From assembly GCF_016888135.1 (NCBI RefSeq), contig NZ_JACSWB010000170.1, positions 1 through 64,000 on the forward strand: a stretch of 64,000 nt of DNA, written 5' to 3'. Under the pieces are notes generated by a model. That model was not told the origin of the DNA, did not search any database, and saw nothing but the letters and a program-made list of their open reading frames with translations. Origin of the DNA: Leptolyngbya sp. CCY15150 (GTDB taxonomy: Bacteria; Cyanobacteriota; Cyanobacteriia; RECH01). This document shows positions 1 to 64,000 of the stretch, piece after piece. The position numbers and the translations under genes are program-made. How positions within the stretch are numbered: the stretch's first letter is position 1; every line of letters begins with the position of its first letter.

Positions 1-2664
1 GGTGAGGTCGGCGCTGCTGAGGTTGGCGCTGAAGAGGTCGGTGCTGCTGAGGTCGGTGCTGCTGAGGTTGGCGCTGGTGAGGTCGGCGTGGAAGAGGTTG
101 GCGCTGGTGAGGTTGGCGTTGAAGAGGTTGGCGTTGCTGAGGTTGGCGCTGGTGAGGTTGGCGCTGCGGAGGTTGGCACTGATGAGGTTGGCGCTGCGGA
201 GAAATTTGCCCACGCTTTGGTTAAAGGTGCCCAGTTGCAAACAATCGCTGTAATGGATCATGCGGAGCCAACGCTCAGAGTCATGACCGTCCGTATCCGG
301 TTGACCGCAGGGATAGCAATGGATAGCCGCTTTTAGCGCCTCCACCGACTGAGCATACCGATGAATTTCCAGCAGCAAAATCAGCACATTCAACCCCGTA
401 GCGATATCGACTTGGCGCTGTCCGATAGTCGGCTGATACTTTTTCAGTTGGCGGGCTTTGCGCTGGGGCAGGGTTTCTTCCGTCGCATCAATAAACTTGC
501 CATCGCACCAGTCCAGATAAAAACCCTCCAGCCGTTTGAACAGTTCCACCCAATCTAGCTTGGCTTTTTTCAGCAAGCCGATCAGGTATTCCACAATTTC
601 TTGGGTCAAAGCGCCAAAACCAAACAGATCGTAGATTTCTCGGCACAGCATCTCTTCACGAACGAGATAGGGTTTACCCCGACTATCCTCTTTTTTTGTC
701 CAGCGCACTAGCGATTCAACCATCCGCTCGGCACACAAAAACTCACCAAAACTCTTGTGAAAAAACTCGATATGGTTCTCGCGGCCCTCCGTCGATTGCA
801 AATAAAACGCCGCCAGGGCATTCTTGAGGGGGTTTTGCTCGGCGTTTTGCTTGGCCTGGGCCAATATCTGTTTTGCGCCCTCATCTTCTTTCAGCCGTTC
901 TTCAATCAGGGCAATGGCGGCAAACTCGCCCCCCGACTGCACCACACACAACCCCGCCTCCGCCAAAATGCTGCGCAGGTCTTCCGGGTCAAGGCCGGTA
1001 ATTTTAGGGTTGAGATCAGCCCCGTTTTCACTGCGCTGCTTGGTCAACACCCAATCCAGCGCCGCCTCGTAAATTTGAATCCGCACGGCGACCGGGTCAT
1101 CGCCGGTGAGTTGAGACTCCTTGAGCTTGCCATCGCGGTGCAGCGCCGCCAGCAGGTAAAGCAGCAGGGGTTCCCTTGCCAGGGTTTTGACCTGCTTCGG
1201 GCACTGCTGGTTTTGCAAAAACGCCTGAAATTGCTGGGCTTTCTCGCTGCCCGCCAGCTTTTCCCAGTTCACAAACCACTGCTGCTGAATCTCCTCCGCC
1301 ATTGGCGCAATCTCGACCCGCTCCAGATTTACAGGCATCAGCCGTTCCACGCCATACAGCGCCAGGGGTCTACCAGTAAGCACTACTCGGTGGCCGCGAT
1401 CGCTAGTTTCAGCACAGCCTCTTTGAAACTTCTCCACCTGATCTAAAAATTGCTGGAGTCCACCTCCTGTGCCCCGTTCCAGCAGCAGTTCATCAAAGCC
1501 ATCCAAAAAGAACAGAAAGCGGGTGTTGCGATCGGTCAGCCAGCCCGGATCTTTAGTGAAATCCGTGGCAATGGCATCCTTCAGCGTTTGGTCAAGACTC
1601 TGGGCAAACACTGACACATCGCGCAGACGAATCAACACCGGAATCCAGATGGGCGACCACTTGCGTCGCACCTTGTCAGCAAACATCCGACAAAAAACGC
1701 TCTTGCCCCGTCCAGGCCCACCCTGAATAAACAACACCTGTCCCTGTTTTTGGGCATCCTGCAACAGCGTTTCTGCCCAGGTTTCAATGTTTTGGGGTGT
1801 AGCCCTGTAATCCACCCGACCTTCCCTATCAACGGGGCGCACTTGCAGCGGCACATACAACTCGGCAAAGGTGAACGACTCGTCGAACACCGGATCCTGG
1901 GGCTTGCAGGCAATCACCTCCTCCAGGTAGCGATCGACACTGGCATAGCGTTCCTGGTCTTGAAACCAACCCTCCCCATAGACCGCCGCCAGCCGCTTCA
2001 CCTGGTCGCGCACCTCCGCCACAATCTCCTTCAGGTAGCGGTGGGTGCTGCGGGCAATGCGTTCCGTGGTGCGATCGCTCTCTTCCGGCGACAACCCTGC
2101 CTCCTGCAACCGCTGGCTCAGCAGCCCATTAAAAATCCGCGCCAGTTGCGACTCATGGAAACAAATCAGTGTTTTCTTGGCTTCCTGCTCGGTTAGCTCC
2201 ACCTCCTTGCCATCTAGCTCCAGCTTCTTGCCCATCTGTTGAATCTGGTTTGTCAACGCTTCCGATGCAGGTTGGTCAGACAATCGCTGCACCAGCTCTG
2301 GATGCTGCTCTAGAAAAACCTGGACACTTTTCAGGTAGGCAGTCTGGGCGGCGATCGCCACCCCCACCTCCAACGACGGCTCCTGCGGCGTTACCTCCAT
2401 AATGTATTTCAGCAACCCCGCCGCCAACGGCACAAACGGCAAAGCCGCCGTCGCTACCTGCCCCAAGGGTGAACTCAACACATCCAGCAACGATGAAAAA
2501 TGGTTGACCAGGGGTGCTAGCTCTTGGGCGCTCTTGTTTTCCCGAATCGCTTTTGCCAAGTCGGCGAGCGTCTTCAGGCTATCCACACCTCCCTTAACTG
2601 TCCCCTCCCAGGAAATCGGCGTATTCAAACCTCGCCAGACATCGCGCCAGAGTTGTTTCACCAT
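1..2664 (-). CDS. NACHT-family NTPase with C-terminal pentapeptide repeats (3' end outside window)
   Basis: I translated the minus strand from an ATG at 2664; the frame stays open for 888 codons to the window edge, so the C terminus is missing. Residues about 1-250 are a helical N-terminal region I do not recognise. A P-loop GGPGRGKS lies at about 315-322 and a Walker B-like FFLDGFDELL at about 384, the spacing and style of NACHT STAND NTPases. A helical sensor region follows. From about residue 820 the protein becomes A(N/D)L-type pentapeptide repeats (SANLT, SANLS, HADLT), encoded by the 15-bp periodic DNA at 1-200. Bacterial NACHT proteins often act in antiphage immunity, with repeats as the sensor; that role is inference here. 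No SD is evident and the start could differ slightly. No partner gene lies on its 5' side: the neighbour at 2999 is divergent. Confidence 0.85.
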   Translation of the reverse strand, partial: MVKQLWRDVWRGLNTPISWEGTVKGGVDSLKTLADLAKAIRENKSAQELAPLVNHFSSLLDVLSSPLGQVATAALPFVPLAAGLLKYIMEVTPQEPSLEVGVAIAAQTAYLKSVQVFLEQHPELVQRLSDQPASEALTNQIQQMGKKLELDGKEVELTEQEAKKTLICFHESQLARIFNGLLSQRLQEAGLSPEESDRTTERIARSTHRYLKEIVAEVRDQVKRLAAVYGEGWFQDQERYASVDRYLEEVIACKPQDPVFDESFTFAELYVPLQVRPVDREGRVDYRATPQNIETWAETLLQDAQKQGQVLFIQGGPGRGKSVFCRMFADKVRRKWSPIWIPVLIRLRDVSVFAQSLDQTLKDAIATDFTKDPGWLTDRNTRFLFFLDGFDELLLERGTGGGLQQFLDQVEKFQRGCAETSDRGHRVVLTGRPLALYGVERLMPVNLERVEIAPMAEEIQQQWFVNWEKLAGSEKAQQFQAFLQNQQCPKQVKTLAREPLLLYLLAALHRDGKLKESQLTGDDPVAVRIQIYEAALDWVLTKQRSENGADLNPKITGLDPEDLRSILAEAGLCVVQSGGEFAAIALIEERLKEDEGAKQILAQAKQNAEQNPLKNALAAFYLQSTEGRENHIEFFHKSFGEFLCAERMVESLVRWTKKEDSRGKPYLVREEMLCREIYDLFGFGALTQEIVEYLIGLLKKAKLDWVELFKRLEGFYLDWCDGKFIDATEETLPQRKARQLKKYQPTIGQRQVDIATGLNVLILLLEIHRYAQSVEALKAAIHCYPCGQPDTDGHDSERWLRMIHYSDCLQLGTFNQSVGKFLRSANLISANLRSANLTSANLSNANLFNANLTSANLFHADLTSANLSSTDLSSTDLFSANLSSADLT

Positions 2665-2998
2665 TGATTTATTTTGGAGCAGCAATTTAGGTATAGTGTA
2701 GCCGATCTAGATTCGATGAACCTTTAGACAGTGAGGGTGGCGTTCATGCAATGTCTCCGCAGGAGAATCGCACCAGCAGTCAATGAGGCAGGGTCAGTCA
2801 TTGTGTATCTTTTAACAAGTCGATGAAGCAGCGGACGAGAGATCCTGGCTTCGATGCACAGATTATCTGCTGCTGCTGCTTATCTTAGTCGTTAGACAAC
2901 TTCTGTAATACATGGTTGAGCACAACATGTTTCTCAACTGTGCAACATAACTCAATCGCTTTGGTAAACTTGAGGTACTGATAGAGCTAGGTTGATCC
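2665..2998. other. Intergenic region between divergent genes, no gene seen
   Basis: This 334-bp stretch separates the NACHT gene (minus) from the Uma2 gene (plus) and must hold both promoters. I see no convincing ORF, tRNA or repeat. It has no HIP1 site. Confidence 0.5.
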
Positions 2999-3625
2999 AT
3001 GACTATTGCAGTCGATCAAGCAATTCACCAGCAACCCCTTAGCCTTGACGAGTTTCTCGCTCATTATGGTGGCGATAACCGCTACGAACTGATCGACGGA
3101 GAGGTGTTCGACTTGGAACCAACAGGCCTGCATGAGGAGGTTGCAGCCTTCATAACAACGAAGATTTGTGTCCAGATCGACAGAGCAGAGCTACCTTGGT
3201 TTGTCCTTCAGCGGGGACTGTTGCGCCCTTCTAACACTGCCATGACAGCATTTCGTCCTGATATCGCAGTTGTTGATCAAGATGAACTGACCCAAGAGCC
3301 GCTTTGGTATGACCAGTCAATCTTAACTCTAGGCACTTCGATTAAATTTGTGGCAGAAGTTGTAAGTAGCAACTGGCAAAATGATTATGCTCGTAAGCTT
3401 GAAGACTACGCAGCGTTAGGTATCCCAGAATATTGGATTGCAGACTACGCGGGATTGGGGGGAACTCGACATATCGGAAAGCCCAAACAGCCCACCCTTT
3501 CTATCTGTGCGCTAGTGGATGAAGAGTATGAAATTCAGCAGTTCCGAGGCAGTGAGATGATCGTCTCTCCAACCTTCCCAGAGTTGAGACTCATGGCTGA
3601 ACAAGTCTTGAGGGCTAATCGGTGA
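2999..3625 (+). CDS. Uma2 family (DUF820) putative restriction endonuclease-fold protein
   Basis: The 208-residue protein begins with the family's usual LSLDEFLAHYGGDNRYELIDGEV opening in modified form (LSLDEFLAHY, then YELIDGEVF). PD-(D/E)XK-type landmarks follow: RPDIAVV, then a VAEVVSS strand carrying the Glu, then KLEDYAALGIPEYWI with the Lys. Uma2 proteins are very numerous in cyanobacteria. They are predicted nucleases of unknown role, and their expansion is often linked to mobile DNA. The gene stands alone, divergent from the NACHT gene. A second, different family member lies at 59767-60348. Fold assignment is firm from the motif pattern; no substrate can be named. Confidence 0.85.
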   Translation: MTIAVDQAIHQQPLSLDEFLAHYGGDNRYELIDGEVFDLEPTGLHEEVAAFITTKICVQIDRAELPWFVLQRGLLRPSNTAMTAFRPDIAVVDQDELTQEPLWYDQSILTLGTSIKFVAEVVSSNWQNDYARKLEDYAALGIPEYWIADYAGLGGTRHIGKPKQPTLSICALVDEEYEIQQFRGSEMIVSPTFPELRLMAEQVLRANR

Positions 3626-3726
3626 CGGTGTTGCAAACAACCCCAACGCAGTAGACGTACAGAAGCTGACGAAGAACTTGTAGATCCCCATTGCTTCCAA
3701 GATTCACCCAAAACAGCCAACTCACC

Positions 3727-4725
3727 CTAAGCTTCGAGCAGCTCAGCGATTGCTGCTTCAATCATCGCCGTTGCCTCCCGGTTTCGGCCAGGGCCACCGG
3801 CATAATGCCCCCAAACCGAATCGATCACCCGCAGTTCCGCATTGGGCATCTGCGCCACCTCCAGCGCATTGTCCTCCGGTGTGAAATACAAATCCGTCGC
3901 ACAAGGCATGATCAACGAACGAGCCGCGATCGCCCCCAAAGCAGCGGAAAAATCCTGATTATAGCGAGGATGATCGCTGATATCGCCGTAGTACCAAGCC
4001 TCCATCATCGCCAGCAAATCATTGGCATCCCAAGCCAGATGGTCGTCCTCCCACCAGCGCAGCAGGTCATCCAGGGTATCGAAGCCCAAGTCTTTGTAGA
4101 GCCCCTCGCGGTAAAACGTTTGGGAGTAGACCCAGCCAGCATAGACACGACCAAAGGCTTTCAGTCCCTGCACTGGCGGCTGTTGATAAAATCCATGATT
4201 CCAGGTGCCATCCGCAGTTAGGGCAGCGCGAACGCCTGCCAGAAAAACCTGATTGTGGGGCGAGGTTTTGGCAGCACCACAGATGGCGAGCATGGTGCTG
4301 ACCTGATCGGGATAGAGAGCAGCCCAGTGGTAAGCCTGCATGGCTCCCATTGACCAACCTAGAACAAGGGCGATCGCTTCAATGCCAAACTGTTCCCACA
4401 GGAGCCGATGTTGACAGCGCACATTGTCGTAGAGCGATATCCGAGGAAAATCACCGCCTAGTCCGGTATTGCTGGGAGAGGACGATAGACCATTGCCAAA
4501 TAAGTTGGGAACAATGATGAAGTAGCGATCGGGGTTCAGGGCCCAGGTAGCGCCGATGATGGCGGCATTGCTGCGGTGGGTGCCGGTGTAGTAGGTAGGA
4601 AATAGGATCACATTATCTTTGCTATCGCTCAAGGTGCCATAGGTGGCGTAGGCAAGCTTAGCATTGAGTAAAATATCTCCTGATTGGAGTTCCAGATCGC
4701 CGAGTTCAAAGTACTGATAGTCCAT
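3727..4725 (-). CDS. Alpha/beta hydrolase, homoserine O-acetyltransferase (MetX)-like
   Basis: The 332-residue protein has the start typical of MetX-like hydrolases (YFELGDLELQSGDIL, then LAYATYGTL). Its nucleophile elbow is GWSMGAM, with Ser125. Likely acid and base are the Asp of CATDLYFTPEDN and the His of WGHYAGGPG near the C terminus. True MetX makes O-acetylhomoserine, but members of this branch without the acyltransferase signature may be plain hydrolases, so the substrate is open. It is the last gene of the minus-strand run that follows the ABC importer, 9 nt after the Rieske oxygenase gene, so it is probably co-transcribed. Location next to an oxygenase suggests it processes the oxygenase product or a related amide or ester. 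That is inference. Confidence 0.8.
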   Translation of the reverse strand: MDYQYFELGDLELQSGDILLNAKLAYATYGTLSDSKDNVILFPTYYTGTHRSNAAIIGATWALNPDRYFIIVPNLFGNGLSSSPSNTGLGGDFPRISLYDNVRCQHRLLWEQFGIEAIALVLGWSMGAMQAYHWAALYPDQVSTMLAICGAAKTSPHNQVFLAGVRAALTADGTWNHGFYQQPPVQGLKAFGRVYAGWVYSQTFYREGLYKDLGFDTLDDLLRWWEDDHLAWDANDLLAMMEAWYYGDISDHPRYNQDFSAALGAIAARSLIMPCATDLYFTPEDNALEVAQMPNAELRVIDSVWGHYAGGPGRNREATAMIEAAIAELLEA

Positions 4726-4734
4726 GGCCAGTCC

Positions 4735-5841
4735 CTAGGCGTTCAGCAAGTGCTGACGGATTAGCTTTTGCTGATGAATAATGCGGTCTTCCAGATGATT
4801 GGCCATGCCGGATTGATAGACACCGCTGGCATAGCCTTTTTGCACGCCCTCCGTGAGATCCATATCTTCTTGCATAAAATCTTCAAAGTCTTTCAGTAAA
4901 GTCTCCGTGGGAGTGCTAAAGCCGGGAATGGCAAACACCTCTAGGTTGACGCGACAGGATTCCACGCCGTTAGGTTCGATCTGAATCCAGGCAAGGACGC
5001 CGTTGGGGAAAGCCAGTAAATGCAGATTGGGGAACATCCCAAACGTAAGGAAGCCGTATCGATTGCGATCGCTTAAGTGTTCCAGAACGACATTGTCGGC
5101 ACGCCAGCCGGGCGTTGTGGGGGTATATAAACAGTTGACGTAGTCCCCGAAGGAATGTTCGTAATGGCGAATGGGGCCCTGTACCTTATTGAGGGTTTGG
5201 CGGTGGGCGATCGCTACGTGGTAGTCACAGAGGGTATTGTCGTGGTAGTTTTTCCAATTACAGGCGACGATATAGTGTTTCTGAATCACTAATTCAGTCG
5301 TCGGCTGGCGATAGCCTTGCAGGACAGTGGGAATATCACCAAGAAAATCAGTTAATTCACAAGGTGGATCAGAAAGGCAGACGAAGATAAAGTTATCCCA
5401 GAGGGCGATCGCCACCGGAACTAGGGGAAAGTCTGGTGTGTCGAAGGTGTCGGGGAAGCGATCGTGGGACGGTGCGCCGATCAGCTTGCCATCTAAACCA
5501 TAGACCCAGGCATGGTAAGGACAGATAATATGCTTGAGCGACTGGACGCCAGACTGGGTGCAGAGGGGAGAAGCACGATGGGGACAGACGTTATGGAAGG
5601 CTCGCAGTTGATGATCCCTATCCCGTACGATTAATAAACTAAGACCCGCAACCTCCTTCACCCAGACCTGACCGGGAGCAAGCTGAGCAGCATCACCAGC
5701 GTAGAGCCAAGTACGGCGAAAGATACGCTCTTGTTCAAGGGGTAAGAGCGCGGGGTCGGTGTAGAGTTGCCCTGGGAAAAAGTAGGCGTCGGGGTTGGCA
5801 ACGGTGAGCAGGTCAGGTAGGTTAGCAATCATAGGTCGCAT
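4735..5841 (-). CDS. Rieske non-heme iron oxygenase, alpha subunit
   Basis: This is a 368-residue ring-hydroxylating-type oxygenase. The Rieske cluster ligands are Cys86 and His88 (CPHRA) and Cys107 and His110 (CPYHAW). The mononuclear iron site is the DNTLCDYHVAIAH segment, with His208 and His213. The family includes aromatic dioxygenases and also N-demethylases such as GbcA and CntA, which attack methylated ammonium compounds. No beta subunit, ferredoxin or reductase gene is adjacent, which fits the single-component-alpha demethylase branch better than classical dioxygenases. The ATG directly abuts the TAG stop of the ABC ATPase gene, so translation is probably coupled. A second in-frame ATG at 5832 is possible. 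Substrate unknown. Confidence 0.85.
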   Translation of the reverse strand: MRPMIANLPDLLTVANPDAYFFPGQLYTDPALLPLEQERIFRRTWLYAGDAAQLAPGQVWVKEVAGLSLLIVRDRDHQLRAFHNVCPHRASPLCTQSGVQSLKHIICPYHAWVYGLDGKLIGAPSHDRFPDTFDTPDFPLVPVAIALWDNFIFVCLSDPPCELTDFLGDIPTVLQGYRQPTTELVIQKHYIVACNWKNYHDNTLCDYHVAIAHRQTLNKVQGPIRHYEHSFGDYVNCLYTPTTPGWRADNVVLEHLSDRNRYGFLTFGMFPNLHLLAFPNGVLAWIQIEPNGVESCRVNLEVFAIPGFSTPTETLLKDFEDFMQEDMDLTEGVQKGYASGVYQSGMANHLEDRIIHQQKLIRQHLLNA

Positions 5842-6615
5842 CTAAGCAATCAGAGCTTCGTCAGGTTTGCCCCGCAGGATATCCATAATGTCGTGTTTGT
5901 AGTCTTGAAACTGGGGTTTGCGTTTGGTGTCGTAGGTGCGATCGCCCGTCAGCTCCACTAGCACTTCTTTCTGGATGCGGCCTGGGCGGGCGGTCATCAC
6001 GTAAATACGCTGAGATAGGAAAACGGCTTCCTCAACATCGTGGGTAATCATCAAAATTGTGGTGCCGGTACGTCGCCACAGGTCGAGTAAGAAGAGCTGC
6101 ATAGTTTCCTTAGTTTGCACATCCAGTGCCCCAAAGGGTTCATCCATGAGTAAGATCTTAGGCTGATTCGCTAAGGCCCGAGCGATCGCTACCCGTTGTT
6201 TCATGCCGCCGGATAGTTCCTTGGGTAGGGCACGGGCAAATTTGCTGAGACCAACCACGTCTAGGTATTCGCTGGCCCGCTGTCGCCGCTCTGTCTTGGA
6301 AATGCCCTGCAGTTTCAGACCAAACTCGGCATTCTGCTGCACGTTCATCCAAGGATAAAGCGTGTAGCTTTGAAACACCATGCCGCGATCGCTGCCTGGC
6401 CCAACCACTTGAGCGCCGTCTACGGTAATCTCGCCTGCCGTAGGCGCATCTAATCCAGCAACTAGACGCAGTAGGGTAGACTTTCCAGAGCCTGAAGCGC
6501 CGACGGCACAGACAAATTCGCCCGTTTCCACATGCAGGTTAATATCCTTGAGGGCGACAAGTGGGCCATTACGGGTGTCAAATTGTTTATAAACGCTGGA
6601 GACTTCAAGGTGCAT
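5842..6615 (-). CDS. ABC transporter ATP-binding protein (TauB/SsuB type), probable guanidine importer subunit
   Basis: The nucleotide-binding subunit is 257 residues when started at the MHLEVSSVYKQF methionine. The longer frame up to 6729 would overlap the permease gene by 68 bp and its extra residues look non-coding. It has Walker A GASGSGKS, Q-loop, signature LSGGMKQRVAIARA, Walker B ILLMDEPFGALD and the switch His in MITHDVEEAV. This is the nitrate/sulfonate/taurine-type family. It lies between its permease gene and the Rieske gene in one minus-strand unit. In Synechocystis the equivalent three-gene transporter (sll1080-sll1082) sits beside the guanidine hydrolase genes, which supports guanidine or a related cation as substrate. 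Confidence 0.9.
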   Translation of the reverse strand: MHLEVSSVYKQFDTRNGPLVALKDINLHVETGEFVCAVGASGSGKSTLLRLVAGLDAPTAGEITVDGAQVVGPGSDRGMVFQSYTLYPWMNVQQNAEFGLKLQGISKTERRQRASEYLDVVGLSKFARALPKELSGGMKQRVAIARALANQPKILLMDEPFGALDVQTKETMQLFLLDLWRRTGTTILMITHDVEEAVFLSQRIYVMTARPGRIQKEVLVELTGDRTYDTKRKPQFQDYKHDIMDILRGKPDEALIA

Positions 6616-6661
6616 AGGAACGTTGGGGTAAAGGAACGATAGGTGTATAGATATCTCTAGA

Positions 6662-7501
6662 TTAATCAACCGCCCATTTACAGGACAGGCGCAGAATTGC
6701 CCGAAACGATAAGTCCAAGATAAAACCAATCAGCCCTAGGACAATCAAGCAGGCAAAAATTTCATCGGTTCTAAAAAATCGTTGAGCCAGTTGAATACGT
6801 TTTCCTAAACCCACTTCCGCTGCAACGAGTTCCGCCACAATCACCATATTCCAAGAGGTGGCGATATTAATTCGGAAGGTGTCGATAATGCTGGGCGTGA
6901 CGTAGGGCATAATCACTTGGGTGAGCACTTGCCAACGCCGACCGCCCAAGGTATAGGTCGCTTCCAAAAGATCCTTGGGCACAAATTTCACCGCGTCCAT
7001 GATCATCAGAACGTTGTAGAACAGCGTTCCTAGAAAAATCAGGGCGATTTTGGGCGCTTCGTCAAGCCCTAGATAAATAATCAGCAGCGGGGTAAAGGCA
7101 GGGGCTGGCATATACCGCAGGATGCCGATGATCGGTTCAAATAGAGCAGCGATGCTAGCGAAGGTACCCATGAGGATTCCTAGCGGCACAGAGACGATCG
7201 CTGCCAGGAGAAATCCGCAGGATACTCGGAAGACACTAGCCCAGGTATCTTGCAGCAAAAAACCTCGTTCCCACAATCCCATAAAGGCACGAACCACATC
7301 TGCGGGGGATGGCAGAAAAGCGGCATTCATACCCGGCAAGCTAGCAATAATCCACCAGCCTGTAAAGGGAATGATGATAGATAGGGTAAATAAGACCCAA
7401 TTCAGCGATTTGGGTATATCTTCAGCAATCCCCCAAAAGACCGTAGGTTTCAGTCCCTGGGTGCGGGGAGTATCAGTTAGGTCAGAGGATGTGGATGTCA
7501 T
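6662..7501 (-). CDS. ABC transporter permease (TauC/SsuC type), probable guanidine importer subunit
   Basis: This 279-residue integral membrane protein has about six hydrophobic segments, starting with LNWVLFTLSIIIPFTGWWII. The BPD_transp_1 coupling region contains the EATYTLGGRRWQVLTQVIMP stretch, which matches the EAA loop that contacts the ATPase. It lies 103 bp downstream of the substrate-binding lipoprotein gene and 46 bp upstream of the chosen ATPase start, so all three are likely one operon. The family imports small organic anions and cations with the help of a periplasmic receptor. Substrate assignment rests on the linked hydrolase cluster and not on this sequence. Confidence 0.88.
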   Translation of the reverse strand: MTSTSSDLTDTPRTQGLKPTVFWGIAEDIPKSLNWVLFTLSIIIPFTGWWIIASLPGMNAAFLPSPADVVRAFMGLWERGFLLQDTWASVFRVSCGFLLAAIVSVPLGILMGTFASIAALFEPIIGILRYMPAPAFTPLLIIYLGLDEAPKIALIFLGTLFYNVLMIMDAVKFVPKDLLEATYTLGGRRWQVLTQVIMPYVTPSIIDTFRINIATSWNMVIVAELVAAEVGLGKRIQLAQRFFRTDEIFACLIVLGLIGFILDLSFRAILRLSCKWAVD

Positions 7502-7604
7502 AATTGCTCGGGAAACCTTGAGAACAATGGGGGGCGATCGCCTACATCTAAGCGATCGCCATGAGAACTACCCAATCATCAGGCCAATCATCAGGATGCG
7601 CTTC

Positions 7605-8651
7605 TTAGCTATTGCTGGCGGCGTAGGCCTGCACGAAACGATTATCGAGAACCGCGTCTAGATCAGGAACCTTATCTTCGGTGATAAACCCAACACTGGT
7701 CATGAAGTCTGCCATGCGCTGGGCGGCGAAGGGCATATGTTTCATGTCTTCACCAGGGCTAAAGGCTTCTAGATTATCTTCTAGGTTAAACATCCTAGTC
7801 CCATCGGTAAACAGTTGGAACTCTTCGAGGGACACATCTGCCCGTTGGGCCATAATTTCCTGGGCGCGATCGGGATTCTCTTCCATGAAGGCTAAGACAT
7901 CAAACCAGGTATTCACCAGTGCCTGCACTTGATCGGGGCTTTCGTCAATCATGACTTGACTCACCACCAACAGATCGGGAATCGCTCCAGGATAGTCTTG
8001 AGAGCTCAACAGTTCCTTACTTCCTTCAAGCTGCAGCGCCGTCAGCCAATAGGGCGGCCAGGCGGCAACGGCATCAAGCTGTCCTGCAGCGAACGCTGCT
8101 GTGGCTTCACCCGTTTCTAACCCGCGAATCGTCACATCGCTGCGAGACATACCGGCTTCTTCTAGGGCTAGGCTAAGGAGGAAATCGCCGACGACGCCTT
8201 CTTCTAACCCCACATTCCTGCCAGCGAGATCCTGAATCGTATTGATCTCTTGCGTCACAATCACCTTGTCGTTACCGGCAGAGTTATCGTTGACCACCAC
8301 CACCACTTCGCCATTGACAGCATCAGCGGCAAAGGAAATCGTGTCGTTGAGCGTCTGGCAATTGGCATCTAATTGACCAACAGCAAAGGCTTCCATGGAT
8401 TCAAGATAGCCGTCAAACCAGCGTAGTTCGACGTTTGCGCCATTGGCAGCGAAGAGACCTTCCTCTTCGGCGATCGCCCAAGGCCACCAACCGGCCCAGT
8501 TGCTATAACCCAGCACCAACGGCGCACTCGTCGCATCCGAACCACTCGGAGCCTCCGAGGTTGGGGTTTCAGCGGAGGGATTACAGCCAACTGCCGCCGT
8601 GAGGCTGAGACAAAAAACGAGAAGTAAAGATACAAACTTAGGAATTCTCAT
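7605..8651 (-). CDS. ABC transporter substrate-binding lipoprotein (NMT1/TauA-like)
   Basis: The 348-residue receptor begins with a lipoprotein signal, MRIPKFVSLLLVFCLSLTAA, followed by the lipobox AVGC with the lipidated Cys at about residue 23. The mature part is a type II periplasmic-binding fold of the TauA/SsuA/NMT1 class. Typical elements are VLGYSNWAGWWPWAIAEEEG near the start and the DLAGRNVGLEEG segment. Aromatic residues in the first block (WAGWWPW) could form a cation-pi site, which would suit a guanidinium ligand; this is inference. It is the first gene of the importer operon. Its 5' region of 419 bp is the longest non-coding gap in the cluster, so a promoter is likely there. Confidence 0.88.
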   Translation of the reverse strand: MRIPKFVSLLLVFCLSLTAAVGCNPSAETPTSEAPSGSDATSAPLVLGYSNWAGWWPWAIAEEEGLFAANGANVELRWFDGYLESMEAFAVGQLDANCQTLNDTISFAADAVNGEVVVVVNDNSAGNDKVIVTQEINTIQDLAGRNVGLEEGVVGDFLLSLALEEAGMSRSDVTIRGLETGEATAAFAAGQLDAVAAWPPYWLTALQLEGSKELLSSQDYPGAIPDLLVVSQVMIDESPDQVQALVNTWFDVLAFMEENPDRAQEIMAQRADVSLEEFQLFTDGTRMFNLEDNLEAFSPGEDMKHMPFAAQRMADFMTSVGFITEDKVPDLDAVLDNRFVQAYAASNS

Positions 8652-9070
8652 AGGTTTAGGCTCAATGTGAATAGAACAATGGCAGCGAAATCATCTGGAT
8701 ATCAGGAGAGAGAGACCTTGGTCGTGTAATCTTGTGTCTCAACAAGCTCGCGTGACTCCGATTTTCTCTTGTCAACAGGGGGGTAGGAGGACTCCTGAGA
8801 GACTCTTGCACTCCAAACGAATATGGTCTACGTAGCCTGAGTTAGGAATAGTATGGGTTAGAGGTGGAGAGACTTGTCCTCGACGGTTCGACATCATGAG
8901 TAGCAATAGACCTCCACATCATTGTTGAGCAAGAAAATCCTAAGTACGCCACCCTGTCTTAATGTGTTCGATTTAGGGCAAGATTTACGGTAACGGAAGC
9001 TACGATTTCTCTAGGTTTAGCCAACTTTATGGCTGAGGATTTCGGCAATTATCTCTCAGAGTCTACGGAT
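8652..9070. other. Intergenic region, probable promoter of the ABC importer operon
   Basis: This 419-bp gap separates the hypB-like gene from the receptor gene, both on the minus strand. I searched both strands for the ykkC-I guanidine riboswitch core (CTAGGGTTCCG) and found no match. A GTA-N8-TAG sequence at 8832-8845 is one base off an NtcA site, but no good -10 box lies at the right distance. No ORF looks real. Confidence 0.4.
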
Positions 9071-9766
9071 TCAAGAACAACCCACGGGGATAACGGCTGA
9101 ACTCACCTGCGATCGCACCCATTCATACCAATCTTCCAAGCCCTCACCCGTTTTCACAGAGATGGGAATGATGGTGACGTGGGAATTCATTTGGCGAACG
9201 TTGGCAATAATCTGCGCAATGTCTACATCTAGGTAGGGCGCTAGGTCTGTTTTGGTAATCAGCAAACAATCTGCCTCTTGGAACATCACCGGATATTTCA
9301 ACGGTTTATCTTCCCCTTCCGTAATACTGAGCAAGGCCACTTTTTGATGTTCACCGACTTCAAACTCAGCAGGACAAACTAGATTGCCCACATTTTCCAC
9401 CAGCACTAGGTCAAACTGGGCAGGATCATAGTCCTGCTCTAGGCGATGCAGCCCGCCCGCCACCATCTTGGCATCGAGGTGGCAAGAACGTCCGGTGTTG
9501 ATGGCAATCACCGGTACGCCGTACTGGCGCAGGCGATCGGCGTCGAGTTCCGTGGTCATGTCGCCTTCAATAACCGCTACGTGATAGTCGGGGGCGATCG
9601 CTTCTAGAGTTTTCTCTAGCAGAGCTGTTTTGCCCGCGCCGGGACTGCTCATAATGTTGAAGCAGGTGATGCCCCATTGATCAAAGTGGGCGCGGTTGTG
9701 GTTTGCGCCCTGTTGGTTGGCGTGGAGGAGATTAATGCCGAGGGCGGCGTCAAAGGTTTGGTGCAT
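9071..9766 (-). CDS. ghaB: HypB-like nickel-insertion GTPase (GhaB type)
   Basis: The 231-residue SIMIBI GTPase has the P-loop [11 protein letters not shown] at about 40-50, [13 protein letters not shown] with the Asp-rich switch, and the metal-site segment [13 protein letters not shown], whose Cys-His pair binds Ni or Zn between subunits in HypB. The guanine specificity motif is TKTDLAP. HypB loads nickel into [NiFe]-hydrogenase, but no hydrogenase genes are in the window. It lies instead with a GdmH-type hydrolase and a HypA-like protein. In Synechocystis the paralogues beside gdmH (sll1079) serve nickel insertion into guanidine hydrolase, and I infer that role here. The symbol follows that assignment; hypB would be the generic name. 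Confidence 0.85.
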
Positions 9767-9960
9767 GGGTTTAGGTGATGTAGGGTGAAACGATCTGGAA
9801 CGTTGGAGAGTTTAGGGCATAGATAGGATATCAACCTATACTGTGGGCATCGAAACCAAGGTCTCTTTTAATCAAGACTACGTCGGGAGACTGTTTAAGT
9901 CCCTTTTCATCAGGACAATGTATGCCACGTCTCAGAAGCCAAACCTCTCTATTGCTGTAA

Positions 9961-11322
9961 CTAGAAAAACTTCAGGTAGCGCTTAATTTCCCAATCAGAT
10001 ACGTGGTTATGGTATTCCCGCCATTCCTGACGCTTGTATTGCACATAGGCCTCAAACATCAGGGGCCCCATCACCGATTGACTGAGGGGATCAGCTTCCA
10101 GGGCATCGATCGCTTCCTCTAGGGTACGCGGGAGTAGATCAATCCCTAGGTTTTGCAGTTCCTCCAAGCTATAGGTGTACATGTTTTCTGTATGGGGTTC
10201 GCCTGGATCCAGGTTTTCGCGAATTCCCTCCAGACCAGCCGCCAGCATCAGAGCTGCCCCCAGATAGAGATTGGTAGAAATATCGGCAGCGCGGCATTCC
10301 ACCCGTCCTCCAGCTAGGGGAATCCGCAGCATATTCGTCCGGTTGTTGTTGCCATAGCAAACATAGACCGGGGCCCAGGTAAAGCCAGACATGCTGCCCT
10401 GACGTACCAAGCGCTTGTAGCTATTCACCGTCGGACAGGTGAGGGCCACAATGGCGGGTGCGTGGCGCAGTACGCCGGCAATGAACTGATAGCCTAGTTT
10501 GGATAGTTTGCAGCCTCGGGGGTCTTCTGGATCAAAAAAGAGATTGTTGCCGGTTTCTAAATCTGCCAAGGACATGTTGTAGTGGGCACCGCTGCCGGTC
10601 TTATCCGAGGCAATTTTGGGCATAAAGGAGGCGAAATAGCCTTGCGATCGCGCCAGTTCTTTGACCATCAATCGGAAAAAGGTGAGGCGATCGGCCATTT
10701 TTAGGGCATCACAGTAGGCGAAGTCGGTTTCAAACTGTCCCTGTGCATCTTCGTGGTCAAAGGAATAGACATCCCAGCCCAGGGAATTCATGGCGCTGAC
10801 GATGGTGTCGAGGATCTGGTAGTTGTCCAGCAGCGTGGGTACATCGTAGGCGGCCTTGGCTAAGAGATCGCGATCGCTCACCGGCCCAAAGGAACCATCC
10901 GGATGATCTTTGAGGATGAAAAACTCGGTTTCAATGCCCAGATTAAAGGTGTAGCCCATCTCCGCCGCTTGGGCGAGGACTTGCTTGAGAATGGTGCGGC
11001 AACAGGCTTCAAAGGGCTGACCCTTGAGGTGCAAATCGCTGGCAAACCAAACCACTTCAGAATTCCAGGGCAGCACGGTCGCGGTAGCCGGATCCGGCAT
11101 AGCCGCCACTTCCTCATCGCTGACCTCCTGAGGTACACCGTCTAGAGCTGCCCCCGTGAATAGCTCCGAGCCACCCATCATCTGACCAATGTGGCTCAGG
11201 GGCACCATCTTGGCTTTGCACATGCCGTGCAGATCGACATAGCTAGCTAGGGCATATTTCACCCCTTGCTTTTCCAGGGATGTTTTAAGAGCGTCAATTT
11301 CGGGTTGCAGAATAGTGTTCAT
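9961..11322 (-). CDS. glnT: Type III glutamine synthetase-like protein (GlnT family)
   Basis: This 453-residue protein is of the glutamine synthetase superfamily, GlnT branch, which also contains gamma-glutamylmethylamide synthetases. Visible landmarks are the N-terminal beta-grasp start (VKYALASYVDLHGMCKAKMV), the metal-site IETEFFIL, a GSGAHYNMSL block, and the NSYKRLV ATP/glutamate region. It lacks the Tyr-containing adenylylation loop typical of GSI-beta, as far as I can read. It lies between the HypA-like and HypB-like genes of a guanidine cluster, an odd position for a biosynthetic enzyme. It may capture ammonium released by the hydrolase, or gamma-glutamylate an amine. The two cannot be told apart by eye. 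Confidence 0.85.
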   Translation of the reverse strand: MNTILQPEIDALKTSLEKQGVKYALASYVDLHGMCKAKMVPLSHIGQMMGGSELFTGAALDGVPQEVSDEEVAAMPDPATATVLPWNSEVVWFASDLHLKGQPFEACCRTILKQVLAQAAEMGYTFNLGIETEFFILKDHPDGSFGPVSDRDLLAKAAYDVPTLLDNYQILDTIVSAMNSLGWDVYSFDHEDAQGQFETDFAYCDALKMADRLTFFRLMVKELARSQGYFASFMPKIASDKTGSGAHYNMSLADLETGNNLFFDPEDPRGCKLSKLGYQFIAGVLRHAPAIVALTCPTVNSYKRLVRQGSMSGFTWAPVYVCYGNNNRTNMLRIPLAGGRVECRAADISTNLYLGAALMLAAGLEGIRENLDPGEPHTENMYTYSLEELQNLGIDLLPRTLEEAIDALEADPLSQSVMGPLMFEAYVQYKRQEWREYHNHVSDWEIKRYLKFF

Positions 11323-11437
11323 AGATCGGCAGATAGATAGGAAATCAACGAATTAAGCAATCAAGCGTAGTACCAGTAGAATGTGTTAGGCGCAGCCGTA
11401 ACGCATCCATCCAAGACCTAGCGTTAAACTGCCATGG

Positions 11438-11821
11438 CTACGAGACAAGCTCTTTATCCAAGGTTGAAGCAGGCTGAGCATATTCAATGCGATCGATTTT
11501 CAGCTCTCGACCCGAACGAATATCATCCATGGGACTACGGCAGGTGGGACAGGCGTAGCGCAGACCTAGCACGGGCTGATACTCGTCTTGACAGGTATGG
11601 CAAAAGGCAATCAGCGGTATTTCGCGGATCACAAGTTCTGCACCTTCGAGAAAGGTGTTGCGCGTTTGCACCTCAAAGGCAAACTGCAAACCAGCGGGCT
11701 CCACACAGGTAAACTGCCCCACAATGAGATGGATGCGCTCAATATCAGGGCGATTGGGCTGGGATTCCCACCACTCTTCCACGGTCATCAGCAAGGCTTT
11801 CGTCATATCGGTTTCATGCAT
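11438..11821 (-). CDS. ghaA: HypA-like nickel metallochaperone (GhaA type)
   Basis: The 127-residue protein starts MHETDMTKALL. HypA proteins need an N-terminal Met-His for nickel binding, so I chose the ATG at 11821 over the frame's upstream codon at 11845. A zinc site is formed by CHTCQDEY and CPTCRSPM, two CxxC pairs about 20 residues apart. The gene starts 14 nt after the stop of the GdmH-like gene, so the two are co-transcribed. HypA delivers Ni with HypB. Here the client is most likely the adjacent nickel-dependent guanidine hydrolase, by analogy with Synechocystis sll1078. The GlnT gene follows 115 bp downstream. Confidence 0.88.
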   Translation of the reverse strand: MHETDMTKALLMTVEEWWESQPNRPDIERIHLIVGQFTCVEPAGLQFAFEVQTRNTFLEGAELVIREIPLIAFCHTCQDEYQPVLGLRYACPTCRSPMDDIRSGRELKIDRIEYAQPASTLDKELVS

Positions 11822-11835
11822 GGCGATCGCTCCTC

Positions 11836-13017
11836 CTAAGACCAAGCCTGATCCACGTTCATATTGGCTTCCTCATGGATATAGCTAGGCTTTTCTTTGC
11901 GAGGGAGCTGGCCTGAGACCACCAAATGGGCCATGGTGTCACAGATTACCCGAGTGGCCATCAGAGATGTCATGTCACTAACATCGTAGGGGGGAGAGAC
12001 TTCCACAATTTCTAAGCCACAAACCGGCGCTCGCTGGACAATTTTACCGAGCAGGGATAGAGCCTCTCGGGGCAGTAGACCACCGGGTTCGGGCCAGCCG
12101 GTGCCAGGGACAAAGCCAGCATCAATGCAGTCAATATCAAAACTGATGTAGACACAGTCGGTGCCGTCTAGAGCTCGTTCCAAGGCATAGTCTGCGGCGG
12201 CATCCATCCCCATTTCAGTAATATCGGTGACGGTGAGAATATTGGTGGAGCGTTCCCGACAGACCTTCACGCCTTGCCGAGGCACCTGCCAACCGCCAAT
12301 GCCTAGCTGCACCAGATTTTTAGCCGGCGCATTAGCCATATTGGTGGCATGGAACCAAGGACAGGTATGCATCCGTTCATCTAGATCGGTTTCCTGGGTA
12401 TCCACATGGCGATCGAAGTGAATAATGCCAATTTTCTTATCTCCTAAATGGCGGCAGACGCCGCGCACTGTGGGGAAGCCAATGGAGTGATCGCCACCGA
12501 GAATAATCGGAAAGGCACCGGAGCTAAAAATATGGGCAACGCCTTTAGAAATCTGGTCGAAGGATTTCTCGTTGTTGGCATTGATGGTGAAAATATCGCC
12601 GACGTCACAGAGGGTAATTTGCTCCCGCAGATCGACGCCTAGCTCAAAGTTGTAGGGGGTGTAGAGAGCGGAGATGCGGCGAATGCCTTGGGGACCAAAA
12701 CGAGTTCCAGGGCGGTAGGTGGTACCACAGTCATGGGGAACGCCAACGATCGCAACGTCATACTCGCCCACCTTGCGCACATCCTCTAGGTAGGGCGCTT
12801 TCATAAACGTATTAATGCCCGCATAGTGGGGCAGTTCTCCCCGCGAAAAGGTGGGGATGGAGCGATCGCGTATGCTAGCTGCTCCTTCTAACCCATACTC
12901 CAAGCCGCGATCGACCTCCTGCTGCCAGCCGCTCATGGGCAACCGAGTCTCACGCTCTAGCGCCTCCTCAGCCTGGCTACGACGGGACTCAGAATTGGAA
13001 ACCGGATTGTCTGCCAT
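11836..13017 (-). CDS. gdmH: GdmH-type nickel-dependent guanidine hydrolase (ureohydrolase/agmatinase family)
   Basis: This 393-residue ureohydrolase has an N-terminal extension of about 90 residues, as in the guanidine hydrolase branch (Synechocystis Sll1077 is about 390). Metal ligands are the His of GGDHSIGFP, the Asp-His-Asp of HFDRHVDT, and the aspartates of SFDIDCID followed by AGFVPGTG. Classical arginases and agmatinases have DAHxD where this has DRHVD. The family splits guanidine to ammonia and urea and needs nickel. The linked HypA-like and HypB-like genes and ABC importer are the known context and make the assignment strong. ATG 13017 is preferred to the GTG at 13026. The divergent Lrp-type regulator at 13189 may control it. 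Confidence 0.9.
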   Translation of the reverse strand: MADNPVSNSESRRSQAEEALERETRLPMSGWQQEVDRGLEYGLEGAASIRDRSIPTFSRGELPHYAGINTFMKAPYLEDVRKVGEYDVAIVGVPHDCGTTYRPGTRFGPQGIRRISALYTPYNFELGVDLREQITLCDVGDIFTINANNEKSFDQISKGVAHIFSSGAFPIILGGDHSIGFPTVRGVCRHLGDKKIGIIHFDRHVDTQETDLDERMHTCPWFHATNMANAPAKNLVQLGIGGWQVPRQGVKVCRERSTNILTVTDITEMGMDAAADYALERALDGTDCVYISFDIDCIDAGFVPGTGWPEPGGLLPREALSLLGKIVQRAPVCGLEIVEVSPPYDVSDMTSLMATRVICDTMAHLVVSGQLPRKEKPSYIHEEANMNVDQAWS

Positions 13018-13188
13018 GAACAACACCCAAAAACTAGTAACAACACATCGGGCCTTTTCTGGGTATCAACAGTAAAGGATTACACAAACCCAAAACTGTT
13101 AGTTCTAATACAAACACAAGATCATATTTAGAGATGATGGAATCATGAATGAAATACTCTACCTGTTCAGTTTTTCGTAGAGACAACC

Positions 13189-13656
13189 ATGACCTCCAGC
13201 CCCCCTCCCTCCCTTGATGCCGTTGATCAGCAAATCGTCACCCTTCTACGGGTGGATGGTCGCATGACCTTCACCGAGATTGCTAAGCGATTAGACATCC
13301 CTGAAGCCACTGCCCGCTATCGGGTGCAGCGCTTGCTTCAGTCCGGTGCCATCCAAATCCATGCCTGGCCGAACCCCGAAAAGCTGGGAACGCCCCACAT
13401 TTTGATGCTCTATTTAACGGTGGACAATAGTCAGGTGATGTCCGTTGCCGAACAGCTTACCGCCATGGATGAGGTGCGGTTTGTGGCAGTAGCTGCTGGA
13501 CGATACAACATCATTGCTGATGTTTACTACGGACATCATGGGGAAATTCTGGATTTCTTAGCAAAGCTCCAACAAGTTTCCGGTGTCGTGAGCTATGAGT
13601 CGCAAATTGTCCTGAAGTTGCTCAAGGCGGAGTACAATCCTCTGCAATCGCTTTAG
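13189..13656 (+). CDS. Lrp/AsnC family transcriptional regulator
   Basis: The 155-residue protein has the Lrp layout. The N-terminal helix-turn-helix starts LDAVDQQIVTLLRVDGRMTF, with recognition region EIAKRLDIPEATARYRVQRL. An alpha-beta RAM/AsnC ligand domain follows (ILMLYLTVDNSQVMSVAEQL, then FVAVAAGRYNIIADVYYG). Family members bind amino acids or small nitrogen compounds and often regulate the neighbouring divergent operon. The 171-bp gap to gdmH contains both promoters, so this is the likely regulator of the guanidine cluster. No effector can be named from sequence. Confidence 0.9.
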   Translation: MTSSPPPSLDAVDQQIVTLLRVDGRMTFTEIAKRLDIPEATARYRVQRLLQSGAIQIHAWPNPEKLGTPHILMLYLTVDNSQVMSVAEQLTAMDEVRFVAVAAGRYNIIADVYYGHHGEILDFLAKLQQVSGVVSYESQIVLKLLKAEYNPLQSL

Positions 13657-13906
13657 TCACAGGCGATCGCCTTGGTAGAGGTATAGCGATCGCCCCGTAG
13701 GTGGGACAATCAAGACGCCTGAACGTGAGTTCCACAGTTCAAATGATGACACCTCTTGACCTACTGTCCTCCGCAGGGTCGCTCAAATCTGGTTGTGCAT
13801 CCGCTGCCAGTTGATGCCGTAATGCTCAAGCACCACAGCGGCATCCATGGCGGCCACCAAGACAGTGGGTTCTGGTAACGGAATGCGGCAATTCTCCGGA
13901 GACGGA
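13657..13906. other. Intergenic region with HIP1 sites and a tiny possible gene remnant
   Basis: The 250-bp gap lies between convergent genes. Two HIP1 copies sit at its left. On the minus strand a frame open from the ATPase stop to 13783 reads protein-like (VLVAAMDAAVVLEHYGINW), but the only ATG leaves 21 codons. I treat it as a possible C-terminal gene fragment. Confidence 0.3.
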
Positions 13907-15907
13907 TCATCTCAACCCGTTTTGAGGGTTCCGAATAATTCGACCGGCATTGAGGATGGCTAGCAGGGCGACACCTACATCGGCAAATACCGCCTCCCAA
14001 AGGGTGGCTATGCCGATCGCGCCCAAGGCAATAAAGAGTGCCTTGAAGACCATGGCAAACATGATGTTTTGCCAAACAACCCGCCGGGTTTTCTGCGCGA
14101 TTTGAATGGCTTCGGCCACCTTGGAAGGGGCATCGGTCATGATCACCACATCAGCGGTTGCGATCGCCGCATCAGACCCCAGCCCACCCATGGCGATGCC
14201 CACATCGGCTCTAGCGATGACTGGCGCATCGTTAATGCCGTCGCCGACAAACGCCACGCTGCTTCGGGTCTGCCGGGCACGCTGCAACAAGCCTTCTAGG
14301 GCATCTACTTTGTCTTCGGGCAACAGTTCAGCTCGGTAGTAGTCGAGGCCCAGTTGTTGGGCGATGCTGTCGGCTACCGATTGGCTATCGCCGGTCAGCA
14401 TAGCGGTTTGAATGCCTTGGGCGTGCAATGCTCGGATAGCCTCGACGGCGTCGTCTTTCAGCTCATCGGCAATGATGATGCGGCCACGATAGTCGCCATC
14501 CACCGCCAGGTGAGCCACGGTGCCGTCTACTACACAAACATCGTGGGGAATGGCTTCGCGGTGCAAAAGTCGGTCATTTCCCGCCAAGACAGTGCGACCA
14601 TTCACCATAGCGCGAATGCCGTGCCCGGCAATTTCTTCGTAGTCTTGCACGGCGGCAGTATCGACGGCCTGCCCATAGGCCTGACGAATCGACTGAGCCA
14701 CCGGATGCGTTGACTGCGACTCGACCTGGGCCGCTAGCTCTAGCAGTTGGTGCTGATTCAGGCCGTTGTGAGTCACCACATGGGTCACGCGAAAGTTGCC
14801 CTGGGTGAGGGTGCCGGTTTTGTCGAACACAACCGTTTTCACCTGGGCGAGGGTGTCTAAATAGGTGGAGCCTTTGACCAAAATGCCGCGTTTAGCAGCA
14901 CCGCCCACTCCGCCAAAGTAGCCGAGGGGAATGCTAATCACCAAACCGCAGGGGCAGGAAATCACCAGCAGCACCAAGGCGCGATAGACCCACTGGGCAT
15001 GGGTGGCCCCCTCAATAAACAGGGGCGGCAGCATCGCCACCGCCAAAGACAGAAACACCACCACCGGGGTGTAGTAGCGGGCAAAGCGGGTGATAAATTT
15101 TTCGGTGTCGGCTTTTTTGCTGCTGGCGTTCTCGACCAGTTCTAAAATTCTGGCGATCGACGACTCGCCAAAGGGTTTGCTCACCCGCACCGTCAGCAAC
15201 CCAGACTGGTTGATCATCCCGGCCAGCACGGTTTCGCCAGGGGCAACGGTGCGGGGTACTGATTCGCCCGTCAATGCAGAGGTATCCACCAGCGATTTGC
15301 CCTCTAGAATGTCGCCATCTAGGGGCACCTTTTCGCCGGGGCGCACCACAATCACATCGCCAACCTTAACGGTATCGGGGGCAACGGCACGAATGTCGCC
15401 GTCAACGCTGAGATTGGCGGTGTCGGGTCGCACCTCTAGCAGAGCTTTGATTGAGCGGCGCGATCGCCCCACTGAATAGCCCTGAAACAGCTCCCCCACC
15501 TGAAAGAACAGCATCACGCCCACGGCTTCGGGAATTTGGTGAATGGCGATCGCCCCCAGGGTGGCAAGGGTCATCAAAAAATTCTCGTCAAAGATGCGCC
15601 CCCGCAAGCTATTGCGCCCCGCTGCGGTCAGCACTGTCCAGCCGCTGATCAGATAGGCCGGAATCAGCACCGCGTACTCGGCGATCGCGTAGGGAGTGTT
15701 GTGCAGAGTCTCGTTGAACATCAGGCCGATCAGGAGGAGGATGGCGGCGATCGCGATCGGCGTCAGCTCCTGCCGCAGGTTGAAGTCTGCGGCATCGTGG
15801 CCGTGGCCAGACCCGCAGCAGTCATCCTGGCTACCCGACTGAATAGGCGGTGGATGAATCGGTGTCTCGTGACGATCACAACAGGATTTAGAGCGAGAGC
15901 CTGCCAT
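13907..15907 (-). CDS. Heavy-metal P1B-type ATPase (Zn/Cd/Co class)
   Basis: The 666-residue efflux pump has the actuator motif TGES at 213-216, the membrane metal site CPC at 318-320, phosphorylation site DKTGTLT with Asp362, the P1B His-Pro dipeptide in SQSTHPVAQSI, and hinge GDGINDAP. CPC plus the HP motif indicates a divalent or monovalent metal exporter of the ZntA/ZiaA group. It lacks an N-terminal ferredoxin-like HMA domain. Instead the first 40 residues carry CC (9-10), CC (30-31) and several His, a short metal-binding tail. An operator-like inverted repeat lies 29 bp upstream of the start, and a SmtB/ZiaR-type repressor gene is next upstream. Zn is the likeliest substrate; Cd and Co are alternatives. 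Confidence 0.9.
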   Translation of the reverse strand: MAGSRSKSCCDRHETPIHPPPIQSGSQDDCCGSGHGHDAADFNLRQELTPIAIAAILLLIGLMFNETLHNTPYAIAEYAVLIPAYLISGWTVLTAAGRNSLRGRIFDENFLMTLATLGAIAIHQIPEAVGVMLFFQVGELFQGYSVGRSRRSIKALLEVRPDTANLSVDGDIRAVAPDTVKVGDVIVVRPGEKVPLDGDILEGKSLVDTSALTGESVPRTVAPGETVLAGMINQSGLLTVRVSKPFGESSIARILELVENASSKKADTEKFITRFARYYTPVVVFLSLAVAMLPPLFIEGATHAQWVYRALVLLVISCPCGLVISIPLGYFGGVGGAAKRGILVKGSTYLDTLAQVKTVVFDKTGTLTQGNFRVTHVVTHNGLNQHQLLELAAQVESQSTHPVAQSIRQAYGQAVDTAAVQDYEEIAGHGIRAMVNGRTVLAGNDRLLHREAIPHDVCVVDGTVAHLAVDGDYRGRIIIADELKDDAVEAIRALHAQGIQTAMLTGDSQSVADSIAQQLGLDYYRAELLPEDKVDALEGLLQRARQTRSSVAFVGDGINDAPVIARADVGIAMGGLGSDAAIATADVVIMTDAPSKVAEAIQIAQKTRRVVWQNIMFAMVFKALFIALGAIGIATLWEAVFADVGVALLAILNAGRIIRNPQNGLR

Positions 15908-16311
15908 AGGAATACCTGGCGATCCTTTGCTGAATATCTGAAAGACTATTCAGATGATACAACATGCGCCGTAGCCTGTCATGCTTTTTGCACAAGGCTG
16001 ATCCTAGAGTCGAAGGGTTAAAAAAATTGGAAACAGCTTGCAGCATCTGGCCTTGACCTAGCAGGCGCTAACCTTGACGAGAGGTCTGTCTGGCGCAAGA
16101 CCAACTGGGCCGCGGGTCTATGGAGTCAACGGTGACTAGACGAAGACAACCGCGCGCCCATGTCTACCATCGACGCTGGAGGCGGCTTATCACGAATACA
16201 TTAAGCTTCTTCAAGACGTGGGCTGAGATTGCCTCAACGGCGGCAGTCTCAGCGAGCGTTTGACAGGGGGGCGACCTGTGCAAGAGTCTAGCTGAACCGC
16301 AAAGCATCGCG
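15908..16311. other. Intergenic region with operator and a degenerate pentapeptide-like remnant
   Basis: The 404-bp gap holds the operator at 15936-15955. Plus-strand frame 16022-16135 is open and contains LAGANLDE, a single pentapeptide-like unit, then ends at TGA. It has no ATG start and looks like the decayed tail of a pentapeptide gene, though chance cannot be excluded. Nothing else is recognisable. Confidence 0.3.
15936..15955. promoter_or_regulatory. Predicted SmtB/ZiaR-type operator upstream of the P-type ATPase
   Basis: ATCTGAA and TTCAGAT form an inverted repeat around a 6-nt spacer, 29 bp before the ATPase start. TGAA...TTCA dyads of this form are the recognised operators of ArsR/SmtB repressors such as ZiaR. 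The same half-site core recurs before the repressor gene at 16753-16768. Confidence 0.65.
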
Positions 16312-16704
16312 TCACTCATCCAAGTGTTCGGCAACTTCGTGATAGAGGGTCATGATATGGTCATCGGCCAGACCATAGTAGACGTTGCGACCCTGGCGAC
16401 GGTAGGTGACTAGACGCTGCGATCGCAGCACCCGTAGCTGATGGGATACCGCTGACTCACCCATCTTGACCGCAGCAGCCAGATCGCATACACAGAGTTC
16501 TTGCTGGGCCAAGGCCGACAGCAGCTTAAGCCGGTGGGGGTCGGAAAGAGCGCTAAAAAACTCCGCCATCCGCTGGGCCTTAGTCGTGCTGAGCACTTCA
16601 GGCTGCACTTGGCGCACATTATCTAGATGCACCAGCGGCTCGTCACAGGTTGGTGCGTCAGCCGCTGGCATGGAGGATTTCTCTGTAGAACGAGACCTAG
16701 CCAT
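16312..16704 (-). CDS. ArsR/SmtB family metal-sensing repressor (ZiaR-like)
   Basis: The 130-residue winged-helix repressor carries both classic metal sites. ELCVCDLA provides the Cys-x-Cys of the alpha3 site. The C-terminal helix [17 protein letters not shown] supplies the Asp-His...His-Glu set of the alpha5 zinc site, as in SmtB and ZiaR. An extra Cys in the N-terminal tail (PTCDEP) may complete alpha3N. The DNA-reading helix is [14 protein letters not shown]. Binding of Zn or a similar metal releases the repressor. It is in the same orientation as the ATPase gene but separated by about 400 bp with its own operator, so both are probably autoregulated in parallel. Closest named relatives are ZiaR, AztR and BxmR; I do not choose among them. 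Confidence 0.9.
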
Positions 16705-16752
16705 CGATTCAGTTTCCTGGCTTTTTCTCTATGATACTGAGAATCGTTACCA

Positions 16753-16768
16753 CTGAACATCTGTTCAG
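16753..16768. promoter_or_regulatory. Predicted autoregulatory operator of the ArsR/SmtB repressor gene
   Basis: CTGAACA-TC-TGTTCAG is a perfect 7-bp inverted repeat with a 2-nt centre, 48 bp upstream of the repressor start. TGAACA dyads are the known binding motif of the family. It shares the CTGAA core with the ATPase operator. Confidence 0.7.
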
Positions 16769-17233
16769 AGGATTGAAAGTGCTGTATGAAGTACAGCGTT
16801 TGCTCATAGCTAGGGCGATCGCCCTGGGACTGAAATAGCGCTGCCGCCAACTCTTCCTTCTGGGAGACAAGCCAGGGCAAAGCGCAGCAACTGGGTCACG
16901 AGTGCCGTCATCGGCAGATCTAGCAAAGGGGCGATCGCCAGAGGTAGGACATCTCTCCATCGATGGCCCAGGGACAGCTCGTTCGCTGTCCGTAAACGTT
17001 ATGTTGAACTGTTGAACGCGGATGCATCTGTGAAGCAAGCGGCTCTCATTCCGACGCTCGCCTTCGCTAGAGCGCAGGACTTCCCGCCTCACAGCTAAAA
17101 TCCATATCTGGATACATAAACTAAAGATCTGGATGCACAAACCAAGAATTCAGATAAGCTTGCCTGGGATTGATATCCAGTGCAGCCAGGCAACAGAGTT
17201 GTCAGCTATTCCATCGTGATCTTACTCAATTGC
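16769..17233. other. Intergenic region, no gene seen
   Basis: About 465 bp between the repressor operator and the ClC gene. The available minus-strand frames (for example 16709-17140) have no recognisable protein character and overlap the operator. I see no RNA gene. Confidence 0.4.
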
Positions 17234-19882
17234 TTACTCGATCTCATCGGCTTGGAGCGTATCGCGGACTAACATGACGGTGCAAGAGCTCTGGCGGGCG
17301 ATCGCTTCTGGAATATTCCCTTGAATCACCTGTTTTAGCAGGCTTTCTCGACTGGCCCCCAAGACAATCACATCACAATGTTCTTCCTGGGCCAGGGTGA
17401 CAATCGAATCAGCGATCGCATCGTTGACGATGGCGCGGGGAATCACAGGATAGGGCAAATAGCTCCGCAGTTGCTCCACCGCACGCTGCAAGACAGAAAC
17501 ATCGGTTGCGCCCTTGGCGGTGGGGAAAATTTGGCATACGCGCACCAGGGGAGCTTGTCCTAGGCTCAGGAGGGGTGGCAACAGTTTCAGAGCAGCTTGG
17601 GCATTGGGGCCACCGGCCACCGGCAGCAGCCAGCGGTTGAAACTGGGGGTTTCGCTGAGGCGCACGAGGAGAACTTCACAGGCGGCTTGGCGAATCACGG
17701 TATCGACGACGTTGCCGAAGACGCGACCAGGGGTTGAGGTATTGCCTTTCCAGCCCATTAAGATCAGGTCAATATGGTGATCTTTGACGGTTTCCAGCAT
17801 GGCATGGGCGGCATCATGGGCTACCCGGATTTGGGTATGCACTGGAATCCCCCAGGATCGTCCCAGGGATTCAGCCTGACGCAGAAGGCGACGGCTGGCG
17901 GTAGTGCGGACGGTGGCTTCGGAGGGTGGTGTACCTCGGGGGACGGTGATCACCTGCAGGCAATCTAGCTCGTAGTTGCGATCGCGGGCCAGCACAATGG
18001 CAAGTTTGAGCAGCAGCGGCCCGGTTTGGGGATTACTTAGGGGTACCAGGAGCCGACCTTGTCCCGTGGAGGGCGATCGCGTTTGGTAGACCACGTAGGA
18101 GGGTTCGGGCTGGGGGCCGAAGGAGGAGAGTTCGCCGCTGAGCTGGTCGGACTCGGCGCGGATAATGTCGGCGCGGGTGATGATGCCCACGAGGCGTTGG
18201 CGATCGGTGACCGGCAGGCGGCTGAGCTTGAAGCGATTGAGTAAATATAGAACGTGAATCAGGGAATCATGGGACGACACGGTCACGGGCTGGGGGGTCA
18301 TGATATCCACGAGCCGTAGGTGACCTGTCGATCCATTGCGCCGGGAGGCATCGGCCAGGTCGGACTGGGTGACAATGCCCACTAGTTTGCCTTGGTCAAC
18401 CACTGGAAAACCACGATGGTGCGATCGCGAGAAGGCCTGGATGACTTCCGGCAAAGGCATTTCGCTAGATAGGGTTTCAACCCGCCGCTGCATGAAGGTT
18501 TCAGCGGATAGGTTGGCTAGACTGGTGTCTTGATTCTCCAGTTTATCCAGGTTAATGCCCTGCATGGTCAGCAGTCGGTTGTAGAGGGAACCGCTGACCA
18601 GACGTTCGGACACGAGGTAGGCGCTGACGGAGCCGATCATCAGCGGCAGAACAAGATTAAAGTCCGACACCATTTCAAACACAATCACGATGGCGGTGAT
18701 CGGCCCTCGGGTAATGGCGCTAAAAAAGGCTCCCATGCCTGCCAAGGCGTAGGTGGTGGCGGAGGTGAGCTCTAAGCCCGGGGCGATCGCTCCCCCCACT
18801 GCCCCTTCCACGGTATGGCTGAAGAGTCCTACGAGGTAGCCCAGGGAAGAACCGAGAAGCAGCGCCGGGGCAAAAATTCCTCCCGGCGCACCAGAGCCGT
18901 AGGCCACTAAGGTCAGCAAAAATTTCACGCTAAAGGCCAGCAGCGGCAGTCGCCAGCCCTGGCCCGTGCCAATCAGGAAGTCGCGCAGGCCGGTATTATC
19001 GCGAAATTCGGGGGGCAGCAGAACCACGATCGCCCCGGATAGTAGGCCAGCGATCGCCACTTTCCACGGCAGTCCTAACCCCCGAAAGCGGCGATTGATG
19101 GCCAGGCTTAGGAAAATGCCGTGGCTAAATAAGGTGCCGAGGAGGCCTGCCAAGGCTCCCAACAGGATAAAAAACGGTACGTCGATCAGGGAGAAATTGA
19201 TCTCTAGGGCGCTCATGGGGCCAATACCTAGCCCCTGCCCGCCCAATACCCGTGACACCACCGCACCCACAAAGGAGGCCAGGATCGCCGTACCGAGGGT
19301 GAGGCCAGAAAAGTCCTGGAGCAATTCCTCGACCACAAACAGCACCCCGGCAATGGGGGCATTAAACCCGGCGGCGAGCCCAGCGGCTGCGCCAGCGGCC
19401 AAGAGCTGCCGCCGATACTCTGGCGAGGTGGGAATCCAATGGCTGAGCTGGGAGGCAAGGGCAGCTCCAATTTGGACGGTGGGCCCCTGTCGCCCTAGGG
19501 TAAATCCAGATCCTAGGATCAGAATGACGCTGAACATTTTCACGATCGCCACCCGCAGGTTAAGGGCGATGGGTACCTGGCTGAGGGCGGCCTTCACTTG
19601 GGGAATGCCGCTGCCGGCCGCTTCTGGAGACAAGCGCTGCACCAAGAGACCGGCTAGCCCGCCGCCGATCAGTCCCACCAGCGGTAGGACGATCCAAGCG
19701 GGATATTGGTGGGCAATCTGAATCCGCCAGCCGCCCAGCCAACCGGCTCCATGCTTTAGGGTGACGGCGGCTAAACCTGACACTAATCCAATGACACAGG
19801 CTTCGACAATGGCAATTTGTTTGGTGTCTCCCAGAAGGGGACGAAACCACTTAGCAAGGGAATGAAGCTGCATGGATAGCAC
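17234..19882 (-). CDS. ClC-family chloride transporter/channel with CBS pair and two USP domains
   Basis: The 882-residue protein has a ClC membrane core (about 20-440), a CBS pair (about 465-590), and two universal stress protein domains to the C terminus (each with GxxG-type loops, such as LMGWKGNTSTPGRVFGN). The selectivity segment GSGIP is at 90-94. The gate segment reads GRQGP at 130-134, so the usual gating Glu (Glu148 of E. coli ClC-ec1) is Gln132. The inner proton glutamate region is kept as VVEELLQDFS. CBS and USP parts are expected to bind adenine nucleotides and tune transport. The gene is alone on the minus strand, 67 bp from the next one downstream in position. Whether it is a channel or exchanger is open. 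Confidence 0.9.
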   Translation of the reverse strand: MLSMQLHSLAKWFRPLLGDTKQIAIVEACVIGLVSGLAAVTLKHGAGWLGGWRIQIAHQYPAWIVLPLVGLIGGGLAGLLVQRLSPEAAGSGIPQVKAALSQVPIALNLRVAIVKMFSVILILGSGFTLGRQGPTVQIGAALASQLSHWIPTSPEYRRQLLAAGAAAGLAAGFNAPIAGVLFVVEELLQDFSGLTLGTAILASFVGAVVSRVLGGQGLGIGPMSALEINFSLIDVPFFILLGALAGLLGTLFSHGIFLSLAINRRFRGLGLPWKVAIAGLLSGAIVVLLPPEFRDNTGLRDFLIGTGQGWRLPLLAFSVKFLLTLVAYGSGAPGGIFAPALLLGSSLGYLVGLFSHTVEGAVGGAIAPGLELTSATTYALAGMGAFFSAITRGPITAIVIVFEMVSDFNLVLPLMIGSVSAYLVSERLVSGSLYNRLLTMQGINLDKLENQDTSLANLSAETFMQRRVETLSSEMPLPEVIQAFSRSHHRGFPVVDQGKLVGIVTQSDLADASRRNGSTGHLRLVDIMTPQPVTVSSHDSLIHVLYLLNRFKLSRLPVTDRQRLVGIITRADIIRAESDQLSGELSSFGPQPEPSYVVYQTRSPSTGQGRLLVPLSNPQTGPLLLKLAIVLARDRNYELDCLQVITVPRGTPPSEATVRTTASRRLLRQAESLGRSWGIPVHTQIRVAHDAAHAMLETVKDHHIDLILMGWKGNTSTPGRVFGNVVDTVIRQAACEVLLVRLSETPSFNRWLLPVAGGPNAQAALKLLPPLLSLGQAPLVRVCQIFPTAKGATDVSVLQRAVEQLRSYLPYPVIPRAIVNDAIADSIVTLAQEEHCDVIVLGASRESLLKQVIQGNIPEAIARQSSCTVMLVRDTLQADEIE

Positions 19883-19949
19883 ATATAGGTTGGGAGAGCA
19901 TGTCCGATCATCAACAGGACTGGCGATGCCGCTCCATAGCGCAGGTCGC

Positions 19950-20741
19950 CTACCGCTGGGCTGCTGCCGGACGTCGTTGAGGGGCGATCGCTAGACCCAG
20001 GACGACCAGCACGCCAATGACCACGGCTCCTAGCCCCAGAGGGCTGAGCACCCAAAAGGTCACGTCAATGTGATTGGCCGCATCGAGGCGCAGAGACCAA
20101 GTGAGCTGATCGGCCTCTTGGCGACTGGGGGGGAGGGAATTAGAACTGATTCGGGCTCCCCAGGGACTGTTCAGGGTAAATTGCCAGTCCATCACAGATT
20201 GTAGGGGTAGCCACACGGAGGTTTGATCCGTCCAAAGCGATCGCAGATCCAAATCGTAGATCAGTCGGTTGCGCTGCACCACAATCAGGTTGCGTTCTTG
20301 CACCGTTAACTGAGACTGCCCAGCGGCCCCCGGACGGTCAGTGCCGCTGAGGTTGGCCAGGGCGTCGGGGGAGAATATCTGCTGGCCAATGTGATTGAAC
20401 TTGTCTTGGAGATCGGCTCCGTTGTGGAACGGGATGCGAATCTGCCAGCCGTCCTCTGTGCGCGCTTGGCTAGCTTCTGGGAGGGCCGCCAGGCGATCGC
20501 CCACCGCATTCAACCACTGTTCGGCGGTAAACCGCTGGAGTTGGGTGAGTCCGGGATTGAGGTGAACCTGCTGCACCAAGGTACCATGCACCTGATCGCG
20601 ATAGTCAATGCCCGATTCTGCTTCCACGCAGCCCGATAGTCCCAACGACATCACTAGGGCGATCGCTACCCAGAGCCGCCGCCAGTAGCCGTGATTGTTC
20701 ATGTTCATCTTGCCGATCCCACGCATCCTAACCTGCTGCAT
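19950..20741 (-). CDS. DUF3153 family lipoprotein
   Basis: The 263-residue protein has a lipoprotein signal ending LGLSGCVEA, and a C-terminal membrane segment (LGLGAVVIGVLVVLGLAIA) followed by a short basic tail. The central part contains DYRDQVHGTLVQQVHLNPG and FTAEQWLNAVGDRL, recognisable as cyanobacterial DUF3153. Function is unknown; it is conserved in cyanobacteria as a membrane-anchored protein. Several in-frame starts exist (20741, 20726, 20708, 20702) and only those close to the hydrophobic segment give a normal signal peptide length, so the true start may be 20702-20708. The TPR gene ends 7 nt before it in the same direction, so they are probably one transcript. Confidence 0.8.
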   Translation of the reverse strand: MQQVRMRGIGKMNMNNHGYWRRLWVAIALVMSLGLSGCVEAESGIDYRDQVHGTLVQQVHLNPGLTQLQRFTAEQWLNAVGDRLAALPEASQARTEDGWQIRIPFHNGADLQDKFNHIGQQIFSPDALANLSGTDRPGAAGQSQLTVQERNLIVVQRNRLIYDLDLRSLWTDQTSVWLPLQSVMDWQFTLNSPWGARISSNSLPPSRQEADQLTWSLRLDAANHIDVTFWVLSPLGLGAVVIGVLVVLGLAIAPQRRPAAAQR

Positions 20742-20748
20742 CCTACCT

Positions 20749-21315
20749 CTAGATGAACCATGCTAAACCACCGAGCATAAGGGCGATCGCCCCCAACGCC
20801 ACCCAAACGAAGCGATTATCTTCGGTCTTGACTTGACTCCAGTCAATCGGCTCAGGCTCAGGTTTGGGCAGCGGTTTCGACGGACGGCTGGAGGAGGGAC
20901 GATAGGATGATACGCCCTGCCCGGCGGTGGAGGATCCTTCTTCGAGGTTGCCAAGGTCAGGGATGGGCGTGATCCATTCGGGGCGAGTTTTGAGGCGAGG
21001 GGCTTTGAGGATGTAAAGCAATCGCCGGCCCTGCTTGCTGGTGGTGTAGTCTGGATGGCGGCTGAGGGTTTCACAAAGGGCGATCGCCTCCTCCCGTAAA
21101 CCCGCCGCTTCGTAGGCCGTCACCAGCCACATTTGCACTTCACCTCCCAAGGGAGAGATGCGGTTCACCAAAGCTGTGGCTTTTTCAAGGTGCTCGATGG
21201 CAGTGCGATACTGCCCGCGCTCAAAGGCATCTTTGCCTAGGTGGTAGAAGCGTTGAATCAGGTCTAGTTTTTCAGTCGTCACAGTGATAGGTGGCTTAGA
21301 TGCTTGGCTGAACAA
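20749..21315 (-). CDS. TPR-type tail-anchored membrane protein
   Basis: The 188-residue protein has about two helical repeats at the N terminus (RFYHLGKDAFERGQYRTAIE, then WLVTAYEAAGLREEAIALCE) that look like tetratricopeptide units. A Pro/Ser-rich linker follows, and then a single C-terminal hydrophobic helix ending LMLGGLAWFI at the last residue. This is the architecture of a tail-anchored scaffold. It precedes the DUF3153 lipoprotein gene with 7 nt between them. The pair is likely co-expressed. Function is not known. Confidence 0.75.
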   Translation of the reverse strand: MFSQASKPPITVTTEKLDLIQRFYHLGKDAFERGQYRTAIEHLEKATALVNRISPLGGEVQMWLVTAYEAAGLREEAIALCETLSRHPDYTTSKQGRRLLYILKAPRLKTRPEWITPIPDLGNLEEGSSTAGQGVSSYRPSSSRPSKPLPKPEPEPIDWSQVKTEDNRFVWVALGAIALMLGGLAWFI

Positions 21316-21514
21316 CAGGCGGTGACCCCATGGCGATCGCCTGCCTAGCGGGAACCTCTGTCCCTACATGAGATGTCTTTAAATGTAGCAAGAACTTTGA
21401 CCCAGCGCGTTAGGCTAGAACTAGGCTGAATGAGACCCTGCTGTGCGCTACCTCCATTGAGATTCATGAGATTCACGATCTAAATCAACTCCTAAATCAA
21501 CTCCGAGGTTTATC

Positions 21515-22075
21515 ATGCATACCCCATCTGTCCGCCCGTCCCTCCTAGCCTGGCTGCATGGTTCAGGGCGATCGCTCCTCTGGCTTGGGCTCATGGGTGT
21601 CGTTGCTGCGCCTGCTGCGGCCCAGGCCTATCCGCACGCTCCCGTAGAAAGCACCACGCAACTGGCTCAGGTGTACACCAATCGCTCCACCACCAGTATT
21701 TCAGGAAGCACGGTGATTGTGACTGACGGCGAGCAGTCTGGCTACTATTACAACTCCACAACGCCGCTCTCTAGCGATCGCTCTGATCGCTACTACCTAT
21801 CCACGCCGTCCCAGTATCCCAGCACCGTCCGCTGGTCTACCACTTCTACCCCTCGTTGGGAGTACCATCGCTCGTCGCCCACGATTACCAACAGCCGCAT
21901 TGAGGATTCAGTGCTGATTAACCCAACCATTATTGACAGTCGGATTGAAGATTCGGTGTTGATTAACCCCCGGTTTGAAGACACCTACCGCCCCCGTAGA
22001 TCTTCAACCTATTCCACAGGCGGCACCCGCCCGTCTTGTCACGTCATGGCCCATTTGCGCACGGCCTGTCAGTAG
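21515..22075 (+). CDS. Hypothetical secreted protein with IEDSVLINP repeats
   Basis: The 186-residue protein begins with a signal peptide (LLWLGLMGVVAAPAAAQA, cleavage after AAAQA). The mature part is rich in Ser, Thr, Tyr and Arg. Residues about 127-152 contain two near-identical units, SRIEDSVLINP and SRIEDSVLINP, followed by a third degenerate one (RFEDTYRP). I do not recognise a family. The C terminus has two Cys that could pair. It probably is a small periplasmic or surface protein. The start ATG at 21515 follows a short leader with no clear SD. Confidence 0.6.
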   Translation: MHTPSVRPSLLAWLHGSGRSLLWLGLMGVVAAPAAAQAYPHAPVESTTQLAQVYTNRSTTSISGSTVIVTDGEQSGYYYNSTTPLSSDRSDRYYLSTPSQYPSTVRWSTTSTPRWEYHRSSPTITNSRIEDSVLINPTIIDSRIEDSVLINPRFEDTYRPRRSSTYSTGGTRPSCHVMAHLRTACQ

Positions 22076-22088
22076 CAAGTTATCGCAG

Positions 22089-22129
22089 GTGATTCATCAT
22101 GGGTGATTCATCATGGATGATTCATCGGG
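22089..22129 (+). repeat. 14-bp tandem repeat, three copies
   Basis: GTGATTCATCATGG occurs twice in tandem at 22089-22116, then a third changed copy ATGATTCATCGGG. It lies between the secreted-protein gene and the VOC gene. No function is evident. Confidence 0.8.
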
Positions 22130-22194
22130 AGCGATCCCTCGCGCCTCGGCAATCGCTACACTAGATGCATATCGATCGCCGCGACACGAAACCG

Positions 22195-22632
22195 ATGATG
22201 CATCATGCCTCGATCCGCACCGCGAATATTCATCAAGCGATCGCTTTCTATGAACAGCTAGGATTTAGGGTCACAGAACGCTTCACGGCGGGCATTACCC
22301 TAGCCTGCTGGATGGAAGGATTGGGTGGGCGGATCGAGCTGCTGCAGGTGCCCGAGCCCAAGCCAGCGGCGGATGTCTTCAGCGATGAGCATTACACTGG
22401 GTACTATCACCTATCGTTTGATCTCACCGATCAGATCGATAGCCTACCCCAATGGCTGGCGGATCTAGATCAGCGGCTGCCCGCAGAGTTGGCACCGCTG
22501 CAGGTGTTGCTGCCGCCCACGCAGCAAATCATTGGAGCGGCGGTGTATGAAGTGGCGTTTATCGCGGATGCTGATGGCTTGCCCCTAGAGTTTTTGCGGA
22601 AACAAGGGCAAGCCTTGGGCATCCCTGTCTAG
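22195..22632 (+). CDS. VOC superfamily protein (glyoxalase/dioxygenase fold)
   Basis: The 145-residue protein has the paired beta-alpha-beta-beta-beta modules of the vicinal oxygen chelate fold. It opens MHHASIRTANIHQAIAFYEQ, continues with LGFRVTERF and ends with the metal-strand IADADGLPLEFL. Likely metal ligands are the His of HHASIR, the Glu in RIELLQ, the His of YYHLSF and the final Glu in LEFL. It is not close to GloA (a clear gloA is at 34058). Function within the family is unknown. Two adjacent ATGs at 22195 and 22198 suit the start better than the one at 22165, whose extra residues are unlike the family. Confidence 0.75.
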   Translation: MMHHASIRTANIHQAIAFYEQLGFRVTERFTAGITLACWMEGLGGRIELLQVPEPKPAADVFSDEHYTGYYHLSFDLTDQIDSLPQWLADLDQRLPAELAPLQVLLPPTQQIIGAAVYEVAFIADADGLPLEFLRKQGQALGIPV

Positions 22633-22798
22633 GATTGGGCTGCCACTAGTACCGGCGGCAATCTCCTGACTGTCGCGCAGGTGTCTCACCCGCAGCAAGC
22701 CAGGCGTCTGCGCGATCGTGGATCCATTGACGCCATGAAGTATTAGTCCCCTGCTTATTGAGGGCGATCGCACTCACACCGTTGGTACCTTCTGCGCT

Positions 22799-24379
22799 AT
22801 GTCCACTCATCAGATTGAACGATTTGCCGACAATTGGAGCTATCTGAGAACCGAATTGAGCTGGCTAGATCATCTCTTGATGGCAGCGGTGGCCCGGCAG
22901 CGGAAGCAAACCAAAGAGGTTGATCGCATTGCCCAAAATAAGGCCGATCGCGTTTCCAGCCACTGGTGGCAGGGCATTGTATCCCTAGAGGGCAAGGCGG
23001 CCTATGATGATTGCCGCAAGCCGCCGGCTGCTTCTACGACCAAGCTAGGCTATCAGCAACAGCTTGAACTGCGGGTGCAGGCGAGTCAGTCTACGGGTAT
23101 CCTGCTGGCGCTGCCCCTGCTGCGCGATCGCTTAAATCTGACGGTATTTGAGAAAAATCTGACCCTGCTGTGCCTGGCTCCGGAGATCAATCGTCGCTAC
23201 GCCCGCATCTACCGCTACCTGAAGGGCGATGACGAGATCATGCCCAACGATCTTCCGACGATTGACCTGGTGCTACGCCTCCTCTGCCGCAATGATACGG
23301 AGTGGAGCCAGGCCCGCCGATCCTTTACGCCGGAAGCGGTGCTGGTGCGGCGGGGTCTGCTAGAAATTCCCACCCGCAGCCACGATACCCGCCTCAATTC
23401 CGTCGTGCGTCTGGCGGATCCGCTGGTCGATTTTCTCTTGAGCGATCGCCCCACGGCTACCGATCTGGATGGGGTCTTGGACGCAACCCAGCCGATCCTG
23501 GAGTCCGACTCACCGTTTATGGCAGCAGGGTCTTTTTCCTCGGCAGGGGTCTCCCTATCTAGCTTTGAACCGTTTATCCCCGAGTCTTACGTAACTCAGC
23601 AGGCTACCGTCACCTGGTCTGACCTGGTGTTACCCCCATCGCTCCTAGCTGCCTTGAAGCCGATCGCCGATCGCCTGCAGGTGCAGCCCCAGGTTGCCCA
23701 ACAGTGGCAGGCAACCGCCGGAGCAGAGGCGTTGAAGCTTGGACAGGTGATGGCGCTCACTGGAGCAGCGGGAACCGGGAAGATGAGTGTTGTACAGGCG
23801 ATCGCTCATCAACAGTCCACCGCAGTTACCTGGCTGGATCTAGCCCAGGTAGACCCTGACCAGGCTGCATCGGTGCTGCAAGATATCGCCGCCCAAGCAC
23901 CCACCGTGCTCATGCTGAAATCTGCCCATCTCTGGTTTGGGCGCTTGGCCCAAGTCCATCGAGCTGAGCTACACCGCTTCTTGGCTCTGCGACGACGGCA
24001 GCCCAGCCTCACGGTACTGGTCACGCAGCGGCCCGAGGCGATCGCCCCCTACTGGCGTCGTCAGATCGATCAGCAAATCGCAATTCCCATGCCCACGGCC
24101 AGCGATCGCCTCTTGCTGTGGCAGCGGGCCTTTCCGCCATCCATTCCCTTGGGAGATCTGCCCTGGCAGTGGCTGGCCGATCAGTTTCCAATCAGCGGGG
24201 GGCATATTCGAGCGATCGCCCACGAGGCTAGTCTCTGCGCGGCTCTTGACCCATCCTCCTACCTGCATACCTCCTTGCATATAGGACACCTGCTGCAAGC
24301 CTTGGTGAATGATCAGCAGTCCCTCACCCTCGAATCTATCGACCAAGCCCGCTATACTTGCTCAGGAAAGCCTTTCTGA
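22799..24379 (+). CDS. AAA-type ATPase with helical N-terminal region
   Basis: The 526-residue protein has a Walker A loop, GAAGTGKMS, at about 322-330, and a short degenerate Walker B region (APTVLMLKSAHLWF). The first 300 residues are a helical region (SYLRTELSWLDHLLMAAVAR and following) found in cyanobacterial AAA proteins related in layout to the p97/FtsH-like group. Walker B lacks the usual DE pair, so hydrolysis may be impaired. The sensor and arginine finger region (PEAIAPYWRRQIDQQIAIPM) is present. I cannot assign a process. It lies alone on the plus strand between the VOC gene and the TolC-type gene. Confidence 0.7.
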   Translation: MSTHQIERFADNWSYLRTELSWLDHLLMAAVARQRKQTKEVDRIAQNKADRVSSHWWQGIVSLEGKAAYDDCRKPPAASTTKLGYQQQLELRVQASQSTGILLALPLLRDRLNLTVFEKNLTLLCLAPEINRRYARIYRYLKGDDEIMPNDLPTIDLVLRLLCRNDTEWSQARRSFTPEAVLVRRGLLEIPTRSHDTRLNSVVRLADPLVDFLLSDRPTATDLDGVLDATQPILESDSPFMAAGSFSSAGVSLSSFEPFIPESYVTQQATVTWSDLVLPPSLLAALKPIADRLQVQPQVAQQWQATAGAEALKLGQVMALTGAAGTGKMSVVQAIAHQQSTAVTWLDLAQVDPDQAASVLQDIAAQAPTVLMLKSAHLWFGRLAQVHRAELHRFLALRRRQPSLTVLVTQRPEAIAPYWRRQIDQQIAIPMPTASDRLLLWQRAFPPSIPLGDLPWQWLADQFPISGGHIRAIAHEASLCAALDPSSYLHTSLHIGHLLQALVNDQQSLTLESIDQARYTCSGKPF

Positions 24380-24640
24380 TTCCTATGGTCTGCTAGGCTA
24401 CAGGCTGCCCGTGGGCAACGGGAGATGCACCATGCCTGGGGCGTCAAGCTAGCTAGGACTGAGGTCACTTAGTCTGGCTAGCCGTGAAGCAGACCATCGT
24501 TGGGGCGACCCAAGGAAACTCCAGCCCAATTGCCTAGCGATTGGGGGGGGAAGATGTCAACACCCGTCTGCAGGTATCCGATAATAACCGTGATTCATTA
24601 TCCTTCGGAAGGACTAGATCAATCTACTAGGACGCACCCT

Positions 24641-26437
24641 ATGTCTTTTTTCCGCTACTTTTTGGCCTCAAGTATCGGGACTGTTCTGGTACTCAGTGCG
24701 GTCATGACGCCCGCAGCCCGTGCCGAGATGTCATCATCGTCAGAGTCCTCGTCTACGGAGCAGCCTGCTCTTGATGATGCATCCTCTGCTGGAGGAGCTG
24801 TTGGTGGTATCTATCGAGCGATCGCTTCTCCAGCCAACTCGGTCGATGCAGATTCAGTAGAGGATGAAGCCGCTCAGGACGTGGCTCAGGCTGATGATGC
24901 GTTACCTGATCTAGAGCCTCAAGACACAGACAATCTAGAGCCTCGTCCTGAGGAGTTGGACGACTTGATAGAGCCTAGTCCTGATCGTCCTGAAGCCTTG
25001 GATGCGGCTCCTGTTTTAGAGGAGGAAGAGGAAGAGGAAGCAGCCGATCCCGCCATGGGCGATCGCCCCTCCCTGCTGCCGTCTTCTGCTGATACTGTTG
25101 ACGTGCCTGAATACCTCAATCCATCGTCTAACCGTCTTTTTTATCCCACGGTTTCCGATGAGGTCGAGATTGTTGAAACAACCCCCATCTCCCTTGAGCA
25201 AGCAATTGAACTAGCCCGCCGCAATAGCACCACGCTCCAAGATGCGTTCCTGAACCTAGAGGTGTCTGAGGCTGCTTTACGCCAAGCTCAAGCGGCTAAT
25301 TTGCCAACCCTCGATGCTCAGGGCAGCCTTGTCCGGCAAGATGTTAGCGACCAAGCGCCGCCGCCACTGATTGGGGAAGAACCGAGTTCCGTCACCACCA
25401 CCTTGGGAGCTGCCCTTGTCCTCAACTACGATATCTTTACCTCCGGGCAGCGATCGGCCTTGATTCGAGCGGCAGAATATCGCGTGCGGTTACAGGAACT
25501 GCAGGTGGAGGTCATTTCAGAGCAGCTTAAGTTAGACGTCACCAATGCCTACTACGATCTGCAAGAATCTGATGAGCAGGTGCGGATTGATCAAAGTGCC
25601 CTAGAACGGGCTGAACAAAGTTTACGGGATGCAGAAGCGCTGGAACGAGCTGGCGTAGGAACTCGCTTCTCGGTGCTCACGGCCCAGGTGGAGGTTGCCA
25701 ATGCTCGCCAAGCCCTCTTTCGCTCCCTCAGTAATCAGCAAATTACCCGCCGGGAAATCACGCGGTTGTTAAACCTAGCCCAGGTGGTCAATGTGTCGGC
25801 AGCGGATGCGGTGGAGCCTGTGGCCGATTGGCCCCTGTCCCTAGAAGATACGATCACCTTGTCTTATCAAAATCGGGCAGAGTTGGAGCAACAGTTAATT
25901 CAGCGCGATATTAGCGATCGCCTCCGTCGAGCTGAATTAGCCGCCCTTGGCCCTCAGGTGTCTGCCTTTGCCCGCTATGATTTCCAAGACTTGCTTGATG
26001 AAAACAATAGCTCCAGCGATCGCGAGGTCTATCAAGTAGGTTTGCAGTTAAATATGCGTTTATTCGACGGTGGTGCCGCTCGTGCCGCAGCTCGTCAAGA
26101 AGAACGCAATATGGAACTTGCGGAGAATTCATTTACCGACACCCGCAACCAGATTCGCTTTCAGGTAGAACAGGCCTATTACAACCTATTAGCCAACCGA
26201 GAAAGCATTGAAACGGCAACTCTGGCTGTAACGACGGCGGAAGAAGCCTTGCGCTTGGCGCGGTTACGGTTCCAAGCTGGCATTGAAACCCAGACGGATG
26301 TGCTGCTGGCTCAGACAGATTTGACCCAAGCAGAAGTGAACCTCCTGCGGGCCATTTTGGACTACAACCGAGCTGTCGCTGCGCTCCGTCGATCGGTGAG
26401 CAACTTCCCAGATAATGATCTCTCCGATCGCCCTTAG
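24641..26437 (+). CDS. TolC family outer-membrane efflux protein
   Basis: The 598-residue protein starts at ATG 24641, directly before a signal peptide (MSFFRYFLASSIGTVLVLSA); the longer frame from 24500 adds residues unlike a signal. After an acidic Ser/Asp/Glu-rich linker (to about 170, including a run of seven Glu), two OEP repeats follow. The first starts ISLEQAIELARRNSTTLQDA; the second contains LSYQNRAELEQQLI and ends LLRAILDYNRAVAALRRS. This is the TolC fold, a trimeric beta-barrel with a periplasmic helical tunnel. Cyanobacterial relatives (HgdD of Anabaena) serve secretion and drug export. The long acidic linker is a cyanobacterial trait. No exporter genes are adjacent. Confidence 0.88.
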   Translation: MSFFRYFLASSIGTVLVLSAVMTPAARAEMSSSSESSSTEQPALDDASSAGGAVGGIYRAIASPANSVDADSVEDEAAQDVAQADDALPDLEPQDTDNLEPRPEELDDLIEPSPDRPEALDAAPVLEEEEEEEAADPAMGDRPSLLPSSADTVDVPEYLNPSSNRLFYPTVSDEVEIVETTPISLEQAIELARRNSTTLQDAFLNLEVSEAALRQAQAANLPTLDAQGSLVRQDVSDQAPPPLIGEEPSSVTTTLGAALVLNYDIFTSGQRSALIRAAEYRVRLQELQVEVISEQLKLDVTNAYYDLQESDEQVRIDQSALERAEQSLRDAEALERAGVGTRFSVLTAQVEVANARQALFRSLSNQQITRREITRLLNLAQVVNVSAADAVEPVADWPLSLEDTITLSYQNRAELEQQLIQRDISDRLRRAELAALGPQVSAFARYDFQDLLDENNSSSDREVYQVGLQLNMRLFDGGAARAAARQEERNMELAENSFTDTRNQIRFQVEQAYYNLLANRESIETATLAVTTAEEALRLARLRFQAGIETQTDVLLAQTDLTQAEVNLLRAILDYNRAVAALRRSVSNFPDNDLSDRP

Positions 26438-26841
26438 GGTCGTTTGACCGAGAGGAGTCCGGTTAAGAGACAGATCTAGATCAGGGATCGGGGTCACCAT
26501 CATCACTCACTCATGGTGACCCAGCGAGCCTTGAAGAACTAGCGCGTCTAACCGGATTGGATATCAACATAAACTCTAGACAGGTTGTGTCTTCTCTGAT
26601 CCCAACGTTCACGCCATGCCGCATTAGAAAGGGCGATCGCCCTTCATCCTATGCCTTGTAACAAGGTTAGCTTCTGATGGTGGAGCTTTTGAAAATAAAG
26701 GTCAATCCATCAAGGCGATCGCGTTTAAAAATAGGTTGGAGTGCATGGCAAAGAAAGATTTCGTTAGGACGCCGTTCTAAATGCCTCTTGGACAGCATCT
26801 GCACCGAAGAGCAACCAAGGATTCTACCTTAGGGATATTCC
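26438..26841. other. Intergenic region between convergent genes, with a hairpin
   Basis: The 404-bp gap lies between the tolC-like gene (plus) and the PaO-like gene (minus). It has a hairpin at 26491-26522 and two HIP1 copies. No convincing ORF or RNA gene is seen. Confidence 0.5.
26491..26522 (+). terminator. Hairpin downstream of the tolC-like gene, possible terminator
   Basis: GGGTCACCAT and ATGGTGACCC pair perfectly over 10 bp around a 12-nt loop, 54 bp after the stop codon. No T-run follows, so it may be a processing or stability element instead of an intrinsic terminator. Confidence 0.45.
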
Positions 26842-28260
26842 CTACTTCGACTTCTCCGGTTGATTGCGTGGTGGAATAGCGCGACCTTGATAAAATCGCT
26901 TTTCTAACTGACCCAATCCAGCCCAACTAGCCGCAGCGATCGCTGCCCCACCAGCACCCAGCACCACCGGCCACAGCGTCCCGAGGGTCACGGCCAAAAT
27001 AGGTACAACCGTCCAGCCAGCCGCCGCCACGATTCCAGCAATCCAACGCGATCGCTCAATGTTTTTCAGTGCCCCGCGACAGCTTGCGCAATGCTGCACA
27101 TGGGAATGATAGCGATCGAGTAAATCTGCGTCTGACTGCGCAGGCGGCAGCATCGCCCCTGGAAATGATTCTGCCTGAAAATCCGTCACCCAGCGACGCA
27201 GCGCTAGAACAAACGAATCGGCCTTAGTAGGTAAGTAGAATGCCTTAGCTACCGTTTCACTGCCACCCGCCGCTGCAAAATAGCGTTCCTGATGATGCAA
27301 AAAGATTTGATCATCTTCTAACACAGCATTTTGACCAATATGGCTAAACCACTGAGGCGTTAGACGAATAAAGAAGCTGGGTAGCTTCGACGAAAATTTG
27401 AACGGGAAGCGGGCAAAGATCCGACATTCGCCCTTACGGATCGGTGTCGCATAGACGACTGTGAGAGTACGCCCAAACTGCTTCGAGGTTAGGTCATGCC
27501 ACATCAACCCCGGTGCCACAAAGGTCGTATCCTGCCGTCCGAGGGTGCCCCGTCGCGGGCCCTCCGCCCAGGTGCCCCGAAACCCTTGCCGTCCAGATTC
27601 AACCAGCTCTAGCTCCACAGGACTCACATTTTTGCGATCGCCCACGGATTTGTGATGGGTGTAGGGAATATGGCTGGCATCCAGCACATTTTCCATCAGC
27701 GTGAGGGCATCGTAGGGTAAGTCCCGGAAGGTATTGAGACAAACCCAATCATCCGAGTCGTCATCCAGCACATCAATGGTGGGAATGGGAACGCGATCGC
27801 TATCGTCCGCCGTGCCGGGATAGACGAACAGCAGTCCCTGACGCACCGCCGTTGGATAAGCACGGGCGCAGGCCCGCTCAGACGTTTCCGCCGTGCCCCC
27901 TTCCGGCTGTTGGGGAATGCGATCGCAATGACCATCTCCCGCAAACGCCCAGCCATGGTACGGACATTCCAGCAAACCATCCTCAGCAATCCGCCCCTGG
28001 GACAACGGCGCGAGGCGATGGGGGCAGCGATCGGCAAAAACACGCCAGGTTGTCGCCGTCCGATCCCACCAAATCACCAAATCCTGCTCCATCAGGGTGA
28101 AGCGAGTCGGGCGCTCCTGGTCTAAGTCCTGCACATAGGCAACGGGGTACCAAACTTCTGTCCAATCAAAGCGAGATTCGTCAAGACCACCAGCCGGTAG
28201 CGGTACGACATCAGGCGTGGTGGACTGCAGGGAAGCAGATTGAGGCGTTACGGTTTGCAT
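26842..28260 (-). CDS. Pheophorbide a oxygenase (PaO)-like Rieske protein
   Basis: The 472-residue protein has a Rieske centre at the N-terminal third: CPHRLAPLSQG and CPYHGWAFAGDG. The mononuclear iron segment includes LMENVLDASHIPYTHH, and the PaO domain follows (SKQFGRTLTVVYATPI and a C-terminal CASC pair in HCASCRGAL, typical of PaO, Tic55 and CAO relatives). The C terminus has two hydrophobic helices. In plants the family works on chlorophyll breakdown products; cyanobacterial members are less well defined. I chose ATG 28260 because the 80 extra residues of the longer frame look non-coding. It is a different Rieske branch from the oxygenase at 4735. Confidence 0.88.
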   Translation of the reverse strand: MQTVTPQSASLQSTTPDVVPLPAGGLDESRFDWTEVWYPVAYVQDLDQERPTRFTLMEQDLVIWWDRTATTWRVFADRCPHRLAPLSQGRIAEDGLLECPYHGWAFAGDGHCDRIPQQPEGGTAETSERACARAYPTAVRQGLLFVYPGTADDSDRVPIPTIDVLDDDSDDWVCLNTFRDLPYDALTLMENVLDASHIPYTHHKSVGDRKNVSPVELELVESGRQGFRGTWAEGPRRGTLGRQDTTFVAPGLMWHDLTSKQFGRTLTVVYATPIRKGECRIFARFPFKFSSKLPSFFIRLTPQWFSHIGQNAVLEDDQIFLHHQERYFAAAGGSETVAKAFYLPTKADSFVLALRRWVTDFQAESFPGAMLPPAQSDADLLDRYHSHVQHCASCRGALKNIERSRWIAGIVAAAGWTVVPILAVTLGTLWPVVLGAGGAAIAAASWAGLGQLEKRFYQGRAIPPRNQPEKSK

Positions 28261-28578
28261 AGCTGGCGATCGATTCCGTTTGACTAGTGCTCCTATGGTA
28301 ACAAAATCATTAAGAAATGTTTCGGAACTATTTGAAGGGCGATCGCTCCACCTAGTGATGGGCAGGCATTTCGACGTCGCGCAATGCTCCAAGCCTGATA
28401 AGACGAGGGTTGAGCGGTGACGTGAAAAAACGGGCTGGATAGTGAAATTCAACAGCGGCAAGCTACCGAGGGCGATCGCCGAGCGTCTGAGGACATGCAT
28501 TGGTTAGATTTCAAGACGTTGATACAGGGCACAATAGCGATCGCCCCTTGACTCAAAAAGAGGCGATATACTTTACGT
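28261..28578. other. Intergenic region, left border of the HIP1-free island
   Basis: The 318-bp gap holds the PaO promoter side and the mazEF upstream region. The last HIP1 site before the island is near 28538. GTTAGAT at 28503-28509 fits the integron R' consensus GTTRRRY, but no L boxes accompany it. Confidence 0.4.
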
Positions 28579-28591
28579 ATGCCTGTACGTA
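28574..28591. promoter_or_regulatory. Candidate antitoxin operator: paired TACGTA palindromes
   Basis: TACGTA occurs at 28574-28579 and again at 28586-28591, 12 bp apart, about one helical turn. Ribbon-helix-helix antitoxins usually bind such repeated short palindromes over their own promoter. It overlaps the upstream candidate ATG at 28579, a reason to prefer the later start. Confidence 0.45.
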
Positions 28592-28605
28592 CAAAGAGAA
28601 GAACC

Positions 28606-28827
28606 ATGCATAAGAAGTTAACCATCAGTATTGATGAACAGGTCTACGACGGCCTGTATGCAGTGGTTGGGAAGGGGGGAATTAGTCAGTTTATTGAGGA
28701 TTTGTTACGCCCTTACGTTATCAAGGATGAGCTAGATGCTGCTTATAAGCTCATGGCTGAAGATCAAGAGCGCGAAACAGAGGCTTTAGCGTGGTCTGAG
28801 GCGCTGATTGGGGACAGTGAACCATGA
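28606..28827 (+). CDS. mazE: MazE-like antitoxin (ribbon-helix-helix)
   Basis: The 73-residue protein opens MHKKLTISIDEQVYDGLYAV, a ribbon-helix-helix DNA-binding start, followed by a helix (GISQFIEDLLRPYV) and an acidic C-terminal tail that would wrap the toxin. The ATG at 28579 would add nine basic residues and falls in the operator-like repeats, so I chose 28606. Its stop overlaps the toxin start as ATGA, the usual coupling for type II toxin-antitoxin pairs. It is a RHH-type antitoxin paired with MazF, not an AbrB-type MazE. Confidence 0.85.
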   Translation: MHKKLTISIDEQVYDGLYAVVGKGGISQFIEDLLRPYVIKDELDAAYKLMAEDQERETEALAWSEALIGDSEP

Positions 28828-29147
28828 ACAGAGGTGAAGTGTGGTGGATTAATTTTGATCCGTCAGTCGGTGGCGAAATTAAGAAAGAGCGACCCGCAGT
28901 GATCGTCAGCAACAATGCGGCAAACCGAAATCTTAACCGAGTTCAGGTTGTGCCGATTACGAGCAATGTGTCTAGACTGTACCCAAGTGAAGCAATGGTA
29001 ACCTTGCAAGGTCGTCAAGGGAAGGCAATGGCTGATCAACTGACAACTGTTTCTAAGCAAAGAATGAGGAAAAAGGCAGGGGAAATAACGTCTGAAGACA
29101 TGACTGCTGTAGAATTAGCCATCCGAGTACAACTTGGGCTGAGCTAA
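28824..29147 (+). CDS. mazF: MazF/PemK family mRNA interferase toxin
   Basis: The 107-residue toxin begins MNRGEVWWINFDPSVGGEIK and continues KERPAVIVSN, the conserved MazF strand with the catalytic Arg. The region VVPITSN supplies the second active-site part. MazF cleaves RNA at short sequences and arrests translation when the antitoxin is lost. It overlaps mazE by 4 nt. Its TAA stop lies inside the R'' end of an attC site (29143-29148), as is normal for integron cassettes. This makes mazEF a plausible stabilising cassette of the array. Confidence 0.9.
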   Translation: MNRGEVWWINFDPSVGGEIKKERPAVIVSNNAANRNLNRVQVVPITSNVSRLYPSEAMVTLQGRQGKAMADQLTTVSKQRMRKKAGEITSEDMTAVELAIRVQLGLS

Positions 29148-29228
29148 CGGTCGTGCTCACCGGACACAGGCAACCTTTATAGCTCACCAACCAGATGATA
29201 ACGTTCCGGTGCAGCGCGGTTTTTAGCC
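29143..29228 (+). repeat. Integron-type attC site 1
   Basis: The element is 86 nt. R''-like GCTAAC overlaps the mazF stop; L'' is GTGCTCACCGGA and L' is TTCCGGTGCAGCGC. The L arms pair with one extrahelical base (GCT-CACCGGA against TCCGGTG-C-AGC), the mark of attC folding. R' reads TTTAGCC, one base off the GTTRRRY consensus. It is about 75 per cent identical to the second site at 30297-30382. No integrase gene is in the window. Confidence 0.8.
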
Positions 29229-29246
29229 AGTCCTATTGGAAATGCC

Positions 29247-30257
29247 TCAACGGAAAAGAAAAACATCATTGGAATTCACGTTATTAGGTAAATATAAAGG
29301 AGACTCTAACGCAACAGGCACAAATGTATCGACTTGGATATTAGATCCAAAAGAATCTAAGACAACTACTAACCGTTTCAGGGGAAATGAACTAGCGGAG
29401 AACCACTGCAAAATAGTCTGTGCTTTTGATGGTAATTCATTAGGAATCGGAATCCAAAGACGCTCATCTGAACTCCGTTTAAGCGCATCACACATTGAAA
29501 GCGCATCAACGAGTGCTCCGGCAGCAAGATCTGGTACTGCCACAATATCCTCAAGTTGTCGTGTGTTTAAATCTCCTTCAGTCGTCAAAAACACCAATAA
29601 ACCTTGATGATCAGGCGCATACCTACTAATGCAATGATGAATAACATGACCAGCATGGTTGTGCTTTTTATCATTTGCAGCAATTTCATCTTGATCCGAA
29701 ACCCATAAAATATCTTGTAAAGGCTCAGTTAAACAAGATACAAGTAATGAACCAAGAGATGCCACAAGCAAGAGGCGTTGAAAGGATTTTTTCTTCCATC
29801 CACGTTCTGCAACCACTAACTCAGGTAAAAAACCTGGTGTGCCAGGATCAGCAAAGAGATTATTAATTTTCTTGCTAACTAAGAAAACTATCAAATTGCC
29901 AGGGAAGTTGTTTGCAGCATCCAGAAATGAGGGCAAAGCGCGTAGGCGCATAGCATCATTTAGCGATTTGTATGCCATACGTCGATTGTCAGGAAGGAAG
30001 CGATCTCGAACAGCACTTCTCGATTCCATCCACTTCGCACTTCCACCGATCGCTCCAATCAAAAAGGCAAAAGCTTCATAGTTTGCAGCAGAATGTGATC
30101 CGGAAAAGTCACATGCTACCAAAATCTCTTTTCCATATCGAATGTCAGTAAAAATTGAAGGATCGACCCATTGTCGCTCTGCTATACGCTCACTGATTTG
30201 ATAAGCCAGGGCAAACTTCGGATGATCTAGTTTGTGCCAAACATGCCTATGCTTCAC
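29247..30257 (-). CDS. Hypothetical protein, possible DUF3800-like, in a cassette bounded by two attC sites
   Basis: I do not recognise this 336-residue protein with confidence. An early strand carries an acidic DFSG (ILVACDFSGSHSAANYEAFA), reminiscent of the DxSG start of DUF3800 RNase H-fold proteins. Other features are a C-terminal-half segment WVSDQDEIAANDKKHNHAGH, which could hold further acidic ligands, and LLVFLTTEGDL. No signal peptide is present; a short hydrophobic stretch (LLLVASLGSLLVSCL) lies in the middle. It is reversed relative to mazEF and to the attC orientation. Low GC and no HIP1 sites mark it as acquired. Small unknown genes are typical of integron cassettes. Confidence 0.6.
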   Translation of the reverse strand: MKHRHVWHKLDHPKFALAYQISERIAERQWVDPSIFTDIRYGKEILVACDFSGSHSAANYEAFAFLIGAIGGSAKWMESRSAVRDRFLPDNRRMAYKSLNDAMRLRALPSFLDAANNFPGNLIVFLVSKKINNLFADPGTPGFLPELVVAERGWKKKSFQRLLLVASLGSLLVSCLTEPLQDILWVSDQDEIAANDKKHNHAGHVIHHCISRYAPDHQGLLVFLTTEGDLNTRQLEDIVAVPDLAAGALVDALSMCDALKRSSDERLWIPIPNELPSKAQTILQWFSASSFPLKRLVVVLDSFGSNIQVDTFVPVALESPLYLPNNVNSNDVFLFR

Positions 30258-30296
30258 AATTCATCCTAATTTCATAGTCGGGTATGAGCGAGTCTG

Positions 30297-30382
30297 GCTA
30301 ACGTTCGCGCTCACCGGACACAGATACTCTTTGGAACTCACCGACAACTTGATATTGTTCCGGTGCAGCGGGATTGTTAGAC
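30297..30382 (+). repeat. Integron-type attC site 2
   Basis: The element is 86 nt, the same length as site 1. R'' is GCTAAC (30297-30302), L'' is GCGCTCACCGGACA, L' is TGTTCCGGTGCAGCG, and R' is a perfect GTTAGAC (GTTRRRY) at 30376-30382. The L arms pair with an extrahelical base. The distance from site 1 to site 2 is 1154 bp, a typical cassette length. Confidence 0.85.
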
Positions 30383-30404
30383 TGCATATCAGCTAATTTA
30401 TCAA

Positions 30405-30794
30405 CTATTCTTCAGGCTGCTCAGGCAGTTGCTTAGGCTCTAATTTTTTCGTAACAGAAAAGTGTCTTTTGGCACTTTCTGATCCCATCTTTTCAAACAC
30501 CTGAATAGCAGCTTCTCGTGCAACTGAATGTAATGCTTGTTCGCTCAGAGCATCTAGTCTAGACTCCAGGGCATGTATTTTTGATGAAAGCTCTACTTCT
30601 CTTCTAATTCTATCCTTTTCTGCCTCCTCTAACTTGTCATTTAGTCTTTCTATTAAACGCTTGAATTCGTCCAAGCTCTCTTTAGTGTACTGTCTCAGAT
30701 CCTCAAACTTAACAGTATTTGTAACTAATTCACGATAGAGTTCGGCAACCTTACTAGCAAGCCCTTCAACAGTTTCTTTCATGCCTCCAAGCAT
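30405..30794 (-). CDS. Hypothetical coiled-coil protein, partner of the ApcA-like gene
   Basis: The 129-residue protein has no recognised domain. Residues about 20-85 form a long amphipathic heptad region (LRQYTKESLDEFKRLIERLN and onward), followed by another helix (SALHSVAREAAIQVFEKM region) and a Pro-rich tail (EPKQLPEQPEE). The gene starts 18 nt after the ApcA-like stop, so the two are co-transcribed. I kept ATG 30794: it has GGGGAAG about 6 nt upstream, while the ATG at 30782 would sit directly on GGAGG. An oligomeric scaffold is the plain reading. Function unknown. Confidence 0.65.
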   Translation of the reverse strand: MLGGMKETVEGLASKVAELYRELVTNTVKFEDLRQYTKESLDEFKRLIERLNDKLEEAEKDRIRREVELSSKIHALESRLDALSEQALHSVAREAAIQVFEKMGSESAKRHFSVTKKLEPKQLPEQPEE

Positions 30795-30812
30795 AAGTCT
30801 TCCCCACTACTC

Positions 30813-31520
30813 TTAGCTCACTTTGAATGTCTTTGCCCAAAGCTTATATTCCTTAAGTTCAGTGGAATACTCCTCAATGTTATGTTTCAGTTTCACATTT
30901 TCATCGCTAAGAATTTGGACAAGGTTACTCATTCTCTCAAAAACATCGACATCAGATTCTGCTGCCTCTGTTATTCTCGAATTATAATTGTCTATAGGAG
31001 CCTCTTTGTAAGTATCAACGTTTCCTTCAACATCAAGCATGCAATTAATAACGTAGTCAAAGTAGATATTAGCTTCACTAGCATCTTCTTGAGAAAGAAA
31101 GGTATCTGCAACATCTTTAAGGGAGCGAATACCTTCCGCCATCGCTGAAAGAGAAGTGCCCAGTGATTCATAGGTTTCCTTAACTCCAATCAAGCAAATT
31201 TCTTCGATAACTCTAACATCACCACTAATGATTCCATAGGTGATGATGCGTAGGTAGTAGTCTAAATCTCGAAGGCAAGTAGCAGTTTTCTCTTCACCGT
31301 ATGCGTTACCACCTGGGGAAGTGATATTTGGAAGCTTTTGAAAAAGAGTTTCTCCAGCCTTGCTAATTATGAATTCACGATTATCAGTCAGAATTTCAAT
31401 AATACGAATTCGTTTTGATGCAGATGGGTAAAAGCTTGAAAGCTGAGCTAATTCTTCTTTTGTAGGATAGCGCTCTTGAGCTTCCGCCCTATTTATCAAA
31501 TTAGCAGGCAAACTATTCAT
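30813..31520 (-). CDS. Allophycocyanin alpha-like protein with a C-terminal helical extension
   Basis: Residues 1-163 follow the allophycocyanin alpha subunit almost along its whole length. Matching blocks are LFQKLPNITSPGGNAYGEE, TATCLRDLDYYLRIITYGI, the SGDV turn, GVKETYESLGT and EANIYFDYVIN. Cys82, in ATCLRDLDYYL, corresponds to the bilin-attachment Cys81 of ApcA, and the Arg-Asp after it are kept, so chromophore binding is possible. Residues 164-235 are extra: an acidic linker, then a charged helix (ILSDENVKLKHNIEEYS) not present in ApcA, whose usual length is about 161. The gene is away from any phycobilisome operon, in a HIP1-free low-GC island, and is followed by a coiled-coil gene. 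It may be a light or bilin sensor or a phycobilisome linker. Family is firm, role open. Confidence 0.8.
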   Translation of the reverse strand: MNSLPANLINRAEAQERYPTKEELAQLSSFYPSASKRIRIIEILTDNREFIISKAGETLFQKLPNITSPGGNAYGEEKTATCLRDLDYYLRIITYGIISGDVRVIEEICLIGVKETYESLGTSLSAMAEGIRSLKDVADTFLSQEDASEANIYFDYVINCMLDVEGNVDTYKEAPIDNYNSRITEAAESDVDVFERMSNLVQILSDENVKLKHNIEEYSTELKEYKLWAKTFKVS

Positions 31521-31726
31521 AGAAATCCCTTGAATACCTGTCTTGCTACTTACAACTAACGCGTAGGAGAATTCAATCTATCGTTACTTTAAGTTTAGCA
31601 TCGACTTCATGACGAACGTTGACTGACAGTTTTGCGGCAATCTGACTCTAGCTACTAGAAATTAACTTCTTAAGTATGCCCTAACTGGTAATTTTGCTGC
31701 ATAACAACTTATTAGATCGATCCAAT

Positions 31727-31843
31727 CTGCCTATATGCCTCCTACTAGATGAATATGCAGATTATTTGCCGTCTAATCACCCTCTGAGGGTAGATAGGCT
31801 GCGAGTAATCTGCATAATAGCCCTCTCTAGGGTAGATAGGCAG
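31727..31843. repeat. Nested palindromic element of unknown type
   Basis: Outer arms CTGCCTAT (31727-31734) and ATAGGCAG (31836-31843) enclose ATGCAGATTA (31755-31764) with TAATCTGCAT (31806-31815), which in turn enclose ACCCTC and GAGGGT (31779-31791). GGGTAGATAGGC recurs at 31788 and 31830. The nesting suggests a folded RNA or single-stranded DNA site, or a small non-autonomous element. No flanking direct repeats are clear. Confidence 0.6.
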
Positions 31844-32167
31844 CAAAGATCCGTATATCTTCCATTTCGCCATTTAAGTGCACATGTATTGCTAGCGTTG
31901 TATTTGATACTTGCATGTGGAGCTGTCATGGAGCATCCTCGTCCTAAGAAGCTGCTAGACTAACCTCAGTCTGCTTAACCCGAACTGAGGTTAGTTTAAG
32001 TGGATCTGGCAGCATAGTCGCTACAAAACAACGGCAGCACAACGAGCAGGATTGACTGACTATCGCTGGAGGTGGAAGGATATCCTCTCCTTCCCAACAA
32101 TAATCTGATGCACTACCCCATAACTGTCGAACTCACGTTGGGCATCAGGATGACCAAGCACTGCATC

Positions 32168-32200
32168 AAAAAAGGCTAGCCAGACCATGCCTGACTAGCC
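32168..32200 (-). terminator. Intrinsic terminator of eno
   Basis: On the minus strand GGCTAGTCAGG pairs with CTGGCTAGCC around a short loop, and a run of six T follows. It lies 45 bp past the eno stop. The stem is 10 bp with one mismatch, a strong rho-independent terminator. Confidence 0.85.
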
Positions 32201-32244
32201 CATAACTCATAGATGTTCGGGATGGTTACCAGAGGCGATCGCCC

Positions 32245-34057
<1,813 letters not shown>

Positions 34058-34492
34058 ATGCGGTTATTGCATACCATGCTGCGAGTTGGCAATTTAGATG
34101 AATCCCTACAGTTTTACTGCAACGTGTTGGGCATGACGCTGCTGCGCCGCAAGGACTATCCCGGCGGTGAATTTACCCTAGCGTTTGTCGGCTATGGAGA
34201 CGAGGCCGACCATACGGTGCTGGAACTCACCTACAACTGGGGCAAGGAGCAGTATGACCTTGGGGATGCCTATGGGCACATTGCCATTGGCGTAGACGAT
34301 ATTTATGCCACCTGCAATGCCATTCGCGATCAGGGTGGTCAAATTGTGCGGGAGCCGGGGCCGATGAAGCATGGCTCGACGGTGATTGCCTTTGTTCAGG
34401 ATCCTGATGGCTATAAGGTGGAGCTGATTCAACTGAGCAGCCGTGGGTCTAGCCAATCGGAGTCTTCAGAGCCGCAACTGGCAGGACGCTAG
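34058..34492 (+). CDS. gloA: Lactoylglutathione lyase (glyoxalase I)
   Basis: The 144-residue enzyme has the GloA pattern: LLHTMLRVGNLDESLQFYCN with the first metal His, LTYNWGKEQYDLGDAYGHIA with the Glu and the second His, and VQDPDGYKVELIQL with the final Glu. These are the four ligands (His, Glu, His, Glu) of the nickel/cobalt-type bacterial enzyme. It converts the methylglyoxal-glutathione hemithioacetal to lactoylglutathione. A short Ser-rich tail (RGSSQSESSEPQ) is extra. It is next to eno, which is apt, since methylglyoxal arises from glycolytic triose phosphates, but the two are divergent. Confidence 0.93.
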   Translation: MRLLHTMLRVGNLDESLQFYCNVLGMTLLRRKDYPGGEFTLAFVGYGDEADHTVLELTYNWGKEQYDLGDAYGHIAIGVDDIYATCNAIRDQGGQIVREPGPMKHGSTVIAFVQDPDGYKVELIQLSSRGSSQSESSEPQLAGR

Positions 34493-34644
34493 GGGCGATC
34501 GCTTTTGGGGCGGTGGGTCATTCAATCAGTAACGGTCACTTCGTCCCAGCGATCAAGGTTATATCAAGGTTATATCGACATAGGGCGCATCTACCGTTGA
34601 GTTTTAGGTTGAGCTAATGACGGGATAAGGAGACGTGACAAGCC

Positions 34645-35769
34645 GTGCTAAACCTTTATAAACCCCGCCGTCAGATTATTGCTGAGGCGGTCTCGGTTCT
34701 GTCGTCCTATGGTGTCAGTCAAGAGGTGCGCGATCGCTTAACGGTGATCTTCGATGAACAGGGCGATCGGGAGCTGTATCGCGCCAATCCGCGCCTGCTG
34801 GCGGCCCATCTCCAGCTCCATGAACGCACCGCTCTACAACTTTTGGTGATGGCGCTGCGGGAGGGGCTGGTCACCCTCAACTGGGAAGTGGAATGTCCGG
34901 CCTGTGGCGGTATTGATCCAGCCCATCATCATCTCCATGAGCTGCGATCGCTGCACACCTGCCCCGCTTGTAAAACCATCCATGAAACCAATGCCGATGA
35001 TCAAGTGCGGGTGACGTTTACCTTGGATGAACGCCTGCGCAAACTCACGGCGGCAGCGGATGATCCAGACTTTCGCAACAAGATGGATCGACGCTATGGC
35101 ACGGTGTCGGCCCATCACATGTTGACCTTGCCCACCTTTCGGCAACTGTTTCCCAAGGAAACCCTACCGCCCAACGAAAGTTTGCTAATTCGTCGGGTGG
35201 CTATCCTGTTTACCGACCTAGCCGGCTCCACCCAGCTCTATACCCGGCGGGGTGATACCCAGGCCTATGAGCTGGTGCATCGTCACTTTGACCTGCTGTT
35301 TCGCATCGTGGATGAGCAGCGGGGTGCCGTGGTCAAAACCATTGGCGATGCGGTGATGGCAGCGTTCACCGAACCTCATCAGGCTCTGCAGGCAGCGATC
35401 GCCATGCATACCCAGCTCAACCAGCTCAACCAAGACCTGGCCTTGCCCCCCGACGATTGGCTGCGGCTGAAAATTGGCATTGATGCAGGGCCCTGCGTCA
35501 GTGTCACCCTCAACGATCGCCTCGACTATTTTGGCACCACGGTCAACAGGGCCGCCCGCGTCCAAAACGCCAGCTATCCCGGCAGCATCACCATCACAGA
35601 GACCCTGCTTCAAGACATGGTGAGAGTTGACAGCTTCAGGGGCTGGCAACGGCAGCAGCGAGCCCTTCGGCTTAAGGGCATTGATCATCCGGTCACCGTA
35701 TACGACCTCGCCCCTCCTCGGGGATCTCAGGACAGTAGGTCAGGAACCTCTACCCATCGCCAAGCCTAG
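34645..35769 (+). CDS. Class III adenylate/guanylate cyclase with N-terminal zinc-ribbon region
   Basis: The 374-residue protein starts at GTG 34645 with AAGGAGA about 12 nt before. Residues 1-150 are a helical region with a Cys-based ribbon (CPACGG, then CPAC, separated by His-rich HHHLHE), a layout like DUF5939-type cyclase partners. The catalytic domain is from about 185: VAILFTDLAGSTQLYTR with the metal Asp, then VKTIGDAVMAAF with the second Asp, and VNRAARVQNAS. The domain makes cAMP or cGMP; nucleotide choice cannot be read with certainty. No membrane segment is present. The 3' end overlaps the convergent comFB gene by 4 nt (CTAG). Confidence 0.88.
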   Translation: MLNLYKPRRQIIAEAVSVLSSYGVSQEVRDRLTVIFDEQGDRELYRANPRLLAAHLQLHERTALQLLVMALREGLVTLNWEVECPACGGIDPAHHHLHELRSLHTCPACKTIHETNADDQVRVTFTLDERLRKLTAAADDPDFRNKMDRRYGTVSAHHMLTLPTFRQLFPKETLPPNESLLIRRVAILFTDLAGSTQLYTRRGDTQAYELVHRHFDLLFRIVDEQRGAVVKTIGDAVMAAFTEPHQALQAAIAMHTQLNQLNQDLALPPDDWLRLKIGIDAGPCVSVTLNDRLDYFGTTVNRAARVQNASYPGSITITETLLQDMVRVDSFRGWQRQQRALRLKGIDHPVTVYDLAPPRGSQDSRSGTSTHRQA

Positions 35770-36329
35770 TTTTCAACGGGCTGGACTTCGTCTTCCCCTT
35801 CATATTTGTGGGCATAGGTTTGCAGCAGGGAGCTGATTTGCCCCAGCACATCGTCTTTTTTCTCTTCTTTGCGAATGACCTGACGTTCCGGGAAGAATTC
35901 CGGCTGGTCAAGGTTGCGAGAAATGCCTTCGCTCACCTTCTGGGTGATAATGACTTGCAGCTCCGCCTTGGCGCGGGTGCGTTGATAGCTGGCACCTTCT
36001 TCCGTCGTGGCGTAGAGGGGCGGCAGCCGGTTGAGCGCGTAGGCTGCTATGTCGCCTAGGTCTAAGGTACAGTCACTGGTGGCTTCAATTTCTGCTACGC
36101 GAGCGATCGCCTCCGTGAGCACCAATTCTTCCATCACGTTAATAAACTGCTTGCGCGGCACCGCCACCACTTCCCCGGTGAGCAGCGCGCCCATTAAGCG
36201 ATCGAGCGCCATGTACTCCTCGATCGAGAGTTCTGCCGCCGTATCACAAATGCGACCGACTTCTGCCTCCATAGCTGGGGTGAGGTAGCCATCTTGCAGG
36301 GCTTGATCGACAATTTTTTCAATGCTCAT
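35766..36329 (-). CDS. ComFB family protein (cyclic dinucleotide-binding candidate)
   Basis: The 187-residue protein contains the ComFB domain at about 40-140 (EYMALDRLMGALLTGEV, NVMEELVLTEAIARVAEI, LDLGDIAAYALNRLPPLY), and then a charged tail. The LNRLPPLY motif is diagnostic. Cyanobacterial ComFB proteins have been reported as receptors for cyclic dinucleotides that act in motility and competence or cell-size control. ATG 36329 is chosen since GGAG lies 5 nt before it; the upstream GTG would overlap that SD. The gene is convergent with a nucleotide cyclase gene, but cAMP is not the reported ComFB ligand. Confidence 0.85.
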   Translation of the reverse strand: MSIEKIVDQALQDGYLTPAMEAEVGRICDTAAELSIEEYMALDRLMGALLTGEVVAVPRKQFINVMEELVLTEAIARVAEIEATSDCTLDLGDIAAYALNRLPPLYATTEEGASYQRTRAKAELQVIITQKVSEGISRNLDQPEFFPERQVIRKEEKKDDVLGQISSLLQTYAHKYEGEDEVQPVEN

Positions 36330-36501
36330 AATATCTCCAGGTTCCACAACAGTGCTATCGAACAGATTGCGAGCGATCGCACTCTTAGACGTCCGTGAAC
36401 GGATACTAAACGGTCTAAGGTCTTTGCCTTAGTGTGCCCCAGAATTGGTGAATTCCATGGGCTGATTTTTGAAGTCATTGTAAAGCGAGTATCCGCGTCG
36501 C

Positions 36502-37410
36502 CTACTCCACTCCATCCCGCCATGGTACGGGATCCACAGCTTGGCCGTGGACATAAAGCCCCCAATGTAGATGGGGCCCCGTCGAGATGCCAGTGCTGCC
36601 TACAGCACCGATCACCTGCCCTGCTTCCACGCGATCGCCCTCCTGCACATCAATACGGCTGAGGTGCAGAAAAATGCTGGCGACGCCCTGCCCGTGGTCT
36701 AGCCCAACGGTGTTGCCGTGGATTTCAAATCCGTTGGCTTCGTAGTCCACTAGGGCCACGATCCCCGCTGCCGGAGCCACCACCGGCGTGCCTGTGCCAG
36801 CGGCGTAGTCTACACCCCGATGATAGTAGTCTTCGGCAAAGACGCCGTTATAGTAACGACGGATGCCGTAAATGGTCGTCACTGGCCCCGAGGTGGGGCG
36901 CAGAAATGAACCGCTCCACAGTTGCTGATCACTGACCAGCGCCTTAAATTCATCCACCCGATCAAATTCGTAGTCTGTCCCCAAATCATCGGAGCCAGAA
37001 ATCCACAGGCTTTGGGTAGGAAAACTGCGATCGCTTACCCAGACGGCAAGGTTGCGCACCACGGTTTCACCGGTCACCTGCACCACCACCCGGCCGGGAT
37101 CATCCAACGGAGTGGTGGGCAGCAAGGCCTGAAACTGGTTGTTGCCTAGGGGAAAGGTGGGAAAGGTGCGATCGCCCATGGTGACCACCGGCGGCGGTTC
37201 GTCGGCAGACTCCGCTTGCACCAGAATGGTGAGGGTGTCGCCCAGTTGGGGATTGGTGGGGCGAATCTCGACTTCTAGGGCAGTAGCGGTGCTCACGAAA
37301 CTTGTCCCGACGGTGAGGCTGACGAGACTGGCCAGCAGCAGCCCTGTGCCTCGGGCAACCGTACCGATGGAGTCAGCAACAGAAGCGGAAGACGTCATAA
37401 AAGATGGCAT
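36502..37410 (-). CDS. M23 (LytM) family metallopeptidase, secreted
   Basis: The 302-residue protein has a signal region (LLLASLVSLTVGTSFVSTATA) and a beta-rich domain at about 45-130 resembling a bacterial Ig-like module. The LytM catalytic domain is at about 180-302. Zinc ligands are the His and Asp of YYHRGVDYA and the second His of PHLHW; the H of SIFLHLSRI is the usual general base partner. The enzyme cuts peptidoglycan crosslinks outside the cytoplasm or activates amidases. All catalytic residues are present, so it is probably active. It is a single gene. Confidence 0.9.
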   Translation of the reverse strand: MPSFMTSSASVADSIGTVARGTGLLLASLVSLTVGTSFVSTATALEVEIRPTNPQLGDTLTILVQAESADEPPPVVTMGDRTFPTFPLGNNQFQALLPTTPLDDPGRVVVQVTGETVVRNLAVWVSDRSFPTQSLWISGSDDLGTDYEFDRVDEFKALVSDQQLWSGSFLRPTSGPVTTIYGIRRYYNGVFAEDYYHRGVDYAAGTGTPVVAPAAGIVALVDYEANGFEIHGNTVGLDHGQGVASIFLHLSRIDVQEGDRVEAGQVIGAVGSTGISTGPHLHWGLYVHGQAVDPVPWRDGVE

Positions 37411-37562
37411 GGCAACGTAAGGTAGGGAACAATCCGTCGAACGGGGACGGACATGGAAGGTACAGCAGGTGTCACTAGAATGACGAGGGCAGGCGATCGC
37501 CGCTCTGCAACGTTAGGTGAAGCGTAGTCAAACAAGGTTTCGGACAAGCGTGAGGCAAGGTT

Positions 37563-38231
37563 ATGCAGCTACTATTCATTCGCCATGGGCAGGCGACCGG
37601 AAACCAGGCAGGACGGATGATGGGCCACGGTCAGGATGGATTGTCAGAGATGGGGCGGCGGCAGGTGCAGGCGTTGGGACGACGGTTGATGGCAGAGTCT
37701 TATCAGCCTACGGCTATCTACAGTAGCCCACTGGAACGGGCTAAACAAACAGCGATCGCCCTTGCTGGCATGGTTGATCCATCTCCCCAGCCCATTCGCT
37801 ATCGGGATGCCCTTTGTGAGTTTCAAAACGGTATTTTTCAAGGGTTAACGTGGGTAGAAGCGCAGCAGCAGTATCCTGACCTATGCCGCAGCCTGGAGGC
37901 ATCCCTGGCATGGCAGCCGATCCCCGGTGCCGAAACGCTTCAGTCCGGCCGCGATCGCGCCGCCCAATTTATGCAAGAAATCTTACACCATCATAGCGAG
38001 GGCGATCGCCTCTGCATCGTCACCCACCATTGGATCTTGCAGCAGTTGATCTCGGTATTGCTGGGCAGCGATCGCACCTGGGGGTTTGCGGCAGACTATA
38101 CGGCGCGGTTTGAGTTTCATGTGGCCACTGAGTTTTGGTCTTGTCGGGATCAAAATCGTTGGAATAGCGACCTGTGGAGGATCGTACGGTTTGGCGATCG
38201 CCAGCATTTAGCCGACCTTGATCCCCGTTAG
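37563..38231 (+). CDS. Histidine phosphatase family protein (phosphoglycerate mutase-like)
   Basis: The 222-residue protein opens MQLLFIRHGQATGNQAGR, with the phosphohistidine motif RHG at 8-10 region. Further catalytic parts are SSPLERAKQTA (second Arg), the acid in CEFQNGIFQGL, and the second His in IVTHHW. The order is that of the cofactor-dependent mutase/phosphatase branch. Substrates vary widely in the family (sugar phosphates, CobC-like alpha-ribazole phosphate). No neighbouring gene gives a clue. Its 3' end overlaps the convergent AEC gene by 4 nt. Confidence 0.88.
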   Translation: MQLLFIRHGQATGNQAGRMMGHGQDGLSEMGRRQVQALGRRLMAESYQPTAIYSSPLERAKQTAIALAGMVDPSPQPIRYRDALCEFQNGIFQGLTWVEAQQQYPDLCRSLEASLAWQPIPGAETLQSGRDRAAQFMQEILHHHSEGDRLCIVTHHWILQQLISVLLGSDRTWGFAADYTARFEFHVATEFWSCRDQNRWNSDLWRIVRFGDRQHLADLDPR

Positions 38232-39202
38232 TACAGCCAGGTGACTACCATATCCCCTGGGGAAAACAGCACCATCCAAATCGGCAGGGTCAACAATAGC
38301 CCCACACTGCCCACAGCTAGACAGGTGACCGTTAACTGGCGATCGAGATCATAGGCTTCCGCAATCACCAAGGTGGCAAAGGCCGGAGGCATAGCCAACT
38401 GCAGCACCACGGCAAAATGGGGCAGTCCTGTGAGACCGAGCGATCGCAGGGCAAGTCCAAATATCAGCGGAATCATCAGCATTTTGATAAACAGGGTGAC
38501 CACGGCCTGATTGAGATTCAGCCGCAGATCGAGCTGGCTCAGCCGCATTCCCAGCAGCAGCAGCGCTAGCACCAGCATCAGCCAAGCACCGCCCAGCAAT
38601 CCCTGCTCTACCCAAGGATGGAACTGCACTGAACGGCAGAGCATTCCTAGGGAAAAGGCCCACAGCGCCGGATTGCGCACAAAGGCCTGGGCCATCGTCC
38701 ATCGTCCCTGCTGGGCCAAGCCAAACCGCGCCCCTAGCAAGACGCCAATGCAGTAGGCTCCCAGAGTACTGCCCAGGGTGTCGTAGAAAATGGCCCAGCC
38801 GAAGTACTGCGGGCCCACCAGGGCTAGGGCGACAGGATAGCCAAGATACCCCGTATTGCCCACCATGGCGGCGAGCAGAAAACTGCCCTTGGCGGGATCA
38901 TTCTGGGGCACAAAGCTGCGATCGCTCCCCCGCCGCGTTTGCACCACAATCCACAGCCAGGCCAGCCCCGCCCCACAGGCCAGGGCCACCCAAGCCACCA
39001 CCGGCGCAATCCACACCGATCCCGATAGATCGGCCTGGCGCAGGAAGCCAAAAACACTCAAGGGTACCCCAAACCAAAACAGCCCCTTACCGAGCGCATG
39101 GGGAATGGCCTTAGGGAGCGATCGCCCCAGCACCATACCAAAGCCAACCCAGGCCACCAATGGAACGTATAGCTTCGCTAAATTTGTAAACAACTCAGAC
39201 AT
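38228..39202 (-). CDS. AEC family transporter (auxin efflux carrier-like)
   Basis: The 324-residue membrane protein has about ten hydrophobic segments split by a short hydrophilic middle, as in the AEC/bile-acid-symporter fold. Recognisable parts are the glycine-rich GNTGYLGYPVALALVG and the C-terminal LQLAMPPAFATLVIAEAYDL, the conserved carrier signature. Bacterial members move organic acids such as malate; the substrate is not evident. The start was set at ATG 39202 (MSELFTNLAKLY); the frame continues 8 codons upstream to a TTG. It stands alone. Confidence 0.85.
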   Translation of the reverse strand: MSELFTNLAKLYVPLVAWVGFGMVLGRSLPKAIPHALGKGLFWFGVPLSVFGFLRQADLSGSVWIAPVVAWVALACGAGLAWLWIVVQTRRGSDRSFVPQNDPAKGSFLLAAMVGNTGYLGYPVALALVGPQYFGWAIFYDTLGSTLGAYCIGVLLGARFGLAQQGRWTMAQAFVRNPALWAFSLGMLCRSVQFHPWVEQGLLGGAWLMLVLALLLLGMRLSQLDLRLNLNQAVVTLFIKMLMIPLIFGLALRSLGLTGLPHFAVVLQLAMPPAFATLVIAEAYDLDRQLTVTCLAVGSVGLLLTLPIWMVLFSPGDMVVTWLY

Positions 39203-39396
39203 AGGATTCAAAACCGTGGGGATCAAGGTGAGTCTTGGAGCTTCCGTTTACAATTGAGAAGCGAGCTGCCCTATAGCCGAGGCTAGGGTGAATTATCCCA
39301 GCAGACAGTCATGTCGGGCACATTGCAAAATTGTAGATGCCCGCCTATTCTTGTCTGGAGTCAGGGCAGTGGGCAGTGTTTGTATACCACGCAAGG

Positions 39397-40323
39397 ATGA
39401 GGGCGGTGGACAAGGTGAGTCCTTCAGAACAACCATCAAAACAGCCGAGGCTTGTCATTCACGATGACATTCCCGTTGCTCAACGGGATGAAAACCCTCG
39501 GCCCAACTCTAGCAGGCGGTTCTCATCCCCTGGTGGGCTGTTTAATAAAGAATTTTGGATCCTGGGCGGAGCGGCCATGGCGATCGCCATCCTGGCTGGG
39601 GGCTTTGTTGCTTGGGGCACCGCGCCGGTTGAACCACCGGCCGCCGCTGTGCCCGCCGTGGTTACCCCGGAGATTTCCCTAGAGATCCCAGAGGAGCCAA
39701 CCGAGCTGCTGCCGGTGCCAGATGACGGCGTCCCCGACGATACACTGCTCGGACATATTCCCTACGAGGAAGCCCCAACCGATAGCCTTGCGCCCATTGT
39801 GGCGGATGGCAGTATCTTGATGCGGCAGGCGGCGGCGGCGCAGTTTATGGCCATGGCCGATGCCGCTGCCGCCGAGGGCATTCTGCTGGAGCCTACCTCT
39901 GGTTTTCGTTCCATTGAGGATCAAGAGTATCTGTTCTTCGAGGTGAAGGCAGAACGGGGGCAGATTGCCACCACCCGTGCTGAGGTCAGTGCGCCGCCAG
40001 GCTATAGCGAACACCACACGGGCTATGCCGTCGATATTTTGGATGGCTCGCGATCGGACATTGGCCTGGTAGAAGCCTTTGAAACCACCGACGCTTTTCG
40101 CTGGCTACAGGAGAATGCCGCCTTCTACAGCTTTGAGCTTTCCTTTCCCCGCGATAATCCCCAGGGCATTAGCTACGAACCTTGGCACTGGCGCTTCGTG
40201 GGCGATCGCAATAGCCTAGAAACCTTCTACCGCGCCACTAGTCTCACGACCTCAGAAGCCAGCCCAGAAGCTAGTCCAGAGGCCAGCCCAGAAGCCAGTT
40301 CACCACCCCCTGCCACCCCCTAA
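39397..40323 (+). CDS. M15B D-alanyl-D-alanine carboxypeptidase (VanY family), membrane anchored
   Basis: The 308-residue protein starts at ATG 39397. A cytoplasmic tail of about 45 residues is followed by one membrane helix (FWILGGAAMAIAILAGGFVA) and the VanY domain (about 140-290). Zinc ligands are in YSEHHTGYAVDI (SxHxxGxAxD) and EPWHWRF. It trims the terminal D-Ala from peptidoglycan stem peptides. A Pro-rich segment with acidic residues separates the helix from the domain. The C terminus is a tandem EASP repeat (EASPEASPEASPEAS), encoded by 12-bp DNA repeats at about 40255-40300. The tail is disordered and likely variable among strains. Confidence 0.88.
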   Translation: MRAVDKVSPSEQPSKQPRLVIHDDIPVAQRDENPRPNSSRRFSSPGGLFNKEFWILGGAAMAIAILAGGFVAWGTAPVEPPAAAVPAVVTPEISLEIPEEPTELLPVPDDGVPDDTLLGHIPYEEAPTDSLAPIVADGSILMRQAAAAQFMAMADAAAAEGILLEPTSGFRSIEDQEYLFFEVKAERGQIATTRAEVSAPPGYSEHHTGYAVDILDGSRSDIGLVEAFETTDAFRWLQENAAFYSFELSFPRDNPQGISYEPWHWRFVGDRNSLETFYRATSLTTSEASPEASPEASPEASSPPPATP

Positions 40324-40552
40324 TCGCTAGTCTAGGCACTCGCGTTCCCAGGATGAAAAATCTGTGTCAGGATGCAAAGGTGACTGCTTGGATCTGGTTG
40401 ACTAATGAACCTTGAAGACCCTCACCCCAAACCCCTCTCCCAGGGCGGTAGAGGGGCTTTGAGCGCACCTACACCTCGCTTCTTTCTCCCCTTGTGGAAG
40501 TGAGAGATGCGGGAAAAGATATGTCAGCTAATCAGCAGTTTGGACAAGGCTT

Positions 40553-40568
40553 AGGAGGACAAAGCGTG
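40553..40568 (+). promoter_or_regulatory. Strong ribosome binding site deciding a GTG start
   Basis: AGGAGG at 40553-40558 is followed by 7 nt and then GTG at 40566. Such strong SDs are rare in this window. It favours the internal GTG over the upstream in-frame ATG. Confidence 0.7.
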
Positions 40569-41267
40569 AGTAACACCACATTAAACATCGTCGCGATCGC
40601 CATCTTTTCCATCGTCATGGCTAGCCTGCTGGGGCCCTTGATCCAGCTTTCCCCGGCTGTGCCAGCGATCGCTGCTGCTGCCATGTTGTGCCTGTTCACC
40701 GCTGATATCTTTGCCTGGGGTGGGCGCATGGGCAATCTAATTGTGGATGGCTTTGCCCAGTTCTCCGCTGAACATCGCGATCGCATTGTGCATCACGAAG
40801 CGGGACATTTCCTGGTCGCCCATGTCCTCGGCATCTCGGTCACCGGCTACACGTTGAATGCCTGGGATTCCTTCCGCCAAGGACAGCCCGGTCGCGGTGG
40901 CGTGCGCTTTGACGACCAACCCCTGCAGGCGGCGCTGCAAACCAATCAACTACCCGTACAGTTCCTCGATCGCTACTGTACCGTTTGGATGGCGGGGGCA
41001 GCGGCAGAGCGGTTGATCTACGGCGATGTTCAAGGGGGAGCCGATGATCAAGATAACTTCCGCATCCTCTGGGCCCAACTGCGCCGTCCCACGAACGAAG
41101 GCGACATCAAGCTCCGCTGGTCGGCTCTGCGAGCCCGTACGCTGCTGGAAACCCACCGCCCTGCCTACGATGCCCTTGTTGCCGCCATGGGCCAAGGCGC
41201 TAGTGTAGAGGACTGCCGCCAGATCCTTGACGCAGCCATTGATGAAACCGAGGCGATCGCTGCCTAG
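40566..41267 (+). CDS. FtsH-like M41 peptidase domain membrane protein lacking the AAA module
   Basis: The protein is 233 residues from GTG 40566. An SD sequence, AGGAGG, lies 7 nt before that GTG, and the N terminus (SNTTLNIVAIAIFS) starts directly at the first membrane helix, so I prefer it to the ATG at 40521. Two hydrophobic segments precede HHEAGHFLVAHVLG, which carries the zinc motif HEAGH. The rest (WMAGAAAERLIYGD) resembles the M41 helical domain where the third ligand Asp lies (GGADDQDN). The AAA ATPase part of FtsH is missing. Such stand-alone M41-like proteins are found in cyanobacteria and plastids. An ATP-independent or regulatory role is inference. Confidence 0.8.
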   Translation: MSNTTLNIVAIAIFSIVMASLLGPLIQLSPAVPAIAAAAMLCLFTADIFAWGGRMGNLIVDGFAQFSAEHRDRIVHHEAGHFLVAHVLGISVTGYTLNAWDSFRQGQPGRGGVRFDDQPLQAALQTNQLPVQFLDRYCTVWMAGAAAERLIYGDVQGGADDQDNFRILWAQLRRPTNEGDIKLRWSALRARTLLETHRPAYDALVAAMGQGASVEDCRQILDAAIDETEAIAA

Positions 41268-41695
41268 TACCGTAAGGCAGAAGAACGAAGATAGAAGAAC
41301 GAAGATAGAAGAACGAAAAGGAATTTCGGGAAAAACAAGCTTTCCTGCCTTAGTCAATAGGCGGGTTACGTCCGCCTCACAGTACTCGTTGATGCCGTTG
41401 GGTGACGCTGACGCTGATTCAACCTACGAGAGAAGGGGATTGCAGGAGTTTTGTCCGTCCATCAGCCCAGTCTGACTCGCCTAGCTAAGTGCTCACCCAT
41501 AGTCCCGCGCCGCTTGCCCGACGCGATCGCCCCAACCCCTCACGCCTATCCCCCATCGCCTTATACTTAACAGGGAAGACCCAGCGCAACGACCGGACAG
41601 GATCTCGAAGCGATCGAAGCGATCGCCCCGGATGACCATACTCTCCCCGTTGCCGGGCATTTATTGTTCATGAACCAGAGAGCCGCTACGCCGCC
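41268..41695 (+). other. Intergenic region with a 14-bp tandem repeat
   Basis: The 428-bp gap has a 14-bp unit (AGAAGAACGAAGAT) repeated three times at 41279-41320, the last copy diverged. HIP1-like sites follow near 41521 and 41620. No gene is seen. Confidence 0.6.
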
Positions 41696-42787
41696 ATGCT
41701 GAGAGCCGGAATCGTGGGCCTGCCTAACGTAGGCAAATCCACCCTATTTAACGCTGTTGTTGCCAATGCCAAGGCGCAAGCTGCCAACTTTCCCTTTTGC
41801 ACCATCGAACCCAATGTAGGCGTGGTGGCGGTGCCCGATGAGCGCCTGAATGCCCTCGCCCAAATTTCTAGTTCGGCGGACATTGTGCCCACCCGTATGG
41901 AATTTGTGGACATTGCCGGGTTGGTCAAGGGCGCTAGCCAAGGCGAAGGCCTCGGCAATCAGTTTCTCTCCAACATCCGCGAAGTCGATGCCATTGTGCA
42001 TGTGGTGCGCTGCTTCGAAAACGACGACATCATCCACGTTTCCGGTTCCATCGATCCCCTGCGCGACATTGAGGTGATCAACCTAGAGCTGGCTCTGGCC
42101 GATCTATCCCAGCTTGAGAAGCGGGCCGATCGCGTTCGTAAGCAGGCCCGATCGAGTAAAGAAGCCCAAGCCGAACTCGCTGTCTTGGAAAGCATTCTAG
42201 CGGTTCTCAATGAAGGCAAGCCCGCCCGCCTCGTCGATCTCACCGAGGAAGAAGAGGTGTGGATTAATCCTTTGGGACTGCTGACCCGCAAGCCGATTAT
42301 CTACGCCGCCAACGTATCTGAGGATGATCTGGCGACCGGGAATGCATGGGTGGAGCAAGTGAGAGCGATCGCTGCCCAGGAAAACGCCCAGGTTGTGGTG
42401 ATTTCCGCCCAAGTCGAGTCGGAGTTGGTGGACATTCCCCCTGAGGATCAGGCTGATTTCCTAGAAGCACTGGGGGTGAAGGAAGGCGGGCTCAAGTCCC
42501 TGATTCGCGCCACCTATACGCTGCTGGGGCTACGCACCTACTTCACCACCGGCCCCAAGGAAACCCGCGCCTGGACGATCTTGGCGGGCATGTTAGCACC
42601 CCAAGCAGCCGGCGTGATTCACTCCGACTTTGAGCGCGGCTTTATTCGCGCTGAGACCATCGCCTACGATGACTTGGTGACCCACGGCTCCATGTCCGCA
42701 GCCAAGGAGAAGGGACTGGTGCGCAGTGAGGGCAAAGAGTATGTGGTCAAAGAAGGAGACGTGCTGCTCTTCCGGTTCAACGTCTAG
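41696..42787 (+). CDS. ychF: Redox-regulated ATPase YchF (OLA1 family GTPase-like)
   Basis: The 363-residue protein begins [20 protein letters not shown], with P-loop GLPNVGKS at 8-15. The switch region holds [17 protein letters not shown]; the specificity motif is NVSE instead of NKxD, which is why YchF prefers ATP. A coiled-coil insertion ([20 protein letters not shown]) and the C-terminal TGS domain ([17 protein letters not shown] to DVLLFRFNV) complete the fold. It binds ribosomes and takes part in oxidative stress response and translation control. Length is normal. It is single. Confidence 0.97.
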
Positions 42788-42848
42788 CCGCTGGAGCTAG
42801 TTCGCTGTGGTAGTCTATGGAATGGCTGCGGTCTATTGATTTTTACCT

Positions 42849-44462
42849 ATGTCGGATACGCTTGCGTCCACCTACGCCATCGACTTTGGCACCAGCAATA
42901 CCGTCATAGCCCGCTGGAATCCTGCCACCCAGCAGGCAGAAACGGTGAAGCTGCCTGCCCTTTCCCAGGTTTTGTCCAACAATCCACCGGTGATTCCCAG
43001 CTTGGTCTACGTGGAAGACGCCCGTTCGCCGCAGATTCTGCTGGGGCAAACGGTGCGCGATCGCGGCTTAGACATCGCTCAAGACACCCGCTTTTTCCGC
43101 AACTTTAAGCGGGGTATTGGTGCAGGAACCGGCTTTTTGCCCGAGCTAGACGGCTGTCCAGTTACCCTAGAGCAGGTGGGGCAATGGTATCTGCATCACC
43201 TAATCCGCCAACTGCAAACCCAGGATCCTAGCCTGCGATCGCTGACGGTGACTGTGCCCGTGGATAGTTTTGAATCCTACCGTCATTGGCTAGGGCAGGT
43301 GTGCCAAACGGTTGACCTAGAACAGGTGCGGCTGCTGGATGAACCGACGGCAGCCGCTTTGGGCTATGGGTTGGGCGATCGCTCCACGATGTTGGTGATC
43401 GACGCGGGCGGCGGCACCTTGGATCTGGCCGTGGTGAAACTGGAAACACCCCAAACGGGCGATCGCAAACCCCTGGGCTTTTTGCTGAAATGGGGCAGTA
43501 AAAATCTAGCGGAGACCTCCAGTCAACGCCCCCAACTGGCGCGGGTTCTGGCGAAATCAGGTCAAAATCTGGGCGGTGCTGACATTGATGACTGGCTAGC
43601 CGCCCACTTTGCCGAAACCCAAGGGCTACCCATCTCTTCCCTGACCCTACGCCTAGTGGAACGGTTAAAAATCCAGCTTTCTAGCCAAGAGCAGGCCAGC
43701 GAGGTCTATTTCAACGATGAAACCCTCGAAAGCTACGAACTAAACCTCGATCGCGATCGCTTTCGGCAGATTCTAGAGCAGCATCACTTCTTTGAACGCT
43801 TGGACGACGCCCTCAACCAAGTATTGCGCCAGGCCCGCCGCCAGGGATTGGAACCCGGCGATATTGACGCGGTGCTGCTCGTCGGCGGCACGGCCCGCAT
43901 CCCCGCCCTGCGCGACTGGGTCATCGACCAGTTTTCTGCCGAGAAGGTTCAGAGCGATCGCCCCTTTGAAGCGATCGCCCACGGTGCCCTGCAGCTTAGC
44001 CAAGGGCTAGAGGTTAAGGATTTTCTGTACCACAGCTACGGCATCCGCTACTGGGATCGGCGCGCCAATGCCCATGGCTGGCATCCGCTGATTTCCCAAG
44101 GGCAACCCTATCCCATGCCGGTGCCGGTGGAACTGCTGCTGGGAGCCTCCCAAGACAACCAGCCCAGCATTGAACTGGTGATTGGCGAACTGGGCAATGA
44201 AACCAGCCGCACCGAGGTCTTTTTCGATGGCGATCGCTTGGTCACCCGCCAAACCTCCGGCAACCAGCCCATGGTGCAGGCCCTGAACGATACGGAGCAG
44301 GCCCGGCGCTTAGCTAACCTCGATCCGCCTGGCTATCCTGGCAGCGATCGCATTCGCCTGCTGTTCCAAGTGGATGGCGATCGCCAACTGCGGGTCACGG
44401 TGGAGGATTTGTTGACGAACAAAATTCTGATCAACAACCGCGCCGTTGTACAACTCAGCTAG
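42849..44462 (+). CDS. Hsp70 family protein (short, DnaK-like ATPase)
   Basis: The 537-residue protein has an actin-fold ATPase (about 8-390) with AIDFGTSNTVIARWN (phosphate 1), VIDAGGGTLDLAVV (phosphate 2) and VLLVGGTARIPALRDW (adenosine motif). The C-terminal part is shorter and differs from the DnaK substrate domain and lid. The family resembles the HscA/YegD-type relatives common in cyanobacteria. A chaperone role is expected but unproved, and no DnaJ or GrpE gene is nearby. The gene lies 61 bp after ychF in the same direction. Confidence 0.88.
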   Translation: MSDTLASTYAIDFGTSNTVIARWNPATQQAETVKLPALSQVLSNNPPVIPSLVYVEDARSPQILLGQTVRDRGLDIAQDTRFFRNFKRGIGAGTGFLPELDGCPVTLEQVGQWYLHHLIRQLQTQDPSLRSLTVTVPVDSFESYRHWLGQVCQTVDLEQVRLLDEPTAAALGYGLGDRSTMLVIDAGGGTLDLAVVKLETPQTGDRKPLGFLLKWGSKNLAETSSQRPQLARVLAKSGQNLGGADIDDWLAAHFAETQGLPISSLTLRLVERLKIQLSSQEQASEVYFNDETLESYELNLDRDRFRQILEQHHFFERLDDALNQVLRQARRQGLEPGDIDAVLLVGGTARIPALRDWVIDQFSAEKVQSDRPFEAIAHGALQLSQGLEVKDFLYHSYGIRYWDRRANAHGWHPLISQGQPYPMPVPVELLLGASQDNQPSIELVIGELGNETSRTEVFFDGDRLVTRQTSGNQPMVQALNDTEQARRLANLDPPGYPGSDRIRLLFQVDGDRQLRVTVEDLLTNKILINNRAVVQLS

Positions 44463-44542
44463 GGGGACAAACTCATCCACCCAAATGGAAACCCGTCGTT
44501 GATAATAGGAAGAACAATGTCTTGGCTTGAGGGATTTGTTTG

Positions 44543-45691
44543 GTGAAACCCTGGTTGAAATGGACCGCAGTATCAGCTTTCGTCGCCTTAGTTGTCGCGG
44601 GCGGAGTGCTCATCTATCGGCGAGGCGAAGCTCCTCCCGAAACCTCCGATGCACCGCAACAGGAAATTGACGATCGCTTTATTCTCAACAACGTCACCCT
44701 AGACCAAGCTGATGAGAACGGGGAAACGGTGTGGAGTATAAGGGCCACCCGCGCCATCTACAGCCCCGATCAACAAACCGCCGAGGTAGAAAACCCTGAA
44801 GGCGAGCTCTTCCAAGATGGGGAAGCTATTTATCGAGTCGGGGGCGATCGCGGCGTGGTGCAGCGCGATGGCCGGCGGATTACCCTGCGCGGCGATATCA
44901 CGGCGACGGATCTACGCACCGGCGCTGAACTGAGCGGCGGTGAACTGGTGTGGGTGCCCGCAGACGAAACCATGACCATCCGCAATGGGCTCACCGGCAC
45001 CCATCCTGACCTAACTGTTGCAGCCGAGCAGGGTCAGCTTTTTAGCCGCGATCAACGGGTTGATCTAACCGGAAATGTGATCATTGAGGGACGCGATCCT
45101 CAGGTGAAACTCACCGGCGAGAGCCTAGAGTGGCAGATGGAAGAACAGATCGTGTCCAGCAATCGCCCCGTTGAAATCCAGCGTTTACAGGGGCAAGGCG
45201 AACGAACTCGCGTCACCGATCAGGCCTCTAGCAATCGAGCAGAATACCGCCTAGCCGAGCAACGGCTGTCCATGAATGGCGATGTGCGCATGGCGATGCG
45301 GGAACCGGTGATGAATCTAGCCACCGAGTCCCTGATTTGGGAGATTGAGAATCAGCAGGTGACGATGAATCAACCGCTGAATGCCAATTTACGCAACGGT
45401 CAGGTGCTGCTCCAGGGCGATCGCGGCAACATGGATCTAGCCCAAGAAGTCTTTGACCTACGCGGCAGTGCTCAAGCCACCACCCGCCGCAATCAGTCTC
45501 GTCTACGGGGCGATCGCATCGTTTGGGATAATGCTACCCAAGAAGTGGAAGCGATCGGCAATGTACTGTACACCCAAGCCGATCCGGAGATGAGCAGCCG
45601 TGCGCCTCGTCTGGTCGGCACCTTGGAAGACCAAATCTTTGTCATGAGCGGCGGACGAGTGGTGACGGAGTTTATTCCGGGCGAGCAATAG
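44543..45691 (+). CDS. lptC: LptC-like LPS export protein with LptA/OstA-like repeats
   Basis: The 382-residue protein begins with a single N-terminal membrane segment (VSAFVALVVAGGVLIY), as in LptC, then a beta-jellyroll (FILNNVTLDQADENGETVWS). Repeats typical of the OstA/LptA bridge follow (ELSGGELVWVPADETMTI, LTGNVIIEGR). LptC links the inner-membrane ABC complex LptBFG to the periplasmic bridge that carries lipopolysaccharide outward. It is about twice the length of the E. coli protein (191 residues), as usual in cyanobacteria where extra repeats are present. GTG 44543 is chosen, with GAGGG about 9 nt before; the TTG at 44540 is also possible. A terminator follows at 45838. Confidence 0.87.
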   Translation: MKPWLKWTAVSAFVALVVAGGVLIYRRGEAPPETSDAPQQEIDDRFILNNVTLDQADENGETVWSIRATRAIYSPDQQTAEVENPEGELFQDGEAIYRVGGDRGVVQRDGRRITLRGDITATDLRTGAELSGGELVWVPADETMTIRNGLTGTHPDLTVAAEQGQLFSRDQRVDLTGNVIIEGRDPQVKLTGESLEWQMEEQIVSSNRPVEIQRLQGQGERTRVTDQASSNRAEYRLAEQRLSMNGDVRMAMREPVMNLATESLIWEIENQQVTMNQPLNANLRNGQVLLQGDRGNMDLAQEVFDLRGSAQATTRRNQSRLRGDRIVWDNATQEVEAIGNVLYTQADPEMSSRAPRLVGTLEDQIFVMSGGRVVTEFIPGEQ

Positions 45692-45837
45692 ATGCTCAAG
45701 ATAAGACCAATGAGTCTTATTGAGAGATCTGCAAAGATCAGTGACTATCTCAATCCATTCCTCACCTGGCAACATGGCACACAGTTGCACTCTCAGAATC
45801 TGAGGTTATAATGAGGGTCAATAGAAAAACCTTGATG

Positions 45838-45869
45838 AAACCTAGTAGACCTGCTCTACTAGGTTTTTA
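45838..45869 (+). terminator. Intrinsic terminator (bidirectional) between lptC and a convergent gene
   Basis: CCTAGTAGA and TCTACTAGG form a perfect 9-bp stem with a 5-nt loop. AAA precedes it and TTTTT follows. It lies 147 bp beyond the lptC stop and serves either strand. Confidence 0.85.
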
Positions 45870-45945
45870 ACTGCCCATGACTCATTGACCCTAGCACCTA
45901 TCGCAGGGATGAACGATGGGTGAGATGGAGATAAAATATTGGATT

Positions 45946-46245
45946 CTAAGCCTTCTGAATAGGGCTATATTGCTCCGCCAAGGTAATGCCGCAGAGGTCA
46001 ATGAACTGCAGCCACATCTCTTTAACCTCTGGCGTACAGTCTTCAAAATAAATTGACTCAAACCAGTTGAGTAAGTCTGTGTCTAGCCGCTGCAAATGTT
46101 GCGTGATCAGCCAGAATAATTTCACCGTGTTCATCGGATCTTTCTGTTTTTCCATCATCTTCGAGAGATAGCGCACCCGCTCTGCGTCCCGAGTTTGAAT
46201 CACCTGCACCAGCTTTGTACTAACTTCGCTAACCTTGTCTTTCAT
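45946..46245 (-). CDS. Conserved hypothetical small helical protein
   Basis: The 99-residue protein is almost entirely helical by composition (STKLVQVIQTRDAERVRYLS, KLFWLITQHLQRLDTDLLNW). It has no signal or membrane segment. It does not match a family I can name. It has a clean gene structure: an isolated ORF with its own gap on both sides, and a terminator shared with lptC. Confidence 0.6.
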   Translation of the reverse strand: MKDKVSEVSTKLVQVIQTRDAERVRYLSKMMEKQKDPMNTVKLFWLITQHLQRLDTDLLNWFESIYFEDCTPEVKEMWLQFIDLCGITLAEQYSPIQKA

Positions 46246-46406
46246 ACTGGGTTCCCCATGGCATCTTAGAATGCAAGTTGTCTAGCTTGAGCTAGATCTA
46301 CTCCTCTCTTCTAGAATGGGACAACAATTCAGGATTTTGCCCCAACTTCGATCTCTAGCGTTTTAGTTTGTCTAGCCATACCCTGCCCCTGCGATCGCTC
46401 TCCCCT

Positions 46407-47318
46407 ATGCCGCCGTCCTCTGATACTCTCTCCACTCTCCAGCCCCAACTCACCGCCGATGGTTCTTTCACCTTCCTCTCTACTGACTTTGGGGAAGCTT
46501 TCCACAGTCACCATGGAGCCCGGCAGGAAGCTGAGCAAAAGTTTGTGATACCCACCCAGCTACCGGATTTAGCCCGCCGACCATCGCTGGCGCTGCTGGA
46601 TATTTGCTACGGTTTGGGATACAACACGGCTGCGGCCCTGGCGACTATCTGGGCGGTGAATCCCCAATGCCGGGTGCAGTGGTATGGGTTGGAGCTTAAC
46701 GCGGCGGTTCCTCAGGCGGCGATCGCCCATCATCTGCTGCAAGCCTGGCCTGCTTCTATTGCTACCCAACTGGCCCAACTGGCTAAAGAGCAAACCGTTC
46801 AAAGCGATCGCTTCACGGCCCACCTGCTGCTCGGCGACGCCCGTCAGCGGATCCAGCAGGTCTACGCGACGGGCTTTCGCGCCGATGCCGTGTTTCTCGA
46901 TCCTTTTTCCCCGCCTCGCTGCCCGCAGCTTTGGACGGTGGAATTCCTCGCCTGGGTGGCCCGCTGCCTAGCTCCTGCCGGACGTCTCGCCACCTATTCC
47001 TGCTCTGCTGCGGTACGCACAGCTCTCCTGCAGGCAGGACTGCACCTAGGCTCTAGTCCTGCGGTGGGACGGCGATCGCCCGGTAGCCTCGCCAGCTTTT
47101 CCCCCCAGGATCTACCGCCCCTGTCCCGCCAAGAACAGGAACATCTCCAGACCCGCGCCAGCATTCCCTACCGGGATCCCACCCTCACGGATACCGCCGC
47201 CGCCATTCTCACCCGCCGCCAGCAGGAACAGGCCACCTCGCCCCTAGAACCCACCTCGCGCTGGAAAGCTCGTTGGGCAACCCCGTCCACCTACAGCAGC
47301 ATCGACAAAATCTTGTAA
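46407..47318 (+). CDS. MnmD-like tRNA 5-methylaminomethyl-2-thiouridine methyltransferase
   Basis: The 303-residue protein has the MnmC N-terminal domain layout. It contains SFTFLSTDFGEAFHSHHGA, the SAM site LLDICYGLGYNTAAAL, and the diagnostic FLDPFSPPRCPQLWTVEFL. The family methylates 5-aminomethyl-2-thiouridine at wobble position 34 of tRNA. There is no FAD oxidase (MnmC C-terminal) domain, so it is of the stand-alone MnmD type. I chose ATG 46407, as the frame upstream begins with TTG and is not conserved-looking. Its 3' end overlaps the kinase gene by 28 bp on the opposite strand. Confidence 0.8.
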   Translation: MPPSSDTLSTLQPQLTADGSFTFLSTDFGEAFHSHHGARQEAEQKFVIPTQLPDLARRPSLALLDICYGLGYNTAAALATIWAVNPQCRVQWYGLELNAAVPQAAIAHHLLQAWPASIATQLAQLAKEQTVQSDRFTAHLLLGDARQRIQQVYATGFRADAVFLDPFSPPRCPQLWTVEFLAWVARCLAPAGRLATYSCSAAVRTALLQAGLHLGSSPAVGRRSPGSLASFSPQDLPPLSRQEQEHLQTRASIPYRDPTLTDTAAAILTRRQQEQATSPLEPTSRWKARWATPSTYSSIDKIL

Positions 47319-48793
47319 ATCAGTCGGAAGATCAGCGCAATGGCGATCGCCACCAGACCCAAGAATCCGGCCAATACCAGCACCGCCACAATGGGATTGC
47401 CAAAATTCACCAAAATCGGCAGGCTCCGCAGGGGCGAGGCGACCACGATAATAGCGAAGGAGATGACGGCAATAATCGCCAAGTCAAACTTTTCAATGAC
47501 GCGGCGCATCTGAGCCAGGATCAGCACGACGACCAACACGACCCAAAATCCAGCACTCACCAAGGTGGTGCCCGCCAAACTCAAGAGGGCGATCGCCAGC
47601 AAGCCTCCCTCAAACCCTGTAAACGCCGCCCCGGAGAGCAGTTCTAAGGTGGAGATGGATGAGGAGGATGAGGGTGTCGCGATCGGGGCCGCCTTCGCCG
47701 GTTGTATAGGTACTGGCGCTGGGGTCGCTTGGGGGGGAGCCGTTGCGGATGGGGGCACCGTGATCGCTTGCGGTCTGGAGGCTGCTGGCGCTGCTGGGGC
47801 AGGACTTGGGGCTGGGGCAGGACTCGGCGCATTCCCCTTGCCTTGGGCGAGCGCCTCTAGGGTTTCCTGGGCTGATGCAAAGCGATCGCTGGCAGAGGCC
47901 TTGAGCATTTTGTCGAGCACCGCCCCGATGCGCTGATGCACACTGACAAAGGAATGCCACTTCCAGGTATTGCTGTAGGCATCGTAGAGTTCACTGGGCT
48001 GCTTGCCGGTGAGCAGGGTGATGCAGGTGACCCCCAAGGCGTAGAGATCGGTAGCTGGATACACAACGTTGCCGGCCATTTGCTCCGGTGGCGCAAACCC
48101 CATGGAATAGATGCCGGTGGAGGACTGGGCTCCTTGCCCTCCCGCTGCACCCGAGGCAACTTGTTTAACCGCACCGAAGTCGAGCAGGAAGAGCTTTCCG
48201 GAGCGATCGCGCATAATGTTCGACGGCTTAATGTCTCGGTGGATGGAGCCGTTATCGTGGACAAACTTCAGCACCTTGAGGATTTCCACCAGCACCTCTA
48301 GTATTTCAGACTGGGTGAAGGTGCCTTTTTGGGCTAGCTCTTCCTCTAGATTTTTGCCATCAATAAATTCTTGCACCAGGTAGAAAAACTGCTCGGTTTT
48401 GCCAGGATTTTTTCCCGGCACCGACAGCTCAAAAAAGGCCAGCAGGTTCGGAATTTGAGGATGGCGGTTGCCCAACTGCTCCAGCACCTCTGCTTCTCGT
48501 TCAAACAGCTCCTGGGCAATTTTGAGCTGCTTGGGGCTCAAATCCCCAGCGGGCTGGAATTGCTTGACCACACATTGCCGCATGGCAGGGGTGTAGCGAT
48601 CGATGGCCAGGAACGCCGCACCAAACCCTCCTTTCCCAAGGAGGCGCGTGGTGAGGTATCGACCTACTAGAATTTGGGGCATCCCGCAGGTCGTGCAAAA
48701 CTTTTGCTGCACTGTTTTCAGGGTCGTGGTATCCAGATCTGCGAAGACGTTGGTTGGGCGTGCGCAGTTTGGACGAGTGCAGTAGGTTTCCAT
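47291..48793 (-). CDS. Ser/Thr protein kinase with N-terminal zinc ribbon and C-terminal membrane segments
   Basis: The 500-residue protein starts with a short four-Cys ribbon (CTRPNCARPTN and FCTTCGMPQI) seen in cyanobacterial SpkB-type kinases. The kinase domain (about 44-310) has the glycine loop LGKGGFGAAF, ATP-site VVKQF, HRDIKPSNIM with the catalytic Asp, and DFGAVKQV. A Pro/Ala-rich linker follows (PAPAPSPAPAAPAAS), then hydrophobic helices (GLLAIALLSLAGTTLVSAGF and onward). All catalytic residues are present, so the kinase should be active. Target and signal are unknown. The sensing part may be the membrane region. It overlaps the convergent mnmD-like gene. Confidence 0.92.
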   Translation of the reverse strand: METYCTRPNCARPTNVFADLDTTTLKTVQQKFCTTCGMPQILVGRYLTTRLLGKGGFGAAFLAIDRYTPAMRQCVVKQFQPAGDLSPKQLKIAQELFEREAEVLEQLGNRHPQIPNLLAFFELSVPGKNPGKTEQFFYLVQEFIDGKNLEEELAQKGTFTQSEILEVLVEILKVLKFVHDNGSIHRDIKPSNIMRDRSGKLFLLDFGAVKQVASGAAGGQGAQSSTGIYSMGFAPPEQMAGNVVYPATDLYALGVTCITLLTGKQPSELYDAYSNTWKWHSFVSVHQRIGAVLDKMLKASASDRFASAQETLEALAQGKGNAPSPAPAPSPAPAAPAASRPQAITVPPSATAPPQATPAPVPIQPAKAAPIATPSSSSSISTLELLSGAAFTGFEGGLLAIALLSLAGTTLVSAGFWVVLVVVLILAQMRRVIEKFDLAIIAVISFAIIVVASPLRSLPILVNFGNPIVAVLVLAGFLGLVAIAIALIFRLIYKILSMLL

Positions 48794-48806
48794 GGGTGCT
48801 TAGGGA

Positions 48807-49826
48807 TTAGGTTCCGCCAGACGGAGATGGGGTGGTCTCTAGGGAGGAGTCTAGGGTGTCATCGTCAGCAAGGGGGGCGATCGCCTCCTCCGCCGGTTTG
48901 GGCTTGTGGGTGGCAAACTGGGGCAGAATTTCTTGGCTAAAGGCTTCCGCTGCCTTCGACCGATAGCGATTGGGATTGACAATCACCGATAGGGTGCGAT
49001 TGACGACCACATCCTCAATGCGGGCTCGGTGCAGGACGCCCATTTGCAGCTCTTTTTCAATGGCTGAAATGGACACAAAGGCCGCACCCAACCCAGACTG
49101 TACCGCATTCTTAATGGCTTCAATTGAGTTTAACTCCATCTCAATTTTAAGGCGGCGTGTTTCAATACCACAGCGGGTCAGCACCTGATCAATCACCTTG
49201 CGAATGGTGGATTGAGAATCGAGGGTAATGAACTGAAGCTTATACAGGTCTTCCTTTTGCACGATGCCAATCCGGGCTAGAGGATGGAAAACCGGCAAAA
49301 TCAATGCGAGTTCGTCCTCTGCATAGGGAATAATTTCTAAAGAGTCCTGTAGTTCAGGAGGAACTTCGCCGCCAATAATCGCTAGGTCAATTTGGCCATT
49401 GGCCACACTCCAAGCCGTACGCCGAGTGGAATGCACATGGAGCTGAACTGCCACATCAGGATAGCGCTGTCGAAAAAGCCCAATCATGCGAGGGAGCAAA
49501 TAGGTGCCTGTGGTCTGGCTTGCGCCTACAATCAGTGTGCCGCCCTGTAAATTTTGTAAATCTTCAATGGCGCGGCAGGTTTCCTGGCAAAGGGAGAGGA
49601 TACGATCGCCGTAGCTGAGCAATAAATGGCCCGCTTCGGTGAGCTGGGCACGCCGTCCTCCTCGATCAAAAAGAGGCACATCAAGTTGGCGTTCAAGGTT
49701 CTGGACTTGTAAGCTCACGGCGGGTTGAGAGACATACAGGCTATCCGCAGCCCGTTTGAAGCTCCCCTCCGCAGCGATCGCCTTCAGAATTCGCAATTGA
49801 TCCAGAGTAAACGGAAGATCAGACAT
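48807..49826 (-). CDS. rbcR: LysR-type transcriptional regulator, RbcR/CcmR-like
   Basis: The 339-residue regulator begins with a winged helix-turn-helix ([20 protein letters not shown] and [20 protein letters not shown]), a strong match to the RbcR branch that is essential in cyanobacteria and controls Rubisco and carbon-uptake genes. The effector domain (about 95-300) starts [21 protein letters not shown] short Ala/Pro/Glu tail is extra. The next gene in the plus direction, 50047, is divergent, with a 220-bp gap that should contain both promoters. NdhR is an alternative name, but this sequence looks closer to RbcR. Confidence 0.85.
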
Positions 49827-50046
49827 GACGGTTGCATCTAAAACTCAGAAAAAACCGGAGACCAAACATCAGCAGACGAAGACGTGTATAGACTGAACTA
49901 CGGAGCATCATAGTGAACGGTGGGATCGCAGGTCGATATGATCTTCACAATTAGACATTCGAGGCAAACCTTGAGCTATGTCGTCACGATCGCTACGGTA
50001 GTATGTATCGGCATTCAGTATCGAATCACCTAGAGTTAGCTTCTTT

Positions 50047-50994
50047 ATGCAGCGGGAAGTTGTTCAGGACTTTCTGAATTTACCAGGAATTGAGGGCGTG
50101 GCCCTAGTGGACGGTCGCTCCCGCCCCTATTTTTGCGGTGTCGATCAAACTCTCAATTTCCAACAAAAGGAAGCCTTAGCCCAAGGAATTCAACAGGTTG
50201 TTGAAACGACACCCCCTGATTTCGAGTTTTTCGAATTTCAGTTTACGGGGCATCAAGTCTACATATACAAATTAGACCATGGTGTGATCCTACTGGTCTT
50301 AACGAGCGATCATTTGATCTACCCCTCCTATGTGCGGGCGGTTGAAAAGCTTAAGTTAGAACTTCAAGACGATATCACCAACGCGATCGCGACTTTTCGG
50401 CTGCTAGCGGGCAATATTACATTATCGGGGCACCATTATTGGAAACGCGATGGTTCTTCCTCCCAGGGGGGTGTGAGGTCGCCGCAGGAGCGATCGGGTG
50501 CCTACCAAAATGGCAAGCAGCCTAGACCCGAAGCACCTCCCCCGATCACGCCGACGGAGCCGGTTGCAGCCCCAACCCAGCAACCGGAGCCAGCCCCACC
50601 TCCCCCACCCGAGCCAGTTCCCGAGCCAGTTCCCGAGCCAGTTCCCGAGCCACCCCCCCTGCCGCGCCTAACCCTTGAGGACGTGGTGCAGGGGCTCAAC
50701 GAAATTAGCCAGTTTACCAAGCAGTATTTAGGAGCCACCGTTGTATCCAACTATTGGAAATCAAGCCGGCCATCCGCAGACTGGCTCACCAAGTTTGAGG
50801 TGGATCGAGCCGGTGCCTGGACATTTATGGGCGGTTCGATGGAGGGTGCCCTGATCGCTGAGCAGGAAGCTTGGATTAAGCAGTGGATTGCCGCGTTTAG
50901 CAAACGGTGCTCTATCGTGATTCGCGATTACCCTACGTTGCTCCAGCAGAGCCAGATGGGCGATCGCCTCAAAGATGCCTTACTACCTAACTAA
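50047..50994 (+). CDS. Conserved hypothetical protein, Roadblock/LC7-like N-terminal region
   Basis: The 315-residue protein has an N-terminal domain (1-135) that starts QDFLNLPGIEGVALVDGRSR, a pattern of Roadblock/LC7-type dimerisation domains. A Pro-rich linker with tandem PEPV units follows (about 185-205), encoded by 12-bp DNA repeats near 50610-50645. The C-terminal block (about 215-315) contains YLGATVVSNYWKSSRPSADW. Such pairs are found in cyanobacteria and resemble small GTPase regulators. I do not assign a function. It is followed 33 bp later by a ferredoxin gene in the same direction and could be co-transcribed. Confidence 0.65.
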   Translation: MQREVVQDFLNLPGIEGVALVDGRSRPYFCGVDQTLNFQQKEALAQGIQQVVETTPPDFEFFEFQFTGHQVYIYKLDHGVILLVLTSDHLIYPSYVRAVEKLKLELQDDITNAIATFRLLAGNITLSGHHYWKRDGSSSQGGVRSPQERSGAYQNGKQPRPEAPPPITPTEPVAAPTQQPEPAPPPPPEPVPEPVPEPVPEPPPLPRLTLEDVVQGLNEISQFTKQYLGATVVSNYWKSSRPSADWLTKFEVDRAGAWTFMGGSMEGALIAEQEAWIKQWIAAFSKRCSIVIRDYPTLLQQSQMGDRLKDALLPN

Positions 50995-51027
50995 AACCTT
51001 ACACCTGGGACTGAGAGACTAGAATTT

Positions 51028-51513
51028 ATGGTTAAGCTCATTAAGCTAGAACCGATTGGGCAAGAAACGTCTGTGGAAACCAACGGCAATTTGCTGTCGG
51101 TCTTGCTCAACAAAGAACTGGATGTGCTGAAAGAATGTGGCGGGCGCGGTATGTGTGCCACCTGCCACATTTACGTGAAAGATGGCATGGGGGCGCTATC
51201 GCCCATCAGCCGTCGGGAGCAACGCACCCTAGGCGTGATTACGTCCTGTAAACCCAACTCTCGCCTCGCCTGCCAGGCAAGGGTTTTAGACAATGGGGTG
51301 ACGGTTGAACTGCCCCCTGGGATGTACGTCAACTCGCTGCAAGATATTGAGGCCTTGATTGGGCGACGGGCCGACCAAGATATGCTGCACCCAATTACCG
51401 GGGAAGTGCTGGTGGAAGCGGGCAAGCTGATCACCCGCTCGACGATGAAACAACTGGAAACCACCACCAGCTTTAAGGTCGGTGAATATCTCACCCAGAC
51501 GAAGGATGCATAA
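51028..51513 (+). CDS. 2Fe-2S ferredoxin with a C-terminal extension
   Basis: The 161-residue protein has a plant-type ferredoxin fold. The cluster ligands are CGGRGMCATC (three Cys, spacing C-x5-C-x2-C) and the last Cys in RLACQAR. Residues after about 100 (GVTVELPPGMY onward) form an extension containing DMLHPITGEVLVEAGKLITR, not part of the standard ferredoxin. The protein would carry electrons at low or intermediate potential. Its partner is not evident; the gene before it encodes a Roadblock-like protein. Its 3' end overlaps the convergent giant glycosyltransferase gene by 23 bp. Confidence 0.88.
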   Translation: MVKLIKLEPIGQETSVETNGNLLSVLLNKELDVLKECGGRGMCATCHIYVKDGMGALSPISRREQRTLGVITSCKPNSRLACQARVLDNGVTVELPPGMYVNSLQDIEALIGRRADQDMLHPITGEVLVEAGKLITRSTMKQLETTTSFKVGEYLTQTKDA

Positions 51514-54500
51514 ACGGCTGTAGGTGCTGCAGTAACTGCTGCACCTGCCGCTCCCACGTCCAGTCCTGCATAACCTGGGCGGCGGCCTGGCCCCGCTCCT
51601 GAGCCGCAGGGCGATCGCTATGGATCTGTTCTAGGTAGGCCAGGATTTCCTCCAGATCCGACTCACCCCAGCCCTCTACGCAGGTATTGAGCGGGGTAGG
51701 ACGTACAGGGCCCTGGTGGCGTAAGGGATAGCAGTGGGCATCTCCCAGTAGATCGAGGTGCCCGGTGTTGGCCGATAGGATGGTGGGCAGACCACAGGCC
51801 AGGCTTTCCATGGCAGCCAAGTTGGTGCCGCCCTCAGCGCGGTTGGGGAAGAGAGCCACGTCGGCTTCCCGGATAATGGGGGCGACTAGATGGTTGGGAA
51901 TGACGCCCACGTCTACCACGGCGTCCGCAGGAATCCCTTGCTCCGCCAGCCAAGCCTGGATCTGGAGGCGACCCGTGGCATCTAGGGGCGGGATGCCGGT
52001 GACATGACCGGCTGTATCGAGACCGGCCATGGTGGCGGGCCAAGCGTTATGCCAAGCGGTGAGCAGCAGGGCCCCAGGATGGCGATCGCGGAAGTGCTTG
52101 AAGGCGCGAATCACCAGATCCTGGCCCTTGCGATACTCCAGCTTGCCGCCTGAGAAGATCACGAAGCGATCGCCCAGGAGCCGATTTCGGGGGGCAGGAT
52201 GAAACAGACCGGGATCAATGCCCTGAAACACCGTAGACACCCGCTCAATCCCATGGGCCCGCAGCACCTGCTCATTCCAGGTGGAGCCCGTGATTATCCA
52301 GTCGTAGGTTTTAGCCCGCTGCAGCGCCGCGGTTGTGAATTGGGGATCCTCAAAAAAAATCACGCCCACGGTACTGTGACCCGACAGCCGCTCTAGCTCA
52401 GGAGCCGTTCTACACTGATTTCCCAAGCCTCGCAGCACCAGCCCAGGAAACGAGTAGGGCTGGGAGGAGGCCTGGAGGGTGCGGGCGATCGCGGCGGTTT
52501 GTTCCAAAGCTGGCTGCAGCAAGGCCCAATGGAGGGGATTAAACGGCGTAGTTGACGTAGGCGCAGGGGGCACCAAGGGCACCGGTCGATGGGTGGGCAG
52601 TAGCTGGAGGGCCAAATTGGTGCCATAAATGCCCCAACCTGTGGCGGGATTGAGCTGCCAGCCAATGCCAATGGCTGGGCTAATCCCTGGGTCAGTCTTG
52701 GAGTCAGTCTTAGAGTCAGTCGCGGGGGTTCTAGGCGAAGGCGATCGCTTAGGTGCTGGAGTCACGGCAGGCAAGGGCGATCGCTTAGGTGCTGGAGTTA
52801 CGGCAGGTAAGGGCGATCGCACCGGTTGGCTCTGGCGGGTGATGCCTAGATCAACCTCTAGGGCCCGCACCACCTCTCCCATCACCCCTGCCCAGTCGCC
52901 GGCGGTGGTTTGGCGAAACAGGCGCAGGCTAGGATACCAAGGACTATCGCTGCGGGTCAGCATCCAGCGCCAATCGGGGGCATAGGACAGGAGCACCCAG
53001 GCTGGTTTCCCCAACGCTCCGGCCAGATGGGCGACGGCGGTATCGACGGTAATTAACACATCTAGTTGGGCGATCGCTGCGGCCGTATCCGCAAAGTCCT
53101 GCAGGCGATCGCTCAAATCCACCACGGTGTCGCCTAGGTCTGTGACGTGACGTGCCCTAGGGCCCTTTTGCAGGCTGTAGAGCTGCAGGGGATAGTCCAG
53201 CAGATCGCGCAGATGATGCACCGGCAGCGATCGCTGAGCGTCATTCAAATGGGTGGGACTACCTCCCCAAACTAGCCCCACCGCCGGGCGATCGCTGGTC
53301 TTCAGACGCAGATGGCTGGGCGGGGCCTGTAGGTAGGGCACCTGGGCAGGAATGGTGTCCAAGGTTGTCTGCAAAAGATGGGGCAAACTCATCAGCGGTG
53401 CATGGACGTCTATGGGCGGCAGGGGGCGATCGCGCTCCACCACCTGCGCCACCCCCGCCACCGTAGCCAGCAAGCGCACTAACGGGGCCCGACATTGCAC
53501 CACTACCCGCCCGCCCAACGCCGCTACCTGGGGCACATAGCGACAAAACTGAAGGGCATCACCAAAACCCTGCTCCGTATGCAGCAGAATCGTTTTGCCA
53601 TCCAGGGGAGATCCATCCCACTGGGGCACGCCAAACTCCGGCATGGCTTTGAAATTCGCCACCCGCCAGCGCCATTCATAGTCGGCAAATCCCGCCGCCA
53701 GATCGCCTTTAAGCAGGCGCACATAGCCGCGATTGTGGTGGGCGCTGGCATGGTTAGGCTCTAGGGCGATCGCTTGCTCATAGGCGGCGATCGCTTGCTC
53801 CACCGCGCCCCAATCCTTCAAGCTATTGCCCAAATTATTCCAAGCCGCCGCCGAGGGCTGTAAGGCCAAGGCGCGCTGGTAGTGGTAGATGGAGGCCGGT
53901 AGATCCCCTTGCTCCCGCCAAGCATTGCCTAGGTTATAGTGGGCATCGGCAAAGCCAGGGTGGAGCGTCAGAGCAGAATAGTAGGCCGCGATCGCCCCTG
54001 AAAGCTGTCCTTGGTGGCGGAGGGCAACGCCTAGATTGTTGTAAATTCGGTAGTCTTGGGGATTGAGGGAGAGCGCCTGGTGGTAGCAGCGGATGGCCTG
54101 TTCGCCGTTGGTCATGCGCAGAGCATTGGCTTGCTTCATCCAGTTCACCGCCTGATGTCCACGATCCTGGGGCAGGGGACGCTGGTGGTGCGATCGCTCA
54201 ATGGTTTCCAGCAACAGCCGCAGGCGATCGACCACTGGCTGCCAATCCTGGCGATGGGTTTGGCGAAACAGCCGCGCCTGCGGATACCAAGGACTATCCT
54301 GGCGATACTGCAGCCAGCGCCAGTCCGGGGCATGGGTGAGCATGATCCAAACCGGTTTACCCAGGGCCCCCGTGAGGTGAGCCACCGCCGTATCCACGGT
54401 AATCACCACATCCAACTGCTGAATCAGCGCCGCTGTGGCCAGAAAATCCTCCATCAGCGGTGCCAGATCCTCTAAGCTGCCTTGGGCAACCAGTTCTTGG

Positions 54501-56083
54501 AAAAGCTCCGCATCCTCCGATCGCACCTCTTTTTGCAGGCTATAGACCTGAACGCCTGGCAGATCCAGCAGCGATCGCAGCAGCGACAACTGGCAGGATC
54601 GCAGGCGATCGTTGAGATTCCCCGTACTGCCTGACCAGACTAAGCCCACCCGCAGAGCCGTCCCATCCCATCCCGGCAGCGGCGGCCCCGGATCGGGAAT
54701 CGGCAGATAGGGCACCGTATTGGGAATGTTAGCCAGGGTCGTTTGCAAAATATGGGGCAAGCTCATCAGCGGCGCATGCACCTGAAACTCAGGTAAGTCC
54801 TCGCCTCGGGCGATCACCTGATCAATGCCGGGCATGGTGGCCAGCAAGGTCTTCAGAGCCGCCTGGGCTTCCACCACCACCCGCCCACCTCGGGCCACCA
54901 CCGCTGGCACATAGCGAATAAACTGCAGCGTGTCGCCAAATCCCTGTTCTGCATGCAGCAAAATGGTTTGTCCTGCCAGATCCGAACCATCCCACTGGGG
55001 CTGGGTAAAGGTGCGAGGCGGCTTAAAATTCACCCCCACCACCTGCCAGCGCCATTCATAGTCGGCAAACCCAGCCCGCAACTCCCCCGCCTGCAGCAGC
55101 GCTAAGCCTCGGTTGAGATGGGCATCCGGATAGTTGGGACGTAGAGCGATCGCCCGTCCATAGGTCTGGATCGAATCCCGCAGGTTGCCCAATTCGTATT
55201 CCACCAAGCCTAGGTTATTCAGCGCTTGGGGATAGTTGGGCTGGAGGGCGATCGCCCGCTGAAAGGCCGCTCGGCTTTCCAGCAAGGCATCCTGGGCCTT
55301 GTAGTGATTGCCCAGGTTGTAGTAGGCGTCGGCATAGCTGGGATTCAGGGCGATCGCTTTTTGGTAATACACCAGCGATTGATCAAACTGACCCAATTCT
55401 TGATGGGCCGCACCGAGATTGCTATAAAACGCTGGATCCTCTGGTCGGCGAGCGATCGCCCGCTGGTAGTAGCCAATGGCCTGGGCAAATTTTCCTAGGC
55501 GCTGCAGGCCGTTACCCACCGCATTCAACAGGTCAGGATTGCTAGGATCTGCTTCCAGAGCCCGTTGATAGCAAACCATTGCCTGGGCAGACTGCCCCTG
55601 CTGCTGAGCAATCCAACCAAGGTTATGCCAAGCATCTGCATAGTGGGGCTGCTGCTCTAGCGCCTGTTTATAATGGGCAATCGCTTGCCCTAGGTGCGAT
55701 CGCTGCCGGGCCAGGTTACCCAAATTCAAATACACCTCCGGGTAATGGGGCTGCTGCACCAGCGCCGCTCGATAGGCTTGCTCTGCCTGCTCTAGCTCAC
55801 CCTGGGCCTTGAAAGCCGTTCCTAAATTATTGTAGGCGCGGGCCAACTGTGGCTGCAGGGCGATCGCTGCTTGGTAGGCCGCGATCGCTTTGGAGAGCCG
55901 GCCCATCTGCTGAGCCAAAACGCCCACCCCCAGCCAGACGGCTGCCTGTTCTGCCAAATTACTATCAAGGGGCTGCGATCGCAGGCGCTGGATTAATGCA
56001 TCCCGCCGTTGCTCCGCCGCCCCTAGGTTTCCATCGCGAGCCTGCTGTTGGGCGATCGCCAATTCTTCTGTTAGGGAGCCCAT
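51491..56083 (-). CDS. Giant TPR-glycosyltransferase fusion with duplicated GT modules and a terminal GT4 domain
   Basis: The protein has 1530 residues from ATG 56083 (MGSLTEELAIAQQQ); the frame's earlier codons are poor. It holds about ten TPR units (to about 360), a GT9-like/Spy-type domain (PQWDGSDLAGQTILLHAEQG to PDWRWLQYRQ), a second TPR set, a second near-copy of that domain (PQWDGSPLDGKTILLHTEQG, PDWRWMLTRS), a Pro/Lys linker with tandem AVTPAPKRSPLP units, and a GT4-type glycosyltransferase (ISFSGGKLEYRKGQDLVIRA region and the GGTNLAAMESLACGLP acceptor loop). The pair of repeated halves shows internal duplication. It may act in glycan assembly or protein O-glycosylation in the cytoplasm. 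Substrate unknown. Confidence 0.85.
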   Translation of the reverse strand: MGSLTEELAIAQQQARDGNLGAAEQRRDALIQRLRSQPLDSNLAEQAAVWLGVGVLAQQMGRLSKAIAAYQAAIALQPQLARAYNNLGTAFKAQGELEQAEQAYRAALVQQPHYPEVYLNLGNLARQRSHLGQAIAHYKQALEQQPHYADAWHNLGWIAQQQGQSAQAMVCYQRALEADPSNPDLLNAVGNGLQRLGKFAQAIGYYQRAIARRPEDPAFYSNLGAAHQELGQFDQSLVYYQKAIALNPSYADAYYNLGNHYKAQDALLESRAAFQRAIALQPNYPQALNNLGLVEYELGNLRDSIQTYGRAIALRPNYPDAHLNRGLALLQAGELRAGFADYEWRWQVVGVNFKPPRTFTQPQWDGSDLAGQTILLHAEQGFGDTLQFIRYVPAVVARGGRVVVEAQAALKTLLATMPGIDQVIARGEDLPEFQVHAPLMSLPHILQTTLANIPNTVPYLPIPDPGPPLPGWDGTALRVGLVWSGSTGNLNDRLRSCQLSLLRSLLDLPGVQVYSLQKEVRSEDAELFQELVAQGSLEDLAPLMEDFLATAALIQQLDVVITVDTAVAHLTGALGKPVWIMLTHAPDWRWLQYRQDSPWYPQARLFRQTHRQDWQPVVDRLRLLLETIERSHHQRPLPQDRGHQAVNWMKQANALRMTNGEQAIRCYHQALSLNPQDYRIYNNLGVALRHQGQLSGAIAAYYSALTLHPGFADAHYNLGNAWREQGDLPASIYHYQRALALQPSAAAWNNLGNSLKDWGAVEQAIAAYEQAIALEPNHASAHHNRGYVRLLKGDLAAGFADYEWRWRVANFKAMPEFGVPQWDGSPLDGKTILLHTEQGFGDALQFCRYVPQVAALGGRVVVQCRAPLVRLLATVAGVAQVVERDRPLPPIDVHAPLMSLPHLLQTTLDTIPAQVPYLQAPPSHLRLKTSDRPAVGLVWGGSPTHLNDAQRSLPVHHLRDLLDYPLQLYSLQKGPRARHVTDLGDTVVDLSDRLQDFADTAAAIAQLDVLITVDTAVAHLAGALGKPAWVLLSYAPDWRWMLTRSDSPWYPSLRLFRQTTAGDWAGVMGEVVRALEVDLGITRQSQPVRSPLPAVTPAPKRSPLPAVTPAPKRSPSPRTPATDSKTDSKTDPGISPAIGIGWQLNPATGWGIYGTNLALQLLPTHRPVPLVPPAPTSTTPFNPLHWALLQPALEQTAAIARTLQASSQPYSFPGLVLRGLGNQCRTAPELERLSGHSTVGVIFFEDPQFTTAALQRAKTYDWIITGSTWNEQVLRAHGIERVSTVFQGIDPGLFHPAPRNRLLGDRFVIFSGGKLEYRKGQDLVIRAFKHFRDRHPGALLLTAWHNAWPATMAGLDTAGHVTGIPPLDATGRLQIQAWLAEQGIPADAVVDVGVIPNHLVAPIIREADVALFPNRAEGGTNLAAMESLACGLPTILSANTGHLDLLGDAHCYPLRHQGPVRPTPLNTCVEGWGESDLEEILAYLEQIHSDRPAAQERGQAAAQVMQDWTWERQVQQLLQHLQPFMHPSSG
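52680..52830 (-). repeat. Tandem repeats in the proline-rich linker of the GT fusion
   Basis: The unit coding for RSPLPAVTPAPK is present twice and once partly, each with an embedded HIP1-like GGCGATCGC. A DSKT unit is also duplicated in the same linker. It lies between the second GT module and the GT4 domain. Confidence 0.65.
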
Positions 56084-56374
56084 AGGAGAGATCACTCCAA
56101 CCCTGATTTCACCGTCGTCTCCACGGTAGCATCTTCCCCTTACAGCCCTGATCAGCACCCTGACCTATCATTCTCGACCCTGACGTTTTCTACGCACCCA
56201 CAATGCCCCATGTATCTCTACTCTAGAGACACACCCTGTCTAAATCTCTAAATCTTGTGCTAACTGCAACAACCCTGATGTTGACGGTAACGGAATGTCA
56301 ACCTATCTGCAATGCAATGAAAAATTCGCTAGGCTAGAAACCGAGTTGCTCCCGGCACAGAACCTACTGCCTTA

Positions 56375-56569
56375 CTAGGGGCTTGGCACGAGGCGAATAC
56401 GACCTTCATCCATTTCAGACATAAGCAGTTCCAACGCCTCATAGTCAACTTCTGAAATGTAGCCGAGGCGGCTCAGCTCGCTGTTGATGGCGTTTTCGAT
56501 GTCTGGGGTCAACTGTCTGATGTACAATGCCTTTTCCACCAAGAGGCGAATGGCATGAGGAGTTTGCAT
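56375..56569 (-). CDS. Hypothetical small protein
   Basis: The 64-residue protein (MQTPHAIRLLVEKALYIRQL at the start, then ELSRLGYISEVDYEALELLM) is helical and acidic, without signal or membrane segments. Related short proteins are seen in cyanobacteria, but I cannot name a family. It stands alone, upstream of the tRNA. Confidence 0.55.
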   Translation of the reverse strand: MQTPHAIRLLVEKALYIRQLTPDIENAINSELSRLGYISEVDYEALELLMSEMDEGRIRLVPSP

Positions 56570-56837
56570 GGCTGGTGCTCCCGATTAGGTGAACGGTGCG
56601 GGCGCATGGCGTCCTTGTCTTCTATATTGTCGGCTGAATGCTTGGGGGAGGGAGTGATGCATCCCTCCTTGTTGCTGTGATGTGAATCACTGACAGGGCG
56701 GCGGAGTCGGAGGGGTGTAGTGGCTAGGCTCAGAGGATGGAAAAATAGCTGGAAAAAAGGAGAGCGATCGCCTCTTTAGAATCGATGGAGGCTGCTATAA
56801 TGATAGTCCGTTAGTTTGCAATGGTGCAGGCTCAAAT

Positions 56838-56909
56838 GCCGGTGTAGCTCAGTGGTAGAGCACTCGATTCGTAATCGAGCGGTCGTGAGTTCAAATCTCA
56901 TCACCGGCT
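56838..56909 (+). tRNA. tRNA-Thr (anticodon CGU)
   Basis: A full cloverleaf is visible. The acceptor stem GCCGGTG pairs with CACCGGC. The D arm is GCTCAGTGGTAGAGC. The anticodon stem CTCGA/TCGAG holds the loop with CGT at 56870-56872. The T arm is GTGAG-TTCAAAT-CTCAC. The discriminator is T and CCA is not encoded. A palindrome of a RAYT element begins 20 nt after it. Confidence 0.95.
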
Positions 56910-56929
56910 TAGTTAGTTATTAGAGTCCG

Positions 56930-56962
56930 AGATCTGCGACTTCTTTAAGAAGTCGCAGATCT
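56930..56962. repeat. REP-like palindrome, left copy of the RAYT unit
   Basis: The 33-nt palindrome has 16-nt arms (AGATCTGCGACTTCTT and its complement) around one central T. It lies just after tRNA-Thr and 42 bp before the transposase gene. The copy at 57582-57614 is its exact reverse complement. Confidence 0.9.
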
Positions 56963-57004
56963 TGTGAGCTTGGGTATTCTATGGCATGACTTGAAGCAGA
57001 TGCC

Positions 57005-57577
57005 ATGACTCAGGAGCAAATTTCTCCCCCTCAGATGGGGCACTTCTACCATATCTACAATCGGGGCAACAATCGTCAAAACGTCTTTTTTGAACGGGAT
57101 AACTATCTTTATTTCTTGCGATTGATCCGGCAAACCTTCGTCACCCACAACATTGACATGGTGGCATATTGCCTCATGCCAAACCATTATCACCTGCTGG
57201 TTTATCCTAAAAGCGCACACTTATCCCAGTCCATGAAATCGCTTTCCCTATCTTACACAAAAGCGATCAATAAACGTTTTGGTCGAGTAGGTGCATTGTT
57301 TCAAGGGCGGTTTCAGCGAATTTTGGTGACTCACAGCGATTATCTGGTGCATTTGATTCGCTACATCCACCAGAATCCGGTTAAAGCCAACCTGGTTAGC
57401 CAACCAGAGGAGTGGGAGTTTTCTAGTTATTTAGACTATGCAGGTCTTCGAGCGGGGACATTGCCAAACTTAGCGTTACTTCAGCAGCAGTTTGAGGAAA
57501 GCGATCGCTTATCGTTTTGGGCGAACGGATGTCTGCCCACTCATTTAGCGTTCAGACAACTGTTGCCAGATGAGTGA
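57005..57577 (+). CDS. REP-associated tyrosine transposase (RAYT, Y1_Tnp/IS200-like)
   Basis: The 190-residue protein has the HUH nuclease features of the TnpA_REP family. It contains FYHIYNRGNNRQNVFF near the start, MPNHYHLLVYP with the metal-binding His-x-His, and the helix RYIHQNPVKANLVS with the putative catalytic Tyr. RAYTs bind and cut REP hairpins as single strands. The C terminus (SDRLSFWANGCLPTHLAF) is short. The gene looks intact, and a HIP1 site lies inside it (near 57508), so it is well adapted to the host. It is flanked on both sides by its likely substrate palindromes. Confidence 0.92.
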   Translation: MTQEQISPPQMGHFYHIYNRGNNRQNVFFERDNYLYFLRLIRQTFVTHNIDMVAYCLMPNHYHLLVYPKSAHLSQSMKSLSLSYTKAINKRFGRVGALFQGRFQRILVTHSDYLVHLIRYIHQNPVKANLVSQPEEWEFSSYLDYAGLRAGTLPNLALLQQQFEESDRLSFWANGCLPTHLAFRQLLPDE

Positions 57578-57581
57578 GGTC

Positions 57582-57614
57582 AGATCTGCGACTTCTTAAA
57601 GAAGTCGCAGATCT
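57582..57614. repeat. REP-like palindrome, right copy of the RAYT unit
   Basis: The same 33-nt palindrome as at 56930, reading with a central A, that is, inverted. It follows the transposase stop by 4 nt. It could also act as a transcription terminator between the convergent RAYT and caspase genes. Confidence 0.9.
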
Positions 57615-57630
57615 TTGCTCTAAACAAACG

Positions 57631-59202
57631 CTAGGACTGGCTTGTGCTACAGGTCACAAGTCTCAATGCGAGAGAAAAAAGATGGTAATGCCCCCCACCC
57701 AATTGGATTACTACAACAGGTAGTTCGCCTATACTAAAAAGGTCGAAGGTGAGATCGTCGTAGCTCATCCATTTGCCTGCTTTGCGCCAACCGACGCGAT
57801 CTCCAAACTTTTCCCAGATTTTGTCGCCTGTATACTTGCCGTCTAGCTTGGCACCGCATTCCACATAAATTTGCTTTTGGACACTAAAGCCAAATTTGCC
57901 GTTGCTATAATGCACCCAGAGGCGATCAATCGTCTCCAGGTCTTTGCAGGGGAAGTTAAGTAAATCATCAGTCTCAACATCCAACCACTCCTCTTTATTC
58001 ATTGCTTGCAGCATTCGTCGGGCAGTTTCCAGGTCAGCTTCTTTCCATTGCCCTACTTGCAGTAGTATTTGCAATTCCCAGTAGTCTATCCCTTTTTCCG
58101 ATTCCAGGAGCAGGTCTGGTAGGTGGGGAGTTGTTTGCATGACTTCTACTGCGATCGCCTGAATATCCTCATTCCTCAAGCCCAAAATGTGCTGAAGCTG
58201 CTGCAACCGCTTCAGTTCTCGTTCCCCCAATGGATTTTTGTGTTGAAGGGCGCGGGTAAACACCTCTCGATAGCGTTGGATCTTTTTCTGCCGTTGCCGA
58301 ATCGGTTCCAAAATGTCTGATTCGATCGCCTGTACTTCCCCATCAGACAAGCCCAGCTTGTGTTGCCATTCCTCCAACACAGAACGACTAAGAATCTCAT
58401 CAATGGTGTCGCCATCTTCCTGAACGATCACCTCCATTTCCTTGCGATATTTCACCTTGGGGTCGCCTAGGGGGGCTTTGGCAATGCGGATTTGATAGCC
58501 CTCATCTTTCAAAACGATAATGCGGGGCGTCATAGCAGGAGATTCTTCCTGCACTTTTCGCTTGGCGTAGTCATGCAGTTCCTGGACAGAGATCGCGCCA
58601 TCATCATCCACATCGGCAGCTCCAGTGCGAATGCCTTCCACTAGGCAGTGAGTGTAAATGGAGAGCGCGCCATCCCGTTGCTCAAAGGAATATTGCAACG
58701 AACTAGAGGACGTGAGAACAACGCGCCCCTCTGCCCCCAACAGGGTCTCTAGATCAATCGTGTTGTCATCTTTGGCCAGCAGGTCGCCAAAGGCTCCACT
58801 GAAACAGCAATCCAGGATGATCACCTGCCGTTTAGCTTTGCTCTCCCGGATACGATCGCGCACAACGCTGGCTGGAATTGCCGTTGCTCGGACTAAGTTC
58901 TCTTTTTGTTTCTTCGTATTGCACGCCGCAAAGTAGAGATCTCGTTGATCATCTTTCACTCCATGCCCGGAGATGTAGAGCAACGCCAGATCGTCTTTTT
59001 GCCTTGCCCGCAACCAAGTTTCAATCGTTTCAGAAACGGTGCTATGGGGCTGGTCAATGAGTTGCTCCACCTGATCAAAGCCTCCCATGTCCGGATCGCG
59101 AAGGACAGCGGCGATCGCCTCCACATCTTTGGGTGCCGCCGGGAGAGGCTTAAATCCGTCCCCGTAGGTTCCTGTACCAATCAACAGCGCAACTCTTGCC
59201 AT
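57631..59202 (-). CDS. Caspase-family (C14) protease fused to a GUN4 domain
   Basis: The 523-residue protein has three parts. The N-terminal caspase fold (about 1-230) has catalytic His80 in YISGHG and Cys133 in DCCFSG. A perfect EF-hand-type calcium loop follows within it at 197-208 (DVDDDGAISVQE). The middle (about 240-370) is charged and helical (IRQRQKKIQRYREVFTRALQ). The C-terminal part (about 370-523) is GUN4-like: FGFSVQKQIYVECGAKLDG, then FGDRVGWRKAGKWMSYDDLT. GUN4 binds porphyrins and activates Mg-chelatase, so the fusion may couple tetrapyrrole state to proteolysis. The start codon overlaps the upstream gene's stop as TAATG. It is probably a cell-death or defence effector. The role is inference. 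Confidence 0.88.
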   Translation of the reverse strand: MARVALLIGTGTYGDGFKPLPAAPKDVEAIAAVLRDPDMGGFDQVEQLIDQPHSTVSETIETWLRARQKDDLALLYISGHGVKDDQRDLYFAACNTKKQKENLVRATAIPASVVRDRIRESKAKRQVIILDCCFSGAFGDLLAKDDNTIDLETLLGAEGRVVLTSSSSLQYSFEQRDGALSIYTHCLVEGIRTGAADVDDDGAISVQELHDYAKRKVQEESPAMTPRIIVLKDEGYQIRIAKAPLGDPKVKYRKEMEVIVQEDGDTIDEILSRSVLEEWQHKLGLSDGEVQAIESDILEPIRQRQKKIQRYREVFTRALQHKNPLGERELKRLQQLQHILGLRNEDIQAIAVEVMQTTPHLPDLLLESEKGIDYWELQILLQVGQWKEADLETARRMLQAMNKEEWLDVETDDLLNFPCKDLETIDRLWVHYSNGKFGFSVQKQIYVECGAKLDGKYTGDKIWEKFGDRVGWRKAGKWMSYDDLTFDLFSIGELPVVVIQLGGGHYHLFSLALRLVTCSTSQS

Positions 59203-59603
59203 TAATCCTTGCTGGTATCGCTTTTTACTACTCTAACCGTCAGATGCGAAATTTTCTCCAGCGCTTGCAGTTGTTGTTCCAGTTCCTTTTCGGTGCGATA
59301 TTTCAGCTTCACATCGCCATACTCAAGTTCCAGTGATGCCCCTGCTATTCTCTCCCGCAGCCACTGCAACACCGCTAGGATGTTTTTCAGGTTCACCTCT
59401 GCCTTGAGGATGCCCAAATCAAACCCACCCTCCCCAGCTTTGCTGCCCTCTGGGATATCAGCGGAGCGCGCCAAAACGGCATCCTCTGCTAGCCCATCTT
59501 TCAAGTCAAGCACCAAACGTTGGGAATAGGCTTCTAGCTCTTCTGGTTCCAAGTCCAGCCCAGCCTCATTCAAATCAATGAAAAGATCAAGGTTCTTTGA
59601 CAT
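59202..59603 (-). CDS. EACC1-like small protein, translationally coupled to the caspase
   Basis: The 133-residue protein has an N-terminal helical acidic half and a C-terminal part that reads like effector-associated constant component 1: a Gly-rich turn (PEGSKAGEGGFDLGILKAEV), a helix (LKNILAVLQWLRERIAG), and two strands (LELEYGDVKLKYRT). EACC1 domains were defined by Kaur, Iyer and Aravind as constant partners of caspases and other effectors in bacterial conflict systems. Its stop overlaps the caspase start by 1 nt (TAATG), so the proteins are produced together. The family match is by pattern and needs a profile search. Confidence 0.65.
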   Translation of the reverse strand: MSKNLDLFIDLNEAGLDLEPEELEAYSQRLVLDLKDGLAEDAVLARSADIPEGSKAGEGGFDLGILKAEVNLKNILAVLQWLRERIAGASLELEYGDVKLKYRTEKELEQQLQALEKISHLTVRVVKSDTSKD

Positions 59604-59766
59604 AAAGGGTAGCTTAGATAAAAGAAATTCTATCCAAAGTCTAACTGTATAGACAGCAGTTGTCGAAGTTAAATTTATTTGAGGTTGAATTAAAGGTGCA
59701 GGGATTGAAAAGACTACAGTTGAGGCGATCGCCCATCAGCGACCTAATCCACCCCAAAGTATAAGC

Positions 59767-60348
59767 TTAGTTATCCAATAGTCCAGCGAGCTGAAAAACT
59801 TGATTGGGCGTGATCGTTAAGGTAGGCAACAAGGGAGTAGCGATCGCCCTGTCGCCTCGATAAGTCTGCGGCAAAGAATCTGGACTGAACAGGGTGATGC
59901 TTCGGGCAGCAGAATCCACAACCCACACACAGGAAATACCTGCCAGCAAATAATTGGTTGACTTTTCAGTCATGGCACCAAAGGTTTGTCCTGGAGAAAT
60001 AATTTCAATGACTAGATCAGGACAAACTGGACAAGCTTCATCCTTCACCCAAGTCTTCGGGAGGCGATCGTAGGAAAGATAGGTAAGATCGGGCACAGGC
60101 ACCCAAGGTTTATCTTGCCATCTCAGGAGCAGTGCCCATTCAATACACACTCGCCCTCGATTTTGGCTCCATTGACTGAGTAAGGTAAACAACGCGCCCG
60201 TAATTGCACTATGAAAAAATTTAGGAGACATAGTAGAGAGCAATAGTTTCGGCACAGCTTGTCCATTGACGAACTCATAGGTCTTGTCGTCGTCAGGCAG
60301 TGCAAAAAACTCATCTAGGGTGAGGGATTTGCCAGTGGTGTGAACCAT
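59767..60348 (-). CDS. Uma2 family (DUF820) putative restriction endonuclease-fold protein
   Basis: The 193-residue protein opens SLTLDEFFALPDDDKTYEFV and continues NGQAVPKLLLSTMS, the standard Uma2 start. The nuclease landmarks are VPDLTYLS (Asp), CPDLVIEIISPGQTF (Glu) and the KSTNYLLAGISCVWVVD strand with Lys. Catalytic-type residues are in place. It follows the EACC1-caspase pair by about 160 bp in the same direction. Uma2 genes are common near mobile DNA in cyanobacteria; no function is established. Compared with the copy at 2999 it is divergent in sequence. Confidence 0.88.
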   Translation of the reverse strand: MVHTTGKSLTLDEFFALPDDDKTYEFVNGQAVPKLLLSTMSPKFFHSAITGALFTLLSQWSQNRGRVCIEWALLLRWQDKPWVPVPDLTYLSYDRLPKTWVKDEACPVCPDLVIEIISPGQTFGAMTEKSTNYLLAGISCVWVVDSAARSITLFSPDSLPQTYRGDRAIATPLLPTLTITPNQVFQLAGLLDN

Positions 60349-60517
60349 ACGCTGTGCTCTTAGGGAGGAAACTATGTTCAGTATAGTTCAGGGTGATGAA
60401 GGAAACAGGCAGTCGTCATCTTAAATTCGGGTTAAAACGTTACATGATCCATTCTTCTTACCCAGACTGGATATGAGGCTTCCGTCCCTGCCTAGTCAGT
60501 GAAGGTTACATCTCTAT

Positions 60518-60913
60518 CTAGGGATGATGGATGTTGCGGCGGGAGGGCGATCGCGTATACCAATAGGCCCAGGCAATGAGTACCGCTTGGAGTGGCAGCC
60601 TTATCCAGAGCGCGATCTCGGGAATGTTAGGAAATTGATCAGGCTCCAAGGCCATCTGGAGGTTGGCAGGGAAGACGGCGATGAGCAACGCTATGATCCC
60701 CCAGGCAGCGATCGCTGAAGTGCGATGCACCAGTAGCAGGATGCCCAAGAGTATTTCAGCCACGCCGCTAATATAGACCAGTTCTAGATGCCATGGTAAA
60801 TAGGGTGGCATCATCCGCAGATAGAAATCGGCTGAGCGAAAGTGGTTCAGTCCTGCGACGATGAGCGCGATCCCTAGCACTACCTTGAGACTAGTCTTAA
60901 CGTTTTTAATCAC
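60518..60913 (-). CDS. DoxX-like four-helix membrane protein
   Basis: The 131-residue protein has four hydrophobic segments. The first, LKVVLGIALIVAGLNHF, is followed by the family-typical MMPPYLPWHLELVYISGVAE, then ILLGILLLVHRTSAIAAWGI and PLQAVLIAWAYWY. The PPYLPW and SGxxE elements match the DoxX/DoxD-like superfamily. Bacterial DoxX relatives have been tied to thiol and oxidative-stress membrane complexes, but most are of unknown role. A basic C-terminal tail ends the protein. It is a single gene. Confidence 0.82.
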   Translation of the reverse strand: MIKNVKTSLKVVLGIALIVAGLNHFRSADFYLRMMPPYLPWHLELVYISGVAEILLGILLLVHRTSAIAAWGIIALLIAVFPANLQMALEPDQFPNIPEIALWIRLPLQAVLIAWAYWYTRSPSRRNIHHP

Positions 60914-61047
60914 TATATCCTTGTGGAAAGATGCTTACTTATTTGCTAGTATAGGTTTTTTATCGTATTAACGCTTGTTATCTTGCAGATGCTATCTTAA
61001 GGGCGATCGCTCTCTTGGTTAACCGAAAAGCGATCGCCCTTGCTTAC

Positions 61048-62262
61048 TTACTCTACCTGGATGACGGCTAGGTTAGCTCCTGTGTAGTAGTGAGAAACAA
61101 TTTGCTGATAGTTTTGCCCTTGGCTGGCCATTTCTCGTGCTCCCCATTGACTGAGACCTAGCCCATGCCCAAAACCACGACCCTGCACTTGGAACGACGT
61201 GGGCACCGGTACCGTATTGCCCGTACTGGCTACATTGGGCAGACTCGGGGTTACCTCAAACAAGGTACTGCGCAGGTCGAGTGCTTGGCGCAGTTCATTG
61301 CCGCTGAGGGTGCGAGTTCCGGCATCGCCTACCACGCGCATGGTGATGATGCGACCTTGGTTGGTACGGCGCTCGGGTTGTAAGGAGAGAATGTTGCCGA
61401 CGCCCGTAATTCTTGCCCTGAGCTGATCGGCGCTAAAGGTTTCTGTCCATTGATAGACCGGAGCATTTTGGTCGAAATCTTGCACCGCCCGCAGGTAGGG
61501 GCGATAGCTTGTCCAAACATCTTCGACATTCTCGGTGTAGCCGCCCGAGGCAGAGTGGAACACGGCTTCAATAATGCGTCCCTCATGCACCAACACCTGA
61601 CCAGCGGTTTCTCGAACCGCTTGCTGTGTGCTAGTGGCTTCCTTCTCTAGACCGCTATAGACCTGCCAGGAGGTGGTATCTCCCACATCAAAGACCGTGT
61701 TGCCGCTGGTTTGTCGTTGATAGAGGGCGTAGCTGCGAGCCGATACGGCTTGAGCTTTCAGCGCTTCTAGGGGCCAACTGGTGGGCATTTCTGCACCCAC
61801 AACGCTGTAGAGATATTCTTCTAGATCCACATAGTTCACCGCCGTGATGCCGCCACTGGTCGGCAGAACCAAGGTGCGACCGCGATACCACTTATCACCG
61901 ATATACACAAAGCCATCTGCCTCTGGCTCCACCCAAACTTGCCCTGCCGTCCAGCGGTTGACCGTCACCCGCCCGCCGTTCGACTCTGCTACCAGGGCTC
62001 CCATGGCGGGAATTTCTGCCAAGACCTGTCCTGAGCCATCGCGGAGCACAGCGTTGGTGGAACTACCGATGGTCACTTGGCTAACATCTTGCTCGATGGC
62101 CACCCGCATTTCCAACGCCGCTAGAGCGGGCAGGGCCATAACGGCAAAGTTGGCCAAGGTGCCAACACCAACCAAGAGAGAAATCAGGCTCAGATGCCGT
62201 CCTAGGGTGAGAATAGGAGCCAAAAGGCGCTGGGGTGCGATCGCATTCAGTTTTAGGTTCAT
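61048..62262 (-). CDS. SpoIID/LytB domain protein, secreted or membrane-anchored
   Basis: The 404-residue protein starts near ATG 62262, with a hydrophobic N-terminal segment (LISLLVGVGTLANFAVMALP). The SpoIID domain (about 150-400) shows YVDLEEYLYSVVGAEMP, WPLEALKAQAVSARSYALYQ, SASGGYTENVEDVW and GHGLGLSQWGAREMA. SpoIID of Bacillus cleaves glycan strands of peptidoglycan that lack stem peptides. Cyanobacterial homologues are broadly conserved and their role is less clear. The catalytic Glu of VVGAEMP is present. A GTG further upstream at 62289 is an alternative start. Confidence 0.88.
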   Translation of the reverse strand: MNLKLNAIAPQRLLAPILTLGRHLSLISLLVGVGTLANFAVMALPALAALEMRVAIEQDVSQVTIGSSTNAVLRDGSGQVLAEIPAMGALVAESNGGRVTVNRWTAGQVWVEPEADGFVYIGDKWYRGRTLVLPTSGGITAVNYVDLEEYLYSVVGAEMPTSWPLEALKAQAVSARSYALYQRQTSGNTVFDVGDTTSWQVYSGLEKEATSTQQAVRETAGQVLVHEGRIIEAVFHSASGGYTENVEDVWTSYRPYLRAVQDFDQNAPVYQWTETFSADQLRARITGVGNILSLQPERRTNQGRIITMRVVGDAGTRTLSGNELRQALDLRSTLFEVTPSLPNVASTGNTVPVPTSFQVQGRGFGHGLGLSQWGAREMASQGQNYQQIVSHYYTGANLAVIQVE

Positions 62263-62289
62263 AGCAATCAGAGGAGACGATTTATTCAC

Positions 62290-62707
62290 AACACGGACGA
62301 AAAACCCAACTCTTGATGGAGCAGTTGATCAGGTGAAGGCGTTTAATGTAGGCTGGGCGATCGCTCATCGTCTTAGACCACATTGAGTCTAGGACGTTGG
62401 CGGTCGATATTAACCATTGGATGACCAACAGTCTAGAATATCTGCCCCAATATAAACCAATTTTCCAGCGACTTGGGGAGGAATGCGGATAGGATGAAAA
62501 GGAATTTAGGTCGTAACCTGTTCGTTGAGCATGAACACCGAGCGGTTTAGGCAGGGCGCGATCGTTGAACGACCAAGATCCAATCGAGATCTGCCTACTC
62601 CTCTGACGCATAGATCTCGTCTAGAAGTTCCTGCTGCCCCCCATCCAACCGACGGTTCTAGGTTGCTATCGATAGAAGTCCCTGACGAAGAGCATCAATA
62701 TAAATCT
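62290..62707. other. Intergenic region between divergent genes, nothing recognised
   Basis: The 418-bp gap separates the SpoIID gene (minus) from the HerA gene (plus) and holds both promoters. A GAGATCT...AGATCTC inverted repeat with a 19-nt loop lies near 62595-62628. No gene is seen. Confidence 0.45.
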
Positions 62708-64000
62708 ATGGTAAGTTCTCGATCGCAGTCTCCAGCCATTGGTACGGTGAAAGGCCCCGGTGACGACGGCAACCAGTATGTGTTCATCACCAGCAATAAT
62801 CGCCATGTCAAAATTGGTGAATTTGTCTACTACACCGTTCAACTGCCGGGGCTGGATGGGACGGTGCGATCGCTGAATATTTTGGGCAAGATCTCGGCGC
62901 GATCGCTGATTGATCATTTACCCGATCGCATTTTTGCCGATACGGAAATTAGCCCGGAAACCATTGCGGCCCTGGTCGGCTTCTCCCATCCCAATCCAGA
63001 AATTTACCAAGTCACCGTCGATGTGGTGGGCTATTTTGATCCGCGCTTGGGGTTCATGAATCCCCGCCGCACGCCGGATCCGGGGGAAAAGGTGTACCTG
63101 GCCCATGATGACTATCTGCGGGAAGTGCTGAACAAGCGCCAGCCCCAAGCGATCGGCTCCGCCCACATTGGTTCTCTCCTCCTGCGCGACCAAGGGGCAG
63201 TTCCCATCGCCCTGGATGTTAAAGAACTGGTGAGTACCCACATGGCGATCTTGGCGGGTACGGGGTCGGGAAAGTCTTACACCGCTGGCGTTTTGGTAGA
63301 GGAACTGCTGGCTCCCCATAACCGCGCCGCCGTGTTGATTTTTGACCCCCACGGGGAATATGGCACCCTGTCGGAACTGCGGGGGCATCCAGCCTTCACT
63401 GCCGAGGATGGCTATGCTCCCAAAGTTAAAGTGCTGACGCCGGATGATGTGCGCATTCGTATTTCGTCGTTGGACTACTACGATTTCCTCACCCTGCTAC
63501 CAGAAATGAGCGATCGCCAGCAGGCCATCCTCAATAAAGCCTTTGCCTTGATTAAACGCCATCGGCAAGGGCAATACCGCTGGGGCATTGGTGACTTGAT
63601 CGAAATGGTGAAAGAGGCAGACACCAGCGTGGATGATGAGGGCAACGAAAAGCTAGGCTCCTCCGCCCCCGCCATTACCTGGAAGCTCGATCGCTTAGCC
63701 GACATGCCCTACTTCCATCCCATGGAACACCTGGCCCCCAAGGATTTGTTTGAACCGGGGCAGGTGACGGTTTTGCAGATGAACGAGGTGTCTCAAGAAG
63801 CCCAGCAGGTGATCTGCGCGGCGGTGTTGCGCCAGTCCAACCAAGCCCGCATGAATACGCAAAAGGAATATATCTTGCCGGATGACGAAAACTACCTGCC
63901 CTATCCGGTCTTCATTTTGCTGGAAGAGGCCCACCGCTTCGCTCCTGCCCACGAACCTTCTCGCTGCAAAACCATCCTGCGAACGATTTTGAGTGAGGGA
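62708..64000 (+). CDS. herA: HerA-type ATPase/DNA translocase (3' end outside window)
   Basis: I translated this from ATG 62708; the frame is open for 431 codons to the window end. It starts with a HAS-barrel region (IGTVKGPGDDGNQYVFITSN, VKIGEFVYYTV). The motor has Walker A AGTGSGKSYTAG at about 190 and the HerA-type FDPHGEYGTL after it. A late Walker B-like LLEEAHRFAP is at the edge of the window. HerA forms hexamers that translocate DNA and usually works with the NurA nuclease in end resection, or with Sir2-like partners in defence. The NurA gene, if present, would lie beyond 64000, so the process is open. Confidence 0.9.
   Translation, partial: MVSSRSQSPAIGTVKGPGDDGNQYVFITSNNRHVKIGEFVYYTVQLPGLDGTVRSLNILGKISARSLIDHLPDRIFADTEISPETIAALVGFSHPNPEIYQVTVDVVGYFDPRLGFMNPRRTPDPGEKVYLAHDDYLREVLNKRQPQAIGSAHIGSLLLRDQGAVPIALDVKELVSTHMAILAGTGSGKSYTAGVLVEELLAPHNRAAVLIFDPHGEYGTLSELRGHPAFTAEDGYAPKVKVLTPDDVRIRISSLDYYDFLTLLPEMSDRQQAILNKAFALIKRHRQGQYRWGIGDLIEMVKEADTSVDDEGNEKLGSSAPAITWKLDRLADMPYFHPMEHLAPKDLFEPGQVTVLQMNEVSQEAQQVICAAVLRQSNQARMNTQKEYILPDDENYLPYPVFILLEEAHRFAPAHEPSRCKTILRTILSEG

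What the first reader, a model, noticed from the sequence alone, without database searches (positions are those of the whole stretch)
30405..31520. Allophycocyanin-alpha-like protein with a novel helical tail, in operon with a coiled-coil protein
The first 163 residues follow ApcA closely, including the bilin-attachment Cys and neighbouring Arg-Asp. The extra 72 residues are a charged helix not found in ApcA, and an adjacent gene encodes a coiled-coil protein. The genes are far from any phycobilisome operon, in low-GC, HIP1-free DNA. A stand-alone bilin protein tethered by a coiled coil could be a light sensor, a phycobilisome-docking protein or a phage or plasmid-borne antenna modifier. I know of no description of this pair.
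Basis: partly seen in the sequence, partly recalled or inferred. Interest (0 to 1): 0.72.

Follow-up and report, generated by a model that had tools for sequence, protein, structure and literature searches.

The report
Antenna-protein head on swappable tail module
A cyanobacterium carries, in a foreign gene-cassette-like island, a light-antenna protein (allophycocyanin alpha) fused to a helical tail that, together with a coiled-coil partner gene, is conserved in two other cyanobacteria, one of which carries a completely different head domain on that tail, so the antenna protein looks like one interchangeable head of an undescribed two-gene module.

Summary
Window 30813-31520(-) encodes an intact 235-aa protein: an ApcA-like domain (1-162; 54-62% identical to canonical ApcA; Cys82-Leu-Arg84-Asp85 kept) plus a helical tail. 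18 bp downstream lies an intact 129-aa coiled-coil gene. Canonical apc genes lie on other contigs.

New here: the tail and the coil form a conserved but very rare gene pair. Of 84,980 GTDB species scanned for short exact motifs, only two others were found. In Cyanosarcina radialis the coil is 66% identical and the tail 45% (44 aa), but the tail carries an unrelated head, weakly similar to the NACHT N-terminal helical domain NNH2. In a Snowella MAG the pair is a decayed fragment. So the ApcA domain occupies an interchangeable head position.

In the ApcA head, the bilin-site segment (68-91) keeps 20/20 ApcA-invariant residues, while 21 of 32 lost invariants lie in the N-terminal helices.

The pair sits in a 3.7-kb HIP1-free, AT-rich island with two attC-like repeats, a PemK/MazF toxin-antitoxin and a dispersed repeat, pointing to integron-cassette-type mobility.

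Best reading: a two-gene input/output module whose head, here a bilin-competent ApcA, is swapped. Function and bilin binding are untested.

The parts
31035..31520 (-). ApcA-like head domain of protein 1 (residues 1-162), bilin Cys82, Arg84, Asp85 kept
   Evidence: Pfam PF00502 1.6e-55; 20/20 ApcA-invariant residues kept in 68-91; model matches allophycocyanin alpha
30813..31034 (-). C-terminal helical tail of protein 1 (residues 163-235) and stop; the conserved part is about the last 44-65 residues
   Evidence: homologous tails in Cyanosarcina (45% over 44 aa, 2e-9) and Snowella
30405..30794 (-). protein 2, 129-aa coiled-coil partner
   Evidence: 66% and 62% identical to partners in Cyanosarcina and Snowella
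30297..30380 (+). attC-like repeat 2
   Evidence: 79% identical to repeat 1; attC-type fold (z -3.7 on the + strand); relatives on cyanobacterial plasmids
29143..29226 (+). attC-like repeat 1, overlapping the toxin stop codon
31696..31963 (.). dispersed repeat (MITE-like) next to the pair, several copies in this genome and a congener
   Evidence: 81-90% identical copies
28545..32234 (.). foreign, HIP1-free, mostly low-GC stretch that holds the pair

Best explanation
The two genes are one version of a modular two-protein system. The constant parts are the C-terminal tail helix of protein 1 and the whole coiled-coil protein 2, which probably dock to each other as a helical bundle. The N-terminal head of protein 1 is the interchangeable input or effector domain. 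In this genome the head is an allophycocyanin-alpha domain that keeps its bilin site, so it most likely binds a bilin, or is bound by phycobilisome-interacting factors, and passes binding or release on to the coil partner. In Cyanosarcina an NNH2-like head takes that place. The pair arrived on a cassette-type island. Shown by sequence: conservation of tail and coil, the head swap, retention of the bilin segment, the foreign island. Inferred: tail-coil contact, bilin loading, the sensor or bait role of the head, the mobility route.
For: Tail and coil conserved side by side in three genomes of different genera. A search with the Cyanosarcina protein hits only the window's tail among 194 genomes. 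The Cyanosarcina head is unrelated to ApcA by profile and by fold and weakly NNH2-like (Pfam 6.6e-6, just under the cut-off; hhalign 0.002). The ApcA head keeps all 20 ApcA-invariant residues in 68-91, while changes concentrate in residues 1-41. Heads of NACHT proteins are generally input or effector modules, and a tetrapyrrole-binding domain (GUN4) is already known in cyanobacterial conflict systems (PMC7159879).
Against: Only one complete homologue with another head is known, from a MAG; a third copy is decayed and its head unknown. The NNH2 match is below Pfam's cut-off and weak by hhalign. Tail-coil contact is not shown; the AF2 helical part has only moderate confidence. No defence-system model matches and no output gene is seen.
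Confidence: 0.45

Rival explanations
1. Antenna modifier: the protein enters phycobilisome cores in place of ApcA, or assembles with ApcB, and the tail plus coil tether or cap it, as other allophycocyanin paralogues remodel the antenna.
For: ApcA-like fold and full bilin segment; pairing residues Tyr18 and Arg91 kept, Asp13 to Glu; paralogues such as ApcD4-ApcB3 form their own antenna (PMC10038336, PMC11614940).
Against: The tail-coil module occurs in Cyanosarcina without any ApcA domain; the N-terminal helices, the alpha-beta contact region, have lost 21 of 33 ApcA-invariant residues; no apcB or linker gene lies nearby.
Confidence: 0.2
2. The ApcA domain serves only as a helical structural head or bait without pigment; the system senses a protein partner, for example a phycobilisome-degrading factor such as a phage-encoded NblA.
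For: Heads of very different origin share the tail; cyanophage Ma-LMM01 and relatives carry nblA (literature found, e.g. PMC4103541); the copy is on mobile-type DNA with a toxin-antitoxin.
Against: The bilin-site segment is the best-kept part of the head (20/20), not expected if the pigment were irrelevant; no defence-gene context in the two other genomes and no PADLOC match.
Confidence: 0.15
3. Non-functional cassette cargo: a fusion carried by a mobile island that is neither expressed nor selected.
For: Extreme rarity; the Snowella copy is decayed, with an in-frame TAA in the coil gene; long branch of the head.
Against: Both window ORFs are intact; the coil pair window-Cyanosarcina has dN 0.24 with synonymous sites saturated; the bilin segment is selectively kept.
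Confidence: 0.15

Closest known systems
Allophycocyanin alpha subunit ApcA (NCBIfam NF058521, Pfam PF00502)
   Same: Whole 161-residue domain, bilin Cys with Arg-Asp, predicted fold
   Different: Extra tail; below the equivalog cut-off; not with apcB; N-terminal helices strongly changed
Red-shifted allophycocyanin paralogues (ApcD4-ApcB3, FaRLiP ApcD5 and others)
   Same: Extra allophycocyanin-type subunits outside the main apc operon
   Different: Those are encoded with a beta partner and work as antennae; no tail or coiled-coil partner
smURFP, an engineered allophycocyanin-alpha derivative
   Same: An ApcA domain working without ApcB (PMC10338489)
   Different: Engineered homodimer that aligns only from residue 34 of this protein; no tail
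NACHT N-terminal helical domain NNH2 (Pfam PF22734)
   Same: The Cyanosarcina homologue's head is weakly similar to it, and a tail follows a helical head
   Different: The window protein has no NNH2 domain; neither protein has a NACHT NTPase
Integron gene cassettes / attC clusters without integrase
   Same: Two ~84-nt repeats with GCTAAC / GTTAG-type ends, paired inner boxes with a bulge, next to toxin-antitoxin and unknown genes
   Different: No integrase searched for; the far-side repeat of the pair is missing or degraded; two units have genes facing against the repeat orientation

Membership tests
Allophycocyanin alpha (ApcA) | Phycobilisome-protein domain (PF00502) with bilin Cys and Arg-Asp | tested here: met
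Allophycocyanin alpha (ApcA) | Score above the ApcA equivalog cut-off | tested here: not met
   212.5 bits against 270
Allophycocyanin alpha (ApcA) | Encoded with apcB / apc operon, about 161 aa | tested here: not met
   235 aa; other phycobilisome-family genes all on other contigs
Allophycocyanin alpha (ApcA) | Covalent phycocyanobilin and assembly with ApcB | not testable with these tools
   Cys and segment kept; alpha-beta helices changed
NNH2 / NACHT-type system | NNH2 domain in the window protein | tested here: not met
   no match
NNH2 / NACHT-type system | NNH2 domain in the Cyanosarcina homologue | tested here: inconclusive
   26.3 bits against cut-off 27, E 6.6e-6; hhalign E 0.002, probability 14%
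Known anti-phage defence system | Match to a PADLOC model | tested here: not met
   no hit for protein 1; only weak coiled-coil hits for protein 2
Integron cassette array | attC-type sites (R''/R' ends, spacer, inner boxes with extrahelical base) | tested here: met
   two in the window and relatives on cyanobacterial plasmids; judged by eye and fold, not by an attC model
Integron cassette array | attC site directly after the pair on its far side | tested here: not met
   simple scan of 28401-32300 found none beyond 30380
Integron cassette array | Integron integrase in the genome | not tested

The most novel reading that the evidence does not exclude
A light-harvesting protein has been recruited as the exchangeable sensor or bait of an undescribed, cassette-borne two-gene signalling or immunity module (variable head with conserved tail, plus conserved coiled coil), a phycobiliprotein with a non-antenna, surveillance-type role.
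Probability: 0.25. Interest if true: 0.85.

Novelty: new variant of a known kind. Interest (0 to 1): 0.6.

Why it matters
As far as I know, natural phycobiliproteins are known almost only as antenna parts. A natural ApcA domain that keeps its pigment site but serves as the swappable head of a two-gene module would show that antenna proteins can be co-opted for sensing or surveillance. It would be a natural counterpart to the engineered fluorescent protein smURFP and a small, easily expressed test object. The attC-like repeats would place such inventions on integron-type cassettes in cyanobacteria.

Tried and rejected
A direct scan of genome contigs with the ApcA-type protein found nothing, because of its exact-peptide patterns; the coil alignment was the productive query. 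Phage and viral collections: no relatives of either protein. Plasmids: only ordinary phycobilisome proteins, no tail or coil. Weak coil or tail matches in distant genomes (about 20 bits) were treated as coiled-coil background. A degenerate phycobilisome-like protein in the Snowella genome (L119) was checked as a possible second case and set aside. A shared fold of the NNH2-like and ApcA heads: rejected. A recent duplication of the genome's own apcA: unlikely, since the head is closer to ApcA of other families (up to 62%) than to its own (54%) and sits on a long, unplaced branch. Synteny with two congeners and one same-family genome could not be closed, because the congener's contig ends at the dispersed repeat.

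Full report
Observation. Protein 1 (235 aa) is an ApcA-derived domain with a tail. It matches Pfam PF00502 at 1.6e-55, its best NCBIfam model is ApcA but below the equivalog cut-off, and its closest solved structures are allophycocyanin alpha chains. Protein 2 (129 aa) is a coiled coil without a trustworthy family match. The genome has its canonical apcE-apcA-apcB, apcD, apcF and cpc-type genes on other contigs.

Relatives. A phylum-wide search with the coil protein found one strong relative, in a Snowella MAG. A genome-contig scan with the alignment of the two found that MAG again and Cyanosarcina radialis HA8281-LM2 (also a MAG), out of 84,980 species; that scan sees only genomes carrying one of two exact peptide motifs. 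In Snowella the coil gene has an in-frame TAA and only the end of the tail is present before the contig ends. In Cyanosarcina both genes are intact. The coil is 66% identical and the preceding 225-aa protein ends with a homologous tail (45% over 44 aa, BLASTP 2e-9), while its first ~160 residues are unrelated to ApcA. They are weakly similar to NNH2, the NACHT N-terminal helical domain 2 (hhalign E 0.002). A predicted structure of that protein (mean pLDDT 74.5) has no phycobiliprotein match. A search of 194 cyanobacterial genomes with the Cyanosarcina protein hits only the window's tail. In all three genomes the tail and coil genes are 18-27 bp apart and in the same frame. Two congeners and one same-family genome lack the pair.

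What the ApcA head keeps and loses. In 31 canonical ApcAs 97 columns are invariant; 32 of these differ here. 21 of the 33 invariant columns in residues 1-41 are changed, against 11 of 64 in the rest (Fisher 8e-6). In 68-91, which carries Cys82, none of 20 is changed (hypergeometric 1e-4; columns). These regions were chosen after seeing the data, so the p-values are descriptive. The N-terminal helices are, by general knowledge of phycobiliproteins, the alpha-beta contact region. smURFP, which binds bilin as a homodimer (PMC10338489), aligns only from residue 34. Some pairing residues remain (Tyr18, Arg91; Asp13 to Glu), so ApcB binding is open. The head sits on a long branch within ApcA, its position unresolved.

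Setting. GC falls to 39-44% over roughly 29.0-31.9 kb, and there is no HIP1 site between those at 28537 and 32235. The stretch holds a PemK/MazF-type toxin-antitoxin, a 336-aa protein with relatives on rhizobial and Burkholderiales plasmids, the pair, and a dispersed repeat at 31696-31963. Two 84-nt direct repeats, 29143-29226 and 30297-30380, are 79% identical. They begin GCTAACG, end in TTAGCC / TTAGAC, and fold into an outer stem, an unpaired spacer and an inner stem with a bulge. The fold is clearly better than shuffles only for the second copy on the + strand (z -3.7; the others -1.7 to -2.0). Relatives occur on plasmids of Chroococcidiopsis, Kovacikia and Calothrix. This is the layout of integron attC sites, and toxin-antitoxin cassettes are usual in chromosomal integrons (general knowledge). 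I infer cassette-type mobility; an integrase was not searched for, and no intact site follows the pair on its far side.

Mechanism. The part under conservation is the tail plus the coil, so these two most likely touch and form the output or scaffold; the head is exchanged. A head that keeps its full bilin segment while its ApcB-facing helices drift fits a pigment-binding or antenna-mimicking domain working outside the phycobilisome. An AF2 model of the two proteins as encoded in one reading frame (stops between them read through) recovers the ApcA fold but gives only moderate confidence for the helical part, so tail-coil contact is inference. Whether the signal is light, bilin supply, phycobilisome state or an invader's factor cannot be told.

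Comparison. No paper found in the searched library describes such a pair. Antenna paralogues such as ApcD4-ApcB3 (PMC10038336, PMC11614940) are precedents for extra allophycocyanins but work as antennae. GUN4 in cyanobacterial conflict systems (PMC7159879) is a precedent for a tetrapyrrole-binding domain in a surveillance-type system.

Verdict. Real, rare, and conserved as a tail-coil module with an exchangeable head; function open. The main weakness is that the head swap rests on one complete homologue, itself from a MAG.

Noticed in passing
window 29143-29226 and 30297-30380: attC-like repeats, also found on Chroococcidiopsis, Kovacikia and Calothrix plasmids; suggests integron-type cassettes in cyanobacteria.
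   Followed up: partly
window 28579-29147: PemK/MazF-type toxin with its antitoxin; the toxin's stop codon lies inside the first attC-like repeat, similar at DNA level (65-68%) to copies on Acidithiobacillus and Limnohabitans plasmids.
   Followed up: partly
window 29247-30257: 336-aa protein without a Pfam family, with 28-32% identical relatives on large plasmids of rhizobia, Caballeronia and Paraburkholderia.
   Followed up: partly
window 31696-31963: Dispersed repeat (about 250 bp, 81-90% identical copies in this genome and a congener) with internal inverted repeats; a congener's contig breaks in it.
   Followed up: no
window 30795-30812; L033 7983-8000; L015 157-183: The tail gene and the coil gene are in the same reading frame in all three genomes, with 18-27 bp between them; could be chance (about 1 in 9 beyond the first) or a trace of a split fusion.
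   Followed up: no
L119 6350-6835 (Snowella MAG): Divergent stand-alone phycobilisome-domain protein without the usual bilin Cys, divergently oriented next to a small protein with likely membrane helices.
   Followed up: partly
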